From the NCBI RefSeq assembly GCF_001889605.1, contig NZ_CP018171.1, positions 2,750,501 to 2,814,500 of the forward strand: a stretch of 64,000 bases of DNA, given 5' to 3'. Positions within the stretch are counted from its first letter, which is position 1; the number at the start of each line of letters is the position of its first letter. The notes under the pieces are model-generated. The model saw only the letters and a list, made by a program, of their open reading frames with translations, did no database searches and was not told the origin of the DNA. This document shows positions 1 through 64,000 of this stretch, in pieces. This DNA comes from Aquibium oceanicum. Its GTDB lineage: Bacteria > Pseudomonadota > Alphaproteobacteria > Rhizobiales > Rhizobiaceae. The position numbers were made by a program, and so were the translations under genes.

Positions 1-1
1 G

Positions 2-826
2 CGCGACAGGTCGGCGCCCAACGAGGCGGCGCGGCGCATGTTCTCGATGGCCATGTGGATGGCTGCGATCGTGGCGCCGATCCAGATCTTCGTCGGCGAC
101 TTGCACGGCCTCAACACGCTGGAGCACCAGCCGGCGAAGGTCATGGCCATGGAGGGCCACTACGAGAGCCATCCCGACGGCGCGCCGCTTTACCTGTTCG
201 GCATTCCCAATGACGCTGAGCAGCGGCTGGATTACGCCGTTGGCATTCCGAAACTCTCCTCGCTGATCCTTCGCCACGGGTGGAACGAACCGCTCGCAGG
301 GCTCGACACCGTTCCGGACGACGAGCAGCCGCCGGTCTTCATCGTCTTCTGGTCGTTCCGGGTCATGGTCGGCATCGGCATGTTGATGCTGACGGTCGGC
401 ATCTGGTCGCTCTACGCGCGCTGGCGCGGCACGCTCTATGAGAACCGGGCCCTGCATCGCTTCGCCGTGGCCATGACGCCGTCAGGGCTCGTCGCCGTGC
501 TCGCCGGCTGGATAACCACGGAAGTCGGGCGCCAGCCCTACACGATCTACGGCCTGCTGCGAACTGCCGATTCCGCCGCGCCGCTTGATGCCGCGGCCGT
601 CGGCACCTCGCTGGTCGCCTTCGTGATCGTCTATTTCGCGGTGTTCGGCGCCGGCACCTTCTACCTGCTGCGGCTGATGTCGCACGCGCCGCGGCCGATG
701 GAGGAACTCGAAGGCTGGGACGAGGTGCGCGGCCCGATCCGCACGGCCGGCATCGCGCCCGGGCCGGCTCAGCCGGAGGCCGGCGGCCACCGCCGGCCAT
801 TGCCGTCGGGAAGGGAGCGCGAGTGA
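2..826 (+). CDS. cydA: Cytochrome bd-type quinol oxidase subunit I, 3' part (CydA/CioA)
   Basis: Only the C-terminal 274 or so residues are inside the window; the reading frame is open to the left edge, so the true start lies upstream. Subunit I binds hemes b558, b595 and d and oxidises quinol at the periplasmic side of the inner membrane. Visible family marks are the FWSFRVMVG segment, whose methionine corresponds to the heme b558 axial ligand, and the GWITTEVGRQPYTIYGLLRT segment typical of the family. Three hydrophobic segments remain. The Q-loop side looks short, which fits the cyanide-insensitive (CioA) class, but that loop is mostly outside the window. The stop overlaps the cydB start (TGATG), so the two are translationally coupled. 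Confidence 0.93.
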   Translation, partial: RDRSAPNEAARRMFSMAMWMAAIVAPIQIFVGDLHGLNTLEHQPAKVMAMEGHYESHPDGAPLYLFGIPNDAEQRLDYAVGIPKLSSLILRHGWNEPLAGLDTVPDDEQPPVFIVFWSFRVMVGIGMLMLTVGIWSLYARWRGTLYENRALHRFAVAMTPSGLVAVLAGWITTEVGRQPYTIYGLLRTADSAAPLDAAAVGTSLVAFVIVYFAVFGAGTFYLLRLMSHAPRPMEELEGWDEVRGPIRTAGIAPGPAQPEAGGHRRPLPSGRERE

Positions 827-1857
827 TGGACATGGGTCTCGCAGTCAACCTCGACCTCACCGTGGTCTGGGCATTCCTGATTGCCTTCGCGGTCTTCGCC
901 TACGTCGTTCTCGATGGCTTCGATCTTGGGCTCGGCATGCTCTTCGCCATCGCGCCGGAAGAGCGGGACCGCGACGTCATGATGAATTCGGTCGCGCCGG
1001 TGTGGGACGGCAACGAGACCTGGCTGGTGCTCGGCGGAGGAGGGCTCTTCGCCGCCTTTCCGCTCGCCTATGCCCTGGTCATGCCGGCGCTCTATGCGCC
1101 GATCATCGCCATGCTGCTCGCGCTGATCTTCCGCGGTGTGGCCTTCGAGTTCCGCTGGCGCACCGTGCGCTGGCGCGGGGTGTGGGACCTCGCCTTCATC
1201 GCCGGCTCCTCGATGGCATCCTTCGCGCAAGGGGTGGCGCTCGGTGCGCTGCTCCAGGGTATCGAGGTCGACATGGCGACGCGCAGCTATGCCGGCGGAT
1301 GGTTCGATTGGCTGACGCCGTTCTCGGTCGTCACCGGCGTCGCGGTCATGGCCGGCTACTGCCTGCTCGGTGCGACATGGCTGGTGATGAAGACCGAAGG
1401 CGATTTGCAGGACCGCATGCGCCGCATCGCCTGGCTCGCCGGACTGGCGACGCTCGCCTTCATCGGGCTGGTCAGCGCCTGGACCCCGTTCCTCCAAGAT
1501 GGCTACTACAATCGCTGGTTCACCGGCTGGGGCATCGGGCTCGCGGTCCTCGTCGCCGGCGCGGTGCTCCTGGTCGCGTGGCGCATGTTCCACAGCCTGA
1601 ACGTCCACCGCCACGAATACCGGCCGTTCCTCCAGGCGATCGCGCTCTTCGCGCTCTGTTTCGTCGGGCTCGGCATCTGCATGTGGCCCTATGTCGTTCC
1701 GGTCGAGGTCACCATCTGGGACGCCGCGGCGCCGGAGAAGAGCCAGATGTTCATGCTGGTAGGGGCGCTGGTGCTGGTGCCGCTCATCCTCGCCTATACG
1801 GCCTATGCCTACTGGACCTTCCGCGGCAAGATCGACCCGGAAGCGGGGTACCATTGA
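826..1857 (+). CDS. cydB: Cytochrome bd-type quinol oxidase subunit II
   Basis: The product is 343 residues, the normal length for CydB, and is almost wholly membrane-embedded. It opens with a transmembrane helix followed by the family-typical YVVLDGFDLGLGML, and has WDGNETWLVLGGGGLFAAFP near residues 60-80. CydB supports subunit I in the quinol-oxidising terminal oxidase. I take the ATG overlapping the cydA stop; an in-frame GTG sits one codon earlier and another ATG two codons later, so the exact start is uncertain by a few residues. The gene is followed with a 4-base overlap by a tiny third subunit gene. Confidence 0.95.
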   Translation: MDMGLAVNLDLTVVWAFLIAFAVFAYVVLDGFDLGLGMLFAIAPEERDRDVMMNSVAPVWDGNETWLVLGGGGLFAAFPLAYALVMPALYAPIIAMLLALIFRGVAFEFRWRTVRWRGVWDLAFIAGSSMASFAQGVALGALLQGIEVDMATRSYAGGWFDWLTPFSVVTGVAVMAGYCLLGATWLVMKTEGDLQDRMRRIAWLAGLATLAFIGLVSAWTPFLQDGYYNRWFTGWGIGLAVLVAGAVLLVAWRMFHSLNVHRHEYRPFLQAIALFALCFVGLGICMWPYVVPVEVTIWDAAAPEKSQMFMLVGALVLVPLILAYTAYAYWTFRGKIDPEAGYH

Positions 1858-2000
1858 CCGGGAGGCCTGCCGGCGAGCCGCCGCGCGGCCCGCAGTGGTC
1901 GCTCGCACGGAAGCTCGCATGGTTCGCCGGCCTTTGGCTGGCCGGTGTCGGCGCGGTCGGCCTCGTGGCTCTCGTCATACGGACGTGGCTCTCGCACTGA
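1854..2000 (+). CDS. DUF2474-type small subunit of cytochrome bd oxidase
   Basis: A 48-residue single-span membrane protein. It begins with a TTG that overlaps the cydB stop (TTGA), so the gene is easily missed. After a proline-rich, basic N-terminus it carries WFAGLWLAGVGAVGLVALVIR, a single hydrophobic helix with the W-F-x-x-L-W/GV pattern of DUF2474 proteins. These commonly follow cioAB/cydAB in proteobacteria and are thought to play the CydX-like stabilising role. That role is known for relatives and inferred here. The overlap with cydB indicates translational coupling. The TTG is chosen because no ATG or GTG lies in frame upstream of the conserved helix. Confidence 0.8.
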   Translation: MTGRPAGEPPRGPQWSLARKLAWFAGLWLAGVGAVGLVALVIRTWLSH

Positions 2001-2163
2001 GCGACCTTTTCCGACCCGAATGATCCCCGGCAGGCATCGTCCGATACCCACCGCACGGTGGCGTGCGAACAAACTCCGCCGCCCTGCCTCTTTATGGACA
2101 CGCGGATGGGGATAAACTGGTCTAAACAACCGTTATCATATGCGTGATTCCGGAGCCTGAACG

Positions 2164-5100
2164 CTGGCTAGGCTGTTTGTATTTTTCGGTGGACTGTTCG
2201 TGCTGGCGCTGCTTGCGGCGCTGGTGGGACCCTATTTCGTCGACTGGACGGGATACCGCTCGGATTTCGAGCGCGAGGTGAGCCGCATCCTCGGCCGCGA
2301 CGTAACCGTGGAAGGCGACGTCACCGCGCGGCTCCTGCCGTTCCCGTCCGTATCGTTCACCGACGTCCACGTCGCCGGCGAGACGGAGACGTCTCCGGCC
2401 ATGACCGTCGAGGAATTCTCGATGGACGCCGAACTCGCCCCCTTCATGCGCGGCGAGATCCTGATCTTCGACATGCGGCTGGTCCGACCCAAGGCGACCA
2501 TCCGGATCGGCGCCGACGGTCAGGTCGACTGGGCCGTCCGGCCTTCCAGCCGCTTCGATCCCAACCAGATCCGGCTCGAAAAGGTGCGTGTCGTCGAGGG
2601 CAAGGTCACGCTTCTCCACGAGGCGAGCGGCCGGCAGCACACCCTCACCGAGATCAACGCCGATCTCTCGGCGGACTCGCTCGCCGGTCCCTGGCGCGTC
2701 GACGGCTCGCTCAGGCTCGACGGTATGCTGACGGACGTCTCCGTCTCCACCGGCACGGCCAATCCCGACGGAACCATGCGGGTCCGCCTGAGGGCCGACC
2801 CTGAGCGCTATCCGGTCGCGTTCGAAGCGGACGGCTCGGCTCAGTTCAAGCCCGATTCCCCGCTTTATTCGGGCACCTTCCACCTCGACGCCGACAACCG
2901 CGACAAGACGGTGCTGCGCGGCAGTGACGGCGAGACCTTCGTGGCCTCCGGGCAGGCCGGGCAGGACGCGGGTGCCGACTACCGCTTCGCCGGCCGTTTT
3001 CAGCTCGACCACAAGCGCCTCGACATCCCCGAATTCCGGTTGGAGACGGGACCGCGCGAGGACCCTTATACCGCCGATGGCACGGCCCTGTTCGACTTCG
3101 GCGCCACGCCGCGTTTCCTGATCCAGGCGACCGGCGCGCAGGTGCGCTTCGACGAGGCGATCGGCAAGGGCAACGAATACTCCGGCGCGACGCTGGAAGA
3201 CAGGTTCGAGGGCCTGAAGACGGCGCTCGAGAACCTTCCGCGCCCCGCCATAAAGGGCACGCTCGACATCGACCTTCCCGCCGTGGTCGCGGGCGACACC
3301 ACGATCCGGAACGTCAGGCTCTCGGCCGAGCCGAGCGAGGGAGGCTGGGCGGTCAACACACTCTCGGCGCTTCTGCCGGGCCGCACCACGCTGGAGGCGA
3401 GCGGCTACCTGCGCAGCGGCGAGGAGGATTTCGGCTTCAAGGGCAAGCTGCTCCTGGCGGTGGCGCAACCCTCCGGCTTCGCTGCCTGGGCGGCGCGTGA
3501 CGTCGACGACGCGATCCGCCGGCTGCCGGCCGCCGGCTTCTCCGCCGACGTCGAACTCGACGAGAAGCGGCAGCTCTTCCGCAACGTCGAACTGATCCTC
3601 GGCGATGCCAGGTTCCATGGGCTGCTCGAACGGCTGACGCGCGAAGGCGTGCGACCCGCCATCATCGCGCGCCTGAACGGCGACGCGCTCGACGTGCAGG
3701 GCATGACGGCCTTCGCCTCGCTCTTCGTCAGCGATGCCGGCGTCACGCATTTCGGCAATCATGACGTCGATTTCGACCTCGAGGCGGGGCCGGTGAGCCT
3801 GGCGGGCTTGAGCGCGGACAAGGTCAGCACTGCCATGCGGCTGCGCGAGGATCATCTCGAGATCGACCGGCTGGCGATTGCCGGGCTGGCCGGCGCGAAC
3901 ATCAGCGCAACCGGGACCATCCAGGACATCGACGCCGAGCCCTCCGGCAGTCTCGACGCGTCGGTGCTGGCCGCCGATCTCGGGCCGTTCCTGACACTGC
4001 TCGCCGACCGTTTCCCCGCCAACCCTTTCGCAGCCGCTGCCGCGGAGCGCGCCGCCGCGTTCCCGGCAATGATGGCCGACGCCCAGATCGACCTGGTGGC
4101 CAATCTCGATCGCGCGGACGGCGCGCCGGAGATTTCGCTGCACGCCCAGGGGCACACGGGTGCGAACGACTTCGCCTTCTCGGGGGCTGCCACCGGTTTC
4201 GAGGACGGACTGGAGCAGGGGGAGCTCGCGGTGGAACTCTCAGCCGATTCGACCGACACGGCCCAACTGCTCGCTCTCTACGGGTTGCCCGCCAACGATC
4301 TCGGCATGACGAGCGAGGGAACGACCGCTTTCTCGTTGAACGGAAAGGTCGCCGACGGCGCCAGGCTGACATTCGAGATCGCCTCGCCGGAAGCGCAGGC
4401 CAGCTTCGATGGCAGCCTGCGTGCCGCCGAAGGCGAGGGCGGTCTCGCGGCCGATGGAAACCTCCTGCTTTCCGGCAGTGATTTCGAGCCGTGGATGATC
4501 ACCGCCGGCTTCGCCTTGCCGGGCATGGGCCTCGGAATGCCGGCCGACCTCAAGGCGGACGCGACGCTGGTCCCCGGGCAGCTGCGGCTGACGAAGATTG
4601 GCGGCACCATTGCCGATGTCGCGGTGGCTGGTAACCTCGACGGCTCCTGGGACCAAGACGTGCCCGTGGTCGACGGCAAGCTCACGCTCGGAGGCTTCGA
4701 CCTCGACCACGCCGTCGCTCTCGTCCTGGGGGAAACGGCGCTCCAGAGCGACGGGGAGGGCTGGCCGGATACTCCCTTCGTCGAGACGCTGTCGCTGGCA
4801 GTGCGCGGCCAGATCGAGCTGGAATTCGATACTCTCGACATAGGCAACTTCGCGGCCGCCGAGAACGTCCACATGACGGCGCGCCTGGACGCGGAAGGTC
4901 TCGCGCTCTCCGGAATCTCGGCCGACGCGCTCGGCGGCAAGGCGGAAGGGCTGGTGGAACTGCGCAACAATGGCGGCACCGGGCTTCTTTCGGCCCAGAT
5001 GAGCCTGAAGGATGCAAACGCCGCCCGGGTTCTCGGCGCATCCGGCATCGACGGGCGCATGGACGCTAGCGCGGCTGTCACAGCCAGCGGCAAGTCGGTC

Positions 5101-6144
5101 AGCGGCATGGTCGCCTCGCTCGCCGGTTCCGGAACCGCCCATGTCGAGAACCTGGTCGTCCCCGGCGTGGACCCCGGCGCCTTCGCCGCCATCATCAAGG
5201 GCGCGGACGAGATCGGGCGCGAAATCGATGCCGCCAAGGTCGCCGGCTACGCGCCGGACGTTCTCGGGCGCGGCTCCTTCGCCGCGCAAGAAGTCGACGT
5301 GCCCTTTACGGTCGCGGCAGGCGTCCTGCGCACCCCGCCGATCTATCTCGAGACCGAGGGCGCGCGGCTGGAAGTTGAGGTGAAGGCCGATCTTGCGGCG
5401 AACGACATCGCGGTCGACGGCTCGATCGGCTACGCGGAAGGCGACGAGGCTCTGGCGGGCTCCGAGCCGGTCGTGAACATCGCCGTCACCGGATCCTACG
5501 GCGACACCACGCGCCGTTTCGACACCGAACCGCTCGCGCAGTTCCTGACGCAGCGTGCGCTGGAGCGCGAGCAGGCGCGCGTCGAGGCGATGCAGGCGGG
5601 ATTGCTGGAGAAGCAGAGGCTGCGCCGCGAGACGCGCTACTTCGTCCAGCAGGCGGAACTCCGCGAGGTCGAGAAGGAGAGGACGGAGCGGGAGCGCATC
5701 GCCGAGGAAGCCCGCCTCAAATCCGAGGCCGAGGCGACGTCCCTGCAGGCAGCGGAGGAAGCCAGGCGCGAGGCCGAGGCGCAAGCCGCACGCGAGGCGG
5801 AGGCCAAGGCGCGCGCCGAAGAGCAAAAGCGCATCGAGGCGGAAGAGGCGAAGAAGGCGGCCGCCGAAGAAGCCGCGAAGCGCAAGGCGGAAGAAGAGGC
5901 GAAGGCAAAGGCGGCCGAAGAAAAGCGGCGGCAGGCGGAAGAAGCCAAGAAGGCGGCTGACGAGGCCGCTCGCATCGAGGCGCAGAAGGCTGCCCGCATG
6001 GAAGCCGCCGCCGAGGAAACGACGGTAGGCGACGTGATCCGCCGGACACCGCTGCCGGGCACCGCCCCTCAGGGTTCCAGCCCCGCTATGTTCGATCCGG
6101 ACGCGATCCGGAACCTACTGAGGAAGACGCCCGAGCAGCCTTGA
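2164..6144 (+). CDS. AsmA family envelope protein with Ala/Glu/Lys coiled-coil tail
   Basis: A protein of about 1,320 residues. The N-terminal membrane anchor (ARLFVFFGGLFVLALLAALV) and the following FVDWTGYRSDFEREVSRILGRDV are the classic AsmA start. The middle is the long beta-rich AsmA body, and residues about 1130-1280 form a highly charged Ala/Glu/Lys/Arg coiled coil. AsmA-like proteins are inner-membrane-anchored and linked to outer-membrane assembly or lipid transport. The conserved N-terminus begins before the first standard start (GTG at 2200): the frame opens after a TGA at 2158 and the only candidate upstream is CTG at 2164, with GGAG at 2152-2155 spaced 8 bases away. I therefore place the start at CTG 2164; GTG 2200 would cut the anchor in half. 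Confidence 0.85.
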   Translation: MARLFVFFGGLFVLALLAALVGPYFVDWTGYRSDFEREVSRILGRDVTVEGDVTARLLPFPSVSFTDVHVAGETETSPAMTVEEFSMDAELAPFMRGEILIFDMRLVRPKATIRIGADGQVDWAVRPSSRFDPNQIRLEKVRVVEGKVTLLHEASGRQHTLTEINADLSADSLAGPWRVDGSLRLDGMLTDVSVSTGTANPDGTMRVRLRADPERYPVAFEADGSAQFKPDSPLYSGTFHLDADNRDKTVLRGSDGETFVASGQAGQDAGADYRFAGRFQLDHKRLDIPEFRLETGPREDPYTADGTALFDFGATPRFLIQATGAQVRFDEAIGKGNEYSGATLEDRFEGLKTALENLPRPAIKGTLDIDLPAVVAGDTTIRNVRLSAEPSEGGWAVNTLSALLPGRTTLEASGYLRSGEEDFGFKGKLLLAVAQPSGFAAWAARDVDDAIRRLPAAGFSADVELDEKRQLFRNVELILGDARFHGLLERLTREGVRPAIIARLNGDALDVQGMTAFASLFVSDAGVTHFGNHDVDFDLEAGPVSLAGLSADKVSTAMRLREDHLEIDRLAIAGLAGANISATGTIQDIDAEPSGSLDASVLAADLGPFLTLLADRFPANPFAAAAAERAAAFPAMMADAQIDLVANLDRADGAPEISLHAQGHTGANDFAFSGAATGFEDGLEQGELAVELSADSTDTAQLLALYGLPANDLGMTSEGTTAFSLNGKVADGARLTFEIASPEAQASFDGSLRAAEGEGGLAADGNLLLSGSDFEPWMITAGFALPGMGLGMPADLKADATLVPGQLRLTKIGGTIADVAVAGNLDGSWDQDVPVVDGKLTLGGFDLDHAVALVLGETALQSDGEGWPDTPFVETLSLAVRGQIELEFDTLDIGNFAAAENVHMTARLDAEGLALSGISADALGGKAEGLVELRNNGGTGLLSAQMSLKDANAARVLGASGIDGRMDASAAVTASGKSVSGMVASLAGSGTAHVENLVVPGVDPGAFAAIIKGADEIGREIDAAKVAGYAPDVLGRGSFAAQEVDVPFTVAAGVLRTPPIYLETEGARLEVEVKADLAANDIAVDGSIGYAEGDEALAGSEPVVNIAVTGSYGDTTRRFDTEPLAQFLTQRALEREQARVEAMQAGLLEKQRLRRETRYFVQQAELREVEKERTERERIAEEARLKSEAEATSLQAAEEARREAEAQAAREAEAKARAEEQKRIEAEEAKKAAAEEAAKRKAEEEAKAKAAEEKRRQAEEAKKAADEAARIEAQKAARMEAAAEETTVGDVIRRTPLPGTAPQGSSPAMFDPDAIRNLLRKTPEQP

Positions 6145-6169
6145 CCCTTGGCTTTCGCCCGTCCCGCGC

Positions 6170-6400
6170 CTAAGGCTGCTGATCGTCCGCCGATTTCAGC
6201 CATTCGAGCACGTGCAGTCGCAGGGCCGACGAGAGGTTCGTGGTGCGCTCGCGCTCGTCGTCGATCTCCGCCACCAGGCCCGCGAGGCTCAGATTCCGCG
6301 CGCGGGCGATCTGCTCCAGTTCGTCGAGAAACGGCTTTTCGAGTGAAAAACTCGTGCGATGGCCGCGGATGGAGACGGAGTGCTTGCGCACGACTCTCAT
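6170..6400 (-). CDS. Ribbon-helix-helix domain protein
   Basis: A 76-residue protein with a basic beta-strand (KHSVSIRGHRTSFSLEKPF) followed by two helices (LDELEQIARARN and LSLAGLVAEIDDERE), matching the small ribbon-helix-helix family common in Rhizobiales. RHH proteins bind DNA as dimers through the strand. The target is not known; self-regulation of the operon is a guess. It is the last gene of the sspB-DUF4169-RHH operon, and its ATG overlaps the DUF4169 stop (ATGA). It ends 25 bases from the end of the convergent AsmA gene. Confidence 0.8.
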   Translation of the reverse strand: MRVVRKHSVSIRGHRTSFSLEKPFLDELEQIARARNLSLAGLVAEIDDERERTTNLSSALRLHVLEWLKSADDQQP

Positions 6401-6585
6401 TCGTCATCCTTGCGGTCGCGTCGGTGGCCTTCCAGATGCACGTCCAGCCTGCGCTTTTCAGCGCGCCGGGCGAGTTTTTCGGCCTTTGGCTGTCCGTGGC
6501 GGATGCGGTTTTCGTCGGCCGCCCTGTCGTGCTCGGCCCGCGCGGCGCGCTTGCGTGCCATTCGCAGGTTGACGATCTCGGCCAT
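6397..6585 (-). CDS. DUF4169 family small protein
   Basis: A 62-residue, very basic and highly charged protein. The opening MAEIVNLRMARKRAARAEHD and the repeating Ala/Arg/Lys helix are the signature of DUF4169, a family that in Rhizobiales sits between sspB and the ribbon-helix-helix gene, as here. No function is established. It lies 3 bases after the sspB stop and overlaps the next gene by 4 bases, so the three are surely co-transcribed. The predicted structure is one long helix. Confidence 0.82.
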   Translation of the reverse strand: MAEIVNLRMARKRAARAEHDRAADENRIRHGQPKAEKLARRAEKRRLDVHLEGHRRDRKDDE

Positions 6586-6588
6586 GGA

Positions 6589-7143
6589 CTACTTCTTGCG
6601 GAAAGCGTCTAGCGAGACGACCTCGGCACCCTTGGCCCCTTCCTCGGTTGCCGCCGGAGCTTTTTCCTTGGCGGCCGGCGCGGGCTTCTTTGCACTTTCG
6701 GGCTTTCTGGGGGTTCCAGGCAGCTTGGCGGGTGCCGGCTGCGGCTGCGGCGCGGCAGCATCAGGCGCGGCCTGCACGGGAGCCTCGGCCTTCACGTCGA
6801 ACTCGAGCTCGAAGTTCACCGACGGATCATAGAAGCCGCGCACCGCCGCGAACGGCACCTCCAGCTTTTCCGGCACGTCCGAGAAGGACAGCCCCACCTC
6901 GAACCCGGTGTCGGTGACCTTCAGGTCCCAGTACTGGTACTGGAGCACGATGGTCATCTGCTCGGGATAACGCTCGCGCAGGCGGCTGGAGACGCGCACG
7001 CCCGGCGCGCCGGTCAGAAAGGTGATGAAGAAGTGGTGGTTGCCCGGCAGGCCGGTACGCGCGACCTCTCCGAGCACCTTGCGCATGACGCCTCGCAGCG
7101 CCTCCTGGGCAAGAATGTCGTAGCGTATGTGGTCGTCTGCCAT
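6589..7143 (-). CDS. sspB: SspB-like ClpXP adaptor protein
   Basis: A 184-residue protein. Residues 1-120 match the SspB fold in its alphaproteobacterial form: IRYDILAQEALRGVMRKVL, NHHFFITFLTGAPGVRVS, LRERYPEQMTIVLQYQYWDL and FEVGLSFSDVPEKLEVPFAAV. From about residue 125 a Pro/Ala/Lys-rich flexible tail follows, ending in a short charged segment (GAEVVSLDAFRKK) that probably docks onto ClpX, as known for SspB family members. The adaptor delivers ssrA-tagged peptides to ClpXP. The tmRNA gene that encodes the tag lies directly upstream on the same strand, so tag maker and tag reader are neighbours. Confidence 0.9.
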   Translation of the reverse strand: MADDHIRYDILAQEALRGVMRKVLGEVARTGLPGNHHFFITFLTGAPGVRVSSRLRERYPEQMTIVLQYQYWDLKVTDTGFEVGLSFSDVPEKLEVPFAAVRGFYDPSVNFELEFDVKAEAPVQAAPDAAAPQPQPAPAKLPGTPRKPESAKKPAPAAKEKAPAATEEGAKGAEVVSLDAFRKK

Positions 7144-7269
7144 CTGCTTCCGCGGTTCGAGTGACTCGGAGTGTGCCTAGATGTAATGAAGGCGGGGCTC
7201 GGCGTAAACCGGATATAGCGCGCTCGTGGCGCGTGACGAAGCCTGTTTTGCCGATCGTGATCGGCGGCT

Positions 7270-7603
7270 TTGAATGGAAGTGGAGGCTTCTGTTGCCAGG
7301 TGCCTCCGAACCCCGCCTAGAAGTGCGAACCCCTAGGGCTTGAATTGAAGCTGTCGCGCTGCTTACGCGGCGAGACGTGCTTCCGCATAGTTGTCGTTGG
7401 CAACTATAAGTTTAGCCCGATAACGGTGGTACCATGCCGAGCGAAAGTCCGATCTTTACACCCTCGTCGATCCTGTTTCGCCCCCATCAAAAGCCGCAAG
7501 TCACTGACATGCCGCGGTTTTTGGTGGAGGCGCCGGGTACCGCCCCCGGGTCCGAATGGTTTATTTCATCGGCCGTTTATCGCCATAGTCGACCGAAGCC
7601 GAC
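7270..7603 (-). ncRNA. ssrA: Two-piece (permuted) tmRNA
   Basis: Read on the minus strand, the acceptor piece comes first and ends in CCA at 7522. Its T-stem (CCGGG/CCCGG, 7545-7549 with 7533-7537) closes the seven-base loop GGCGGUA, unlike the usual TTC-type loop. A spacer of 36 bases (7486-7521) is removed. The coding piece then starts at 7485 with GGGGGCGAAACAGGATCGAC, the conserved tmRNA 5' sequence. The 5' GGGGGCG pairs with CGCCUCC (7532-7526) to form a 7-bp acceptor stem with a G-U at the third pair, the alanine identity element. The tag frame lies at 7401-7363. The 5' end of the acceptor piece (about 7603) and the 3' end of the coding piece (about 7270) are estimates. Confidence 0.95.
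7363..7401 (-). other. tmRNA tag reading frame (ANDNYAEARLAA)
   Basis: Inside the coding piece of ssrA, 12 codons followed by TAA encode ANDNYAEARLAA. Translation of a stalled ribosome's nascent chain resumes at the GCC resume codon (7401-7399). The C-terminal LAA is the ClpX recognition end, and the AND-N-A part is the SspB-contacting portion known in alphaproteobacteria. The tag fits Rhizobiales type sequences. Confidence 0.95.
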
Positions 7604-7609
7604 AGGCCC

Positions 7610-7638
7610 AATATAGGGAGCGGGCGCGTGGATGGAAA
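7610..7638 (-). promoter_or_regulatory. Candidate ssrA promoter
   Basis: On the minus strand TTTCCA (7638-7633) and TATATT (7615-7610) are separated by 17 bases. The -10 box differs from consensus at one position and the -35 at two. Transcription would begin near 7603, just ahead of the acceptor piece, as expected for a tmRNA precursor. Confidence 0.5.
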
Positions 7639-7766
7639 GCCCCGTCCGGCGGATCGTCCGCAACGCGGGCGGTGGCGAAAGGTCGTGGGGAAAAAGGCTG
7701 GGTACGTCGTGCACCGGAGCAAGCGATCCTATAGGATGGCTGCACCGGAATCGATGCGGAAGACCG

Positions 7767-8561
7767 ATGCGCCAGTACCTGGATCTGCTTGCCCATGTGA
7801 TGGACCACGGCGCCGACCGCGGCGACCGAACCGGAACCGGCACCCGATCGGTCTTCGGCCACCAGATGCGCTTCGACCTTTCGGAAGGCTTCCCCGTCAC
7901 CACGACCAAGAAGCTGCACCTGAAGTCGATCGTCCACGAACTTCTGTGGTTCCTGAAGGGCGACACCAACGTCGCTTATCTGCGCGAGAACGGCGTCACG
8001 ATCTGGGACGAATGGGCCGACGAGAACGGCGATCTCGGTCCCGTCTACGGCGCGCAATGGCGCTCCTGGCCGGACGGCAGCGGCGGCACGATCGATCAGA
8101 TCGCAAACGTCGTTGAGCAGATCCGCACCAACCCGAACTCGCGCCGGCTGATCGTGTCGGCCTGGAACCCGGCAGAGGTCGACCGCATGGCGCTGCCGCC
8201 ATGCCACTGCCTGTTCCAGTTCAACGTGGCGGAGGGGCGGCTTTCCTGCCAGCTCTACCAGCGTTCGGCCGACATCTTCCTCGGCGTGCCCTTCAACATC
8301 GCCTCCTACGCGCTCCTGACGATGATGGTGGCGCAGGTGACCGGCCTCAAGCCCGGCGAGTTCATCCACACGCTTGGCGACGCGCATATCTACAACAACC
8401 ATTTCATGCAGGCGCGGCTGCAACTCGCGCGTACGCCGAAACCCTTGCCGACCATGTGGATCAATCCGCAGGTGACGGACCTTTTCGCTTTCCGCTATGA
8501 AGACTTCCGGCTCGAGGGATACGAGGCGGACGCCAACATCAAAGCGCCCATCGCGGTTTGA
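7767..8561 (+). CDS. thyA: Thymidylate synthase
   Basis: A 264-residue protein, exactly the length of the E. coli enzyme. It makes dTMP from dUMP using methylene-tetrahydrofolate. Visible marks are the dUMP/folate region [19 protein letters not shown], the [12 protein letters not shown] segment near residue 58, the catalytic cysteine in PPCHCLFQF (Cys146), and the C-terminal [13 protein letters not shown]. The ATG is chosen because MRQYLDLL aligns with the family start; the open frame upstream shows no family sequence and overlaps the ssrA promoter. The dihydrofolate reductase that recycles its product lies two genes downstream. Confidence 0.97.
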
Positions 8562-8575
8562 GGAAGGATTTGTTC

Positions 8576-9586
8576 GTGATTCGCAGCTTCGCCATAGCCA
8601 TGGTATTCCTTGCGTCTGCAAGTGCGTCGGCATTCGCCAACGATACCACCGCCGAACTGGGCGCGGGCGGTCTCATCCTGTCGCGCAGCGACGCTATCGT
8701 CATGGCGAAGGAAGACCTTTTCATTTCCGAGCAGCAGGTGCGAGTCGACTATGTCTTCCGCAACAGCACCGAGGAGGACGTCGAGACGCTGGTCGCTTTT
8801 CCGATGCCCGACATAGAGGCGAACCCCTATCTGAACGTCTCCATCCCCGACGGTACCGGCGACAATTTCCTCGGCTTCAAGGTCTCGGTGGAGGGGCAGC
8901 CGGTCCAGCCGCGGCTGGAGCAGCGCGCGATCGCGGTGGGGATCGACGTCACCGACGAACTACGGTCGAACGGCGTGCCACTCTTTCCCTATGGCGAGGC
9001 GGCGCCGCAGGCCCTTTCCGGCCTGCCGGACGACATCGTCGCCGACTGGCGCGATCGCGGCATCATCATCTTTGACGAATATGACGACGGCTCGGGCTGG
9101 AAACGCGTCCCCTCTCCGTTCTGGACGCTCCGCTCGACCTACTGGTGGCCGATGGTCTTTCCGGCCGGCGCCGAGATCCGGGTCTCTCACAGCTACACCC
9201 CGAGCGTCGGCGCCACGGTGGGATTATCCTTCTTCTACGGCGGAAAGTTCCAGGGCGACGCTTATCGGGACCACAAGTCGCGCTACTGCATGGACGAGGG
9301 CTTCGAGGCGGCGATCCTGAAAGCGTCACGCGGTGCACCCGACGGATTCCCGCCGCTTTTCGAGACGTGGATCTCCTACATCCTGAAGACCGGCGGCAAC
9401 TGGGGCGGCGGCACGATCGGCGACTTCACCCTGACCATCGACAAGGGCGATCCGAAGAATCTCATCAGCTTCTGCGGCTCCGGCGTGAAGAAGATCGGTC
9501 CGACCACCTTCCAGATGCAGGCGACGGATTTCTATCCCGAGAAAAACCTGGACGTCCTGATCCTCAAGCGGGTGAACCAGAACTGA
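8576..9586 (+). CDS. DUF4424 family secreted protein
   Basis: A 336-residue protein with an N-terminal signal peptide (hydrophobic residues about 4-20, cleavage near SAFA-ND). The mature part starts NDTTAELGAGGLILSRSD and contains EDLFISEQQVRVDYVFRN, TLVAFPMPDIEANP and RSTYWWPMVFPAGAEIRVSH, the pattern of DUF4424 proteins, whose role is unknown. GTG 8576 is preferred over earlier TTG codons because GGAAGG lies 8 bases before it and the signal peptide begins directly. It sits between thyA and folA, 15 bases after thyA, probably in one operon, although no link to folate metabolism is evident. Confidence 0.85.
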   Translation: MIRSFAIAMVFLASASASAFANDTTAELGAGGLILSRSDAIVMAKEDLFISEQQVRVDYVFRNSTEEDVETLVAFPMPDIEANPYLNVSIPDGTGDNFLGFKVSVEGQPVQPRLEQRAIAVGIDVTDELRSNGVPLFPYGEAAPQALSGLPDDIVADWRDRGIIIFDEYDDGSGWKRVPSPFWTLRSTYWWPMVFPAGAEIRVSHSYTPSVGATVGLSFFYGGKFQGDAYRDHKSRYCMDEGFEAAILKASRGAPDGFPPLFETWISYILKTGGNWGGGTIGDFTLTIDKGDPKNLISFCGSGVKKIGPTTFQMQATDFYPEKNLDVLILKRVNQN

Positions 9587-9590
9587 GCCG

Positions 9591-10112
9591 ATGCTGCCTG
9601 TCGCAATCCATGTCGCCGTGGCCGCAAACGGCGTGATCGGCCGCGAGGGCGGACTTCCGTGGAAGCTATCGACCGACCTCAGGCGGTTCAAGGCCGACAC
9701 GATGGGCAATCCAATCGTCATGGGGCGCAAGACCTATGAGGGAATCGGCAAGCCGCTACCGGGCCGGCTGAACATCGTGGTGACGCGCGACGCGCGCTGG
9801 TCGGCGCAAGGGGTGGAGACGGCCGGCTCGCTCGACGACGCGATCACTCTCGCCAACGTGCGTGCCCGCTGCATGAGCGGCGCCAGCGAGATCGCGATCA
9901 TCGGCGGCGGGGAGATCTACGAGCAGGCCATGGAGAAGGCCGACCGGCTCCATGTCACCCATGTCCTGGCCGACATCGACGGCGACACCTCGTTCCCTGC
10001 GATCGATCCCGCCGTCTGGGAAGAGGTCCGCCACAGCGACCATCCGGCGGGCGAAAAGGACAGTCACCCGACTCGTCATGTCGTCTACCGCCGCCGCGGA
10101 TCATTTGGCTGA
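9591..10112 (+). CDS. folA: Dihydrofolate reductase
   Basis: A 173-residue NADPH-dependent enzyme that reduces dihydrofolate to tetrahydrofolate. Family motifs are HVAVAANGVIGREGGLPWKL (substrate and cofactor loop; DHFR W-x-L), the NPIVMGRKTYEGIGKPLPGR segment with the conserved MGRKT(Y/W), and EIAIIGGGEIYEQAM near residue 100. It follows DUF4424 after 4 bases, so thyA-DUF4424-folA probably form one operon that couples dTMP synthesis with folate recycling. Length is normal and no key residue appears missing. Confidence 0.95.
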   Translation: MLPVAIHVAVAANGVIGREGGLPWKLSTDLRRFKADTMGNPIVMGRKTYEGIGKPLPGRLNIVVTRDARWSAQGVETAGSLDDAITLANVRARCMSGASEIAIIGGGEIYEQAMEKADRLHVTHVLADIDGDTSFPAIDPAVWEEVRHSDHPAGEKDSHPTRHVVYRRRGSFG

Positions 10113-10198
10113 CAATATCGTTATATCCGATTCTGATGGTTTCGGGCCGAATTCTGGTCCCTGCGCGCGATTTCGCTTGCGCGCGGCTCCCGCCCGCG

Positions 10199-10227
10199 TT
10201 GAAAGGGTGGGTGCCGATGCCTATAAC
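10199..10227 (+). promoter_or_regulatory. Candidate sigma-70 promoter for hflKC-degP
   Basis: TTGAAA (10199-10204), a 17-base spacer and TATAAC (10222-10227), each box one base from consensus. It lies about 70 bases before the hflK ATG in the only intergenic gap upstream of the operon. Confidence 0.6.
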
Positions 10228-10295
10228 ACGGCCGAACGGCGCGACCCGCTCAGGCAACAATCAGCGGGCGCCGGCTTCGAAACGAGAGGAAATCG

Positions 10296-11387
10296 ATGCC
10301 CTGGAGCAATCAGAGCGGAGGCGGCGGTCCATGGGGCGGCGGCGGCAACGGCGGTGGCCCGTGGGGCCAGGGTCCGCGCGGTCCACAGACCCCCAAGGGC
10401 ACTCCGCCCGATCTTGAAGACATAATCCGTCGCGGACAGGACAGGCTGAAACGGGCGCTGCCCGGCGGCGGCGGGTTCAATCCTGCGATCGTGGCCATCG
10501 TCGTCCTGGCCCTCGTCGCGCTCTGGGCATTCCAGTCCGTCTATACCGTGCAACCGGACGAACTCGCCGTCGAATTGCGATTCGGCAAGCCGAAGCCGGA
10601 ACTGTCGCAGCCCGGATTGCACTTCCACTGGTGGCCGATCGAGACGGTCGAGAAGGCAAACACGGCCGAGAAGCTGATCGACGTCGGCGAACTGCGCGGC
10701 GGCACCTCCTCGGGGCTTATGCTTTCGGGCGACCAAAACATCGTGGACGTCAAATTCTCGGTCGCCTACCAGGTGACGGATCCCGGCGCCTATCTTTTCA
10801 ACGTGGCAAGCCCCGACGAGATGGTGCGTCAGATCGCCGAGAGCGCCATGCGCGAAGTCGTCGGCCGCCGTCCGGCGCAGGACATCTTCCGCGACGATCG
10901 CCAGGGCATTGCCGACAGCGTGCGCGACACAATTCAGTCCACGCTCGACGACTACGGCGCGGGCATTGCGGTGAACGCCATCTCGATCGAGGACGCGGCT
11001 CCGCCGCGCGAGGTCGCCGACGCGTTCGACGAGGTGCAGCGCGCCGAGCAGGACGAGGACCGGTTCGTGGAGGAATCCAACCAGTACTCCAACCAGAAGC
11101 TGGGACAGGCGCGAGGCGAGGCGGCGCAGTTGCGCGAAGAGGCCGCGGCCTACAAGAACCGCGTCGTTCAGGAAGCCGAGGGTGAGGCTCAGCGCTTCGT
11201 CTCGGTCTACGACGAATACGCCAAGGCGCCGGAAGTGACCCGCAAGCGCCTCTTCCTCGAAACCATGGAGAGGGTGTTGCGGGACTCCGACAAAGTCATC
11301 ATCGAGCAGGGAGCGAACGGCCAGGGAGTGGTGCCATATCTGCCGCTCGACGAGCTTCGCCGCCGCCCGGGAGCCAATAGCCAATGA
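10296..11387 (+). CDS. hflK: HflK, FtsH-modulating stomatin/prohibitin family protein
   Basis: A 363-residue inner-membrane protein. It has a Gly/Pro-rich cytoplasmic N-terminus (residues 1-60), one membrane helix (about 68-85, PAIVAIVVLALVALWAFQSV) and a periplasmic SPFH/band-7 domain beginning VYTVQPDELAVELRFGKP, followed by a coiled-coil arm with EEAAAYKNRVVQEAEGEAQRF. With HflC it forms a cage around the FtsH protease and controls membrane-protein degradation. A good ribosome site (GAGAGGAAA) precedes the ATG. The stop overlaps hflC (ATGA). Confidence 0.95.
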   Translation: MPWSNQSGGGGPWGGGGNGGGPWGQGPRGPQTPKGTPPDLEDIIRRGQDRLKRALPGGGGFNPAIVAIVVLALVALWAFQSVYTVQPDELAVELRFGKPKPELSQPGLHFHWWPIETVEKANTAEKLIDVGELRGGTSSGLMLSGDQNIVDVKFSVAYQVTDPGAYLFNVASPDEMVRQIAESAMREVVGRRPAQDIFRDDRQGIADSVRDTIQSTLDDYGAGIAVNAISIEDAAPPREVADAFDEVQRAEQDEDRFVEESNQYSNQKLGQARGEAAQLREEAAAYKNRVVQEAEGEAQRFVSVYDEYAKAPEVTRKRLFLETMERVLRDSDKVIIEQGANGQGVVPYLPLDELRRRPGANSQ

Positions 11388-12424
11388 CAAACCGCCTCGC
11401 ATTCATAGCCGTCGCCGTCGCGATCGTGCTCGTCGTCGCGCTTTCGTCCTTCTTCGTCGTCACCGAACGCCAGCAGGCGATCGTCCTTCGCTTCGGCGAG
11501 ATCGTCGACGTCAAGACCGAGCCAGGCATCTACTTCAAGCTGCCGTTCGGCTTCCTCGAGGCCGACAACGTGCAGATCGTCGAGGACCGGGTCATGCGCT
11601 TCGATCTCGACGACATCCGCGTCCAGGTCTCGGGCGGTAAGTTCTATGAGGTGGACGCCTTCGTCGCCTACCGCATCTCCGATCCGCGCACCTTCCGCCA
11701 GACCGTGTCGGGCAGCGTGGCTCTGGCCGAACAGCGGCTGCGCACCCGTCTCGACGCCGCCCTCCGCCGGGTCTACGGCCTGCGCGGCTTCGAGGCGGCG
11801 CTCTCCGACGAGCGCTCGTCGATGATGCGCGAGGTCGCCGAACAGCTTCGTCCCGACGCCGCATCGCTCGGCCTCGAGGTGCAGGACGTGCGTATCCGCC
11901 GCACCGACCTGACGCAGGAGGTCTCGCAGCAGACCTACGACCGCATGAGCGCGGAGCGCCTTGCCGAAGCCGAGAGGCTCAGGGCGCGCGGACGCGAGGC
12001 GGCGCAGCGCATCCGTGCCCGCGCCGACCGCGAAGTGGTCGAAATCCTCGCCGAAGCCCAGAAGGAATCGGAGATCCTACGAGGCGAGGGCGAGGCGGAA
12101 CGCAACTCGATCTTCGCCGACGCATTCCAGCGCGATCCCGAGTTCTTCGAGTTCTACCGCTCCATGGCCGCTTATTCGCAGGCGCTCGAGGGAACGGGAA
12201 CCACCATGATTCTCTCGCCGGATTCGGATTTCTTCCGCTATTTCGGTAGCGGTGGAGGTGGCGGCCGGGCCAATCCCGTTCCGCCGGCCGATCCGGCGCC
12301 CACTGGTGCCTTGCAGGATGGCGCGGACGCCGGAGCGAGCAACGCCGCGCCCGTGGCGCAGGAGCCCGCGACGGCGCCGCTTGCGCCTGCAACGACCGGG
12401 ACCTCCGTCCCCGCCGCCGAATAG
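11384..12424 (+). CDS. hflC: HflC, partner of HflK
   Basis: A 346-residue protein with an N-terminal membrane helix (residues 4-24), then an SPFH domain (FFVVTERQQAIVLRFGEIVD through YEVDAFVAYRISDP), a helical arm (AERLAEAERLRARGREAAQRI) and the conserved DPEFFEFYRSMAAYSQAL close to residue 250. The C-terminal 60 residues are a Gly/Ala/Pro-rich extension longer than in enterobacterial HflC. It overlaps hflK by 4 bases, as expected for subunits made in equal amounts. Confidence 0.95.
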   Translation: MTNRLAFIAVAVAIVLVVALSSFFVVTERQQAIVLRFGEIVDVKTEPGIYFKLPFGFLEADNVQIVEDRVMRFDLDDIRVQVSGGKFYEVDAFVAYRISDPRTFRQTVSGSVALAEQRLRTRLDAALRRVYGLRGFEAALSDERSSMMREVAEQLRPDAASLGLEVQDVRIRRTDLTQEVSQQTYDRMSAERLAEAERLRARGREAAQRIRARADREVVEILAEAQKESEILRGEGEAERNSIFADAFQRDPEFFEFYRSMAAYSQALEGTGTTMILSPDSDFFRYFGSGGGGGRANPVPPADPAPTGALQDGADAGASNAAPVAQEPATAPLAPATTGTSVPAAE

Positions 12425-12425
12425 G

Positions 12426-12611
12426 ATGAGCGACTTCTTCGCCGCCCTCGGTCTCGTACTGGTGATCGAGGGCGTCATCTACGGTGGCTTTCCCGCGACG
12501 GCCAAGCGCCTCGCATCGCAGATGCAGGAGATGCCGGAAAACGCTTTGCGCTACGGCGGTCTCGCCGCCGTCGCACTGGGGGTCGCCGTCGTGTGGATGG
12601 TGCGGGGATAA
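12426..12611 (+). CDS. DUF2065 family small membrane protein
   Basis: A 61-residue protein with two hydrophobic helices (residues 4-20 and 43-58) and the short conserved GLVLVIEGVIYGGFPATAKR. DUF2065 genes commonly follow hflC in proteobacteria, in agreement with the single base between the hflC stop and this ATG; the preceding GAATAGG may act as a weak ribosome site. Function is unknown. A link to the HflKC complex is suggested only by position. Confidence 0.8.
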   Translation: MSDFFAALGLVLVIEGVIYGGFPATAKRLASQMQEMPENALRYGGLAAVALGVAVVWMVRG

Positions 12612-12756
12612 CGCAGGATTTATCCGCCGCGCCTGTATCCTGTCGCAAACGCGCCCTAATTCTGGCAAACGGTCTGAACGTCGGAATGCGTGGCGGCACT
12701 CTCGCCTGCCGGGTCCGGCTCCATGCGGCGCCCACGTGGCTCGGGAGAATGTATTC

Positions 12757-14250
12757 ATGGCTCTGATGCGAATGCCGGTTCTTATCCGCAAGACAGCGAT
12801 ATCCGCCTTCGCAGCGGCCGCTTTGGTCGGACTGGCGCTCCCGCCCGTTCCCGCGGTGGCCCAGACTCGCGGACCGGCGTCGGTCGCCGATCTCGCCGAA
12901 AACCTGCTCGAGGCGGTGGTCAACATCTCGACCTCGCAGAATTCCAAAGGCGGCGGGTCGGACAACGTGCCGATGCCGGATCTTCCGGAAGGCTCTCCGT
13001 TCCAAGATTTCTTCGACGAGTTTTTCCAGAACCGGCAGGGCAACGGCATGCCCCGGCGCGTGCAGTCGCTCGGATCCGGCTTCGTGCTAGACGCGGAGCA
13101 GGGCATCGTCGTCACCAACAACCACGTCATCGCGGACGCCGACGAGATCGAGGTGAATTTTTCCGACGGCTCCAAGCTCAAGGCCGAACTGGTCGGCAAG
13201 GACACCAAGACCGACCTTGCGGTGCTGAAGGTCGATCCGACGAAGAAGCAGCTGAAGGCCGTGTCGTTCGGCGATTCGGATGCCATCCGGATTGGCGACT
13301 GGGTCATGGCCATCGGCAATCCGTTCGGGCTCGGCGGGACGGTGACGGTGGGAATCGTGTCCGCCCGAAACCGCGACATCAATTCCGGACCTTATGACGA
13401 CTTCATCCAGACGGACGCTGCCATCAACCGTGGCAATTCCGGCGGGCCGCTATTCAACATGGAGGGCGAGGTGATTGGCATCAATACGGCCATCATCTCC
13501 CCGTCCGGCGGTTCCATCGGCATCGGCTTCTCGATTCCGTCGCAGCTGGCCGAAAACGTCATAGCGCAGCTGCGGGAATTCGGCGAGACGCATCGCGGCT
13601 GGCTTGGCGTGCGTATCCAGCCCGTGACCGACGACATCGCCGAGAGCCTCGGAATGTCGAGTGCGAAGGGCGCGCTGGTCTCCGGCATCATCAAGGGCGG
13701 TCCGGTCGACAACGGCGTCATCCAGCCTGGCGACGTCATCACCAGATTCGACGGCAAGCCGATCGATGGGATGCGCGACCTCCCGCGCATCGTTGCCGAC
13801 AGCCCGGTCGGGCAGGCCGTGGAAGTGGTCATCATCCGCAAGGGAGAGGAACAGACCGTCGAAGTGACGCTCGGCCGGCTCGAGGACGGGGAGCAGCTCG
13901 CCTCTGCAGAAACCGGCGACGGGGAGGAAGAGGAAGACGGTCCCCTGGCGACGGCGTCTGTGCTCGGAATGACGGTCGGCGAACTCGACGACGAAACGCG
14001 CACGCGCTTCGAGATATCGCCGGATGTTTCGGGTGTCGTCATCACTGAGGTCGCGGAAAACTCCGCCGCGGCCGAAAAGGGCGTCAAGGCTGGCGAGGTC
14101 ATCACGGAAATCGCGCAGGAATCGGTCTCGTCGCCGCAGGACGTGATGGACCGGGTTGCCGCGCTGAAGGAGCAAGGCCGCCGCAATGCGCTTCTGATGC
14201 TCGCGTCCAAGACCGGCGAACTGCGCTTCATCACCCTGCGAATGGATTGA
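12757..14250 (+). CDS. degP: Periplasmic serine protease, DegP/HtrA (Do) family
   Basis: A 497-residue protease and chaperone. The signal peptide (residues 1-35, cleaved near VAQ) is followed by a trypsin-like domain with catalytic His123 (VVTNNHVIADADE), Asp153 (KTDLAVLKVD) and Ser228 (NRGNSGGPLF). Two PDZ domains follow (about 285-370 and 400-490, with VSGIIKGGPVDNGVIQPGDVI and VAENSAAAEKGVKAGEVI). An acidic insert (GDGEEEEDGP) joins them. The ATG has GGGAGA upstream and starts the signal peptide directly. It follows hflK-hflC-DUF2065 after 145 bases and may be co-transcribed or have its own stress promoter. Confidence 0.95.
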   Translation: MALMRMPVLIRKTAISAFAAAALVGLALPPVPAVAQTRGPASVADLAENLLEAVVNISTSQNSKGGGSDNVPMPDLPEGSPFQDFFDEFFQNRQGNGMPRRVQSLGSGFVLDAEQGIVVTNNHVIADADEIEVNFSDGSKLKAELVGKDTKTDLAVLKVDPTKKQLKAVSFGDSDAIRIGDWVMAIGNPFGLGGTVTVGIVSARNRDINSGPYDDFIQTDAAINRGNSGGPLFNMEGEVIGINTAIISPSGGSIGIGFSIPSQLAENVIAQLREFGETHRGWLGVRIQPVTDDIAESLGMSSAKGALVSGIIKGGPVDNGVIQPGDVITRFDGKPIDGMRDLPRIVADSPVGQAVEVVIIRKGEEQTVEVTLGRLEDGEQLASAETGDGEEEEDGPLATASVLGMTVGELDDETRTRFEISPDVSGVVITEVAENSAAAEKGVKAGEVITEIAQESVSSPQDVMDRVAALKEQGRRNALLMLASKTGELRFITLRMD

Positions 14251-14291
14251 ATTCACGCCTGGCGTGAAAGAACCGGCGCAAGCATCTTTGC

Positions 14292-14323
14292 GAAAGAGAA
14301 AAGGCGGCTTAGAGGGCCGCCTT
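14292..14323 (-). terminator. Intrinsic terminator after the acetyltransferase gene
   Basis: AAGGCGGC (14301-14308) and GCCGCCTT (14316-14323) form an 8-bp stem whose loop holds the acetyltransferase stop codon. On the minus strand it is followed by TTTTCTCTTT. It may also serve degP on the plus strand, where the tail (CTTCTT) is weaker. Confidence 0.6.
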
Positions 14324-14881
14324 CTTCCGTTCGCGCCAGTCGCTCCGTTTCAGGCTGTAGAACACGTGCCGCTTCAGATGCGGATGCGTGTCGGGCACCT
14401 TGGGGTGAGCGAAGTCACGCTCGGGATCCGGCCGTAGGCCGAGGCGTCGCATGACGGCGATCGAGCGATCGTTGTTCCAGACTGCGAAGGAGACGATCTC
14501 GTCGAGATCGAGTTCCTCGAACCCGAAGTCGAGAAGTGCTTCGCCGGCTTCGGTGACCAAGCCCTTGCCCCAGAATTCCGGTGCAAGCCGCCAGCCGATC
14601 TCGATCGTGTCCCCCGGCAGGATAGGCTCCAGCCCGCACGGGTTCAGGCCGGCGAAGCCGATCGTCTCGCCTGTCGCTGCGAGTTCCAGGGCCGTGAAGC
14701 CGTAGCCTCGTGCCGCGATCCCGGCCCGCAGGCGCTCCATGAAGTCGTCGGCCTCCTGCCTGCTCCGCCGGAACGGAAAGAAGGTCATCACCGCCTCGTC
14801 GGAGTTGACGCGGTGGAACAGGTCCCGGTCGCGGCTCTCCCAGTTGCGGATGACGAGGCGCTGGGTGCGCAGCGTCCTCAT
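14309..14881 (-). CDS. GNAT family N-acetyltransferase (RimJ/RimL-like)
   Basis: A 190-residue acyl-CoA-dependent acetyltransferase. It begins LRTQRLVIRNWESRDRDLF, the usual start of the RimJ/RimL type, and contains IEIGWRLAPEFWGKGLVTEAGEALLDFGF (acetyl-CoA binding motif A, W-G-K-G-L-x-T-E-A) and a motif near residue 140 with AVWNNDRSIAVMRRLGLRP. The substrate is not predictable from sequence; relatives acetylate ribosomal proteins or small amines. Its ATG overlaps the serB stop (ATGA), so it is translated with serB. Confidence 0.88.
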   Translation of the reverse strand: MRTLRTQRLVIRNWESRDRDLFHRVNSDEAVMTFFPFRRSRQEADDFMERLRAGIAARGYGFTALELAATGETIGFAGLNPCGLEPILPGDTIEIGWRLAPEFWGKGLVTEAGEALLDFGFEELDLDEIVSFAVWNNDRSIAVMRRLGLRPDPERDFAHPKVPDTHPHLKRHVFYSLKRSDWRERKKAAL

Positions 14882-15765
14882 GCGGCGAACTCTTCGCTTG
14901 TGTAGCCTTGGAGGTAGAGCAGGGCGGTCAGGTCGCCGTGGTCTATACGGAAGCGCGCCTGCGCGGCGACGGAAGGCTTGGCATGGAGGGCAACGCCCAT
15001 TCCGGCAATCTTTAGCATGTCGAGGTCGTTGGCTCCGTCTCCGACGGCAAGCGCCGCGTCGGTTGCGATGCTCAGCCGCTCGCAGGCGGCACGCAAGGCC
15101 GTCGCCTTCGCCTCGCGCCCGAGCACGGGCTCGGCGACCATTCCGGTCAGCTTTCCGTCTTCGTGAAGCAGGGTGTTCGCCTGATGCTCGTCGAAACCGA
15201 GTTTCGCAGCCACGGGACCTGTGAACAGAGTGAAGCCGCCCGATACCAGCGCCGTCCACGCGCCGTGCCGCTTCATCGTGGCGATCAGTTCGCGCCCCCC
15301 CTTCGCGAGGGTAATTCGTCCGGCGATCACCGCGTCTATGACGGGGAGGGCCAATCCCTTCAGGAGAGCCACCCTTTCGCGCAAGGCCGGTTCGAACGCG
15401 ATTTCGCCGTTCATGGCGCGTGCCGTGATGGCGGCGACATGCTCTTTGAGCCCGACTTCGGCCGCGAGTTCGTCGATGCATTCCTGATCGATCATGGTGG
15501 AATCCATGTCGGCGAGCAGGAGCCGCTTGCGCCGGCCGTCCTCCGGTTGGACCGCGACGTCGATCGGCAACCCGGCAAGTGCGTCGCGCAGCGCCGTCTC
15601 GACCTGGCTCGGGTCAGGTACCTCCGGCACGGCGATGTCGCAGGCAATGCCGTCGGCCAACCATCGGCATCGGCTTGCACCAATCGCTTGCATCGCGTTA
15701 TTCGCCGCCTCGGCGGTGACGGCCGCCGTTTCGGGGCTGGAGATGATGGTGGCGACGAATGGCAC
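14878..15765 (-). CDS. serB: Phosphoserine phosphatase
   Basis: A 295-residue HAD-family enzyme that performs the last step of serine synthesis. The N-terminal 75 residues are a regulatory-type domain, followed by the nucleophile motif DMDST (Asp86, Asp88), the SGGF motif in [12 protein letters not shown] and [14 protein letters not shown] near residue 255. The start is taken as GTG 15765, which gives the family-usual length and starts [10 protein letters not shown]. An ATG-initiated longer version would add about 47 residues unlike the family and overlap miaA heavily. Even so its 5' end overlaps the divergent miaA start by about 23 bases. Confidence 0.93.
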
Positions 15766-16714
15766 GGAAGGGGGCGCTCCGGAGGTCGGCCCGGGGCCGC
15801 TGAAGGACGCGATCCTGATAGCGGGACCGACCGCCAGCGGCAAGTCGGCACTGGCCGTGGCGGTCGCCAAGGCGACCGGTGGCGAAATCGTCAATGCGGA
15901 TTCCATGCAAGTTTACTCGGTCCTGCGCGTCCTGACCGCGCGGCCCGGCGAAGCCGAACGCGCGAAAGTGCCTCACCATCTCTACGGACACGTGCCGCCC
16001 GATCGGCGATACTCGACCGGCGCCTGGCTGCGCGACGTCGAGGCTTTGCCGCGGCAATCCGACGGTCGGCCGAAACGCTACATCTTCACGGGAGGCACCG
16101 GTCTCTATTTTCGTGCGCTGACGGAGGGCTTGTCCGAAATGCCGCCGGTCGCCGCCGAAATCCGCGACAAGTGGCGCGAACGCCTGCTTCACGAAGGACC
16201 CGAGGCGCTTCATCGCGTGCTTCGGAAGAAGGATGCGGAGTCCGGCGATCGCATCCGCCCCGCCGACGGCCAGCGGATCGTGCGGGCGCTGGAAATTCTG
16301 GAGGCGACCGGCCTTCCCATTGGCTCGTGGCAATCGCGACCGGGACGGCCTCTGGTCGACCGAAACTCCGTTCAACTGTTCGTGATCGATCCGGACCGCG
16401 CCGCACTTCAAACCAGGATCGAGGGCCGTTTCGACCGGATGCTGGAGGCAGGCGCTATCGACGAGGTGAGACGATTGCTCGACCTCGGACTCGATCCCGC
16501 CCTCCCGGCGATGAAGGCGATCGGCGTTCCCGAACTTGGCGCGTTCCTGCGGGGCGAGGTCTCCAGGGAAGAAGCCGTGGCACGTGCGAAAGCGGCAACG
16601 CGGCAATATGCCAAGCGTCAGGCCACCTGGTTTCGCACGCAATTCGGTCCTGAATGGCGAAAGATCCAAATGCCGACGACGTCGGAAAACCCTGATTTAC
16701 CTTTGGGGAATTAG
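15743..16714 (+). CDS. miaA: tRNA dimethylallyltransferase
   Basis: A 323-residue enzyme that adds dimethylallyl to A37 of tRNAs reading UNN codons. Marks are the P-loop GPTASGKS (about residues 28-35), [11 protein letters not shown], the [15 protein letters not shown] segment and the C-terminal [12 protein letters not shown]. Three start codons run in a row (ATG 15743, ATG 15746, GTG 15749); GGAG at 15739-15742 is too close to the first, so a later one may be used. It is divergent from serB with overlapping 5' ends, leaving no conventional intergenic promoter. Confidence 0.95.
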
Positions 16715-16822
16715 AAGTCGGCACGCCTTTGGCGTTTAGTTCATGTTCGCGCATGAGTTGCAGATATTAACGCGCCTGTAATTCGGATCGTGCGACCATG
16801 CTTCGAGCTTGATAGGGGTCAG

Positions 16823-17605
16823 ATGCGCTTCCACAAATCGGAGACGGCATTCTTCGTGTTCGTCGCCCTGATCCTGGTATCGGGCGTGCTGACCGTCTAT
16901 GCCTATCACTCGGTTGGCGATTACGGTTTCGGCTACGTCCCGCGCGTGGACACCCTCACCGTGGCACGCCTGCTTTTCGGTTCCGCCGTCCTCACGGCCA
17001 CGGCGCTGACGTTCGGGATGTTCTTCATCTATCCGCTGATCCGCACGCAGGTCAGGGAAGAGGGAAAGCTCAGGGCGATGACCGAATCCCTGAGCATGCG
17101 TTCGCAGACGCTCGAGCATGCCGCCCTGACCGACAGCCTCACCGGTATGCAGAACAGGCGCTACTTCGACGATGCGCTCGGCGAGTACCTGCAGGAGTTC
17201 AGGCGCATCAACAAGCCGGTCGGGCTCGTCATCCTCGACCTGGACCACTTCAAGGCGGTGAACGACACGCATGGCCACGATGTCGGTGACGAGGTGCTCA
17301 AGGCGGTGGCGAACTGCCTGCGCGACTTCACCCGGCACCATGACGTCGCCGCGCGCCTCGGCGGCGAGGAGTTCGCGGTCGTGGCTCCCAACATGGACAT
17401 GGAATCGCTCGCGAAACTCGCCGAGCGCATCCGCATCGCCATCGCCCAGCTTTCGGTCAGTTCCGGCAACGTGACGCTGCGCGTCACGACGAGCGTCGGC
17501 CTGGCGGTCTGGGATCGCAAGGAAAGTGCGGAGGACTTTTTCCGGCGCGCCGACCGGATGCTCTACCAGGCGAAAAGAATGGGCCGCAACCGCGTCTGTG
17601 CCTGA
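16823..17605 (+). CDS. Membrane diguanylate cyclase (GGDEF)
   Basis: A 260-residue protein with two membrane helices (about residues 8-28 and 48-72), a short coiled linker and a GGDEF domain from about residue 100 (ALTDSLTGMQNRRYFDDAL). The active loop reads GGEEF, a catalytically competent variant, and RHHD lies five residues before it, the spacing of the inhibitory c-di-GMP site. It should make c-di-GMP and be feedback-inhibited. The periplasmic loop between the helices is only about 20 residues, so there is no obvious sensor domain. ATG 16823 is preferred, with AGGGG just upstream; a GTG at 16790 would add 11 residues. Confidence 0.9.
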   Translation: MRFHKSETAFFVFVALILVSGVLTVYAYHSVGDYGFGYVPRVDTLTVARLLFGSAVLTATALTFGMFFIYPLIRTQVREEGKLRAMTESLSMRSQTLEHAALTDSLTGMQNRRYFDDALGEYLQEFRRINKPVGLVILDLDHFKAVNDTHGHDVGDEVLKAVANCLRDFTRHHDVAARLGGEEFAVVAPNMDMESLAKLAERIRIAIAQLSVSSGNVTLRVTTSVGLAVWDRKESAEDFFRRADRMLYQAKRMGRNRVCA

Positions 17606-17836
17606 AGTCTGGCGTTGTCTCCCGGGGCCGGTAGCCGGTTCGGGCAAAACGACATCCGCAAGAGATAGACACCCCTAGTGCAGGGCGAGCGAATCCGAAA
17701 TTTCGCAGCGCGGCTTGGACATGCTCCGGACGCCATGGTCGCCCGCCGGCCGGAAATTGGCCTGCTGGCGAGGGTACCGATCGATGGTCCCAGGCAAGAG
17801 CAGCGGTAGGTTCGCCTGTAGGCTGGGCGAATGGGA

Positions 17837-19675
17837 TCAGTCGTTGTTCTGCCGGAAGGCGCCGTCACCGAAGCGGCGAAGCGGGCGCCTTTCGGGTGTT
17901 TCGGGGCGCTGCGCCCGCGACATCTCGAAATCGGCCACCGGGCGCTTGAGTAGCGGGCTCTGCTCTCCGAAGAAGGAAGGGTCGCTTTCCGGATCCGCGC
18001 CCAGCGCGGGCCGCTCGATGCGGCGCATGCTGTCGATGATGGCGGCGAGGTCCACCTCTTCGTCCCGCGAGGCCTCTCCGATGCTGGCGTCCGCGTGGGC
18101 ACCAGGGATCAGCGATTGCTCGAGTTCCTCGAACTTGAGGCGCATCGGCGTCGCTACCGCCTCGCCGAAGGCAATCGCCTCCCGCTGGCCCATCGACGAC
18201 AGGAAGGCCAGCGTGGACGCGGAGGAATCCGCGATTGCCGAACGGATGATATCCTGGTCACGGTCGTTGGCCAGACGCATCGCGAAGACCGTGGAACACT
18301 GCGAAAGGATCGTCGGGTCCAGTTCGCCCGGTCGCTGCGTGACGACGCCGAGATAGCAGCCGTACTTTCGCCCCTCCTTGGCGATGCGCGCGAGCGCGTG
18401 CCGCGTCGGCGCGAACCCCAGCCTGTGGTCGGACGGCATGTAGCGGTGCGCTTCCTCGCAGACCACCAGGAGCTTCAGCTTGCCCTGGCTGCCTTGTGCG
18501 AGATCGAATGCGAGCCGCGCCAGAACCGAGCAGACGGAATTGACGACCTCGGAAGGCATGCCGGCGAGCTGGAAACACATCACCGGCTTGCCGTTGTGCG
18601 GCACGCGGAAGATCTTGCCGATCGCTTCGTGAATGTTGTCCTCGACGATGTGCGAACCGAACATGAAACGGAAGGCGGCATCGTTGACCACGCTCTCGAT
18701 GCGTCCCTTCAGCGCTTTCAGCGCCGGGCGCTCGGCCTTCGATTCCAGCATTCCCATTCGCTCTTCGATCAGCCGCAGGACGTCCGACATGCGATAGGGA
18801 ATGGGCGTGTCGGCTGTGATCGACCCCATGTCCGACGAGCGGCGCAGCCGCAGAGCGCCGCCGGGGTTGCGGTAGTTCACCTTGGCGACGGGGATGAGGT
18901 CGCGCAGGATGTCGATCTCCTCCACCACGTTGTCGCGCCCCCTGAAAAGAACCTCGGTGAGTTCCTCTAGGCTGAACAGCCAGAACGGCAGGTCGAGCGT
19001 CGTTTGGTCGAGGCGCGCCGCCTTCGACTTGAACGCCACGTAGAACTCGTTGTGCGGATCGAGGATCAGGATGCGCAGGTCCGGCCGCTCCTCGATCGCC
19101 TTGTGCAGGAGAAGCGAGACCGCGGTCGACTTTCCGACGCCGGTCGTGCCGACGATCGCGAAATGGCGGTTCAGCATCGAATCGACCGATATCCGCGCGC
19201 TGATGTTGGAATTCTGCGACAGGCAGCCGATGGACACGGACTTGCGCCCCGCGAGCTGGTAGACGGCTTCCAGATCACGCACGCGGATCTGGTGGGCGAT
19301 CGCGCCGATGTTGGGATAGGTCGTGATGCCCCGGTCGAAGATCGGCTTCCTGGTGCCTTCCTCGTCGCGGACCTCGCCGATCAGTTCCAGATGCACCTTG
19401 ATGGGGTTGTGGGAATCCTCGAGCCAGATGCCCGACGGCATCTCGATCGAGGAAACCAGGCCGACGAGGCGTGAATGGCCGGTATTGACCGAAATGAGCT
19501 TTCCGATGTTCCACAGGTTCGTCGGCGCGCCTTCGGCGGCGTCGGCGTAGGAGGCGATGCTGGCGCGCGCGCCATCGCAGTTGATGACGCGGCCGAGCAT
19601 GCGCGCATCGGGCTGCCTGGGATCACGGCGGTCCTGGGCCGTCGCTTCGCCGCGCGCTCCGTCCTCGGCATACAT
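17837..19675 (-). CDS. HerA-like ATP-binding protein (HAS-barrel plus DUF87)
   Basis: A 612-residue protein of the HerA/FtsK-type hexameric ATPase group. Residues about 25-110 form a HAS-barrel (GRVINCDGARASI, ISVNTGHSRLVGLVSSIEM). The ATPase follows with Walker A GTTGVGKST (176-184), Walker B LLVVCEEAHRY, GRKYGCYLGVVTQRPGELDPTILSQC and an arginine-containing AMRLANDRDQDI. The C-terminal 70 residues are charged and probably disordered. Bacterial HerA homologues act as DNA pumps or helicases, and some pair with NurA or Sir2-type nucleases in defence. No nuclease gene is adjacent here, and the protein resembles the chromosomal housekeeping version common in Rhizobiales. Confidence 0.85.
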   Translation of the reverse strand: MYAEDGARGEATAQDRRDPRQPDARMLGRVINCDGARASIASYADAAEGAPTNLWNIGKLISVNTGHSRLVGLVSSIEMPSGIWLEDSHNPIKVHLELIGEVRDEEGTRKPIFDRGITTYPNIGAIAHQIRVRDLEAVYQLAGRKSVSIGCLSQNSNISARISVDSMLNRHFAIVGTTGVGKSTAVSLLLHKAIEERPDLRILILDPHNEFYVAFKSKAARLDQTTLDLPFWLFSLEELTEVLFRGRDNVVEEIDILRDLIPVAKVNYRNPGGALRLRRSSDMGSITADTPIPYRMSDVLRLIEERMGMLESKAERPALKALKGRIESVVNDAAFRFMFGSHIVEDNIHEAIGKIFRVPHNGKPVMCFQLAGMPSEVVNSVCSVLARLAFDLAQGSQGKLKLLVVCEEAHRYMPSDHRLGFAPTRHALARIAKEGRKYGCYLGVVTQRPGELDPTILSQCSTVFAMRLANDRDQDIIRSAIADSSASTLAFLSSMGQREAIAFGEAVATPMRLKFEELEQSLIPGAHADASIGEASRDEEVDLAAIIDSMRRIERPALGADPESDPSFFGEQSPLLKRPVADFEMSRAQRPETPERRPLRRFGDGAFRQNND

Positions 19676-19831
19676 CGATCGCGTCCCCGTCTTTTCGTTC
19701 GTTTTAAAGTCAAGACTAACCTGGCGGAGTTAAGGACGCGTGAGAGTGGATGGTTCACGGCCGGTAAACGCACGCGGTGCGATTGACGGAAGGTCCGTCT
19801 TCCGCGCTATGGCCGAGCCGCATTTTCTGCG

Positions 19832-19860
19832 TTGACGGCCGAACCATTGCGCCGTAGTGT
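19832..19860 (+). promoter_or_regulatory. Candidate promoter of the ilv leader
   Basis: TTGACG (19832-19837) and TAGTGT (19855-19860) are separated by 17 bases. The start would fall near 19867, two bases before the leader-peptide ATG, which has no ribosome-binding sequence. That suggests a leaderless leader peptide, as known for some rhizobial trp leaders. A second, weaker TTGACG lies at 19783. Confidence 0.4.
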
Positions 19861-19868
19861 CCGCGCCC

Positions 19869-19922
19869 ATGACGACAGGGATCATTCTCGTAGTAGGCGC
19901 GCGCATGGGCAAGGCGGTGTAA
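19869..19922 (+). CDS. Branched-chain amino acid leader peptide of the ilv operon
   Basis: An 17-codon reading frame, MTTGIILVVGARMGKAV, upstream of ilvB. Codons 5-9 are Ile-Ile-Leu-Val-Val, the three products of the pathway, as expected for an attenuation control peptide. A hairpin (GGCGG/CCGCC, 19913-19927) straddles its stop codon, a 10-base inverted repeat links the end of the peptide (19900-19909) to 19940-19949, and an intrinsic terminator follows at 19957-19978. Stalling at these codons when charged Ile, Leu or Val tRNA is scarce should prevent termination. The mechanism is inferred; the sequence elements are plainly visible. Confidence 0.85.
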   Translation: MTTGIILVVGARMGKAV

Positions 19923-19956
19923 CCGCCGGGCGACAGCACCCCATGCGCGACAGACA

Positions 19957-19978
19957 GGCTCCTCCGGGGGCCTTTTTT
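19957..19978 (+). terminator. ilv attenuator (intrinsic terminator)
   Basis: GGCTCC (19957-19962) pairs with GGGGCC (19967-19972) across a UCCG loop, followed by six T (19973-19978). It lies between the leader peptide and ilvB, so it terminates transcription before the structural genes unless overridden. The upstream inverted repeat 19900-19909/19940-19949 probably sets the alternative folding. Confidence 0.88.
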
Positions 19979-20044
19979 ATTGCTCGAAACGGAACTACAC
20001 GGCTTCAAACGCCTCGGCAGGCGGACAGCAACGGGAACAGGACG

Positions 20045-21832
20045 ATGAACAAGGCTCACAGCGACACCGGCAGGCGCGAGATGACGGGAGCCGAGATGGT
20101 CGTGCAGGCGCTCATCGACAACGGCGTCAAGCACATCTTCGGCTACCCCGGCGGCGCGGTACTTCCGATCTATGACGAGCTGTTCCAGCAGGAAGAGGTC
20201 CAGCATATCCTCGTGCGCCACGAGCAGGGCGCCGGCCACGCTGCCGAAGGTTATGCCCGCTCTACCGGCAAGGCCGGCGTGATGCTCGTCACCTCGGGTC
20301 CGGGCGCCACCAACGCCGTGACGCCGCTGCAGGATGCGCTGATGGATTCCATCCCGCTGGTCTGCATCACCGGGCAGGTTCCGACCTCGCTTATCGGCTC
20401 GGACGCTTTCCAGGAATGCGACACCGTCGGCATCACGCGGCCATGCACCAAGCACAACTGGCTGGTGAAGGACGTCAACCAGCTGGCCGGCATCCTGCAT
20501 GAGGCCTTCCACATCGCCACCACGGGGCGCCCCGGTCCGGTCGTCGTCGACGTGCCGAAGGACGTCCAGTTCGCCAGGGGCATCTATACGCCGCCCCAGA
20601 CCGCGCCTCGCACCTCCTACCAGCCAAAGGTTCAGGGGGACCTCGAAGCGATCAAGGCCGCGGTGGCGCTGATGGCGACGGCGAAGAAGCCGGTGATCTA
20701 TTCGGGCGGCGGCGTCATCAATTCGGGACCCGAAGCCAGCCACCTCCTGCGCGAACTGGTCGACCTGACCGGCTTCCCGATCACGTCCACGCTGATGGGC
20801 CTCGGCGCCTATCCGGCGAGCGGCAGGAAGTGGCTCGGCATGCTCGGCATGCACGGCACCTACGAGGCCAACATGGCCATGCACGACTGCGACGTGATGC
20901 TGTGCCTCGGTGCGCGCTTCGACGACCGCATCACGGGCCGCATCAACGCCTTCTCGCCGAATTCGAAGAAGATCCACATCGACATCGATCCGTCGTCGAT
21001 CAACAAGAACGTGCGCGCCGACGTGCCGATCATCGGCGATGTCGGCCGCGTGCTGGAGGACATGGTTCGCCTGTGGCGGGCGACCGTGCGACAGGACAAG
21101 AGCGGGCTGCATCCGTGGTTCGAGCAGATCGAACGCTGGCGCGCGCGCGATTGCCTCGCTTATCGCCCGAACGACGATGTCATCATGCCGCAATACGCCA
21201 TCCAGCGGCTCTACGAGGCGACCAAGGACCGCGATACCTACATCACCACCGAGGTCGGGCAGCACCAGATGTGGGCTGCCCAGCACTACGGCTTCGAGAA
21301 GCCGAACCGCTGGATGACGTCGGGCGGGCTCGGCACGATGGGCTATGGCCTACCGGCCGCCCTCGGCGTGCAGATCGCCCATCCCGACGCGCTCGTCATC
21401 GATATCGCGGGTGACGCCTCGGTGCAGATGACGATCCAAGAGATGAGCGCGGCCATCCAGTTCGACGCGCCGATCAAGATCTTCATCCTCAACAACCAGT
21501 ACATGGGCATGGTGCGCCAGTGGCAGCAGCTGCTGCACGGCAACCGGCTGTCGCATTCCTACACCGAGGCGATGCCCGACTTCGTCAAGCTCGCCGAAGC
21601 CTATGGCGGCCACGGCATCCGCTGCGAGAAGCCGGGCGACCTCGACGACGCCATCGCCGAGATGATCGAGGTGAGGAAACCGGTGCTCTTCGACTGCCGG
21701 GTGGCGACGCTCGCCAACTGCTTCCCGATGATACCGTCGGGCAAGGCGCATAACGAGATGCTCCTGCCCGACGAGGCGACGGACGAAGTGGTGGCGAACG
21801 CCATCGATGCCAAGGGCAGGGAACTTGTGTAG
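20045..21832 (+). CDS. ilvB: Acetolactate synthase large (catalytic) subunit
   Basis: A 595-residue ThDP-dependent enzyme, first common step of valine, leucine and isoleucine synthesis. Marks are GADMVVQAL-like start (GAEMVVQALIDNGVKHIFGYPGG), the catalytic glutamate in VRHEQGAGHAAEGYAR, the FAD-binding middle domain, and the ThDP motif GDASVQMTIQEMS with NNQYMGMVRQWQ downstream. ATG 20045 starts directly after the leader and gives normal length; the frame stays open further up through the attenuator but carries no family sequence. It is followed after 3 bases by a small unknown gene and then ilvH. Confidence 0.97.
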   Translation: MNKAHSDTGRREMTGAEMVVQALIDNGVKHIFGYPGGAVLPIYDELFQQEEVQHILVRHEQGAGHAAEGYARSTGKAGVMLVTSGPGATNAVTPLQDALMDSIPLVCITGQVPTSLIGSDAFQECDTVGITRPCTKHNWLVKDVNQLAGILHEAFHIATTGRPGPVVVDVPKDVQFARGIYTPPQTAPRTSYQPKVQGDLEAIKAAVALMATAKKPVIYSGGGVINSGPEASHLLRELVDLTGFPITSTLMGLGAYPASGRKWLGMLGMHGTYEANMAMHDCDVMLCLGARFDDRITGRINAFSPNSKKIHIDIDPSSINKNVRADVPIIGDVGRVLEDMVRLWRATVRQDKSGLHPWFEQIERWRARDCLAYRPNDDVIMPQYAIQRLYEATKDRDTYITTEVGQHQMWAAQHYGFEKPNRWMTSGGLGTMGYGLPAALGVQIAHPDALVIDIAGDASVQMTIQEMSAAIQFDAPIKIFILNNQYMGMVRQWQQLLHGNRLSHSYTEAMPDFVKLAEAYGGHGIRCEKPGDLDDAIAEMIEVRKPVLFDCRVATLANCFPMIPSGKAHNEMLLPDEATDEVVANAIDAKGRELV

Positions 21833-21835
21833 CCG

Positions 21836-22093
21836 ATGGAAACCTTTCCGATTGCCATTTTCGAGGATCGCTATACCGGCGTCTATTCCGGTGGACGCTG
21901 GCTGGCGGTAGCAAGCGCGACTGACGGACTGGATGGGAAAGAGACGCGCATCGGCTTCTGCCTAGAATCGGATGACGGGCCATCTGGGTCGGATGTAGAG
22001 GCGGCAACATTCTGGGTAGATCCACCGCTCTGGATCGCGGTCGGCGGCACACCAGACGAAGCGCTTGCAAACTTGAGGAATACCCCGAAATGA
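21836..22093 (+). CDS. Small unrecognised protein within the ilv operon
   Basis: An 85-residue acidic protein. It begins 3 bases after the ilvB stop, and its own stop overlaps the ilvH start (ATGA), so it is translationally coupled on both sides. Notable segments are FEDRYTGVYSGGRWLAV, a central ESDDGPSGSDVEAATFW and the ending GGTPDEALANLRN. The last resembles the C-terminal helix of HicB-like antitoxins (G-x-T-x-E-E-A-L-x-N), but there is no toxin neighbour and the rest does not match. No membrane segment or signal peptide. I do not recognise the family. Codon use is less GC-rich than in ilvB and ilvH, so it may be a later insertion. Confidence 0.7.
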   Translation: METFPIAIFEDRYTGVYSGGRWLAVASATDGLDGKETRIGFCLESDDGPSGSDVEAATFWVDPPLWIAVGGTPDEALANLRNTPK

Positions 22094-22662
22094 ACGCCCA
22101 GCTTCAGCCCACCGGCTCCGCCTACTTCATCGCCAGCGAGACCGAGAAGCCGGTAACCCATACGCTCTCCGTCCTCGTCGACAATGAGCCCGGCGTGCTC
22201 GCGCGCGTCATCGGTCTGTTTTCGGGACGAGGCTACAACATCGATAGCCTGACCGTGTCGGAAACCGAGCACGAAAAACATCTCTCGCGCATCACCATCG
22301 TCACGCGCGGCACGCCGCACGTGCTGGAGCAGATCAGGCATCAGCTGGAGCGCATCGTGCCGGTGCACCGGGTGGTCGATCTCTCCGTCGTGGCGCAGGA
22401 GCGTGGTCAGGACCGTCCGCTGGAACGCGAACTGGCCATGGTGAAGGTTTCGGGAACTGGGGATGACCGCGTCGAGGCGCTGCGGCTGGCCGACGCCTTC
22501 CGCGCCCAGGTGATCGACGCCAACACCGAGCATTTCATCTTCGAGATCACCGGCCGCGTCTCCAAGATCGAGCAGTTCATCGCGATCATGAAGCCGCTGG
22601 GGCTCGTCGAGGTGTGCCGCACGGGCGTGGCGGCGATGAACCGCGGACCCGAGGGTATGTGA
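22090..22662 (+). CDS. ilvH: Acetolactate synthase small (regulatory) subunit
   Basis: A 190-residue protein with an N-terminal ACT domain (THTLSVLVDNEPGVLARVIGLFSGRGYNI, about residues 17-50) and a second ACT-like half from about residue 95 (LERELAMVKVSG, ADAFRAQVIDANTEHFIFEITG). It activates the large subunit and confers feedback inhibition by valine. It overlaps the upstream small gene by 4 bases. No start or length anomaly. Confidence 0.96.
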   Translation: MNAQLQPTGSAYFIASETEKPVTHTLSVLVDNEPGVLARVIGLFSGRGYNIDSLTVSETEHEKHLSRITIVTRGTPHVLEQIRHQLERIVPVHRVVDLSVVAQERGQDRPLERELAMVKVSGTGDDRVEALRLADAFRAQVIDANTEHFIFEITGRVSKIEQFIAIMKPLGLVEVCRTGVAAMNRGPEGM

Positions 22663-22702
22663 GGGAAGGGGGCGGCGGCCGATCTGCGGCTAACCCGCCC
22701 GC

Positions 22703-24769
<2,067 letters not shown>

Positions 24770-25008
24770 GCGGTGCAGATATCCGGTCAGCGAATCACAT
24801 TCAATAGTGCCACGGAAGGACGGCCGGGCGATATCGGTTCCTGTTCCGTTCGGCCCATTGTCCCAACGAAATCGAACGAAATTCCTAACCTGGCGATAAC
24901 CACGGTGCGCGATCGGTGCGAGCGGCCTGCGCCCCGATTGGCATTTGTTGAGGATTCCACCCGCAATGTCGAAGGCTACCGATCGAAACAGGCTACTCAG
25001 GGGCAAGC

Positions 25009-25923
25009 GTGAGAAGCAGGATTGTTACCATGATCGGGATCGCGGCCGTTTTTGGCGCGATTTCGATCTTCGCGGCCGACTTCTGGATCAAGAGCGCTGC
25101 CAATGCGCGGACGGCGGAAGTGACCGTGGAGGTTCCCGCCGGCCCAGCGGTCGCATTCGGGAAGATCGTCGTCGCCAACCAGCCGCTGCGCTACGGCACG
25201 CCGGTTGCGCGCGAGATGCTTTCCGAGATCGCCTGGCCACAGGAATCCCTGCCGGCAGGGGCCTTCGCCGGGATCGACGCGCTCCTCGCCGAGGGCGAGC
25301 GTGTCGTGCTGTCGCCCGTCGAGGTCAACGAACCGGTGCTGCTGTCAAAGCTCTCGGGGCCGGATGGGCGCGCCACGCTCTCCAACCTTCTGTCGCCGGG
25401 GATGCGCGCCGTCACCATCAAGACCGACGAGGTCGCCGGCGTCGGCGGCTTCATCACGCCGGGCGACCGCATCGACATCATGCTGACGCGCGACGCGGGA
25501 CGCATCATGGAGGTCGAGCGCGCGGCGAAGGAAGCCTCCGGATCGACCGTCACCAGCGAGGTGGTGCTGGAGAACGTCAAGGTGCTGACGGTCGGGCAGG
25601 GCGCCGACACGAGGGACGTCAATCCGAAGGTCGTGAATTCCGTGACCGTCGAGGTGAACGCCGAGGGAGCCCAGAAGATCGCGCTGGCGCGCACCATCGG
25701 ATCGCTGTCGCTGTCGCTCCGTTCGGCGGGCGAGGCGAAGGTGTCGAAGGCGGGCCTGATGACCATTTCGGCGTTCGGCGGCTCGGTGGGCGAGGAAATG
25801 GCCAGAGCGGCGAACGCGGTTGCGGCCGTGGCCAGCGGCGGCGACGAACCGAAATTCAAGACCGTGATCGTCACGCGGGGAACCGAAGAGGGACAGTCGT
25901 ACCAGGTGCCGGACAACAGGTAG
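25009..25923 (+). CDS. cpaB: Flp pilus assembly protein CpaB (RcpC)
   Basis: A 304-residue protein with one N-terminal membrane helix (residues 5-25) and a SAF-type domain (VVVANQPLRYGTPVAREMLSEIAWP, VLSPVEVNEPVLLSKLSGPDGRATLSNLL). It then has MRAVTIKTDEVAGVGGFITPGDRIDIMLTR, the strongest CpaB mark. It is a periplasmic partner of the secretin and perhaps binds peptidoglycan. GTG 25009 follows CAGGGGC. It is the first gene of the tad cluster in this window. Confidence 0.92.
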   Translation: MRSRIVTMIGIAAVFGAISIFAADFWIKSAANARTAEVTVEVPAGPAVAFGKIVVANQPLRYGTPVAREMLSEIAWPQESLPAGAFAGIDALLAEGERVVLSPVEVNEPVLLSKLSGPDGRATLSNLLSPGMRAVTIKTDEVAGVGGFITPGDRIDIMLTRDAGRIMEVERAAKEASGSTVTSEVVLENVKVLTVGQGADTRDVNPKVVNSVTVEVNAEGAQKIALARTIGSLSLSLRSAGEAKVSKAGLMTISAFGGSVGEEMARAANAVAAVASGGDEPKFKTVIVTRGTEEGQSYQVPDNR

Positions 25924-25974
25924 GCACACTAGGTAAGCAGTGGGGGCCTGCACGCAGGCTGGGGCAAGACAGAC

Positions 25975-27402
25975 ATGCAGACCATCGGGAGAACATCAGG
26001 CCTGGGTAGGGTGGCGCGCGCGATCTTCGTCGCCGCATGCGCCATGGCATGGACCGGCTCGGGCGGATCGCCGGCCTTCGCGAACGGCGAGGTGATCCAC
26101 GTCTCCTCCGCCCGACCGGCGTCGATCAAGGTCGCGCGCGGCAAGCCGCAGACGATGAAGACGGCGACGCCCTTCTACGAGATCGTCATCGGCGATCCCG
26201 AGATCGCCAACGTCAGTCCGCTCACCGACAGGTCCTTCTACGTACTCGGCAACAAGCTCGGCACCACCGGCATCGCCCTGTTCGACGAGAACAAGCAACT
26301 CGTGGGTACTGTGGACATCGAGGTCACACTCGATACGGGCAAGCTCGCAGCGACGATCCGCGATGCCGTCCCGGGCGCCGACATCAAGGTGGAATCGGCA
26401 AACGGCCGGCTCGTCCTGTCGGGATCGGCCGAGGACGCGGTTGCCGCCGAAAAGGCCAACCGCATCGCCACGCGGTTCTCGGACGGGGAGGAGATCATCA
26501 ACTCGGTCGACGTCTCCTCGTCGCAGCAGGTCCAGCTCAACGTCCGCTTCGTCGAAATCAACCGCCAGGTCGGGCAGGAACTGGGCGCCGCGCTCGGTGT
26601 CGCCTACACCGACGGCAATGGCGGCATCAGTTTCAACAGCAGCCCGAAGGCCTCATCGAACACGCCCGCGGCCAGGATCATCGGCGCGCTGACGACAGGT
26701 GGTCTCACGATCGATCTCGCGATCACCGCGCTGGAGGACAAGGGCGTCGCCCGGCGTCTGGCGGAACCGAACCTGATCGCAAGATCTGGTGAGAAGGCGA
26801 GCTTCCTCGCCGGCGGCGAGTTTCCCATCCCGGTCGCCCAGGACGAGAACAAGATCACCGTCGAGTACAAGAAGTTCGGCGTCAGCCTCGACTTCACGCC
26901 GAAGGTCCTGAGCGAAGGCCTGATCAGCCTCGACATCGAACCGGAGGTCTCGTCTGTCGATCCTTCTTCCTCCTACAAGGTCGGCGACATCGCCATCCCG
27001 GGCTTCATCGTGCGTCGCGCGCAGACCTCGGTCGACCTCAAGAGTGGCCAGAGCTTCATGATCGCCGGCCTGCTGCAGACGCAGAACGACATCACCACCC
27101 AGAACGTCCCGGGTCTGTCGAAGCTTCCGGTGCTGGGCAACCTGTTCTCGTCGAAGGCCTACCAGCGTCGCGAAACCGATCTCGTCATCATAATCACACC
27201 GTATCTCGTACAGCCGATCGACCCGTCCAGGAAGCCCGTCACCCCGATCGATCAGGTGCCGCCGGCCAGCAGCGTCGACTACTTTCTCGGAAACCAGGAC
27301 GAGGGCCGTGTCGCGGAAGCCCTGCGGGTGCAGACGGCGGCGCGGCAGGGCTTGGCAATCGCCAGGGAAGGCGGACCGGGCCATTTCCTGGACCTGAACT
27401 GA
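25975..27402 (+). CDS. cpaC: Flp pilus secretin CpaC (RcpA)
   Basis: A 475-residue outer-membrane channel protein. Signal peptide residues 1-36 (cleaved near AFA-NG), then an N-domain with the pilus-secretin motif (ARPASIKVARGKPQTMKTATPF), a BON-like repeat (TIRDAVPGADIKVESANGRLVLSGSA) and the secretin core from about residue 180 (QQVQLNVRFVEINRQ, EFPIPVAQ, VPGLSKLPVLGNLFSSKAYQRRETDLVIIITPYLV). It forms the gated ring through which the Flp pilus passes. A 51-base gap separates it from cpaB. Confidence 0.95.
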   Translation: MQTIGRTSGLGRVARAIFVAACAMAWTGSGGSPAFANGEVIHVSSARPASIKVARGKPQTMKTATPFYEIVIGDPEIANVSPLTDRSFYVLGNKLGTTGIALFDENKQLVGTVDIEVTLDTGKLAATIRDAVPGADIKVESANGRLVLSGSAEDAVAAEKANRIATRFSDGEEIINSVDVSSSQQVQLNVRFVEINRQVGQELGAALGVAYTDGNGGISFNSSPKASSNTPAARIIGALTTGGLTIDLAITALEDKGVARRLAEPNLIARSGEKASFLAGGEFPIPVAQDENKITVEYKKFGVSLDFTPKVLSEGLISLDIEPEVSSVDPSSSYKVGDIAIPGFIVRRAQTSVDLKSGQSFMIAGLLQTQNDITTQNVPGLSKLPVLGNLFSSKAYQRRETDLVIIITPYLVQPIDPSRKPVTPIDQVPPASSVDYFLGNQDEGRVAEALRVQTAARQGLAIAREGGPGHFLDLN

Positions 27403-27412
27403 GGAGCCCCAG

Positions 27413-27679
27413 ATGTCCTTCGGACGCATGAAACTCGTGGCGGGCCTCGTCGCACTCGCGGCGCTGCCGGCTTGCACCTCGTCCGACTACATGCGGGTCG
27501 ACGGCGTGACTCGCGGTGCCGGCGATGCCATCGCGGCGAACACGGTGATGCAGATGGTGGATCCCTGGCAGCCCGGAGTCGAGGACGCGGACCTCACAGT
27601 ACCGGCCGACCGCACTCTGTTGACCACGTCGACCTCGAAGGACGACGCCGCCGTGGCCGATGCGGGCACCGATGACTAG
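27413..27679 (+). CDS. Short lipoprotein at the cpaD position
   Basis: An 88-residue protein with a lipoprotein signal (LVALAALPAC, modified Cys about residue 21). The mature region has VDGVTRGAGDAIAANTVMQMVDPWQPGVED, then a short Thr/Asp tail. It lies where cpaD sits in Caulobacter, but full CpaD is over 200 residues. Similar short lipoproteins with the AGDAIAANTVMQMVDPWP segment occur at this position in other rhizobial tad clusters as I recall them, so I read it as a normal short version and not a truncation. Its role is presumably outer-membrane pilotin-like, which is inference. A GAGGAG ribosome site precedes the ATG. Confidence 0.8.
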   Translation: MSFGRMKLVAGLVALAALPACTSSDYMRVDGVTRGAGDAIAANTVMQMVDPWQPGVEDADLTVPADRTLLTTSTSKDDAAVADAGTDD

Positions 27680-27688
27680 GAGCAGCCG

Positions 27689-28900
27689 ATGAGTGCCGAA
27701 GCACAGAAGAAGCGCATTGCGCTGATTTCGACCGACCGCGAGTTCGTCAAGGAAACCCGCGTCGCCTTCGCGACGTCCGAGGCGATCGAACTGGTCGTCA
27801 TCGAGAAGCCCGTCGCCGAGTTGCGCGGCGAGGTTCAGCAGGCTGAAGCCGGAGCGATCATCGTCGATATCGACGCGTCGCAAATCGGCGACATCGAGGC
27901 CCTCCAGCGGCTGATCCGGAAGCTGGAAGGTCGGACGCCGGTGGTGGTGGTAACCGCCAGCTTCAATGCCGCGGCGGCCCGCATGCTGGTCCAGCTCAAG
28001 GTCGCCGATTTCCTCGTCAAGCCGGTGACGACCGCCGATCTAGTCCGTTCCGGCATCCGCGCGCTGCATGGACCAGGCCGGGAGGAAAATCCCGAGGCGC
28101 AGATCCACACCTTCGTCCCTGCCGCGGGCGGGGTCGGCAACACCACACTCGCCCTCCAAACGGCGTTTCAGCTGCACAACTCTGTCCTGCACGGTGCTTC
28201 CACCTGCGTGGTCGACCTCAATCTCCAGCAGGGCGCGTGCGCAGAGTATCTCGACCTCGAGCCGCGCTTCGATATCTCGGAAGTCGAAAGCCAGCCCGAG
28301 CGGCTCGACCGCCAGCTTCTCGACGTGATGCTTTCCAAGCACGCCAGCGGCCTCTGCGTGCTGGCCGCGCCGACGAGCCCCACCGAGATGCGCACCTTCG
28401 ACACCGAGATCGTGGTGCGCATGCTCGATCTCGTGTCGGCCTATTTCGACAACGTCGTGATCGACATGCCGCGCACCTGGTTTCCGTGGACGGAAGCCGT
28501 GCTGCTCGGCTCCAACAAGCTCTACATCGTCACGGAGATGACGGTGCCGTGCCTGCGCCAGACGCAGCGGCTGATCCAGGCTTTTCACCAGACGGTGGGC
28601 AGGGAAGTGCATCCCGGCGTCATCGTGAACCGCTTCGAGCAGCGCCGCTTCGAGAACGGTGTCAAGCAGTCCGACGTGGAGGAGCTGCTGGGAGAGCACT
28701 TCGTCGGCGGAATATCGAACAATTACAAGCTCGTACGCGAGGCCGTCGACCGCGGCGTTCCGCTGCACGAGATCGATCCGGAGGCGAACGTGGTCAAGGA
28801 CCTGAAGCGCATCATCCTGCCGGACGAAGCGAAAGCGGTGGCGACCAGGTCCCGGTCGCTGTTCGGCTACCGGCCGGGCTTCCTGAAGAAGGCCGGGTAG
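27689..28900 (+). CDS. cpaE: Pilus assembly ATPase-like protein CpaE (TadZ)
   Basis: A 403-residue protein with an N-terminal receiver-like domain lacking a clear phosphorylation pocket (residues about 8-125; KPVTTADLVR near its end) and a MinD/ParA-type domain. The P-loop region reads GGVGNTTLALQTAF at about 147-160, with Asn151 where canonical ATPases have Lys. Such degenerate P-loops are known in the TadZ family, which localises the pilus machine to the pole. It starts 9 bases after the lipoprotein gene and precedes cpaF. Confidence 0.92.
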   Translation: MSAEAQKKRIALISTDREFVKETRVAFATSEAIELVVIEKPVAELRGEVQQAEAGAIIVDIDASQIGDIEALQRLIRKLEGRTPVVVVTASFNAAAARMLVQLKVADFLVKPVTTADLVRSGIRALHGPGREENPEAQIHTFVPAAGGVGNTTLALQTAFQLHNSVLHGASTCVVDLNLQQGACAEYLDLEPRFDISEVESQPERLDRQLLDVMLSKHASGLCVLAAPTSPTEMRTFDTEIVVRMLDLVSAYFDNVVIDMPRTWFPWTEAVLLGSNKLYIVTEMTVPCLRQTQRLIQAFHQTVGREVHPGVIVNRFEQRRFENGVKQSDVEELLGEHFVGGISNNYKLVREAVDRGVPLHEIDPEANVVKDLKRIILPDEAKAVATRSRSLFGYRPGFLKKAG

Positions 28901-28921
28901 GGACAGGAAACGACGCAGATC

Positions 28922-30349
28922 ATGTCGAGCCGATTTTCAGCACTGCAGAACCGCACGATCGCGACCGAAACCAGGCCGGAAACGCCGGTTGCCGAGCGGT
29001 CGAAGCCGGTCGTCATCCCGACCACCCGCAAACCGGAGCCCAAACCCGACGCGGCCGCCGCGCAGCCGAAGACCTCGAACCGGGTCATGGAGGCGCGCGG
29101 CCGTATCCACCGCATGCTCATCGAGGAGATCAACCTCGTGGCGCTGGAGAAGCTGCCGCGCGACGAGATGCGCCGCCAGGTGCACGACTTCGTTTCCGAG
29201 AAGACGCGCGAGGAGCGCATGGCGATCAACGTCGCCGAGCTGGACGATCTCGTGGACGACATCGTCGACGAAATGGTCGGCCTCGGGCCGCTGGAGCCGC
29301 TGTTGAAGGATCCGTCGATCAACGACATCCTGATCAACGGCCATGAGAACTGCTTCGTCGAAAGGCATGGAAAGCTTCAGCAAATCCACGTTCCGTTCAA
29401 GGACGAGGCGCACCTCCTGCGCATCATCGGAAAGATCGTCGCGGCGGTCGGACGGCGGGTCGACGAATCCTCGCCCATGGTCGACGCGCGCATGCTCGAC
29501 GGGTCGCGCTTCAATGCCGCCATCCGCCCGGTCGGCGTCGACGGGCCGCTGGTGTCGATCCGGAAATTCTCCAAGAACAAGCTCGGGCTGCACAAGCTGG
29601 TCGAGTTCGGCGCGATCACGCAGCCGATGGCGGAGGTACTCGCGGCGGCGGTGCATGCCCGCAAGACGACGATCATCTCCGGTGGCACGGGCACCGGCAA
29701 GACGACGATGCTCAACGCCCTGTCGGCCTTCATCCCCGAGGACGAGCGCCTCATCACCATCGAGGACGCGGCGGAGCTGCAGCTCCAGCAGCCGCACGTC
29801 GCGCGCATGGAAACGCGTCCGCCCAACATCGAGGGCAATGGCGAGATCAGGCAGCGCGACCTCGTCAAGAACGCGCTGCGCATGCGCCCCGACCGCGTCA
29901 TCCTGGGCGAGTGCCGCGGCGAGGAAGCGTTCGACATGCTCCAGGCGATGAACACGGGCCACGAAGGCTCGATGGCCACGATCCATGCCAACACGCCGCG
30001 CGACGCCATCGGCCGCCTCGAACAGATGCTCGGCATGACCGGCATGCCGATGACCGTCTCCTCGATCCGCAGCCAGATCGCCAGCGCGCTCGACATCATC
30101 GTCCAGCTCACCCGCCTTTCCGACGGCAAGCGCAAGGTGACGAGCGTCGCCGAAGTGACGGGTATGGAAGGCGACGTTATCCAGATGCAGGAAATCTTCC
30201 GCTTCGTGCGTACAGCCACCGAGAATGACGGCAAGATCGTCGGCCATTTCGAGGCGACTGGCATCCGGCCGCGTTTCCTCGACGACCTGAAGGCGATGGG
30301 CATCGAGTTCCCCGGCAAGTATTTCGAGCCGGGTCGGCCGCAGGAGTAG
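28922..30349 (+). CDS. cpaF: Pilus assembly ATPase CpaF (TadA)
   Basis: A 475-residue type II/IV secretion ATPase. A disordered N-terminus (about 60 residues) leads to the N-domain ([32 protein letters not shown]). Walker A is [14 protein letters not shown] near residue 258. Asp box and Walker B-type sequences follow ([57 protein letters not shown]). It powers Flp pilus extension and probably retraction. Length and motifs are complete. Confidence 0.96.
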
Positions 30350-30352
30350 ACC

Positions 30353-31318
30353 GTGGTCGAGGAGTTCACCACCGTACACCTGGTCTACGCCGCGGCCGCG
30401 ATCTGCGGCATCCTGATCGCCGAGGCCGCGTACCTGCTCTTTGCCGGCCGCAGCGACCGGCGCAGCACGATCAACCGCCGCATGAAGCTGCAGCAGTCCC
30501 AGCTCAGCCAGGAACAGGTGCTGATCCAGCTGCGCAAGGAGCGCGGCGTCGGCACCTCCCGTTCGGTCTTCTCGCTTGCCCGCCTTCGCGATCTGCGCAC
30601 GCAATCAGGGCTGGTGATGCCGCTGGCGAAGTTCCTGATGGCGACGTCCGGCGTGGCATTCGCGCTCGTCCTCGGTGCCATCGCCATGGGGCTTTCGATG
30701 CGCTTCGGCCTTCTCGCGCTCCCGCCGCTGACGCTGGCGCTGCCCTTCCTGGTGCTGCGCTTCCTGCGCAAGAAGCGGCACAAGCGCTTCGGCATCCAGC
30801 TTCCGGAGGCGCTGGAATTGATCACCCGAAGCCTTAAGGCCGGACATCCCGTGCCGGTGGCAATCGCCATGGTGGCGCGCGAGATGCCGGATCCCATCGG
30901 GACGGAGTTCGGTCTAATCGCCGACGAAGTGACGTATGGTTCCGACCTTGTGACGGCGCTCAACAACATGTTCCAGCGGGTCGGACACGAAGACCTTCCG
31001 CTGTTCGTCACCGCCGTCTCGATCCAGGCCACGACGGGCGGCAACCTGCGCGAGATCCTCGATGGGCTGGCGACCGTGATCCGCGAGCGCGGCAAGCTGC
31101 GGCGCAAGGTAAAGTCGATTTCCACCGAAGGCCGCATGTCGGCCTACATCCTGACGGCGGTTCCCATGTTGCTCGCGCTCGCCATGCTCATCCTGGTGCC
31201 AGACATGTACGGCGCGGTGATCGGCGAGCCGCTTACCTGGTATCTGCTGGGGGCGACCGGCTTCTGGCTGTTCCTCGGCAATTTCATGATGTTCAAGATG
31301 GCGTCCTTCCGGTTCTGA
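30353..31318 (+). CDS. tadB: Flp pilus inner-membrane platform protein TadB
   Basis: A 321-residue T2SSF-domain protein with an N-terminal membrane helix (about 8-28), two further helices (about 92-140) and two at the C-terminus (about 263-283 and 293-315). The T2SSF domain carries [36 protein letters not shown] and [42 protein letters not shown]. It begins with GTG, 3 bases after cpaF. With TadC it forms the platform that CpaF acts on. Confidence 0.94.
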
Positions 31319-31319
31319 C

Positions 31320-32282
31320 ATGCTGGAGCACCTCGCATCCTTCTCGGGAATAGGACCGACGGCCATCGCCGCGCTAGCGTTGCTCCTGTTGGGCGGAGGC
31401 GCGCTCGCCTGGCCCATGCTCGCCGGCGACAGCGCCAAGAGCGACGTCAAACGGCGGCTGCGCGTTGAAGGGCTGGCAGAGGAGGACGGCGCAAGCCGGA
31501 CCGAGCGCCGCGGCCGCAAGAGCGCGGTTCAGGACAAGGCGGTGAAGACCGCGCAGGAATTCTACGCCAAGAGCGATCCGAAAAGCGTCGCGCGCATCCG
31601 CCTGAAGCTGATCCAGGCGGGCTACATGGATCCGAGCGCCGTCGGCAACTTCTTCCTGTGCCGTTTCGGCGGCCTTTTGGCGGGTGCCGTCGCCGGCTTC
31701 GTCCTTGTGAACATTCTCGGCTTCGGTTCGTCGCCCCTGGAGCGCTGGGGGACTATCGGCGCGCTGGCGATCTTCGGCTACTTCCTCCCGGGGCTGGTGC
31801 TGTCGCGCATCGTATCGGCGCGCATGGCGGAGTATCGCAACGGTTTCCCCGACTTCATGGATTTGATGATCGTGTGCTGCGACGCCGGCATGAGCATGGA
31901 AGCCGGCATCGAACGTGTGGCGCGCGAAATCTCGGTCACCTATCCCTCGCTCGGGCAGAACCTCCAGCTCGTCTCGATCGAGCTTCGGGCCGGGCGCGGC
32001 ATGGACGATGCACTGAAATCGCTCGGGGACCGGCTCTGCCTGGAGGAAGTCCGTTCCTTCGCCACGCTCCTGCAGCAGTCGCGGGAACTCGGTACCAGCC
32101 TGTCGGGCGCGCTGCGCGTCTTTTCGGACGACATGCGCAACAAGCGCATGTCCGTCGCCGAGGAGAAAGCACATGCGCTGCCGGCCAAGATGTCCGTCCC
32201 CGTGACGGTGTGCATCCTCCCCGTCGTCATCCTGATCGCAATCATCCCCGTGATCGTGAAGTACTCGGTCGGCATCGAGTGA
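31320..32282 (+). CDS. tadC: Flp pilus inner-membrane platform protein TadC
   Basis: A 320-residue T2SSF-domain protein, paralogous to TadB. It has an N-terminal helix, RIRLKLIQAGYMDPSAVGNFFLCRFGGLLAG, and PDFMDLMIVCCDAGMSMEAGIERVAREI near residue 175, followed by FATLLQQSRELGTSLSGALRVFSDDMRNKRMSVAEEKAHALPAKM and a last helix (VCILPVVILIAIIPVIV). It starts 1 base after the tadB stop, so translation is coupled. Confidence 0.94.
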   Translation: MLEHLASFSGIGPTAIAALALLLLGGGALAWPMLAGDSAKSDVKRRLRVEGLAEEDGASRTERRGRKSAVQDKAVKTAQEFYAKSDPKSVARIRLKLIQAGYMDPSAVGNFFLCRFGGLLAGAVAGFVLVNILGFGSSPLERWGTIGALAIFGYFLPGLVLSRIVSARMAEYRNGFPDFMDLMIVCCDAGMSMEAGIERVAREISVTYPSLGQNLQLVSIELRAGRGMDDALKSLGDRLCLEEVRSFATLLQQSRELGTSLSGALRVFSDDMRNKRMSVAEEKAHALPAKMSVPVTVCILPVVILIAIIPVIVKYSVGIE

Positions 32283-32401
32283 GCCGTCTGGTTAACGGCT
32301 CGTGATCTTGTTCCCGCAAAATCCGCGCAGTCGCCAAACCGGGGTTTAACGCGCGCCTGTTATGGTCCGGAATCGAGGACGTGCATTCGGGGGCAGGGGC
32401 C

Positions 32402-32878
32402 ATGACCACTCATTCCAGGCACATCGTTGCCGCCATCGCGCTGACCGTTCTGGCGCTGACGGGCTGCAGCAACACGACCGGTGGGATCGACACGACGCAG
32501 ACGACGGCAATCGCCGGGTACGGCGACGTCAGCCAGAAGGATCTCGCGGCCGGCAAGCTCAATTTCCGCGAGGCGAACTACGGGTTGGCCGAGAAGCACT
32601 TCCGCAAGGCGGTGGAGTTGCGCGCCGACAACGCCGAAGCCTGGCTTGGTCTTGCCGCCTCATACGACCAACTCGGCCGGTTCGACTTTGCCGACCGCGC
32701 CTATGACCAGCTGGTCAAGCTGGCGGGGCGCCAGCCGCGCGTCGTTTCCAACATGGGCTATTCGCACTATCTGCGCGGCAACCCCGCCAAGGCGCGGGCG
32801 CTGCTCGAGGAGGCACGCCGCTCGCTGCCCGGCGATGTCGTGATCGAGGCCAACCTGGCGCTGCTCGACAAGGCCTGA
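32402..32878 (+). CDS. tadD: TPR lipoprotein TadD
   Basis: A 158-residue outer-membrane lipoprotein: signal peptide with lipobox LALTGC (Cys about residue 22) followed by tetratricopeptide repeats (REANYGLAEKHFRKAVELRADNAEAWLGLAASYDQLGRFDFADRAYDQL and a third repeat). TadD proteins are pilotins or assembly factors of Flp pili. The preferred ATG has GGGGCAGGGG upstream; an ATG 21 bases earlier is possible. It lies 119 bases after tadC and closes the cluster. No flp pilin, cpaA peptidase, tadE or tadF gene is present here. Confidence 0.88.
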   Translation: MTTHSRHIVAAIALTVLALTGCSNTTGGIDTTQTTAIAGYGDVSQKDLAAGKLNFREANYGLAEKHFRKAVELRADNAEAWLGLAASYDQLGRFDFADRAYDQLVKLAGRQPRVVSNMGYSHYLRGNPAKARALLEEARRSLPGDVVIEANLALLDKA

Positions 32879-32885
32879 CGTCCCT

Positions 32886-34007
32886 TCAGTGCGCCGTGGC
32901 ACGGGTGCCGCGGGCGAATGCACGGCGCGCCCTTGTGCTCGCCGTCGCGAGCATGGCGACGAGCGCCGGCCGCGCGGGTGTCTCCACGAACCGCCAGACC
33001 GCCCACGAGAGCGCCAGCATCCCCATTGTGACGAGAGCCACGGCCGGCCAGCGCCCGAGGTCCGGTGCAACCGCATTGATGGCTGCGTAGCCGATGTGCT
33101 GGTGCAGTAGGTAGAGCGGGTATGTCATCCCGCCGAGCGCCAGCACCATGGGTGTCGCGGGCACTGTTCTGTGGAACCGGATGGCGAGGATCGCAACCGC
33201 GAAGAGCGCGACGTTGGCGGCCAGCAGGTTCGGCAGCGCGATGGCTTCGCCGTAGTGCACCAGCATCCATTCCCGCCCCGGAAGCAGCATGTTGCACGAG
33301 AGCAGGAAGCTCGCGGCCAGAAGCAGCAGCGTCTCGGCGGATCGGCCGTGCTTCCAGACGTGCTGGAGCAGGATGCCACTCGCGAACCACGGCGCGTATT
33401 CGGTGATGAAGAGCATGCGCATCGCGCCGCTGCCGACGAAGAACTCGTTGAGCACCGAAAGCGCCAGCCAGCCGGCGACAAGCGCGATCTTCCAGCGGTC
33501 GAAGACCCCGAGGACCAGCGCAAGCGCGACCCAGCCGTAGAAGACGAGCTCGAGCACGATCGACCAGTAGACGCCGTCCATGAAGGGTTGCCCAAGCGCC
33601 GGCGACAGGATTATCAGGTTGGCCGCGAATTGCTCCGGGCTCGCCGGCAGGCGCGGATCGGCGACGACCCACAGCACCGCGAAGGTGATCGCCATGCAGG
33701 CGAGGAAGCCGGGATAGATGCGTGCGAAGCGGGCGATGGCAAAGGACTGCCAGTCGCGCCCGTCCGCCGACCAGGCGATGACGAAGCCACTGATGAGAAA
33801 GAACAGGTGGACCCCGAGGTAGCCGTAGATCGCGACCGGCGCCGCCTCGGGATAGGCGGTGTCGAGGTAGGAGTCGCCCGCAGCGCCGCGATAGAGATAA
33901 TGGAAGCCGATCACCGCCAAGGCCGCGACGAGGCGCAGGAGATCGAGCGTGGCGAAGCGGTCGCTTTTCGCTGCGGTCCGTCTGCTGTCGGATGCGGATG
34001 CGGCCAT
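32886..34007 (-). CDS. Membrane acyltransferase (acyltransferase 3 family)
   Basis: A 373-residue protein with about ten membrane helices. The start FATLDLLRLVAALAVIGFHYLYRG holds the family's R and catalytic-type His (GFHYLY). Further marks are YLGVHLFFLISGFVIAWSA, FAIARFARIYPGF and YWSIVLELVFYGW with the conserved S-x-x-x-E-x-x-F-Y. Such enzymes acylate surface polysaccharides, lipids or macrolides; no polysaccharide gene adjoins to indicate the substrate. It is convergent with tadD, only 7 bases apart. A TTAA-N7-TTAA motif lies about 63 bases before its ATG. Confidence 0.88.
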   Translation of the reverse strand: MAASASDSRRTAAKSDRFATLDLLRLVAALAVIGFHYLYRGAAGDSYLDTAYPEAAPVAIYGYLGVHLFFLISGFVIAWSADGRDWQSFAIARFARIYPGFLACMAITFAVLWVVADPRLPASPEQFAANLIILSPALGQPFMDGVYWSIVLELVFYGWVALALVLGVFDRWKIALVAGWLALSVLNEFFVGSGAMRMLFITEYAPWFASGILLQHVWKHGRSAETLLLLAASFLLSCNMLLPGREWMLVHYGEAIALPNLLAANVALFAVAILAIRFHRTVPATPMVLALGGMTYPLYLLHQHIGYAAINAVAPDLGRWPAVALVTMGMLALSWAVWRFVETPARPALVAMLATASTRARRAFARGTRATAH

Positions 34008-34069
34008 TCGGGGCTCCTGTCTTTCAGGCCCGGAAAATAGCGCTTTCGGTTGCCGCTCGGGGAACTTCC

Positions 34070-34084
34070 TTAATTAACCATTAA
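34070..34084 (-). promoter_or_regulatory. Candidate CtrA box upstream of the acyltransferase
   Basis: TTAA (34070-34073), seven bases (TTAACCA), TTAA (34081-34084) is a perfect match to the alphaproteobacterial CtrA consensus TTAA-N7-TTAA, and the 8-mer TTAACCAT is also present. It lies 63-77 bases before the acyltransferase ATG, a promoter-like position. The rimO stop is only 6 bases away, so the site most likely serves the acyltransferase. Confidence 0.5.
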
Positions 34085-34090
34085 CCGGCC

Positions 34091-35404
34091 TCAGGCGGCC
34101 TGGCCGTAGAGGTCATAGGCGTCGGCCTCGTCGATCTTCACCGTCACGATGTCGCCGACGCGCAGCGGCCTCCGCGACTGGACGTGTACGGCGCCGTCGA
34201 TCTCCGGGGCATCGTAGCGGCTGCGGCCCTTGGCAGCCGTGCCGTTCGCCTCGTCGATGATCACGGGCAGGCGCTTGCCGACCTTCTTCTTCAGGAGGTT
34301 GGCCGAGATCTTCTGCTGTCGGGCCATGAAGCGGTTCCAGCGCGTTTCCTTGATCTCCTCCGGCACCTCGGGCAGCCCCAACTCCTCGGACCGCGCACCG
34401 CCGACCGGCTCGTACTTGAAGCACCCCGCGCGGTCGATCTTCGCCTCGTCCAGCCAGTCGAGCAGCATCTCGAAATCCTCCTCCGTCTCGCCAGGGAAAC
34501 CGACGATGAAGGTGGAGCGAAGCGCGAGGTCGGGGCAGATCTCGCGCCAGCGGGCGATGCGCTCGAGCGTCTTTTCCTGGTGCGCCGGTCGGCGCATGTT
34601 CTTCAGCACTTGCGGCGAGGCGTGCTGGAAGGGGATATCGAGATAGGGCAGGATCTTGCGCTCGGCCATCAGCGGGATGACCTCATCGACATGCGGGTAG
34701 GGGTAGACGTAATGCATGCGCACCCAGACACCGAGCGAGCCGAGTTCGTTCGACAGGTCGAGGAACTTCGCCCGCACCTCGCGGTCGTGCCAAAGGCTGG
34801 TCGCGTATTTGACGTCGACGCCGTAGGCGCTCGTATCCTGCGAGATCACCAGCAGTTCCTTCACCCCCGCGTTCACTAGCCTTTCGGCCTCGCGCAGCAC
34901 GTCGGCGGCGGGCCGCGAGGCGAGGTCGCCACGCAGCGCCGGGATGATGCAGAAGGAACAGCGGTTGTTGCAGCCCTCCGAAATCTTCAGATAGGCGTAG
35001 TGGCGCGGGGTCAGCCTGACGCCCTGCGGCGGGATCAGGTCCACGAAGGGCTCGTGCGCCGGCGGCGCCGCTTCGTGCACGGCGGCCATCACGCTCTCGT
35101 AGGCCTGCGGCCCGGTGATCGCCAGCACGTTGGGGTGTTTCTCGCGGATCAGCTCCGGCGTCGCGCCCATGCAGCCGGTGACGATCACCTTGCCGTTCTC
35201 CGACATCGCCTCGCCGATGGCGGCGAGCGACTCGTCGCGCGCGGAATCCAGGAAGCCGCAGGTGTTGACGACCACGAGGTCGGCACCATCGTGCTTGCGG
35301 GCGATCTCGTAGCCCTCGGCGCGCAGGCGGGTGAGGATGCGTTCGGAATCGACCAGCGCCTTGGGGCAACCGAGACTGACGAAGGAGACGCGCGGAGCGT
35401 TCAT
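34091..35404 (-). CDS. rimO: Ribosomal protein S12 methylthiotransferase RimO
   Basis: A 437-residue radical SAM enzyme that methylthiolates Asp88 of ribosomal protein S12. The N-terminal domain has three cluster cysteines (Cys13 in SLGCPK, Cys49 in VNTCGF, Cys78 in VTGCMG). The radical SAM motif is CNNRCSFC (Cys145, 149, 152). Family marks include [13 protein letters not shown] and [14 protein letters not shown], and a TRAM domain ends the protein. ATG 35404 gives [13 protein letters not shown]; an upstream ATG would add 14 residues unlike the family. Confidence 0.95.
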
Positions 35405-35643
35405 GGGACGGCTTTCGACATGATGTAAGGGAGTTGTCGCGCCCATAGCACACTTGGCGCGCCTGCGTCATCTGCCCTGACGCGACGCAGCCATGCGACG
35501 GTGCGGCTTGTCATAGCGTTGGTCCAGGGCGGGTTCGCGGTTGTCCTTCCATCCGGATAGCCACTAGAAGCGAACCGATCCGGCATCGCGGGCGCGATCC
35601 GCCCGCACCGCGCCGGATCGCTTAAGGGTTGTCGATCGGCCGG

Positions 35644-36888
35644 ATGTCCTTCTTCCTTTTCCTTCGCGACAATGCGCGCTGGCTCGCCGGCGGCTTCCTG
35701 ATGACCTTCTTTTCCTCCTTCGGCCAGACCTTCTTCATCTCGCTCTCGGCTGGAAACATCCGGACGGAGTACGGCCTCTCGCACGGCGATTTCGGCCTGA
35801 TCTACATGATCGCCACCTTGGGCAGCGCGCTGACGCTGCCGCGGCTCGGCCAGATCGTCGACCGCCATTCGGCCCGGCGAGTGGCCTTCCTCATCATGCC
35901 GATGCTGGCGCTGGCTGCGGTGCTGATGGCGTTCTCGCAGAACCTTATCCTGCTCGTGGTCACCATCTACATGCTGCGCCTGTTCGGGCAGGGAATGATG
36001 ACGCACAACGCCTTCACGGCCATGGCGCGTTGGTTCTCCGGCCAGCGCGGACGGGCCGTTTCGGTGACGACGCTCGGCCACAATGCCGGCGAGGCGGTCT
36101 TTCCGCTGCTCTTCGTCTTTGTCGCCGGGCTTGTCGGCTGGCGCAATTCCTGGCTCGTCGCGGCGGCGGTGCTGGTGCTGGTGGCGCTGCCGGCGATCGC
36201 CGGCCTGATCGCCGTCGATCGGGCGCCACGCGCCACCGATCCGGTTTCGCGCAAGACCGAGGCACGCGACTGGACGCGCGGCGAGGTGCTGCGCGATCCG
36301 CTGTTCTACCTCCTCCTGATGGGTGTCATGGCGCCGGGCTTCATCGGCACGACGATCTTCTTCCACCAGGTCTATCTGGTCGAGCTACGCGGCTGGTCGC
36401 TCGAGTTCTTCGCCACCTCCTTCACCTTCATGGCGGCGATGACGATCACCTTCGCGCTGGTCGCCGGACAACTCGTCGACCGGTTCTCCTCGGTGGCGCT
36501 GCTGCCGAGCTTCCTGGTCCCGCTCGGGCTCTCCTGCCTGACGCTCGGGCTGCTCGACGCGCAATGGGCGGCCTACGTCTTCATGGGGCTGCTCGGTATC
36601 TCTTACGGCTTCTCCTCGACGCTGTTCGGCTCGCTCTGGCCGGAGATCTACGGGCTGAAACACCTCGGCTCCATCCGCGCCATCACGGTGGCGATCCTCG
36701 TCTTCGCCACCGCCATGGGTCCCGGCCTCACCGGCTACCTGATCGACCTCGGCTTCCCGCTGCCGGGCCAGGTCGTGGTCATGGGCGTCTACTGCCTCGC
36801 CATGGTGGCGCTGATGACCTACGTGTCGGCACGCATCAAGGCGCGCGCCTTGCCAGCGCCGCGGGCTTCGGATACCTCGCGATCATGA
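35644..36888 (+). CDS. MFS transporter
   Basis: A 414-residue, 12-helix major facilitator. Helix 1 ([21 protein letters not shown]) and the loop 2-3 signature ([15 protein letters not shown]) are clear, with [24 protein letters not shown] in helix 4-5, the pattern of the oxalate/formate-antiporter-like and NarK-like groups. The substrate cannot be told. The ATG used follows CCGG-rich sequence; a TTG five codons upstream is possible. Its stop overlaps gltX by 4 bases (ATGA), an unusual operon partner for a tRNA synthetase. Confidence 0.88.
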
Positions 36889-38258
36889 CCGTCACCGTCC
36901 GCTTCGCTCCCTCGCCGACCGGCAACATCCACATCGGCAACGCGCGAACGGCGCTGTTCAACTGGCTGTTCGCCGAAAAGCACCGCGGCCGCTTCGTGCT
37001 TCGCTTCGACGACACCGACGCGGCGCGCTCGAAGCAGGAATACGCCGACCAGATCGTCTACGACCTGCACTGGCTCGGCATCTTTCCGGACATGATGGAG
37101 TACCAGTCCAAACGCGTCACGGCCTACGAGAATGCGGTCGAGAAACTGAAGCAGGCCGGGCTGCTCTACCCCTGCTACGAGACGCCGGAGGAACTGGAGC
37201 TCAAGCGCAAGATCAGGCTGTCGCGCAAGCTGCCGCCGATCTACGGCCGCGACGGGCTCGCCCATACCGACAAGGAGCGCGCCGAACTTGAGGCGGACGG
37301 GCGCAGGCCGCACTGGCGTTTCCTTTTGCCGAACTACAAGCGCGACCCGTTCGAAATGGTCCGCACCGACATCTCCTGGAACGACGTCGTGCGCGGCCAG
37401 GAGACGGTCGATCTGGGCTCGCTGTCCGATCCGGTCCTGATCCGCGAGGATGGCTCCTATCTCTACACGCTGCCTTCCGTCGTCGACGATATCGATTTCG
37501 GTATCACCCACGTCATCCGCGGCGACGACCACGTGACCAACACGGGGGTGCAGATCGCATTGTTCCGGGCGCTCGGCTCGCAGGAGCCAGAGTTCGGCCA
37601 CCACAACCTTCTGACCACGTCGAGCGGCGAGGCGCTATCCAAGCGCACGGGCTCGCTTTCGATCAAAGGCCTGCGCGAAGACGGAATCGAGCCCATGGCG
37701 ATCGCCTCCATGGCGGTTCTGACCGGAACGTCGGAGAACGTTACGCCGGAGAGCTCGCTGTCGGAACTGGCGCAGAAATTCGATCCCGCCGCGACGTCGC
37801 GCTCCTCCGCGAAGTTCGAGCCGGGCGATCTCGTCAACCTGAACCGGACGCTCCTGCAGGCAATGCCGTTCGGGGCTGCGCGGGACCGGCTGCTCGCCTA
37901 CGGCGTCTTCGGCGAGAAAGCCGAGGCCTTCTGGCTGGCTGTGCGCGGCAATCTCGACCGCTTGCCGGACGCCGAACCCTGGTGGCGCATCGTCACGGTG
38001 AAGCCTGAGCCGGGCGCCGAACTGAGCGACGAGGACACGGAGTTCCTCCGGACGGCGTTCGACCTGCTTCCGGAAGAGCCGTGGGACGCCGGCACGTTCA
38101 AGGCCTGGGTGGGCAGGATCCGTGAAGAGACCGGCCGCAAAGGCAAAGGGCTGTTCATGCCGATCCGGCTGGCCCTCACGGGACGGGATTCGGGGCCGGA
38201 GCTCGCAGATCTATTGCCGCTTCTGGGTCGGGAAGGAACGATGGCCCGACGACCCTGA
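36885..38258 (+). CDS. gltX: Glutamyl-tRNA synthetase
   Basis: A 457-residue class I synthetase. The HIGH-type motif is HIGN in [21 protein letters not shown], and the KMSKS-type loop is LSKRTG near residue 250. The anticodon-binding C-terminal domain is complete. Rhizobia usually carry two gltX copies, one specialised for glutamate and one able to charge tRNA-Gln for the transamidation route; sequence alone does not let me say which this is. The ATG is inside the MFS stop. The last 83 bases overlap the end of the convergent DUF2865 gene. Confidence 0.95.
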
Positions 38259-39411
38259 TCCTGCGCTCCTCGACCGGCGGCAGCGTCGTCGGCGCGCTGA
38301 CGGAGGCCGTCAACTCGGAGCCAGAATTTTCGCCGCCCAGGAGCTTGCGGATCGCCGCGGCATCGAGCCCGCCCTGAAGATTGGCGAGCGTCTCGGGATC
38401 GGCGGCAGGATCGGGACGGGCGGCAGGCCTGGGGACGACGGGTTCCTGCAGCGGGACGGGTCCGATGCTCATCGGTGGCGCCGTTTCCCCTGCGATGATC
38501 GAGAAGCTGCGCGTCGCCGCCGAGCAGCCGCAGCCGGGCGGCCGCTGGTATCCCGCTTCCCGATAGCGGAACGCGGTCGGAAGCTCCGTGTAGGGCACGC
38601 CGCTCATCGAGATCATCTGGTTCGTCTCTTCACCTGGCGTTCGATGCATGTAGAGCTCGACCTCGGTGCCGGGGCACATCGCCGAACACGCGGCCGCATC
38701 CCGGTCGAGATCGTCGGCATGAGACGAATAGGCAACCGGGAAGAAGTAGCCGTCGCAGGTGCGTACGCAGAGCGTCCGGAAGGTGCCCGAAACGCGCGGT
38801 TGAACCTCGATCAGATTGCCGCGACGGACGACGATGCGCCGGCGGCCTTCGTCTTCCAGTGGGAATCGCCGGGATTCGTTTTCGCTGCGATCCTGCGCGG
38901 CGCGAGCCTTGAACAACTGGTCGAACAGATTTCCGCCGCCCCTGCCGCCGTCCATCTGCCTTTCGCGGGCGCTGGCCTGACGCTCGCGGCAGCCGTTCCG
39001 GTCGATCGCGGCGAGGATGTTGGCCCGTTCGGCCCGCGAGCCGCCGCCGCCCAGTTGCCGGTGCTTGCGCTCCAGGGAGGCGAGGTTGGCCTGCATCCGG
39101 TCCAGCGTGTTCGAAAGCGACTGGCAGACACGGGCCGGATCGCCGCGCGAGAAGAAACCGCCGCCGCAATTGGCCCGGCGGCTCTGGGCCTCGGCCTTGG
39201 CGATCTGCGCGCGCTGCTGCTCGATCGCGCGCTCGTACTGACGTGCCTGCCGGGGCGAACCGCCGCCGGCAGAGAAATTCGCAAGCTGGGCTTCGAGGTC
39301 GCGGCAGACACGAGTCTGGGCAACTGCCTGACCGATCAGGGAAAAGACGGCGCACGCCGCCGCGAATGCCACAAGGGCAGCGCGCAGACGGATACTCCAC
39401 CGCTTCCTCAT
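38176..39411 (-). CDS. DUF2865 domain secreted protein
   Basis: A 411-residue exported protein: signal peptide (residues 1-31, cleaved near VAQ-TR), a Gln/Arg/Ala coiled region with paired cysteines ([30 protein letters not shown]), and the DUF2865 core ([46 protein letters not shown]) about residues 210-270. The tail is Pro-rich and disordered. Role unknown; the family is typical of Rhizobiales envelopes and the conserved cysteines suggest disulphides. Its 3' end overlaps the convergent gltX by 83 bases. Confidence 0.88.
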
Positions 39412-39482
39412 CGAAATCCTCTGCCGGCTGGGCCTTCGTTTCCGGGCGCATTTCGCGCGAGCGGGAGGATAGGCGATCGAAG

Positions 39483-39497
39483 TTAACCGTCTCTTTA
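39483..39497 (-). promoter_or_regulatory. Possible CtrA-type site upstream of DUF2865
   Basis: TTAA (39483-39486), seven bases, TTTA (39494-39497): one mismatch from TTAA-N7-TTAA. It lies 72-86 bases before the DUF2865 ATG, much like the site before the acyltransferase at 34070. One mismatch in an AT-poor genome is suggestive only. Confidence 0.3.
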
Positions 39498-41819
39498 GGA
39501 TGTCTCCCGCGCAGACGCTGTCTGCAAAGCGGCCTGCGAGGCTTCCACCACGGAAAGCGCGGTCATGTTGACGATGCCGCGCGAGGTGACCGAAGGTGTG
39601 AGGATGTGCGCCGGGCGCGCCGTGCCGAGCAGGATCGGCCCGACATGAAGCGCATCCGTCATGGCCTTGGCGGTATTGAGCGCGATATTGGCGGCGTCGA
39701 GGTTCGGAAAGACCAGCAGGTTCGCCTCGCCCTTGAGCTTGGAATGCGGAAAGACGCGATTGCGCAGCGCCTCCGAGAGCGCCGAATCGGCGTGCATCTC
39801 GCCATCCGCTTCGAGGTCGGGATCGCGTTCGGCGATCAGTGCCGCGGCGGTGCGCATCTTGAGCGTGCTCGCCGTGTCGCGCGAGCCGAAGTTGGAGAAC
39901 GATAGCAGGGCGGCCTTGGGCTCGATGCCGAAACGGCGGATTTCCTCTGCGGCGAGGATGGTCATCTCCGCCAGTTCCTCCGCCGAGGGATCCACAGTGA
40001 CATAGGTATCGGTGAAGAAGGTGACGCCGCGCTGCATGATCAGCATCGAGAGCGCCGAAAGATCGCGCACGCCAGGCTTGCGGCCGATGATCAGGTCGAC
40101 GTTGCGCAGGTGTCGCTCGAAGCGTCCTTCCAGGCCGCAGATCATCGCATCCGCCTCGCCGCGCACCATGGCCAGCGCCGCGATCACGGTCGTGTTGGTT
40201 CGCACCAGCGTGCGCGCCGCCTCCTGCGTGACGCCGCGCCGCCCGCCGAGCCTGATGAGAAGGTCGACATAGTCGCGGTAGCGCGGATCGTCCTCGGGAT
40301 CGATCAGGTCGAAATCCGTGCCCGGCCGGATCTTCAGCGCATAGCGCCTGAGCCGCGTGTCGATGACGTCGGGACGCCCGATCAGGATCGGCCGCGCGAT
40401 GCCTTCCTCCAGCACCACCTGAGCGGCGCGCAGCACGCGCTCGTCCTCGCCGTCGGCATAGATCACCCGGTTGGCCGCTGCCGTGCGCGCGGTCGAGAAC
40501 ACCGGCTTCATGACCAGGCCCGAACGGAACACGAAGCGGTTCAGGCGATCGAGATAGGCATCCATGTCGGTGATCGGCCGCACCGCGACGCCGGTGTCGC
40601 AGGCGGCTCGCGCGACCGCCGGGGCGATGCGCAGGATGAGACGCGGGTCGAAGGGCGAGGGGATCAGGAAATCCGGCCCGAAGACCGGCGTCTCCGTAGC
40701 ATAGGCGCGTGCGGCGACGTCGGAAGGCTCCTCGCGAGCGAGTGCGGCGATCGCCCGAACGGCCGCCATCTTCATCTCCTCGTTGATGGCGGTCGCGCCG
40801 ACGTCGAGCGCGCCGCGGAAGATGTAGGGGAAGCAGAGAACGTTGTTGACCTGGTTGGGGAAGTCCGACCGGCCGGTGCAGATCATCGCGTCCGGCCGCG
40901 CCGCCCGCGCAACCTCCGGCATGATCTCAGGGACAGGGTTGGCGAGCGCCAGGATCAGGGGTTTTTCCGCCATGCCCGCGAGCAGTTCCGGCTTCAGCAC
41001 GCCGGCCGCCGAAAGCCCCAGGAAGATGTCCGCCCCGCCGATGACGTCGGCGAGCGTGCGCGCGTCCGTCTCCTTGACGTAGGCGTCCTTCCAGCGGTCC
41101 ATCTCCTCGGCCCGGCCGCGCCAGGCGACGCCGTAGCGGTCGGTGACCCAGATGTTTTCTCGCTTCGCACCGAGCGAGACGAGGAGGTTGAGGCAGGCGA
41201 GTGCTGCCGCGCCGGCGCCCGAGGTGACGATCTTGACCGTCTCGATCGCCTTGCCGGCGAGTTCCAGCCCGTTGAGCACCGCCGCCGCCACGATGATCGC
41301 CGTACCGTGCTGGTCGTCGTGGAACACCGGGATGTTCATCCGCGCCTTTAGCTGCTCCTCGACCTCGAAGCATTCCGGCGCCTTGATGTCCTCGAGGTTG
41401 ATGCCGCCGAAGGTCGGCTCGAGCGCCGCGATTGTGGAGACCATGCGGTCGATCTCCGGTGCGTCGATCTCGATGTCGAAGACGTCGATGCCGGCGAACT
41501 TCTTGAACAGAACCGCCTTGCCTTCCATGACAGGCTTGGAGGCGAGCGGCCCGATGTTGCCGAGACCGAGCACGGCCGAACCGTTCGACACCACACCGAC
41601 GAGATTGGCGCGCGCCGTGTAGTCGGCGGCGGTTGCCGGATCGTCGCGGATGGCGAGACAGGGCGCTGCGACGCCCGGCGAATAGGCGAGCGCCAGGTCG
41701 CGCTGGTTGCCGAGCGGCTTGGTCGCCTGGATCTCCAGCTTGCCCGGCGAGGGGTAGCGGTGGAAGAACAGCGCCGCCTCGTCGAAGTCGGAAGGGGCGG
41801 GGGCGTCGTGCTGGGTCAT
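39495..41819 (-). CDS. maeB: NADP-dependent malic enzyme with phosphotransacetylase-like domain
   Basis: A 774-residue two-domain protein of normal MaeB length. Residues 1-430 are malic enzyme ([96 protein letters not shown]) converting malate to pyruvate and CO2. Residues about 450-774 are a phosphotransacetylase-like domain thought to be regulatory in such fusions. Rhizobia carry an NAD-linked (dme) and an NADP-linked (tme) version; NADP preference here is not proven by sequence. Confidence 0.94.
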
Positions 41820-41927
41820 GTAGGTCTGTTCCGCGTTCCTGGCTCGATACCGGACCGGTCTAGCATGCCCGGCGGCGATTTCGACATGGTGACGGTCAAA
41901 CCATTTCGGCGAACGCCTGGGAAGTTC

Positions 41928-42734
41928 TTAGCCTCCGACGCGCTCCTGCAGCGCCATCGCCCCTTGCGGCGCGCGGATCTTGCCCTCGTGGATGATGTAG
42001 ATGAAGACGTCGCGCGGCTTCTTCTCGACCTTCGCATCCGGGTCGGCGAGCGGCAGGTCGTCCGGAACGCCGCCTTCCGCCCAGGTCTTCGCACGCGAAG
42101 CCCAGGCGTCGAGCTCGGTCGGCGCATAGGCGGTGGGCACGTCGTCCTCGCCCTTCTGCAGCCGCGCATAGACGAAATTCGCCGTCACGTCGGCGATCTC
42201 GGGATAGTCGTGGTGGTGGGCGTAGCAGATCGCCGCGCCGTATTTGCGCGCGAGCGGAGGGAAGGCGGGGTCGATGAAGGTCGGGTGGCGCACCTCGAGC
42301 ACGTGGCGCAGCCTCAGGCCGGCGTGCTTGTCCGGCAGCAGCTTCAAGAAGCCCTCGAAATCTTCGGGCTCGAATTTCTTCGTGTTGGCGAACTGCCAGA
42401 CGATCGGGCCGAGCTTGTCGCCCAGTTCCTCGATGCCCTGCGCGAAAAACTTTTCCATCGAGGGGCCGGCGTCAGCCAAGACCTTCTTGTTGGTGACGAA
42501 GCGGTTGCCCTTCACCGCGAAGACGAAGCCGTCCGGGCTCTCGGCGGCCCATTTGGCGAAGGTCTCCGGCGTCTGGCCGCGATAGTAGGTGCCGTTCACC
42601 TCGATCGTCCTCAGCCGCTGCGAGGCGTATTCGAGCTGGCGCTTCTTCGGTAGGTCGTCGGGATAGAACGTGCCCTCCCACGGCTCGAAGGTCCAGCCGC
42701 CGATGCCGCAGCGGATCGTGCCTGATCTGGTCAT
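41928..42734 (-). CDS. DUF72 family protein (YecE-like)
   Basis: A 268-residue TIM-barrel-like protein. Marks are RCGIGGWTFEPWEGTFYPDDLPKKRQLEYASQRLRTIEVNGTYY, KWAAESPDGFVFAVKGNRFVTN and the LRHVLEVRHPTF segment, the standard DUF72 pattern. Biochemical role is unknown in this family. ATG 42734 is chosen because the family begins with the glycine-tryptophan barrel strand soon after it; 47 residues upstream in frame look unlike protein. It is divergent from the BA14K gene across 224 bases with no clear regulatory element. Confidence 0.9.
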   Translation of the reverse strand: MTRSGTIRCGIGGWTFEPWEGTFYPDDLPKKRQLEYASQRLRTIEVNGTYYRGQTPETFAKWAAESPDGFVFAVKGNRFVTNKKVLADAGPSMEKFFAQGIEELGDKLGPIVWQFANTKKFEPEDFEGFLKLLPDKHAGLRLRHVLEVRHPTFIDPAFPPLARKYGAAICYAHHHDYPEIADVTANFVYARLQKGEDDVPTAYAPTELDAWASRAKTWAEGGVPDDLPLADPDAKVEKKPRDVFIYIIHEGKIRAPQGAMALQERVGG

Positions 42735-42958
42735 CGTCGTTCTCCGGGTTTGCGTCCGTCTGGGATGGCGGAAGTCATGGCCCACGAGCGGCAGCGATGT
42801 CCATGGGGCGAAGGCGGATCGCGCAGACGCTCCTGACAGACATAGCGAACTTCGCGGATGGCGTTTGCGAAGCATTAAGCCTGCGCGGCGGTGCCGGGGA
42901 ACCGCGCGCGCCGCACGCCTGTTGAGCCGCCACGAAACGATCTCCCAAGGAGGGGAAC

Positions 42959-43366
42959 ATGTCGAAAGGCGCCTTCACCGCGGCAGTCCTCGCCGCAACG
43001 GCAGCAGGAGCGGTATCGCCGGCCGGCGCGGGGGAGCGGCACCATCACCGGCACCCGGTCGTCATCCATGTCCACGAGACCCACGGCGCGCCCTGGTATC
43101 GGCAGCCGCCCTGGATCGGCACGGGCGTGGCGCAATACTACAGCTACCATCCGAACCATCTGCCGGGCTACCCGCACGATCTGGCAGGCTACCCGATCCC
43201 GATCCATCGTCTGGACGCGGGCGATCCCGTCGTGCGGGCGTTCCGCGCGGCGCCCTCGATGCACGTCGACTGGTGCCTCGCGCGCTACCGCTCCTACGAT
43301 CCGCGCAGCGACACCTTCCAGCCCTATCACGGCCCGCGCCGCGTCTGCCTCTCGCCGTATCGCTGA
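42959..43366 (+). CDS. BA14K family protein
   Basis: A 135-residue exported protein: signal peptide (residues 1-24, ending SPAGA), then a histidine-rich stretch (ERHHHRHPVVIHVHETHG), a Tyr/Pro-rich middle and the C-terminal BA14K motif VDWCLARYRSYDPRSDTFQP followed by a cysteine near the end. BA14K was described as an immunoreactive Brucella antigen; relatives are surface proteins of Rhizobiales. The N-terminal His cluster is not usual and might bind metal, which is a guess. AGGAGGGG precedes the ATG. Confidence 0.85.
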   Translation: MSKGAFTAAVLAATAAGAVSPAGAGERHHHRHPVVIHVHETHGAPWYRQPPWIGTGVAQYYSYHPNHLPGYPHDLAGYPIPIHRLDAGDPVVRAFRAAPSMHVDWCLARYRSYDPRSDTFQPYHGPRRVCLSPYR

Positions 43367-43441
43367 CGACCCGAACTCGTCTCCTTCTGCGTCCGCCCTA
43401 TGTAGCGGCGCATTGCGGTTCACGAGCGGGGACGAGGACGA

Positions 43442-44533
43442 ATGAGATCGACTGGAATGCCGCGGGCGCTGATGCTGGCGCTCGCCCTTGCCATGGGGCT
43501 CGCGGCCACCGGCGCGCGGGCGCAGGTGCTGGCGACCGAGACGCTGACGGTCGCGACGCGCGAGGCGCCGCCCTTCGCCATGAGGGATGCCGACGGCAAA
43601 TGGTCGGGCATCTCCATCGCGCTCTGGGAACACATCGCACGCGACCTGCAGCTCGACTACCGCTTCGAGGAAGCCTCGCTGGCCGACATGATCGACGGCG
43701 TCGAGGACGGCCGATACGACGCGGCGGTCGCGGCGCTGACCATCACGCCCGAGCGCGAGGCGGTCGTCGATTTCTCCCATCCCTTCTACACCACGGGCTT
43801 CGGCCTTGCGGTCTCGCAGGAGCGGGTGAACTGGCTGGGCATGCTGTTCGGGCTCCTGTCGTGGCAGTTCCTCCAGGCGGTGCTGCTGCTCGCCGCCGTG
43901 ATCGCGGTGGTGGGGTTCCTGTTCTGGCTGTTCGAACGCAAGCGCAACGCCGACGAGTTCGGCGGCAAGTGGTGGAAGGGGCTCGGCTCGGGCTTCTGGC
44001 TGTCGGCCGTCACCATGACCACGGTGGGCTACGGCGACAAGGCGCCGCGCACGCCGAGCGGGCGGGCGGTGGCACTGGTGTGGATGTTCACCGCCATCAT
44101 CATCACCTCGACCTTCACCGGCATGATCGCCTCGGCGCTGACGGCCGACCGCATCTCGGGCTCCATCCGCGGCCCCGACGACCTGCCGAAAGCTCTGGTC
44201 GGCTCCATCCAGGGCTCGGCCAGCGAGATCTGGCTCGCCGAGCGGCGGGTGAACTTCCGCAACTTCGACACCGTCGCGCAGGGCATGGACGCCGTCGCCG
44301 ACGGTCGCATCGACGTCTTCGTCTACGACAAGCCGCTGCTGCAATATCTCGCGGCCGATATGGACGACGGCGAGACCGAGGTGCTGAGCGGTACCTTCGG
44401 CCGCCAGGACTACGGCATCGCCCTGCCGCAGGGCAGCCCGATGCGCGAAGCCGTCAACAACGCCCTGCTCACCTTCCTCGAGACCGAAGACTGGGACGCG
44501 CTGACGTTCCGGTATCTGGGCGAAGAGGAATAG
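43442..44533 (+). CDS. GluR0-like ligand-gated potassium channel
   Basis: A 363-residue protein whose periplasmic binding domain is interrupted by a potassium-channel pore. After a signal peptide (1-28), lobe S1 (about 35-125) has the ligand-binding pattern TPEREAVVDFS (Arg105 and Asp110). Helix M1 (about 141-164), a pore loop with filter TVGYGD (194-199) and helix M3 (about 209-232) follow. Lobe S2 (about 245-362) carries GSIQGSASEIWL and FVYDKPLLQY. This order matches prokaryotic ionotropic glutamate receptors. Ligand is probably an amino acid but unproven. No channel-partner gene adjoins. Confidence 0.88.
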   Translation: MRSTGMPRALMLALALAMGLAATGARAQVLATETLTVATREAPPFAMRDADGKWSGISIALWEHIARDLQLDYRFEEASLADMIDGVEDGRYDAAVAALTITPEREAVVDFSHPFYTTGFGLAVSQERVNWLGMLFGLLSWQFLQAVLLLAAVIAVVGFLFWLFERKRNADEFGGKWWKGLGSGFWLSAVTMTTVGYGDKAPRTPSGRAVALVWMFTAIIITSTFTGMIASALTADRISGSIRGPDDLPKALVGSIQGSASEIWLAERRVNFRNFDTVAQGMDAVADGRIDVFVYDKPLLQYLAADMDDGETEVLSGTFGRQDYGIALPQGSPMREAVNNALLTFLETEDWDALTFRYLGEEE

Positions 44534-44653
44534 CGGCGGGCGGCCCGGTCCCGGCTGCGGACGCGACCGGTCGTCGCCACCCGGCGGGTTTCGCCGTGGC
44601 CGATGGAGCGGTGGCGACGTTAGATAAGCACGAGCTCTGCGTTGGCTAACCCT

Positions 44654-47581
<2,928 letters not shown>

Positions 47582-47734
47582 GGCCGGTCGCAGCCTCGTG
47601 CTTGGTCTCGGGAGGAAGGATGCGGGCAACGATCCCGCAGCACCCCCATGTAGGATTTTTCGCCGCTCCGTCGAGGGACGCGCGCGCACGCCGCAACGAG
47701 TTAGCCGCGAATGCCGCAGCGGGGCAAGGGCAAG

Positions 47735-47749
47735 GAACAAAAAGGCAAC
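47735..47749 (-). promoter_or_regulatory. LexA-type SOS box upstream of uvrA
   Basis: GAAC (47735-47738), seven bases, CAAC (47746-47749) matches the alphaproteobacterial LexA operator GAAC-N7-GAAC at seven of eight fixed positions. It lies in the leader of uvrA, a classical LexA target, about 155 bases before the ATG. Confidence 0.5.
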
Positions 47750-48198
47750 AGCCTCCTGACACCGCCCTGTGCATAACCGGCGGACCGGCTTGAAACATGC
47801 GATCACGTTTTGCGTCGGGGCGGCGGATTTCGTTGACAGGCCCGGACCCTGGAGTCACTCTCCAAATGTCCTTCGCGAACGCCTCCATTCGGGGCCGATC
47901 GCTAGAAGCGGGGCCCCAGCGAGACGACGCAGGAGGCTCGAGCGCGAAGCGACGCGGATGCAACAGGCAGAGGAGAGAGGAATGACTCCACCGGACAGTC
48001 CCATCTGGCTCCGCTCGAATGCCGCGGAGCCGCGGCGGGCATAGGCGCGAGGGCGCCGGGGAAGCGGCCGTTCCCCCGACCCGCCGTTCACATCACAATC
48101 AGAGACTGTAGTCGGGCCGTCGATCCAGATCGCGCAGCGCCCGAAACATGACCGGAAGTTTTGTCCGGCAGTTCAGGAAGACCCCTGACACAGAACAA
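47750..48198 (+). other. Gene-poor stretch between uvrA and the terminator at 48.2 kb
   Basis: No convincing protein gene. The stretch includes one 20-codon frame (47982-48044) behind AGGAGAGAGG and a 5-bp hairpin (CCGGA/TCCGG, 48151-48167). Since a strong plus-strand terminator follows and no plus-strand gene ends here, a short unassigned transcript is likely. Confidence 0.4.
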
Positions 48199-48231
48199 GC
48201 CCTGACCGCGTGACCGCGGCAGGGCTTTTTT
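48199..48231 (+). terminator. Strong intrinsic terminator without an assigned gene
   Basis: GCCCTG (48199-48204) pairs with CAGGGC (48220-48225), with an inner CCGCG/CGCGG stem and a TGAC loop, followed by six T. On the plus strand it has no gene to end. On the minus strand the tail is weaker (TTGTT) but could end fpr, which stops at 48305. Confidence 0.85.
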
Positions 48232-48304
48232 CGTGTAGCGCACGAGAGGGATCAGTCATTCAAATCCCTCTACAAGGACGCGCGACCGCGACCTCGCGCC
48301 GCCA

Positions 48305-49126
48305 TCATCCCACGAAAGCGCGCTCGACCACGAAATCGGCGGGTGCCGCGTTCGATCCTTCCACCAGCCCGGCCTTCTCGACGAGGTCCTTCACGTCGCG
48401 GATCATGTCCAGCGAGCCGCAGATCATCACCCGGTCGACTGCCGGATCGAACGATGCCACGCCGAGGTCAGCGAAGAGCTTGCCCGAAGCGATCAGGTCG
48501 GTGATGCGGCCGTTGCGCGCGGAGGACTCGCGTGTGGTGGAGGCGTAGTAGGACAGCCGCCCCTGCGTCAGCTCGCCGATCAGCGGGTCCTGCGACACGC
48601 TCTGAAACAGCGCGTCGCCGTATTGCAGTTCGGCGATGTCGCGGCAGGTGTTGGTGAGCACGATCTCTTCGAACTTCTCGTAGGTGTCGGGATCGCGGAT
48701 CAGGCTGGCGAAGGGCGCGATGCCGGTACCAGTCGCGATCATCCACAGACGCTTGCCGGGCTTCAGCGCGTCCACCACCAGCGTGCCCGTCGACTTCTGG
48801 CGCAGGAGCACCGTGTCGCCCGGCACGATCTTCTGCAGCTCCGACGTCAGCGGACCATCTGGCACCTTGATCGAGTAGAACTCCAGTTCGTCGTCCCAGG
48901 CCGGGCTCGCGATCGAGTAGGCGCGGAACACGGGCTTTTCCGCGTTCGGCAGGCCAATCATCACGAACTCGCCCGAGCGGAAACGAAAGCTCTGCGGGCG
49001 CGTGATGCGGAACGAGAACAGACGATCGGTATGGTGCTTCACCGAAACCACCGTCTCGGCGTGGACGTTCGCCGGAATCGGGAACTTCAGCGGCTCGGCA
49101 TTGGCGTTGGCGGGAACCGGAATCAT
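48305..49126 (-). CDS. fpr: Ferredoxin-NADP+ reductase
   Basis: A 273-residue FAD enzyme passing electrons between NADPH and ferredoxin or flavodoxin. Marks are the FAD motif RAYSIASPAWDDELEFYSIKVPDGPLTS (R-x-Y-S), the NADP site LWMIATGTGIAPFASLIRD, and ICGSLDMIRDVKDLVEKAG near the end. The C-terminus ends VVERAFVG, as in bacterial class Fprs with an extension after the usual aromatic position. The first 18 residues are Asn/Pro/Ala-rich and less conserved; the start could be slightly later. Confidence 0.94.
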   Translation of the reverse strand: MIPVPANANAEPLKFPIPANVHAETVVSVKHHTDRLFSFRITRPQSFRFRSGEFVMIGLPNAEKPVFRAYSIASPAWDDELEFYSIKVPDGPLTSELQKIVPGDTVLLRQKSTGTLVVDALKPGKRLWMIATGTGIAPFASLIRDPDTYEKFEEIVLTNTCRDIAELQYGDALFQSVSQDPLIGELTQGRLSYYASTTRESSARNGRITDLIASGKLFADLGVASFDPAVDRVMICGSLDMIRDVKDLVEKAGLVEGSNAAPADFVVERAFVG

Positions 49127-49240
49127 CGGCTCGACCCTCGTGTCTGGAGTACGTTCGGCATGACCACTGGCGACGGTTCCGCAAGCGGCCCAAGTAGGTG
49201 GACGAGGCGTCGAAAACCTCTCTCTTGCTCGGTGAATTTA

Positions 49241-49252
49241 TTAGTATACAAA
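49241..49252 (+). promoter_or_regulatory. GntR-like palindromic operator before the hydantoinase operon
   Basis: TTAGTATACAAA is centred on the palindrome GTATAC with near-symmetric A/T arms, the general shape of GntR-family operators. It lies in an AT-rich island about 83 bases before hyuA and 115 bases before fpr on the other strand. No regulator gene is adjacent, so the assignment is weak. Confidence 0.3.
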
Positions 49253-49334
49253 TGAAAATCGGGTCAAGGCGCAGGGGTAGACGCCCATTCCAAATGGCGC
49301 CTGATCCGTAGGGCGCACGTTTCGGGAATCCGCC

Positions 49335-51410
49335 ATGGACGAGAAAACCGGCGTTTCACCGGCCGCAGTGGTCGCGGGCGTGGACGTCGGCGGAACGTTC
49401 ACGGACCTGATCCTCATCGACGGTCGCGACGGCGGCAAGGTCCGCCTCGCAAAGACGCCCACCACGCTCGACAACCAGGCCTTCGGGGTCGTCAAGGCGC
49501 TGGAATCGATCGATTTTCCGATTGCCGGCATCGATCTCCTCGTGCACGGCACCACCACCACGACCAACGCGGTGCTGGAGCGCCGGCTGGCCAGGACCGG
49601 CATGATAACCACTGCCGGCTTCCGCGACGTGATCGAACTCGGGCGGCGCACCCGGCCTCAAGCCTACGGCATGACCGGCGTTTTCGTGCCGGTCATTCCG
49701 CGCGACCTGCGGCTCGAAGTCGCGGAGCGTATCGAGGCGTCGGGCGCCGTGCGCGTGCCTCTCGACGCGGAGGAGGTGAAGGCGGCGGTGCGCAAGCTGC
49801 TCGATGCCGGCTGCGAATCCCTCGTCATCCACTTCCTGCATGCCTATGCCAATCCGGTGCACGAACTGCGCGCTGCCGAGCTCGCGGCCGAACTCTGGCC
49901 GAACGGCCACGTCACCATGGGCCACGCGCTGCTGTCGGAAGCCCGCGAATTCGAGCGCGGCGTCACGGCCGCCGTCAACGCCTCGGTCCAGCCGATCCTT
50001 GAACGCTACGTCGGCCGCCTGCGGGCGGAGTTGCAGTCGCGCGGCTATGCCCGCGAGTTTCTGGTCATGAACGGCAATGGCGGCATGATCTCGGCCGGCC
50101 TGGTCACCCGCGAGGCGGCCAAGACCGTGATGTCGGGGCCCGCCTCGGGCGTCATGGCGGCGGCCTACACCGCGCGCCGCGCCGGCTTTGCCAACGTCAT
50201 CACCTACGACATGGGCGGCACCTCCACCGACGTCGCCCTGATCCGCGGCGCCCAGCCGGCCGTCTCGAACGAGATCGAGATCGAGTACGCCATGCCGATC
50301 CACGTGCCAATGGTGGATGTGCACACCGTCGGCGCCGGAGGCGGATCGATCGCGCGGGTGGACGACGCCGGCCTGTTGCGCGTCGGACCGGAGAGCGCGG
50401 GCGCCATGCCCGGCCCGATCTGCTACGGGCGCGGCGGGACGGAGCCGACCATCTCGGACGCTAACCTGCTGCTTGGACGGTTGAATGCGAAGAAGCTCCT
50501 TTCGGTCGACGGCGCCGTCGACGTCGAGTTCATCCGCGATACATTTGCCCGCACGCTCGGGCAACGGCTCGGCGTCGACGCGACGACCGCCGCCGGCGCG
50601 GTGCTGACCATCGCCAACACCAAGATGGCGGGCGCGGTGCGCATGGTGTCGATCGCGCGCGGCAACGACCCGCGCGATTTCGCCCTCTTCGCCTTCGGCG
50701 GCGCCGGCCCGCTCCACGCCACCGCGCTCGCCCGCGAACTCGGAATCCCCAGGGTTATCGTCCCGGCACGGCCCGGCATTACAAACGCGCTCGGCTGCGT
50801 GGTCGCCGACCTGCGCCACGACTTCGTGCGCACGGTCAACCAGCCCGTCGCCGGCCTCGACGAGGCGGCGGTGCGCGACATCCTCGAGACCCAGGCCGCC
50901 GAGGGACGCGAAGCCATCGGCCGCGAAGCCGTCAAGCCGGCGGCGGTTCGGATCGTCCATTCCGCCGACATGCAGTTCGTCGGCCAGACTCACCTTCTCA
51001 ACGTGCCGCTTCCCTCAGCCGCCGTCGACCGGTACGTGCTGCAGTCGCTGTTCGAAAAGGCCTATTTCGCGCGCTTCAAGGTCGAATTGCCGGAAATCCG
51101 CGCCAATCTCGTCAATCTGAACACCTCCATCATTGGCGAACGCGCGCCGGTCGACCTGTCGACGCTCATCGATCCCTCCGGCCGGGGCGCCGCGCTCGCC
51201 GACGCGCTTCTCCACACGAGGCCCGTCTGGTTCGACGGCACATGGCACGATACCCCCGTCTACGACCGCGAAAGACTGCCGCTCGACGCGTCGTTTGAGG
51301 GACCGGCGATCGTCGAGCAGATGGACGCCACGACCGTCATCGAGCCCGGCGACCGGGTCCGCTCCGATGTCGACGGAAATCTGATCGTGGAGGTGGGAAA
51401 GTCCGCATGA
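49335..51410 (+). CDS. hyuA: Hydantoinase/oxoprolinase subunit A
   Basis: A 691-residue protein of the HyuA (N-methylhydantoinase A/5-oxoprolinase alpha) family. It starts VAGVDVGGTFTDLILIDG, the ASKHA-type phosphate loop, then LVHGTTTTTNAVLERR, MNGNGGMISAGLVTREAAKTVMSGPASGVM, and ITYDMGGTSTDVALIRG. Members hydrolyse cyclic amides such as hydantoins or 5-oxoproline with ATP, or carboxylate acetone; the exact substrate is unknown. It overlaps hyuB by 4 bases. The upstream gap holds a possible GntR-type operator. Confidence 0.92.
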   Translation: MDEKTGVSPAAVVAGVDVGGTFTDLILIDGRDGGKVRLAKTPTTLDNQAFGVVKALESIDFPIAGIDLLVHGTTTTTNAVLERRLARTGMITTAGFRDVIELGRRTRPQAYGMTGVFVPVIPRDLRLEVAERIEASGAVRVPLDAEEVKAAVRKLLDAGCESLVIHFLHAYANPVHELRAAELAAELWPNGHVTMGHALLSEAREFERGVTAAVNASVQPILERYVGRLRAELQSRGYAREFLVMNGNGGMISAGLVTREAAKTVMSGPASGVMAAAYTARRAGFANVITYDMGGTSTDVALIRGAQPAVSNEIEIEYAMPIHVPMVDVHTVGAGGGSIARVDDAGLLRVGPESAGAMPGPICYGRGGTEPTISDANLLLGRLNAKKLLSVDGAVDVEFIRDTFARTLGQRLGVDATTAAGAVLTIANTKMAGAVRMVSIARGNDPRDFALFAFGGAGPLHATALARELGIPRVIVPARPGITNALGCVVADLRHDFVRTVNQPVAGLDEAAVRDILETQAAEGREAIGREAVKPAAVRIVHSADMQFVGQTHLLNVPLPSAAVDRYVLQSLFEKAYFARFKVELPEIRANLVNLNTSIIGERAPVDLSTLIDPSGRGAALADALLHTRPVWFDGTWHDTPVYDRERLPLDASFEGPAIVEQMDATTVIEPGDRVRSDVDGNLIVEVGKSA

Positions 51411-53095
51411 GCTCGCTCGACGCCATCACGCTTTCCGTCATCCAGGCCGGCCTTGCGCAGGTCTGCGACGAGATGGACCTGACCTTCTCGCGCGCCGCCT
51501 TCTCGCCGGTGATCGCGGAAGCCAACGACCGCTCCGACGGCATCTATTCCGCCGAGGACGGATCGCTGATCGCGCAGGGCATCGGAGGCCTGCCGGTCTT
51601 CGTCGGCGTCATGCAGTATTCCACCCGCACCATCATCGAGATGATTGCCGATGGCCGCTGCCAGCCGCCCGAGCCGGGCGACATCTACATCGTCAACGAC
51701 CCCTATCTCGGCGGCACACACCTGATGGACGTGCGCTTCGCCATGCCGGTCTGGCGCGGCGAAAAGATCTTCTGCTGGCTCTCCAACACCGGCCACTGGC
51801 CCGACATCGGCGGCTCGGTGCCCGGCGGCTTCTCGGCCTCCGCCACCGCGGTCGAGCAGGAGGGCCTGCGCCTGCCGCCGGTCAAACTCTTCAAGCGCGG
51901 CAAACTTGATCCCGAGATCCACGCCATCATCGCTTCCAACATCCGCATCGCGGACCAGCGCATCGGCGACATCAAAGCCCAGGCCGCGGCCCTGATGGTG
52001 GGGGAGGAGCGGCTCTGCCAGCTTCTCGACCGCTACGGCGACGCCACCATCTCCGAGGCCATCGCGGAACTGCGCCGCCGTGCCGCCGACCAGATGCGCG
52101 CTCGCATCGCCGAGATCCCCGACGGGGTCTACCGTTCGAAAGCTTATGTCGATTCGGATGGCGTCGTCGACGAGCCGCTGACCATTGCGCTCGCCGTCGA
52201 AAAGGCCGGCGAGACGCTCTCTTTCGACTTCTCCGGCTCCAGCGCGCCGTGCACAGGGCCGATGAACAGCGTGCTCGCCACCACGCTCTCCTCCGTCTAC
52301 CTCGCCATGCGCCACGTCTTCCCCGACGTGCCGATCAGCGCCGGCGCCTTCGAGCCGCTGGTGGTGAAGCGGCCGGAAGGCACTTTCCTCGACGCGCATT
52401 ATCCCCGCCCTGTGTCCGGCTGCGCGGCGGAGGTCTCGCAGCGCATCGCCGAGGCCGTCTTCGCCGCGCTCGTCCAGGCGATCCCCGACCGGGTCACCGC
52501 CGCGCCCGCCGGCTCGTCGGGCAATTTCGCGCTCGGCGGCTTCGACCCGGCGCGGGGCCGCGGTTTCGTGCTCTACCAGCTCTCGGGCGGCGGCTATGGC
52601 GGCAATGCGGACCATGACGGGCTTTCCAACGGCTGCTCCACCATTGGCATCTCCAAGTCGCCGCCGATCGAGGTGATGGAGCAGGCCTACCCGATCCTCT
52701 ACCGCCACTATGCCCTGCGCGAAGGCTCCGGCGGAGCCGGGAAACACCGCGGCGGCTTCGGCTTAAGCTATGAGATCGAACTCCTGCGCGGCGAGGCGCG
52801 CGCCTCCTTCGTCATGGACCATGGACGCTTCGGCCCGCAAGGCGCACTGGGCGGCGAGGACGGCGCGGTCAACACCGTCACCGTGTGGCGCGGCGGCGAG
52901 GCGCACGTCCCGAAACATCTTTCCAAGGAACAGGACATTCCCATGCAGCCCGGAGACCGCGTCGCGGTCGGCACGCCGGGCGGCGGCGGCTATGGCGACC
53001 CGCGCGAGCGCGATCCGGCCCTCGTCAGGCGCGACGTCGCGATGGGCTACTACACGCCGGACGAAGCGGCCGAGAAATTCGGCTACAACGGCTGA
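51407..53095 (+). CDS. hyuB: Hydantoinase/oxoprolinase subunit B
   Basis: A 562-residue HyuB-family protein. Marks are SPVIAEANDRSDGIYSAEDGSLIAQG, DIYIVNDPYLGGTHLMDVRFAMPV, NTGHWPDIGGSVPGG and the C-terminal VAVGTPGGGGYGDPRERDP. The two subunits act together as an ATP-dependent cyclic amidase; in eukaryotes they form one protein. There is no transporter gene next to the pair. A glutathione S-transferase gene ends 12 bases beyond on the other strand. Confidence 0.92.
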   Translation: MSSLDAITLSVIQAGLAQVCDEMDLTFSRAAFSPVIAEANDRSDGIYSAEDGSLIAQGIGGLPVFVGVMQYSTRTIIEMIADGRCQPPEPGDIYIVNDPYLGGTHLMDVRFAMPVWRGEKIFCWLSNTGHWPDIGGSVPGGFSASATAVEQEGLRLPPVKLFKRGKLDPEIHAIIASNIRIADQRIGDIKAQAAALMVGEERLCQLLDRYGDATISEAIAELRRRAADQMRARIAEIPDGVYRSKAYVDSDGVVDEPLTIALAVEKAGETLSFDFSGSSAPCTGPMNSVLATTLSSVYLAMRHVFPDVPISAGAFEPLVVKRPEGTFLDAHYPRPVSGCAAEVSQRIAEAVFAALVQAIPDRVTAAPAGSSGNFALGGFDPARGRGFVLYQLSGGGYGGNADHDGLSNGCSTIGISKSPPIEVMEQAYPILYRHYALREGSGGAGKHRGGFGLSYEIELLRGEARASFVMDHGRFGPQGALGGEDGAVNTVTVWRGGEAHVPKHLSKEQDIPMQPGDRVAVGTPGGGGYGDPRERDPALVRRDVAMGYYTPDEAAEKFGYNG

Positions 53096-53107
53096 TCTCC
53101 CGGCGGG

Positions 53108-53740
53108 TCAGCCGAAATTCTGCTCCCACGGATGCAGCCGCGCCAGTTCGGCGTCCTTTTCCTGCACGCGGCCATAGGCGGGGCGACCTGTTGCGCGGGC
53201 GAGGTAGTCTCGGAAGACCGGCTTATCCGGCAGCACCTTCATGATGTTCATTGTGAAACCGATGCCGCTCGCAAGCTGCGTGTCGGCGGCAGTGAAGGCG
53301 TCCCCGGCGGCGAACGCGTTCGCGGAAAGATGCCGCTCGAGATTGCCCACCAGGTCTTCGAACAAGCCGAAGGAATAGTCGTTGCTGCCATAGGTCAGCC
53401 CGTGCGCGCGCGCCGCGACGGCGGGGTCGAACACGGAATCGCTGTAGACCATCCAGGTGAGATAAGGCCCCCGGCGCGGATCGCCGATCGCCGGCGCCAG
53501 TCCGGCCTGCGGAAACGCGTCGGCCAGATGGATGCAGATCGCCGCCCGTTCGGTGATGGTCACGCCGTCATGCACGATCGCCGGAACCTTCTTGTTGGGC
53601 TGGATCGACCGGTAGGCCTCGTCCACGCCGCCCTTGGCGCGGATGTCGACGATCTCCATCCGGTAGTCGACGCCGAGTTCCTCCAGCAGCCAGAAGACGC
53701 CGGACGAGCGGGACCAGGGGGCGTGGTAGAAAGTCAGCAT
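53108..53740 (-). CDS. Glutathione S-transferase family protein
   Basis: A 210-residue protein with an N-terminal thioredoxin-like domain (MLTFYHAPWSRSSGVFWLLEELGVDYRMEIVDI, NKKVPAIVHDGVTITERAAICIHLADAFP; the V-P and E-S/E-R positions bind glutathione) and a helical C-domain with FTAADTQLASGIGF. ATG 53740 matches the family start; the frame upstream has no family sequence. Substrate unknown. Confidence 0.9.
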   Translation of the reverse strand: MLTFYHAPWSRSSGVFWLLEELGVDYRMEIVDIRAKGGVDEAYRSIQPNKKVPAIVHDGVTITERAAICIHLADAFPQAGLAPAIGDPRRGPYLTWMVYSDSVFDPAVAARAHGLTYGSNDYSFGLFEDLVGNLERHLSANAFAAGDAFTAADTQLASGIGFTMNIMKVLPDKPVFRDYLARATGRPAYGRVQEKDAELARLHPWEQNFG

Positions 53741-54060
53741 GGTGGCAATTCCGGGTGCGGCTCGATCAGGCCGAAGACTTAGCACGCCGCTCCTGACAGC
53801 AGAGCGTCAGGAGACCGCCCGGGAGAGTCGCCGGCTCCCGGGGAGGCATTGTAGGGGCAAGCCGTTCCGGGAGCCGGGAAAAATCCCCCGTCCAAGCCTC
53901 GTCCAGGGACAGGGGGTGAGCCGCACCCGAATGTTGCCAGATCGCGTGGGAGATACGCTTTCGGGATCCGCGACGCACGCCGACGATGTTTCCTCATTCC
54001 AGTGGGGGATCCTATTCCGCGATCGCGGAAACCGCGGCGGGGGACGGCCCACGGCCTCCG
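53741..54060. other. Gene-free stretch upstream of cspA
   Basis: No coding sequence recognised. It holds an 8-bp hairpin (CTCCTGAC/GTCAGGAG, about 53791-53814) without a T run, and the 16-base palindrome listed separately. The GC content matches the chromosome. Confidence 0.5.
54015..54030. promoter_or_regulatory. 16-base perfect palindrome upstream of cspA
   Basis: TTCCGCGATCGCGGAA is an uninterrupted palindrome, 38 bases before the candidate -35 box of cspA. It may be an operator or simply a GC-rich chance palindrome; its core CGATCG is also a common GC-rich hexamer. Confidence 0.35.
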
Positions 54061-54067
54061 GCGGGCA

Positions 54068-54095
54068 TTGAAGAGCGCCGCTCCGCGCCCTATAT
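54068..54095 (+). promoter_or_regulatory. Candidate cspA promoter with long 5' leader
   Basis: TTGAAG (54068-54073), 16 bases, CTATAT (54090-54095), close to the rhizobial CTTGAC/CTATAT pattern. The transcript would carry an untranslated leader of about 130 bases, as is usual in cold-shock genes. Confidence 0.5.
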
Positions 54096-54232
54096 CTGAG
54101 CCATCGATCTTCTTGACGAACAATTGCTATCGCGCCCCGGCGCGTTCGGTTCTCCTTCTCGATTTCGATGCCCGACCGGGCCCGGCACGCGGCCGGCCGG
54201 CGGATCAAACGCCGATTTGAAAGGAAATCGAC

Positions 54233-54442
54233 ATGGAAACCGGAACGGTAAAGTTCTTCAACGCCACCAAGGGCTTCGGCTTCATCCAGCCCGACGCCGG
54301 CGGCCAGGACGTATTCGTTCACGCCTCCGCCGTTGAGCGCGCGGGCATGAACACCATCGTGGAAGGCCAGAAGCTCTCCTACGAGGTGGTCAAGAGCAAT
54401 CGCGACGGCAGGAGCTCGGCCGAAAACCTGCAGGCGGCATAA
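54233..54442 (+). CDS. cspA: Cold-shock protein
   Basis: A 69-residue single cold-shock domain. It begins [38 protein letters not shown], with RNA-binding motifs RNP1 (KGFGFI, residues 14-19) and RNP2 (VFVHAS, about 28-33). It binds single-stranded RNA and acts as an RNA chaperone in the cytoplasm. AAAGGAAA precedes the ATG. It is followed at once by a hairpin-terminator module. Confidence 0.96.
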
Positions 54443-54449
54443 GTTTCAG

Positions 54450-54531
54450 GCGCCTCCGGTCCGACCACGGATGTACTGGCGCGACCGTGGAGGCGCTGAA
54501 GAGAAGGTCGGGGAAACCCCCGGCCTTTTTT
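54450..54531 (+). ncRNA. Hairpin-terminator RNA module, copy 1 (3' UTR of cspA or small RNA)
   Basis: An outer stem GCGCCT/AGGCGC (54450-54455 with 54491-54496), an inner stem CCACGG/CCGTGG (54465-54470 with 54485-54490) around a 14-base loop, then an intrinsic terminator GGTCGGGG/CCCCCGGCC with six T (54506-54531). The same arrangement and much of the sequence recur at 54912-54998. It may be the cspA 3' UTR or an independent small RNA. Confidence 0.6.
54506..54531 (+). terminator. Intrinsic terminator after cspA
   Basis: GGTCGGGG pairs with CCCCCGGCC around AAA, followed by TTTTTT at 54526-54531. It ends cspA transcription before the next small gene, whose ATG is 19 bases further. Confidence 0.88.
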
Positions 54532-54549
54532 CATCAGAGGAGCACATCG

Positions 54550-54792
54550 ATGCAGAACCCATTCGCCCCCGAAGCGGCCTTTGCGCCGAAACTCTCCAAG
54601 CACGAAGCCAAGGCCGACACCACCACGCGCGTGGCGCGCGAGATCATGGACGCCGAACTGAACAAGCGCGAGGCCAAGACCGAGCGCCTGCGCCTGGCGC
54701 GCCTCGCCAAGGAAGCCGAGGCGCCCGTCGACGAGCCCAAGAAGAAGGCCGCCCCGAAGAAGAAGGCGGTCAAGCGCGGGCAGGGCACCTGA
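54550..54792 (+). CDS. Small Lys/Ala-rich protein downstream of cspA
   Basis: An 80-residue protein with no recognised domain: MQNPFAPEAAFAPKLSKHEAKADTTTRVA, a charged central helix (REIMDAELNKREAKTERLRLARLAKEAE) and a basic tail (PKKKAAPKKKAVKRGQG) suggesting nucleic-acid binding. I recall similar short proteins in related genomes, without function. It has a good ribosome site (GAGGAGC) but sits behind the cspA terminator, so it relies on readthrough or its own promoter, and is followed by a second copy of the same RNA module. Confidence 0.7.
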   Translation: MQNPFAPEAAFAPKLSKHEAKADTTTRVAREIMDAELNKREAKTERLRLARLAKEAEAPVDEPKKKAAPKKKAVKRGQGT

Positions 54793-54911
54793 GCCGACCG
54801 CACTCGCGGGGCGGGCAACGGAGCCGGCTCGCTCCCGGCAAACCGTCATCGGCTCGTCACATGAGCCCGCTATTGGTTCACCCAGCCGCACCGGACCACC
54901 GAGTGCGGCCC
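54793..54911 (+). other. Non-coding stretch before RNA module copy 2
   Basis: No gene recognised. Small inverted repeats rich in GCCGGCTC are present, but no clear promoter; this and module copy 2 together make the 371-base gap before the ABC exporter genes. Confidence 0.4.
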
Positions 54912-54998
54912 GCGTCTCCGGTCGCATGACCACGGATGAACTGGCATCGCCCGTGACGGCGCAACGATGGAAAGGTCGGGTCACCCCCGGCCTTTTTT
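54912..54998 (+). ncRNA. Hairpin-terminator RNA module, copy 2
   Basis: Related to copy 1 after cspA: shared stretches include TCCGGTC, ACCACGGATG, ACTGGC, CCGTG, GGCGC and the terminator GGTCGGG/CCCGGCC with six T (54974-54998). The inner stem CACGG/CCGTG (54931-54935 with 54951-54955) is kept with the same loop size, while flanking bases differ. It follows the Lys-rich gene and may be its 3' UTR or a separate small RNA. Confidence 0.55.
54974..54998 (+). terminator. Intrinsic terminator of module copy 2
   Basis: GGTCGGG (54974-54980) pairs with CCCGGCC (54986-54992), followed by TTTTTT (54993-54998). Nearly the same as the terminator at 54506. Confidence 0.85.
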
Positions 54999-55163
54999 CG
55001 TTTCGGGAGCTCGATCGTCCCTGAGGTCCCGAAAGGGGAGACGGAGAGGTGCCTCCTCTGTTAGCATCCTCCCGCCCCTCCTTCAAAAACCTGCAACTTC
55101 CTGTATGTGGCCCGCTTCCGAACGGCGGGGCGGTCTTACCGGGGGCGGTCTTGAGAGATTGCG

Positions 55164-56204
55164 ATGAACGAGACTGTCAGGAATTTTCATGAGGCCGCGG
55201 CCCCGGCGTCCCCGGCGCCCGATGCACCGCTCGCCATTTTCGCGCGCGGGCTCGTCCGTCATTTCGGCGCGGTGAAGGCGGTCGACGGCGTCGACCTCGA
55301 CGTGCCGCGCGGCATGATCTTCGCCGTGCTGGGTCCCAACGGTGCTGGCAAGACGACCTTGATCCGCATGCTGGCGACGCTGCTGACGCCCGACGCGGGC
55401 CAGGCAACCGTGATGGGCCACGATCTGCTCACCGAGCCGCAGTCCGTGCGCGCGTCGATCGCGCTCACCGGCCAGTTCGCCTCGCTGGACGAGGACCTGA
55501 CCGGGCGCGAGAACCTCATCCTGCTGGCGCGGCTCTGGGGGTTCCGTCACCGCGCCGCGCGGGAGCGGGCGGACGAACTGCTTTCCGCCTTCGATCTGAC
55601 GGGGGCCGCGCGGCGCCAGGTGAAGGATTTCTCCGGCGGCATGCGCCGGCGGCTCGACATCGCAGCCTCGCTGGTGGTGACGCCCGGCGTGCTCTTCCTC
55701 GACGAGCCGACGACCGGGCTCGACCCGAAGGCGCGCCAGGGCGTGTGGCGCATGATCCGCGACCTGGCGGCCGGCGGCGTCACCATCCTGCTCACCACGC
55801 AGTATCTCGAGGAGGCGGACCAGCTTGCCGCACGCATCGCCGTCATCGACCACGGCCGCAAGATCGCCGAAGGCACGAGCCGCGAGCTGAAGGCCGCGAC
55901 CGGCTCCGGCTACCTGCACGTGACGCCGGCCGACCCGTCGCGCCTCGACGAGGCGGCCGAACATCTGGCCGCCCGGCTCGGCGGCACGGTGAAGCGCAAC
56001 GCCGAAGGCGCGCGCCTTTCGGTCATGACCGCATCGGCGAGGCAGGCCAACGAAGCGATCGCGGCGCTCATCGCGTCGGGCATCGAGATCGCCGACTTCT
56101 CGATGGGCGCGCCGAGCCTGGACGAGGTGTTCTTCGCTCTCACCGGCGCGCCGGCCGACGAGGCCGCCGGCGACGACGCAGGACCCGTGGAGGTGACGCC
56201 ATGA
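55164..56204 (+). CDS. DrrA-type ABC exporter ATP-binding protein
   Basis: A 346-residue ATPase. Residues about 25-250 are the nucleotide-binding domain: Walker A GPNGAGKTT, Q-loop TGQFASLDEDLTGREN, signature FSGGMRRRLDIAASL, Walker [18 protein letters not shown]. The C-terminal extension (about 255-335) with SRLDEAAEHLA and DFSMGAPSLDEVFFALTG matches the daunorubicin-resistance type (DUF4162-like). Substrate unknown; relatives export drugs, lipids or polyketides. It overlaps the permease gene by 4 bases. Confidence 0.92.
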   Translation: MNETVRNFHEAAAPASPAPDAPLAIFARGLVRHFGAVKAVDGVDLDVPRGMIFAVLGPNGAGKTTLIRMLATLLTPDAGQATVMGHDLLTEPQSVRASIALTGQFASLDEDLTGRENLILLARLWGFRHRAARERADELLSAFDLTGAARRQVKDFSGGMRRRLDIAASLVVTPGVLFLDEPTTGLDPKARQGVWRMIRDLAAGGVTILLTTQYLEEADQLAARIAVIDHGRKIAEGTSRELKAATGSGYLHVTPADPSRLDEAAEHLAARLGGTVKRNAEGARLSVMTASARQANEAIAALIASGIEIADFSMGAPSLDEVFFALTGAPADEAAGDDAGPVEVTP

Positions 56205-57004
56205 CCGCGCGGTCGCCCTCGATGTTGTCCACCGTGGCGCCGCCGCGGCCGGCCGGCGCGTTCTCCAACGCGCTCACCTTCGGCTGGCGCGCGGTGCTGA
56301 AATTCCGCCATCTGCCCGAGCAGCTCTTCGACCTGATCATGACGCCGCTCATGTTCACGCTGCTCTTCACCTTCGTGTTCGGCGGCGCGCTGGCCGGTTC
56401 GCCGGGCGATTATTTGCAGTTCTTCCTGCCGGGCATCCTGGTGCAGACGGTGATGTTCAACTCGGTCTATTCCGGCGTCGGGCTCTCGACCGACCTGACA
56501 AAAGGCCTGTTCGAGCGCTTCCGCTCGCTGCCGATCTGGCAGCTCTCGCCCTTTGCCGGATTGATGGTGGGAGACGTCCTGCGCCACCTGATCGCGGGCA
56601 TGATCATCCTCGGCGTCGGCCTGGCGCTAGGCTACCGGCCGCAGGCGGGTGTTGCCGGCGTCGTCGCTTCCTTCCTGCTGCTTTTCGCCATCGGCTTCGG
56701 CACGGGCTGGATCTTCATCGTGCTGGGACTGATCATCCGCACGCCGATGACGGTGATGACGGTCGGCTTCACCTTCATGTTCCCGATGGTCTTTGCCTCC
56801 AACATCATGGTGCAGCCCGAGACGATGCCGGCCTGGCTCGAGGCTTTCGTGGTACGAAACCCCGTCTCGCACATGACGACCGCGCTGCGCGGCCTGATGG
56901 CCGGCACCGCGAGCGGCAGCGAGGTGCTTCTGGCCTTGGCCGCGCCGGTGTTGCTCACGCTGCTGCTGGCGCCGGTGACGCTCTGGCTCTACCGGCGGAA
57001 TTGA
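56201..57004 (+). CDS. DrrB-type ABC-2 exporter permease
   Basis: A 267-residue protein with six membrane helices. Marks include a DLIMTPLMFTLLFTFVFGGAL start of the ABC-2 domain, FLPGILVQTVMFNSVYSGVGLSTDLTKGLFERFRSLPIW, and NPVSHMTTALRGLMAG near the end. It pairs with the upstream ATPase (ATGA overlap). No resistance or biosynthesis gene cluster adjoins to show a substrate. Confidence 0.92.
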   Translation: MTARSPSMLSTVAPPRPAGAFSNALTFGWRAVLKFRHLPEQLFDLIMTPLMFTLLFTFVFGGALAGSPGDYLQFFLPGILVQTVMFNSVYSGVGLSTDLTKGLFERFRSLPIWQLSPFAGLMVGDVLRHLIAGMIILGVGLALGYRPQAGVAGVVASFLLLFAIGFGTGWIFIVLGLIIRTPMTVMTVGFTFMFPMVFASNIMVQPETMPAWLEAFVVRNPVSHMTTALRGLMAGTASGSEVLLALAAPVLLTLLLAPVTLWLYRRN

Positions 57005-57086
57005 TTTTTCGACACGGTCGGGATGGGGGGAGGTCGGAGCCTGCGCCAGCATGGCACCGTCCGCCGCCGACGAAATGGAGACTGCG

Positions 57087-57545
57087 ATGCAAAAACTGCC
57101 TCTTCCGCTCTCGGGCTCGTGCCGCTGCGGCCGGGTCGAAATGCGCGTGTCGAAACCGCCGATCGCCACCAGCGCCTGCCACTGCCGCGGCTGCCAGAAG
57201 ATGTCGGCCAGCGCCTATTCGCTGACGGCCATGATCCCGGCCGACGGCTTCGAGGTGACCAAGGGAGAGCCCGTCATCGGCGGCCTGCACGGGCCCCAGA
57301 GCCACCACTTCTTCTGCGACCACTGCATGACCTGGATGTTCACGCGCGCCGAAGGCATGGACTGGTTCGTGAACGTGCGGCCGACCATGCTGGACGACAC
57401 CGCCTGGTTCCGGCCCTTCATGGAGACCTTTACCAGCACGAAGCTGCCATTCGCGGAGACGGGCGCGGAGAGGAGCTTCGAGGAGTTCCCTGCGATGGAG
57501 GAGTTTGAGGGGCTGCTGGAGGAGTATCGGGCGTGGGTGAGATAG
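57087..57545 (+). CDS. GFA (glutathione-dependent formaldehyde-activating-like) family protein
   Basis: A 152-residue zinc-binding protein. Cysteine motifs are CRCGRVEM near residue 13, CHCRGCQKM near 31 and FFCDHCMTW near 73, which bind zinc in the GFA/CENP-V fold. The name reflects one founding member; most have no proven activity. ATG 57087 has GGAG six bases upstream (57077-57080); earlier ATGs at 57051 and 57075 are possible. It is the last GC-rich gene before the AT-rich islet. Confidence 0.88.
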   Translation: MQKLPLPLSGSCRCGRVEMRVSKPPIATSACHCRGCQKMSASAYSLTAMIPADGFEVTKGEPVIGGLHGPQSHHFFCDHCMTWMFTRAEGMDWFVNVRPTMLDDTAWFRPFMETFTSTKLPFAETGAERSFEEFPAMEEFEGLLEEYRAWVR

Positions 57546-57628
57546 CGCGCAATTTCTCTGGTCCCAAAACGGAAGTGGGAGTTTCATCCAACTCCTGCGG
57601 ACAAAGCCCACAGACAGGCAAAAACTCT

Positions 57629-59596
57629 CTAAATAATATCTCCCATTAAAACCTCAAAGAACGCGCTATTTCTCTTCTTGGCATCGGAGACTAGTTTTTC
57701 GTACCCCAACACCTCGACAAAAGCATCGCGTCGTTCATGGTAACGAAAGAACCCTTGATGATCCCAGGAAACGTTGAAATCATGATCATCAATTACCGTT
57801 CTCAATGTTGGCTCTATATCCGCGACCAAATAACTAAAGATTCGAGTACCTTCCGGAACTTGTATGCGCGACCCGCTTGCAGAGATCAAACTTCCATCCG
57901 TCCGAATTTTCGCAATAGTCTCGTAGATTTGCTGAATCGGATCCTTCTTCGAATCACCAAAAAAATAGTCATTTCGCCCGGGTCGTTTGAATTCCACGAG
58001 GACAATGGAGTTGGCATCGCTGTTTCGATATACAGCGCACTCCTCGAACATTATCAAGTCCGCAACTTTATCTCCCGCCTGTCGCCGCCCTCCATGAATA
58101 GTTCTGTCGCTGGAGATGTACGTTACAAATGCAAGTCTTTCATCAATCATCCACAAATTATGCTGATAAAACTTTATGTTTTCACTATCTTTATGTCGAG
58201 GATACACAATATCATGGAATACATCTTCAAGACTTGTTCGACCATCCTCGCGCACTCCAATTACCTTCTCCGCCAAGTCTATGACGGTGCGACGATGAGC
58301 TACGTACGCCGCAAGAGCTTCCTTGTTCTCTTGCTCGATGTGAGAAAGTATCTCCTCTCTAGCCGCTTTCAGAGACTCAAAATCTCTTGTTTTCTCTTCT
58401 AGCTCCTTCTCCCATCTGCCCTGATCTCGATACCTCCGTAGGGCAAGGTCCGAAACAAATTGCTCTGCTCCCCAACTCATGGGCTTCGAACGGACGTAGT
58501 CAGCGGGGGCTCCCTTCAAGGCGGTCCTCAACAAAGGGTTCCTCACGAAGACGGAGACAAGGCTTTTTGCTTGATCGGTACGACGAGCCTCTCGATACTC
58601 GTTCTGTTGATCGAGTACGAGTTCAGCGACACGATTTGCAATTGCGTCAATCTCATCTTCATTTGCTTCTACGTCCGTCCGTGCCGTGTTCGCGCGATTA
58701 TTCAGAAATTCTCCACTAACACTTGCGATTACGACGCGGCTTTTGCCGTCTCTCCCAAGAAACGAGGGAGTTCCGATCTTACCTTCCAGGCTTCTGCCGC
58801 TACCAATTATTCGGCCGTCCGCAAACAAAAGCATCGCATGCCTCGGGAATAGGTTTCCTTTCTCGGAGAGTGAAGTTCCTATTTCAAAGTCGTGCAGTTC
58901 GCCATCTATCTCGATCGTCTCATTCAACGTCACTTCGGAGCTAAATAGATTTTTGAATCGGTCGGCAGCGTCGTAAATTGTTCCATCTATACTAAGAGAT
59001 ATCTGGGGCATTCTGCCGGAAACAAAATAAGGAAGAAAATAGCGAATGATTCGATCTACAATTTGATCGGGATTGATATTTTCCACGACATTCACAAAAT
59101 CAGGTTTTACTCCAGAATATCGGACAGAACAGCCAGTATCATCAATAAAAATTGTGTCTACGTTGGTGAACTTAATTTCCGGAGGCGCAAAAATATCGAA
59201 CGAAAATGCCCTCGTTTCGAAAGCGGTGTCCTTTTTACTCCGTGAAGCGTAGTATATTTCATTAAAAACCTTAAAGGAAATAAATCGTCCGAAACCTTTT
59301 CCGCCTTTTCGTAGTTTATGACCAGTGAAGGGGGTAAGAAAGGCATCAAAATTATCTTCGGTGAGGCCGACCCCATTGTCTTTTATCGAAGCAAATACAG
59401 GTGAAAGGCTGATTTCAATCTCGATCTTTCCTTTCGCTAATTGCTTGGTATCGAAGCGCTCGGTAATAGAGTGGTATGCATTTGAGATGCACTCGAATAC
59501 GGGTAGAAGAAAGTTGTCAACATTCGGCCTTAAATTCGTCCTCTTCACAACAGATATCATATCTGCGTGCTTCAGCGGAATATTAGTATTATCCAT
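57629..59596 (-). CDS. GHKL ATPase with C-terminal PD-(D/E)xK-like nuclease domain
   Basis: A 655-residue protein in an AT-rich islet (both flanks are GC-rich). Residues 1-200 are an Hsp90/MutL-type ATPase: N-box ECISNA (Glu35, Asn39), DNGVG (Asp73), and GGKGFGR (98-104). A middle domain follows, and a coiled coil (about 405-470) leads to a C-terminal domain with Asp513 in VADLIMFE, Glu535-Phe-Lys537 in VLVEFKRPG and a Gln555-x-x-Tyr558, the layout of PD-(D/E)xK nucleases. AAGGAGAG lies 4 bases before the ATG. MORC/MutL-like ATPase plus nuclease architectures are known among phage defence systems; the defence role is inferred. No partner gene is seen. Confidence 0.8.
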   Translation of the reverse strand: MDNTNIPLKHADMISVVKRTNLRPNVDNFLLPVFECISNAYHSITERFDTKQLAKGKIEIEISLSPVFASIKDNGVGLTEDNFDAFLTPFTGHKLRKGGKGFGRFISFKVFNEIYYASRSKKDTAFETRAFSFDIFAPPEIKFTNVDTIFIDDTGCSVRYSGVKPDFVNVVENINPDQIVDRIIRYFLPYFVSGRMPQISLSIDGTIYDAADRFKNLFSSEVTLNETIEIDGELHDFEIGTSLSEKGNLFPRHAMLLFADGRIIGSGRSLEGKIGTPSFLGRDGKSRVVIASVSGEFLNNRANTARTDVEANEDEIDAIANRVAELVLDQQNEYREARRTDQAKSLVSVFVRNPLLRTALKGAPADYVRSKPMSWGAEQFVSDLALRRYRDQGRWEKELEEKTRDFESLKAAREEILSHIEQENKEALAAYVAHRRTVIDLAEKVIGVREDGRTSLEDVFHDIVYPRHKDSENIKFYQHNLWMIDERLAFVTYISSDRTIHGGRRQAGDKVADLIMFEECAVYRNSDANSIVLVEFKRPGRNDYFFGDSKKDPIQQIYETIAKIRTDGSLISASGSRIQVPEGTRIFSYLVADIEPTLRTVIDDHDFNVSWDHQGFFRYHERRDAFVEVLGYEKLVSDAKKRNSAFFEVLMGDII

Positions 59597-59970
59597 GTGC
59601 TCTCCTTATCTGAAGATAGAATTGTTTATCTTTAATTTCTTTAAGCATATATCATCGGGAAAAAATCGTGCTGCCTACGATTTGAGGCGGGCAAATTGAA
59701 TATCCATTTATTATTCATACAAACTCAGGATGGCGACAGCGGCAATTTTCATGAGCGAACAGCATGCTCACAAGCTGGTCCGATGTTCGGTACCGGCTAT
59801 TTATAACGGTGATGGCGTTTATAGGCGAGCTAGTATTTTCTCGTATCGCTGTGCAAAAGCCGGACCTCCGCCTGCAACAATACCAACACCTTGGGCGAAT
59901 TCTGTCCCTGTTCCATCCACACCCCAACCCACCCACGCCACAATGCCCACCGGTTTCACGAGGCGCGGGC
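59597..59970. other. Intergenic stretch at the right edge of the AT-rich islet
   Basis: Composition changes from AT-rich (to about 59,720) back to GC-rich. No integrase, tRNA or obvious direct repeat is seen at either edge of the islet. In-frame sequence ahead of the next gene (59764-59970) has no protein-like features. Confidence 0.5.
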
Positions 59971-60378
59971 ATGGCTGCAACACTGGACGATCGGACGATG
60001 AGGCGCATTGTGGCGCTGCTCGTCTCGTTCGCCGTGATGGCAGAGCGGGCCGCCGGCCGGTCCTTCCCGGTGCGTTTCGTCGTGCTGTGCATCCTGCGAC
60101 ACGCCGAGGCGGTGGCGCTGTTGTTTGTGGCCGAGACGTTCGAGGCGGATGTTTTCTACGTCCATGGCGATCCCGAAACGGGGTACGGCCCGGCAGACGC
60201 GATGGCGATCGCCATGCGCCTGCGCGCGCTCGCGTCGCTCGTCTTCGCCATGCTGGACCCAGCTGACCTGGACGACGGCTGGGTGATCGTCCTTAGCCGG
60301 CGAGCCCTGCGGTCCGATGCCCGTGCGTGCCTCACCGCGCCGTTTGGCTGGATTATCCCCTGCATCGACACCTCCTGA
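59971..60378 (+). CDS. Hypothetical small membrane protein
   Basis: A 135-residue protein with two or three hydrophobic segments (about residues 11-27, 42-62 and 85-100) and a conserved-looking FEADVFYVHGDPETGYGPADAMAIAMRLRALASLVFAML. No family recognised. The ATG has only weak ribosome complementarity (GAGG). Its GC content fits the chromosome, so it is not part of the AT-rich islet beside it. Confidence 0.55.
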   Translation: MAATLDDRTMRRIVALLVSFAVMAERAAGRSFPVRFVVLCILRHAEAVALLFVAETFEADVFYVHGDPETGYGPADAMAIAMRLRALASLVFAMLDPADLDDGWVIVLSRRALRSDARACLTAPFGWIIPCIDTS

Positions 60379-60563
60379 ATGCCGTTGCTGGCCAACGTCC
60401 GACATTTGATCCGGATGGCCGGGCGGCGAATGCGCCGCGCGGCGCGTCGGGCGTTGGGCGCGGGTCTGCCGTCGCCGCAACCTCGCCGCAATGCTGGGAC
60501 TGAATGGCCGTCAAGAAGGAACGGGCGCGCGCCAGCAGAGCCGGCCGCGCGCGAGGAGGTCCG

Positions 60564-60878
60564 ATGAAACTTGTTGCACTGACGATCGCGCTCGCCGCCG
60601 TGGCGGCGCCCGCGCAGGCGATTTCGCGCTACAATTCGCTCGACATGAGCTGCGCCCAGGTGCAGTCGGCCGTGGCGCGGGAAGGGGCGGTGATCCTGCG
60701 CTATCCGTCGAAGCGCAAGCCGAGCCTTACCCTCTACGACCGATACGTCGAGCACGGCGGCTTCTGCGCGGTCGGCGAATACGCCGCCAACGACTGGATA
60801 CCGACGGCCGACAAGGCGCAGTGCTTCGTGCGCGCCTGCAAGCCGGTCAACTACGACGACGACGTCCTGTTCAACTGA
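60564..60878 (+). CDS. Small secreted cysteine-containing protein
   Basis: A 104-residue exported protein: signal peptide (residues 1-19, VALTIALAAVAAPAQA), then SRYNSLDMSCAQVQSAVAREGAVILRYPSKRK, YDRYVEHGGFCAVGEYA and CFVRACKPVNY. Four cysteines suggest two disulphides. Similar short proteins are frequent in Rhizobiales, function unknown. GAGGAGGT precedes the ATG; an earlier ATG (60504) would put 20 Arg-rich residues before the signal peptide and is unlikely. Confidence 0.78.
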   Translation: MKLVALTIALAAVAAPAQAISRYNSLDMSCAQVQSAVAREGAVILRYPSKRKPSLTLYDRYVEHGGFCAVGEYAANDWIPTADKAQCFVRACKPVNYDDDVLFN

Positions 60879-60902
60879 GCCCGCCGATGAGCCCCGCGCG
60901 CA

Positions 60903-61499
60903 TCAGAAGCCGAAGCTCGTCTGGGCGGGCGCGTCCGGCCCGAGCCGCACACCTTCGAGCGAAAGCAGGCGCGTCTTGGTCGAAACGCCTCCGGGCGCAG
61001 AAAATCCGCCCGGCTTGCGACCGGCGGCAAGCACGCGATGGCACGGGATCACCAGCGGACACGGGTTCGAGCCCATTGCCTGGCCCGTCTCGCGCGCAGC
61101 GCCCGCATGCCCGGCGCGCTCGGCCAGTTCGCCATAGGTCGTCACCTCTCCGAAACCGATCGTCCGGGCTTCGCGGTAGATCGCCTTGCGGAAATCGCCC
61201 ACGCCGCGAAGGTGGACCGGAACGGCGCGAAGATCCACGCGCTCGCCGGCCGCATAGCGCTTCAGGCTCCCCGCCAGCTGCGCCATCGCGGGCGGCAGCA
61301 GCGCTTCCAGGATCACCTTGGCATCGGCGCGGCACTCGGCATTGTGGAACCCGTTGCGCGGCATGGTCAGCAGCCGCTCGGTCTCGGCCGCGTCCCGGCC
61401 GGGAAGCTGCAGCCGCGTCAGCCCGTGCTCGCTCCACGCGATCCCGACCGGCCCGAACCGCGTCTCGACCAGGTGATGGCCCATGGCTGCCGGTCTCAT
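60903..61499 (-). CDS. ogt: Methylated-DNA-protein cysteine methyltransferase
   Basis: A 198-residue suicide repair protein that removes methyl groups from O6-methylguanine. The active site is IPCHRVL (Cys153), preceded by TYGELAERAG and ARETGQAMGSNPCPLV (helix-turn-helix and Arg finger region). No Ada transcription-activator domain is present, so it is the Ogt type. The ATG at 61499 has GGAGG close upstream; a later ATG (61484) is also possible. Its 3' end is 24 bases from the convergent gene. Confidence 0.92.
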   Translation of the reverse strand: MRPAAMGHHLVETRFGPVGIAWSEHGLTRLQLPGRDAAETERLLTMPRNGFHNAECRADAKVILEALLPPAMAQLAGSLKRYAAGERVDLRAVPVHLRGVGDFRKAIYREARTIGFGEVTTYGELAERAGHAGAARETGQAMGSNPCPLVIPCHRVLAAGRKPGGFSAPGGVSTKTRLLSLEGVRLGPDAPAQTSFGF

Positions 61500-61685
61500 C
61501 CCGCCTCCGCCGTGCTCCTCATGCTGGCCTCCTAGCATATCCGGATATCGGAACAAACAAGGAACTTCATGCCGTCCACCGCTTCGAACGACCCTGGCCG
61601 GACGACCGCCACCGGCCCTTGCCCGGCAAGCGTCTCTCCGGTAAGGAAAATCCGGGCGGGACGACGAGACGGCAAGGCTGACGCG

Positions 61686-62345
61686 GTGCATTCCGTACGA
61701 CATCTCATTTTCGGCGCCCTCTGCCTCCCGCTGCTCGCCAGCGCGGGCTGCAGCACCAGCGGCGTCGACGCCGCGACCGTGCTATCGGTTGCGCCCATGG
61801 CCGATCCGGTGCTTCCCGCCGAAGGGCCGATTCTTTCGCTCGCCGAAGAGGAGGCCGTCCTCCACCCGACGCCCGAGATCAAGGCCGCCTATGCCGGACC
61901 GACGCCGTCGTCGATCAGCGCGGCCGCCGTAGCTTTCGCGCCGGCCGTCGCGAGCCCCGACGAGCGTGCCAAGGTCGACCGGCTTATCACCCATTACGCC
62001 GCCGAATACGAGGTGCCGGAGGATCTGGTGCGCCGGGTGGTGAAGCGCGAGAGCAATTTCCGCCCCGCCGCCTACAATCGCGGCCACTGGGGGCTGATGC
62101 AGATCAAGCACGCGACCGCCCGGGGCATGGGCTATGATGGCCCGGCCGAAGGCCTGCTCGATGCCGAGACGAACCTGCGCTACGCCGTCCGCTACCTGCG
62201 CGGCGCCTACATGGTCGCCGGCGGCAATCACGACCGGGCGGTGCAGTTCTACGCCCGCGGCTATTACTACGACGCCAAGCGGGCCGGCCTGCTCGACGAA
62301 ACCGGCCTCGGCCGCGACCGCACGCGAAAGCGCAAGGCCGGCTGA
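61686..62345 (+). CDS. Lytic transglycosylase (SLT-type) lipoprotein
   Basis: A 219-residue lipoprotein: lipobox LASAGC (Cys about residue 22), Ala/Pro-rich linker to about residue 90, then the SLT domain with catalytic Glu122 in KRESNFRPAAYN, GLMQIKHATARGMGY and NLRYAVRYLRGAYMVAGGNHDRAVQFYARGYYY. It cleaves peptidoglycan between MurNAc and GlcNAc. GTG 61686 is chosen to place the lipoprotein signal at the N-terminus; an ATG 117 bases earlier is possible but adds a sequence without signal character. Confidence 0.87.
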   Translation: MHSVRHLIFGALCLPLLASAGCSTSGVDAATVLSVAPMADPVLPAEGPILSLAEEEAVLHPTPEIKAAYAGPTPSSISAAAVAFAPAVASPDERAKVDRLITHYAAEYEVPEDLVRRVVKRESNFRPAAYNRGHWGLMQIKHATARGMGYDGPAEGLLDAETNLRYAVRYLRGAYMVAGGNHDRAVQFYARGYYYDAKRAGLLDETGLGRDRTRKRKAG

Positions 62346-62365
62346 CCGCGCCGCATGACACCGGC

Positions 62366-63547
62366 ATGACCGGCACACCATCCCCGCAGGCGGCGGAGGA
62401 GGGCAGGGCGGAGGCGGTCCGCGACATCGTGCTGGTCGGCGGCGGCCACGCCCATGTTCACGTCCTGAAGGCGTTCGGAAGCCGCCCCGATCCTCGCATC
62501 CGGGTGACCTTGGTGACGAAGGATCTCGACACGCCCTATTCGGGCATGCTGCCCGGTCTCGTCGCCGGCCTCTATCGCCGCGACGAGGTCTACATCGATC
62601 TGGAAAAGCTCTGCGCGGCCACCGGCACGCGCCTCGTCCACGCCACCGCGACCGGTCTCGACCGCGCGGCGCGGCGATTGCTTCTCGCCGACGGCGCGAC
62701 CCTGCCATACGACGTCGTCTCCCTTGACGTCGGCATCACGCCGGCGCTCGACAGGATCGCGGGTGCGGCCGAGCACGGCATCACGGTCAAGCCGATCGGC
62801 AGGTTCCTGGAAAAGTTCGACGCGCTTCTGGGCCGGCTTTACGAGACCGGCGGTCCGCGACGCATCGTCGGCATCGGCGGCGGGGCAGGGGGCGTGGAAC
62901 TCATCCTGTCGCTCAGGCACCGCCTGCTCCGCGACGCGCCGGCGAACGGTGTGACGCCCGACGCCTTCACCTTCGCGCTGGTGACCGGCAGCGCGATCCT
63001 GCCCACCCACAACGATCGTGTGCAGCAGGCCTTCCGCAAGACGTTCGCCGAACAGGGCGTGCGCCTGGTCGAGAACGCCCGGGTGCGCGAGGTCCGCGCC
63101 GACGCGGTGATCACCGCCGACGGAGAAGAGCTACCCGCCGACGCCGTGCTGGTGACGACCCACGCCGCTGCGCCGGGCTGGCTGCGGAACACCCGTCTCG
63201 ACCTTGACGAGAAAGGTTTCGTGATGGTCGGGCCGACCCTCCAGTCGCTCGGCGACACTACCGTCTTCGCGGCAGGCGACTGCGCGGCCCTGGTGGAAAC
63301 GCCGCGCGAGAAGGCCGGCGTCTACGCCGTGCGCGCCGGCCCGCCGCTGGCGCGCAACCTCCGCCACGTCGCACTGGGAGAGTCGCCCCGCCCGTGGCAC
63401 CCGCAGAAGCGCCACCTCGCCCTCATCTCGACCGGCGGCAAACACGCCATCGCCTCGCGCGGCTGGCTCTACGCACAGGGCGACTGGGTCTGGACCGTCA
63501 AGGAATGTAACGACCGCCGCTGGATGCGGAAATACAAGGATCTGTGA
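62366..63547 (+). CDS. FAD-dependent oxidoreductase, SelD N-terminal type (NDH-2-like)
   Basis: A 393-residue pyridine-nucleotide disulphide oxidoreductase-like protein. FAD binding is seen in DIVLVGGGHAHVHVLKAFGSRP and a second glycine-rich fold in RRIVGIGGGAGGVELILSL; TVFAAGDCAAL is the FAD-phosphate region. TPYSGMLPGLVAGLYRRDE and HLALISTGGKHAIASRGWLYAQGDWVW are typical of the domain fused in front of SelD (selenide, water dikinase) in many proteobacteria. Here the protein stops where SelD would begin and no selD gene follows. Such stand-alone versions are known; the reaction is unclear. Confidence 0.85.
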   Translation: MTGTPSPQAAEEGRAEAVRDIVLVGGGHAHVHVLKAFGSRPDPRIRVTLVTKDLDTPYSGMLPGLVAGLYRRDEVYIDLEKLCAATGTRLVHATATGLDRAARRLLLADGATLPYDVVSLDVGITPALDRIAGAAEHGITVKPIGRFLEKFDALLGRLYETGGPRRIVGIGGGAGGVELILSLRHRLLRDAPANGVTPDAFTFALVTGSAILPTHNDRVQQAFRKTFAEQGVRLVENARVREVRADAVITADGEELPADAVLVTTHAAAPGWLRNTRLDLDEKGFVMVGPTLQSLGDTTVFAAGDCAALVETPREKAGVYAVRAGPPLARNLRHVALGESPRPWHPQKRHLALISTGGKHAIASRGWLYAQGDWVWTVKECNDRRWMRKYKDL

Positions 63548-63617
63548 GGCGCGAAGGCCGATCGACGTTCGACGCTACGTCGTTTGCAGTATTCGTGGGA
63601 GGACTGGCGGTGCCGTC

Positions 63618-64000
63618 TCAACCGCCGCCGATCGAGCCCAGCAGGGCCGCATCGCCTACCGCCACGAACCATGGGTTGGCGAAATCAACGTCTTCGGCCT
63701 GCTTGCGCTTGCCGTAGACGAAAGCCCCGCCGTCGGTCAGGCGCGTCGCCCCGCCCGCCGCGCGCAGCACCGCGTCGCCCGCCGCCGTGTCCCACTCCAT
63801 CGTGCGGCCGAAGCGCGGATAGAGATCGGCCTCGCCGCTCGCGAGCAGGCAGAACTTCAGCGACGATCCGACCGAGACGGTTTCCGCGCCCGGGAACTTT
63901 TCGATGAAGGTGTCGGTCTCCGGCGTTCGGTGCGACCGACTGGCGACGACCTTCGGAGGAGTGGCGGCGGCGCGCACCGACATTTCCTCGGTCTCCTCGA
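63618..64000 (-). CDS. cysQ: 3'(2'),5'-bisphosphate nucleotidase CysQ, 3' part
   Basis: The C-terminal 127 or so residues of an inositol-monophosphatase-family enzyme; the gene continues beyond the right edge. The metal-binding motif MEWDTAAGDAVLRAAGG is the WD-x-A-A-G-D type of the family, and GSSLKFCLLASGEADLYPRFG is characteristic of CysQ, which hydrolyses 3'-phosphoadenosine 5'-phosphate made in sulfate assimilation. The family assignment is secure; the specific CysQ function is likely. Confidence 0.9.
   Translation of the reverse strand, partial: EETEEMSVRAAATPPKVVASRSHRTPETDTFIEKFPGAETVSVGSSLKFCLLASGEADLYPRFGRTMEWDTAAGDAVLRAAGGATRLTDGGAFVYGKRKQAEDVDFANPWFVAVGDAALLGSIGGG

Follow-up and report, generated by a model that had tools for sequence, protein, structure and literature searches.

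A low-GC gene of Aquibium oceanicum encodes a VcSduA-like GHKL ATPase-nuclease, a candidate stand-alone anti-phage protein

The 64-kb stretch of Aquibium oceanicum DNA analysed here (hereafter the window) contains one AT-rich gene in which a GHKL ATPase is fused to a putative nuclease, and the question it raises is whether this gene is a defence system of its own, as an earlier note made from the sequence had proposed. The gene occupies positions 57629-59596 of the minus strand as one intact open reading frame of 655 codons, with an ATG start and no internal stops; its product is termed P0001. Its GC content is 0.449, against 0.661 for the window minus 57501-59800, which bears out the description of a single 655-residue gene lying well below its surroundings in GC. 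When gene-length segments were taken every 50 bases, the five lowest were found to start at 57701-57901 (GC 0.444-0.449), and every segment starting outside 55500-60000 had a GC of at least 0.57. To the left, an ORF at 57051-57545 (plus strand), which we take to encode a GFA-like protein, converges on the gene across a gap of 83 bases; the right-hand side begins with AT-rich DNA to which no gene is assigned, followed by sequence at the GC of the host. No repeats bracketing the AT-rich islet were found, and a scan for promoters and terminators returned about as many sites as in shuffled sequence. The alphaproteobacterial sRNA ar35 (Rfam RF02346, 58.1 bits) lies further off, at 54399-54533 of the window. 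The features of the locus are as follows.

57560-59900 (edges approximate), no strand: AT-rich islet around the gene, from the composition profile and GC ranking
57629-59596, minus strand: GHKL ATPase-nuclease fusion gene, 655 aa (VcSduA-like/paraMORC3), from the intact ORF and aligned relatives
59108-59521, minus strand: GHKL ATPase domain, about residues 26-163, from the HATPase_c match and conservation, with boundaries estimated from the model
58667-59104, minus strand: probable S5-like transducer or middle region, about residues 165-310, from the secondary structure of the model and Foldseek alignments, with invariant R262 and R306
58259-58660, minus strand: helical linker, residues 313-446, from the AlphaFold2 model
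57641-58249, minus strand: C-terminal PD-(D/E)xK nuclease domain related to SduA_C, about residues 450-652, from the model of residues 445-655, slice matches and hhalign
58058-58060, minus strand: D513, candidate catalytic aspartate, D in 81/81 rows and opposite the Shedu aspartate in hhalign
57986-57994, minus strand: E535-x-K537, candidate catalytic motif, E and K in 81/81 rows and opposite the Shedu E-x-K
57929-57931, minus strand: Q556, glutamine conserved in the helix that follows the E-x-K strand, Q in 81/81 rows and opposite the Shedu Q

We found the GHKL motifs of P0001 at E35/N39, D73-x-G75-x-G77, K94 and GGKGFGR (residues 98-104), so that E35, N39, D73, K94, R104 and the glycine-rich stretch are exactly where the earlier note had placed the ATP site. 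The Pfam HATPase_c model matches P0001 at 21.9 bits, under its cut-off of 26.4, and is matched at E<=1 by all 11 members of the set A1. For the full protein, an AlphaFold2 model computed from P0001 together with 71 genome-contig sequences (72 in all) has a mean pLDDT of 90.1 and a pTM of 0.71, and when searched with Foldseek it matched Hsp90, TRAP1 and SMCHD1, the last being a MORC relative (best E 3.2e-12). Most of these alignments run over 350-440 columns, with TM-scores by query length of about 0.31-0.37, and the matches appear to cover the N-terminal GHKL and transducer part of the model. The ATPase fold and probably the transducer fold are common to P0001 and MutL, MORC (SMCHD1) and Hsp90, whereas the C-terminal parts differ, and a likeness in function would be one of analogy. 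A sequence search of the PDB with P0001 gave nothing at E<=1 and one with the C-terminal profile gave no match, whereas the family profile gave 25 matches at E<=5, of which 24 were GHKL proteins (best E 0.0049).

The ATPase part is followed in the model by two long predicted helices, residues 377-403 and 406-446, which lead into the C-terminal domain and correspond to what had been described as a coiled coil. Conservation was then assessed over 81 aligned rows (P0001 and 80 others, two rows being identical). It can be seen that 21 of the 24 checked positions, picked mostly because they were already invariant in earlier alignments, do not vary in any row, P0001 included; the invariant residues include E35, N39, D73, G75, G77, G101, G103, R104, R262, R306, D513, E535, K537 and Q556. 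The remaining three are K94, kept in 76/81 rows, and G98 and G99, each kept in 64/81. The proposed PD-(D/E)xK-like set is in place as regards D513, E535 and K537; the glutamine of the QQIY motif (555-558) that is invariant in the family is Q556, not Q555 as first assigned.

A separate model of residues 445-655 (pLDDT 87.2, pTM 0.85) gave as its best Foldseek matches the restriction nucleases FokI (E 0.017) and McrBC (E 0.039). All of the matches are weak, and none reached E<=0.001. Solved Shedu sequences exist; among the best 50 of the 334 matches there was no Shedu chain, and the library searched may lack the solved Shedu.

The relation of this domain to the Shedu nuclease was detected to different extents by different methods. 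With single-sequence HMM searches at E<=1, P0001 matched no SduA_C or Shedu model in Pfam or NCBIfam, and an HMM of nine Shedu sequences matched 0/81 rows at E<=10. At the level of the family, SduA_C was the commonest Pfam match of the C-terminal slices, being found in 12 of 60 at E<=1 (best 2.7e-4), the slice of P0001 itself not among them. When the C-terminal profile A3 was compared with the nine-sequence Shedu profile by hhalign, the result was 92.4%, and D513, E535/K537 and Q556 faced the Shedu D, E-x-K and Q; ten controls, two reversed and eight column-shuffled, gave 0.1-1.1%, and the full-length profile A2 gave a lower value of 68.8%. The type I nuclease model HSDR_N also matched weakly in six of the 60 slices and in one A1 member at 1.4e-6, so that a restriction nuclease from a different branch is a near alternative. 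A search for SduA_C in the host's own genome gave no matches, as in 0/14 control genomes, and is uninformative. We conclude that the C-terminal nuclease appears to be related to that of Shedu, a relation missed by single-sequence HMMs, seen in part of the family and recovered by profile-profile comparison, and because of this mixture of results we call the protein VcSduA-like, within the wider Shedu group. Compared with classical Shedu (SduA; PF14082), P0001 would share the nuclease and carry a GHKL ATPase in place of the N-terminal part.

The architecture had not been recognised as that of a named system; it has, however, been described twice. In their account of paraMORC3, Iyer, Abhiman and Aravind (2008; PMC2292703) describe a GHKL domain, an S5 domain and a C-terminal domain of restriction-endonuclease fold with the residues E-D-ExK, in proteins that are sporadic and laterally mobile and whose stand-alone subset occurs mainly in proteobacteria and Bacteroidetes. 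P0001 shares this arrangement, its S5 region being assigned from the model and structural matches and its restriction-endonuclease fold from the profile comparison and weak structural matches, and the likeness is to paraMORC3 as described. Adams et al. (2025; PMC12137116) present VcSduA of Vibrio cholerae as an anti-phage protein with an N-terminal GHKL ATPase and a C-terminal PD-(D/E)xK domain, classed as Shedu type I-D, and they note that proteins of this build were formerly annotated as paraMORC3. In their experiments VcSduA protected E. coli from T1-like phages of the Drexlerviridae and V. cholerae from X29, and the substitutions E27A and K557A each abolished protection (PMC12137116). The Shedu types are those defined by Gu et al. 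(2025), as given in PMC12137116 and in a review (PMC12409362) that repeats the classification. A full-text literature search turned up no tested protein of this architecture apart from VcSduA.

A homologue from a Vibrio fluvialis plasmid served as a proxy for VcSduA, because its motif residues E27 and K556 have nearly the same numbers as the mutated residues E27 and K557 of VcSduA and because it is 28% identical to P0001 (195/691 aligned columns) over residues 19-650. E35 and K537 of P0001 align with E27 and K556 of this homologue. Like VcSduA, then, P0001 is a single protein with a GHKL domain and a PD-(D/E)xK domain, both sites being kept and their spacing being similar as judged through the proxy; it differs in being 28% identical to that proxy and in belonging to a separate alphaproteobacterial clade.

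The distribution of the gene is patchy. Matches were found in 13 of the 199 genomes sampled from the taxonomic family, the host's own included; among the 12 of 198 others, eight matched at E<1e-30 and four partially, at 5e-9 to 2e-4. Two of five genomes of the genus match, the second copy being 31% identical and placed in another deep clade, so the gene is not universally conserved in sister genomes. A scan of genome contigs gave at least 484 relatives among at least 596 candidate stretches, of which 80 were kept, ranging from Alphaproteobacteria to Bacteroidota, Bacillota, Cyanobacteriota and one archaeal bin; 71 of the 80 loci entered alignment A2, nine having been omitted by hand as fragments or near-duplicates, some of them with no reason recorded, and 59 of those 71 entered the C-terminal alignment A3. 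In a quick maximum-likelihood tree P0001 groups with proteins of Aureimonas sp. Leaf324 (53% identity) and Aquisalinus luteolus (52%), within a clade of 23 rows that are all alphaproteobacterial by record name and lie apart from the V. fluvialis branch. The tree mixes host families, and the copy from the sister species falls in another clade.

Relatives are also carried on mobile DNA: by tblastn they were found on 56 plasmid records and one phage record, and a pattern scan of viral contigs with a single sequence found no relative. The homologue of phage vB_RanS_PJN03 (L127:2485-4509; 24% identity over 98% of the query) lies beside a gene for an integrase; its annotation, N-acetylmuramoyl-L-alanine amidase, is apparently wrong. 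The gene has a lower GC than its flanks in 76 of the 78 loci with enough flanking sequence, including 21/21 among L019-L041, which fits a laterally moved gene and is by itself no proof of defence. We sought the flanks of the Aquibium gene in four other genomes of the genus, one of them 69% complete, the comparison covering 40-60 kb in two genomes and shorter pieces in three; a clean empty site could not be demonstrated there because gene order at the site differs between species. Two blocks of the window, 54221-54385 and 60579-61481, are 6 kb apart here and about 340-360 bases apart in genomes G105, G177 and G199 of the genus, where one of them is inverted, and these differences in spacing and orientation indicate that a rearrangement took place here in one of the two lineages.

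We also looked at what lies beside the relatives, using gene calls from a home-made ORF picker. Seven plasmid copies were chosen by hand to be varied. In six of them the stretch shown includes genes for restriction-modification, toxin-antitoxin, abortive infection or a CBASS-like system; beside the seventh lie an AAA ATPase gene, a helicase gene and others without assignment, and its defence neighbours are not clear. On the V. fluvialis plasmid (L017:10628-14022) and in Thalassotalea (L082:8613-12007) a classical Shedu gene stands directly upstream of the GHKL-Shedu gene, in the former with a 4-base overlap between the two and with type I restriction genes ahead of them, and two different Shedu-type nucleases are apparently encoded in one operon. 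In 4/81 loci, all four in the P0001 clade, the gene is adjoined or followed by one for a protein of some 220 aa that bears an R-N-x-I-Q-H motif and is presumably HEPN-like:

L018:12094-12756, same strand as the gene: R-N-x-I-Q-H protein
L029:11953-12648, same strand as the gene: R-N-x-I-Q-H protein
L041:11953-12654, same strand as the gene: R-N-x-I-Q-H protein
L032:11983-12636, opposite strand to the gene: R-N-x-I-Q-H protein

This protein matched nothing in Pfam at E<=0.01, and the Aquibium gene has no neighbour of its type in the window. No conserved partner was found across the family, the largest cluster among 831 neighbours within six genes at 80 loci covering at most seven loci, and the Aquibium gene has no neighbour of a clustered kind. 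We scanned 136 of the 153 listed neighbours against PADLOC (60 and 76; 17, mostly short, were omitted by hand). Ten neighbours were picked and scanned singly, giving a strong match to Drt6 (L033), a UvrD helicase matched as RTasHel/GajB (L029), a partial match to PbeA (L019), a helix-turn-helix match (L034) and, for six, none at E<=1e-10. These scans had no control set of unrelated genes, and the counts make no claim of enrichment.

The reading that we consider likely is that the gene arrived by horizontal transfer and works against phage as a stand-alone gene, being of the VcSduA kind (paraMORC3; Shedu type I-D) and encoding an ATP-operated clamp with a Shedu-like nuclease. The suggestion that it is a defence system thus gains support from the relation of its nuclease to Shedu by profile, the scattered occurrence and the relatives on plasmids and phage; by extension, P0001 would protect its own host. 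The defence-family profiles did not add to this, since no model in PADLOC-DB 2023 found P0001 (0 families at E<=1), and among the 11 A1 members three PADLOC families were matched, each by a single member (best E 0.0078). Proteins of the GHKL class dimerise through the ATPase and close as a clamp driven by ATP. By homology with VcSduA and from these GHKL mechanics, the ATPase and transducer of P0001 would make up a dimeric clamp worked by ATP, like those of MutL, Hsp90 or MORC, joined by the helical linker to the Shedu-like PD-(D/E)xK nuclease. Binding of ATP and closure of the dimer round invading DNA would position the two nuclease domains so that they become active, and the activated nuclease would nick or cut phage DNA early and spare the cell, as in direct restriction; P0001 would accordingly be expected to dimerise, to cut under the control of ATP and to recognise a target. 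On our best reading, by analogy, P0001 would be a further member of a kind already known, a VcSduA-like, ATP-gated DNA clamp controlling a Shedu-like nuclease.

A variant of this reading is that the 23-row alphaproteobacterial clade is a functionally distinct GHKL-Shedu branch responding to a different property of invading DNA, for example topology and not free ends, sometimes with a HEPN-like partner; we regard this as doubtful.

Nuclease effectors often act by abortive infection, and an activated P0001 might instead degrade the DNA of its host and kill or arrest the infected cell. One plasmid relative does adjoin an annotated abortive-infection gene, and the gene that we take to be HEPN-like follows in the 4/81 loci listed above. 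We nevertheless think this mode of action unlikely, as VcSduA protected with similar robustness at every multiplicity tried, and its authors interpreted these culture kinetics as direct restriction of the phage in a host that stays alive (PMC12137116).

A further alternative is that the protein assists a restriction-modification system, encoded at another place in the genome, in looping or cutting DNA; Iyer et al. allow that some stand-alone copies may aid an unlinked restriction system (PMC2292703). Relatives do lie in or beside type I cassettes, on plasmids of V. fluvialis and Rhodococcus, three of the 76 scanned neighbours match specificity-subunit models (given without their loci), and neighbours of L054, L082, L095 and L098 form one cluster. 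The host itself has two unlinked sites where specificity-subunit and methylase matches lie together, C1:4122626-4124724 and C1:751244-753345, the specificity-subunit match being weaker at the latter. These sites are, however, about 1.3 and 2.1 Mb from the gene, and among the neighbours on the P0001 side the 25 of 172 PADLOC families shown include a type II methyltransferase and no type I subunit. Moreover, VcSduA works as a single gene in E. coli (PMC12137116), which makes a helper role less likely, and we consider such a role for P0001 quite improbable. A DNA-repair (MutL-like) or housekeeping function, suggested by the GHKL-nuclease linkage shared with MutL and considered by Iyer et al. for copies outside restriction contexts (PMC2292703), can practically be set aside, given that few genomes of the family carry the gene, that it is not conserved in the genus, that its GC is below that of its flanks and that its relatives occur on plasmids and phage.

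For this probable anti-phage gene of the VcSduA kind, the points of interest to specialists are the alphaproteobacterial clade, the missing PADLOC model and the linked gene that we have called HEPN-like. The locus also bears on a question dating from 2008 (Iyer et al.), namely whether paraMORC3 proteins of the stand-alone subset work by themselves or together with a restriction system encoded at another locus: the host carries unlinked candidate type I genes, so the roles of the gene and of restriction should be separable by deletion. If P0001 is a defence protein, the VcSduA type would reach into a deep branch of Alphaproteobacteria that goes unflagged by PADLOC 2023.
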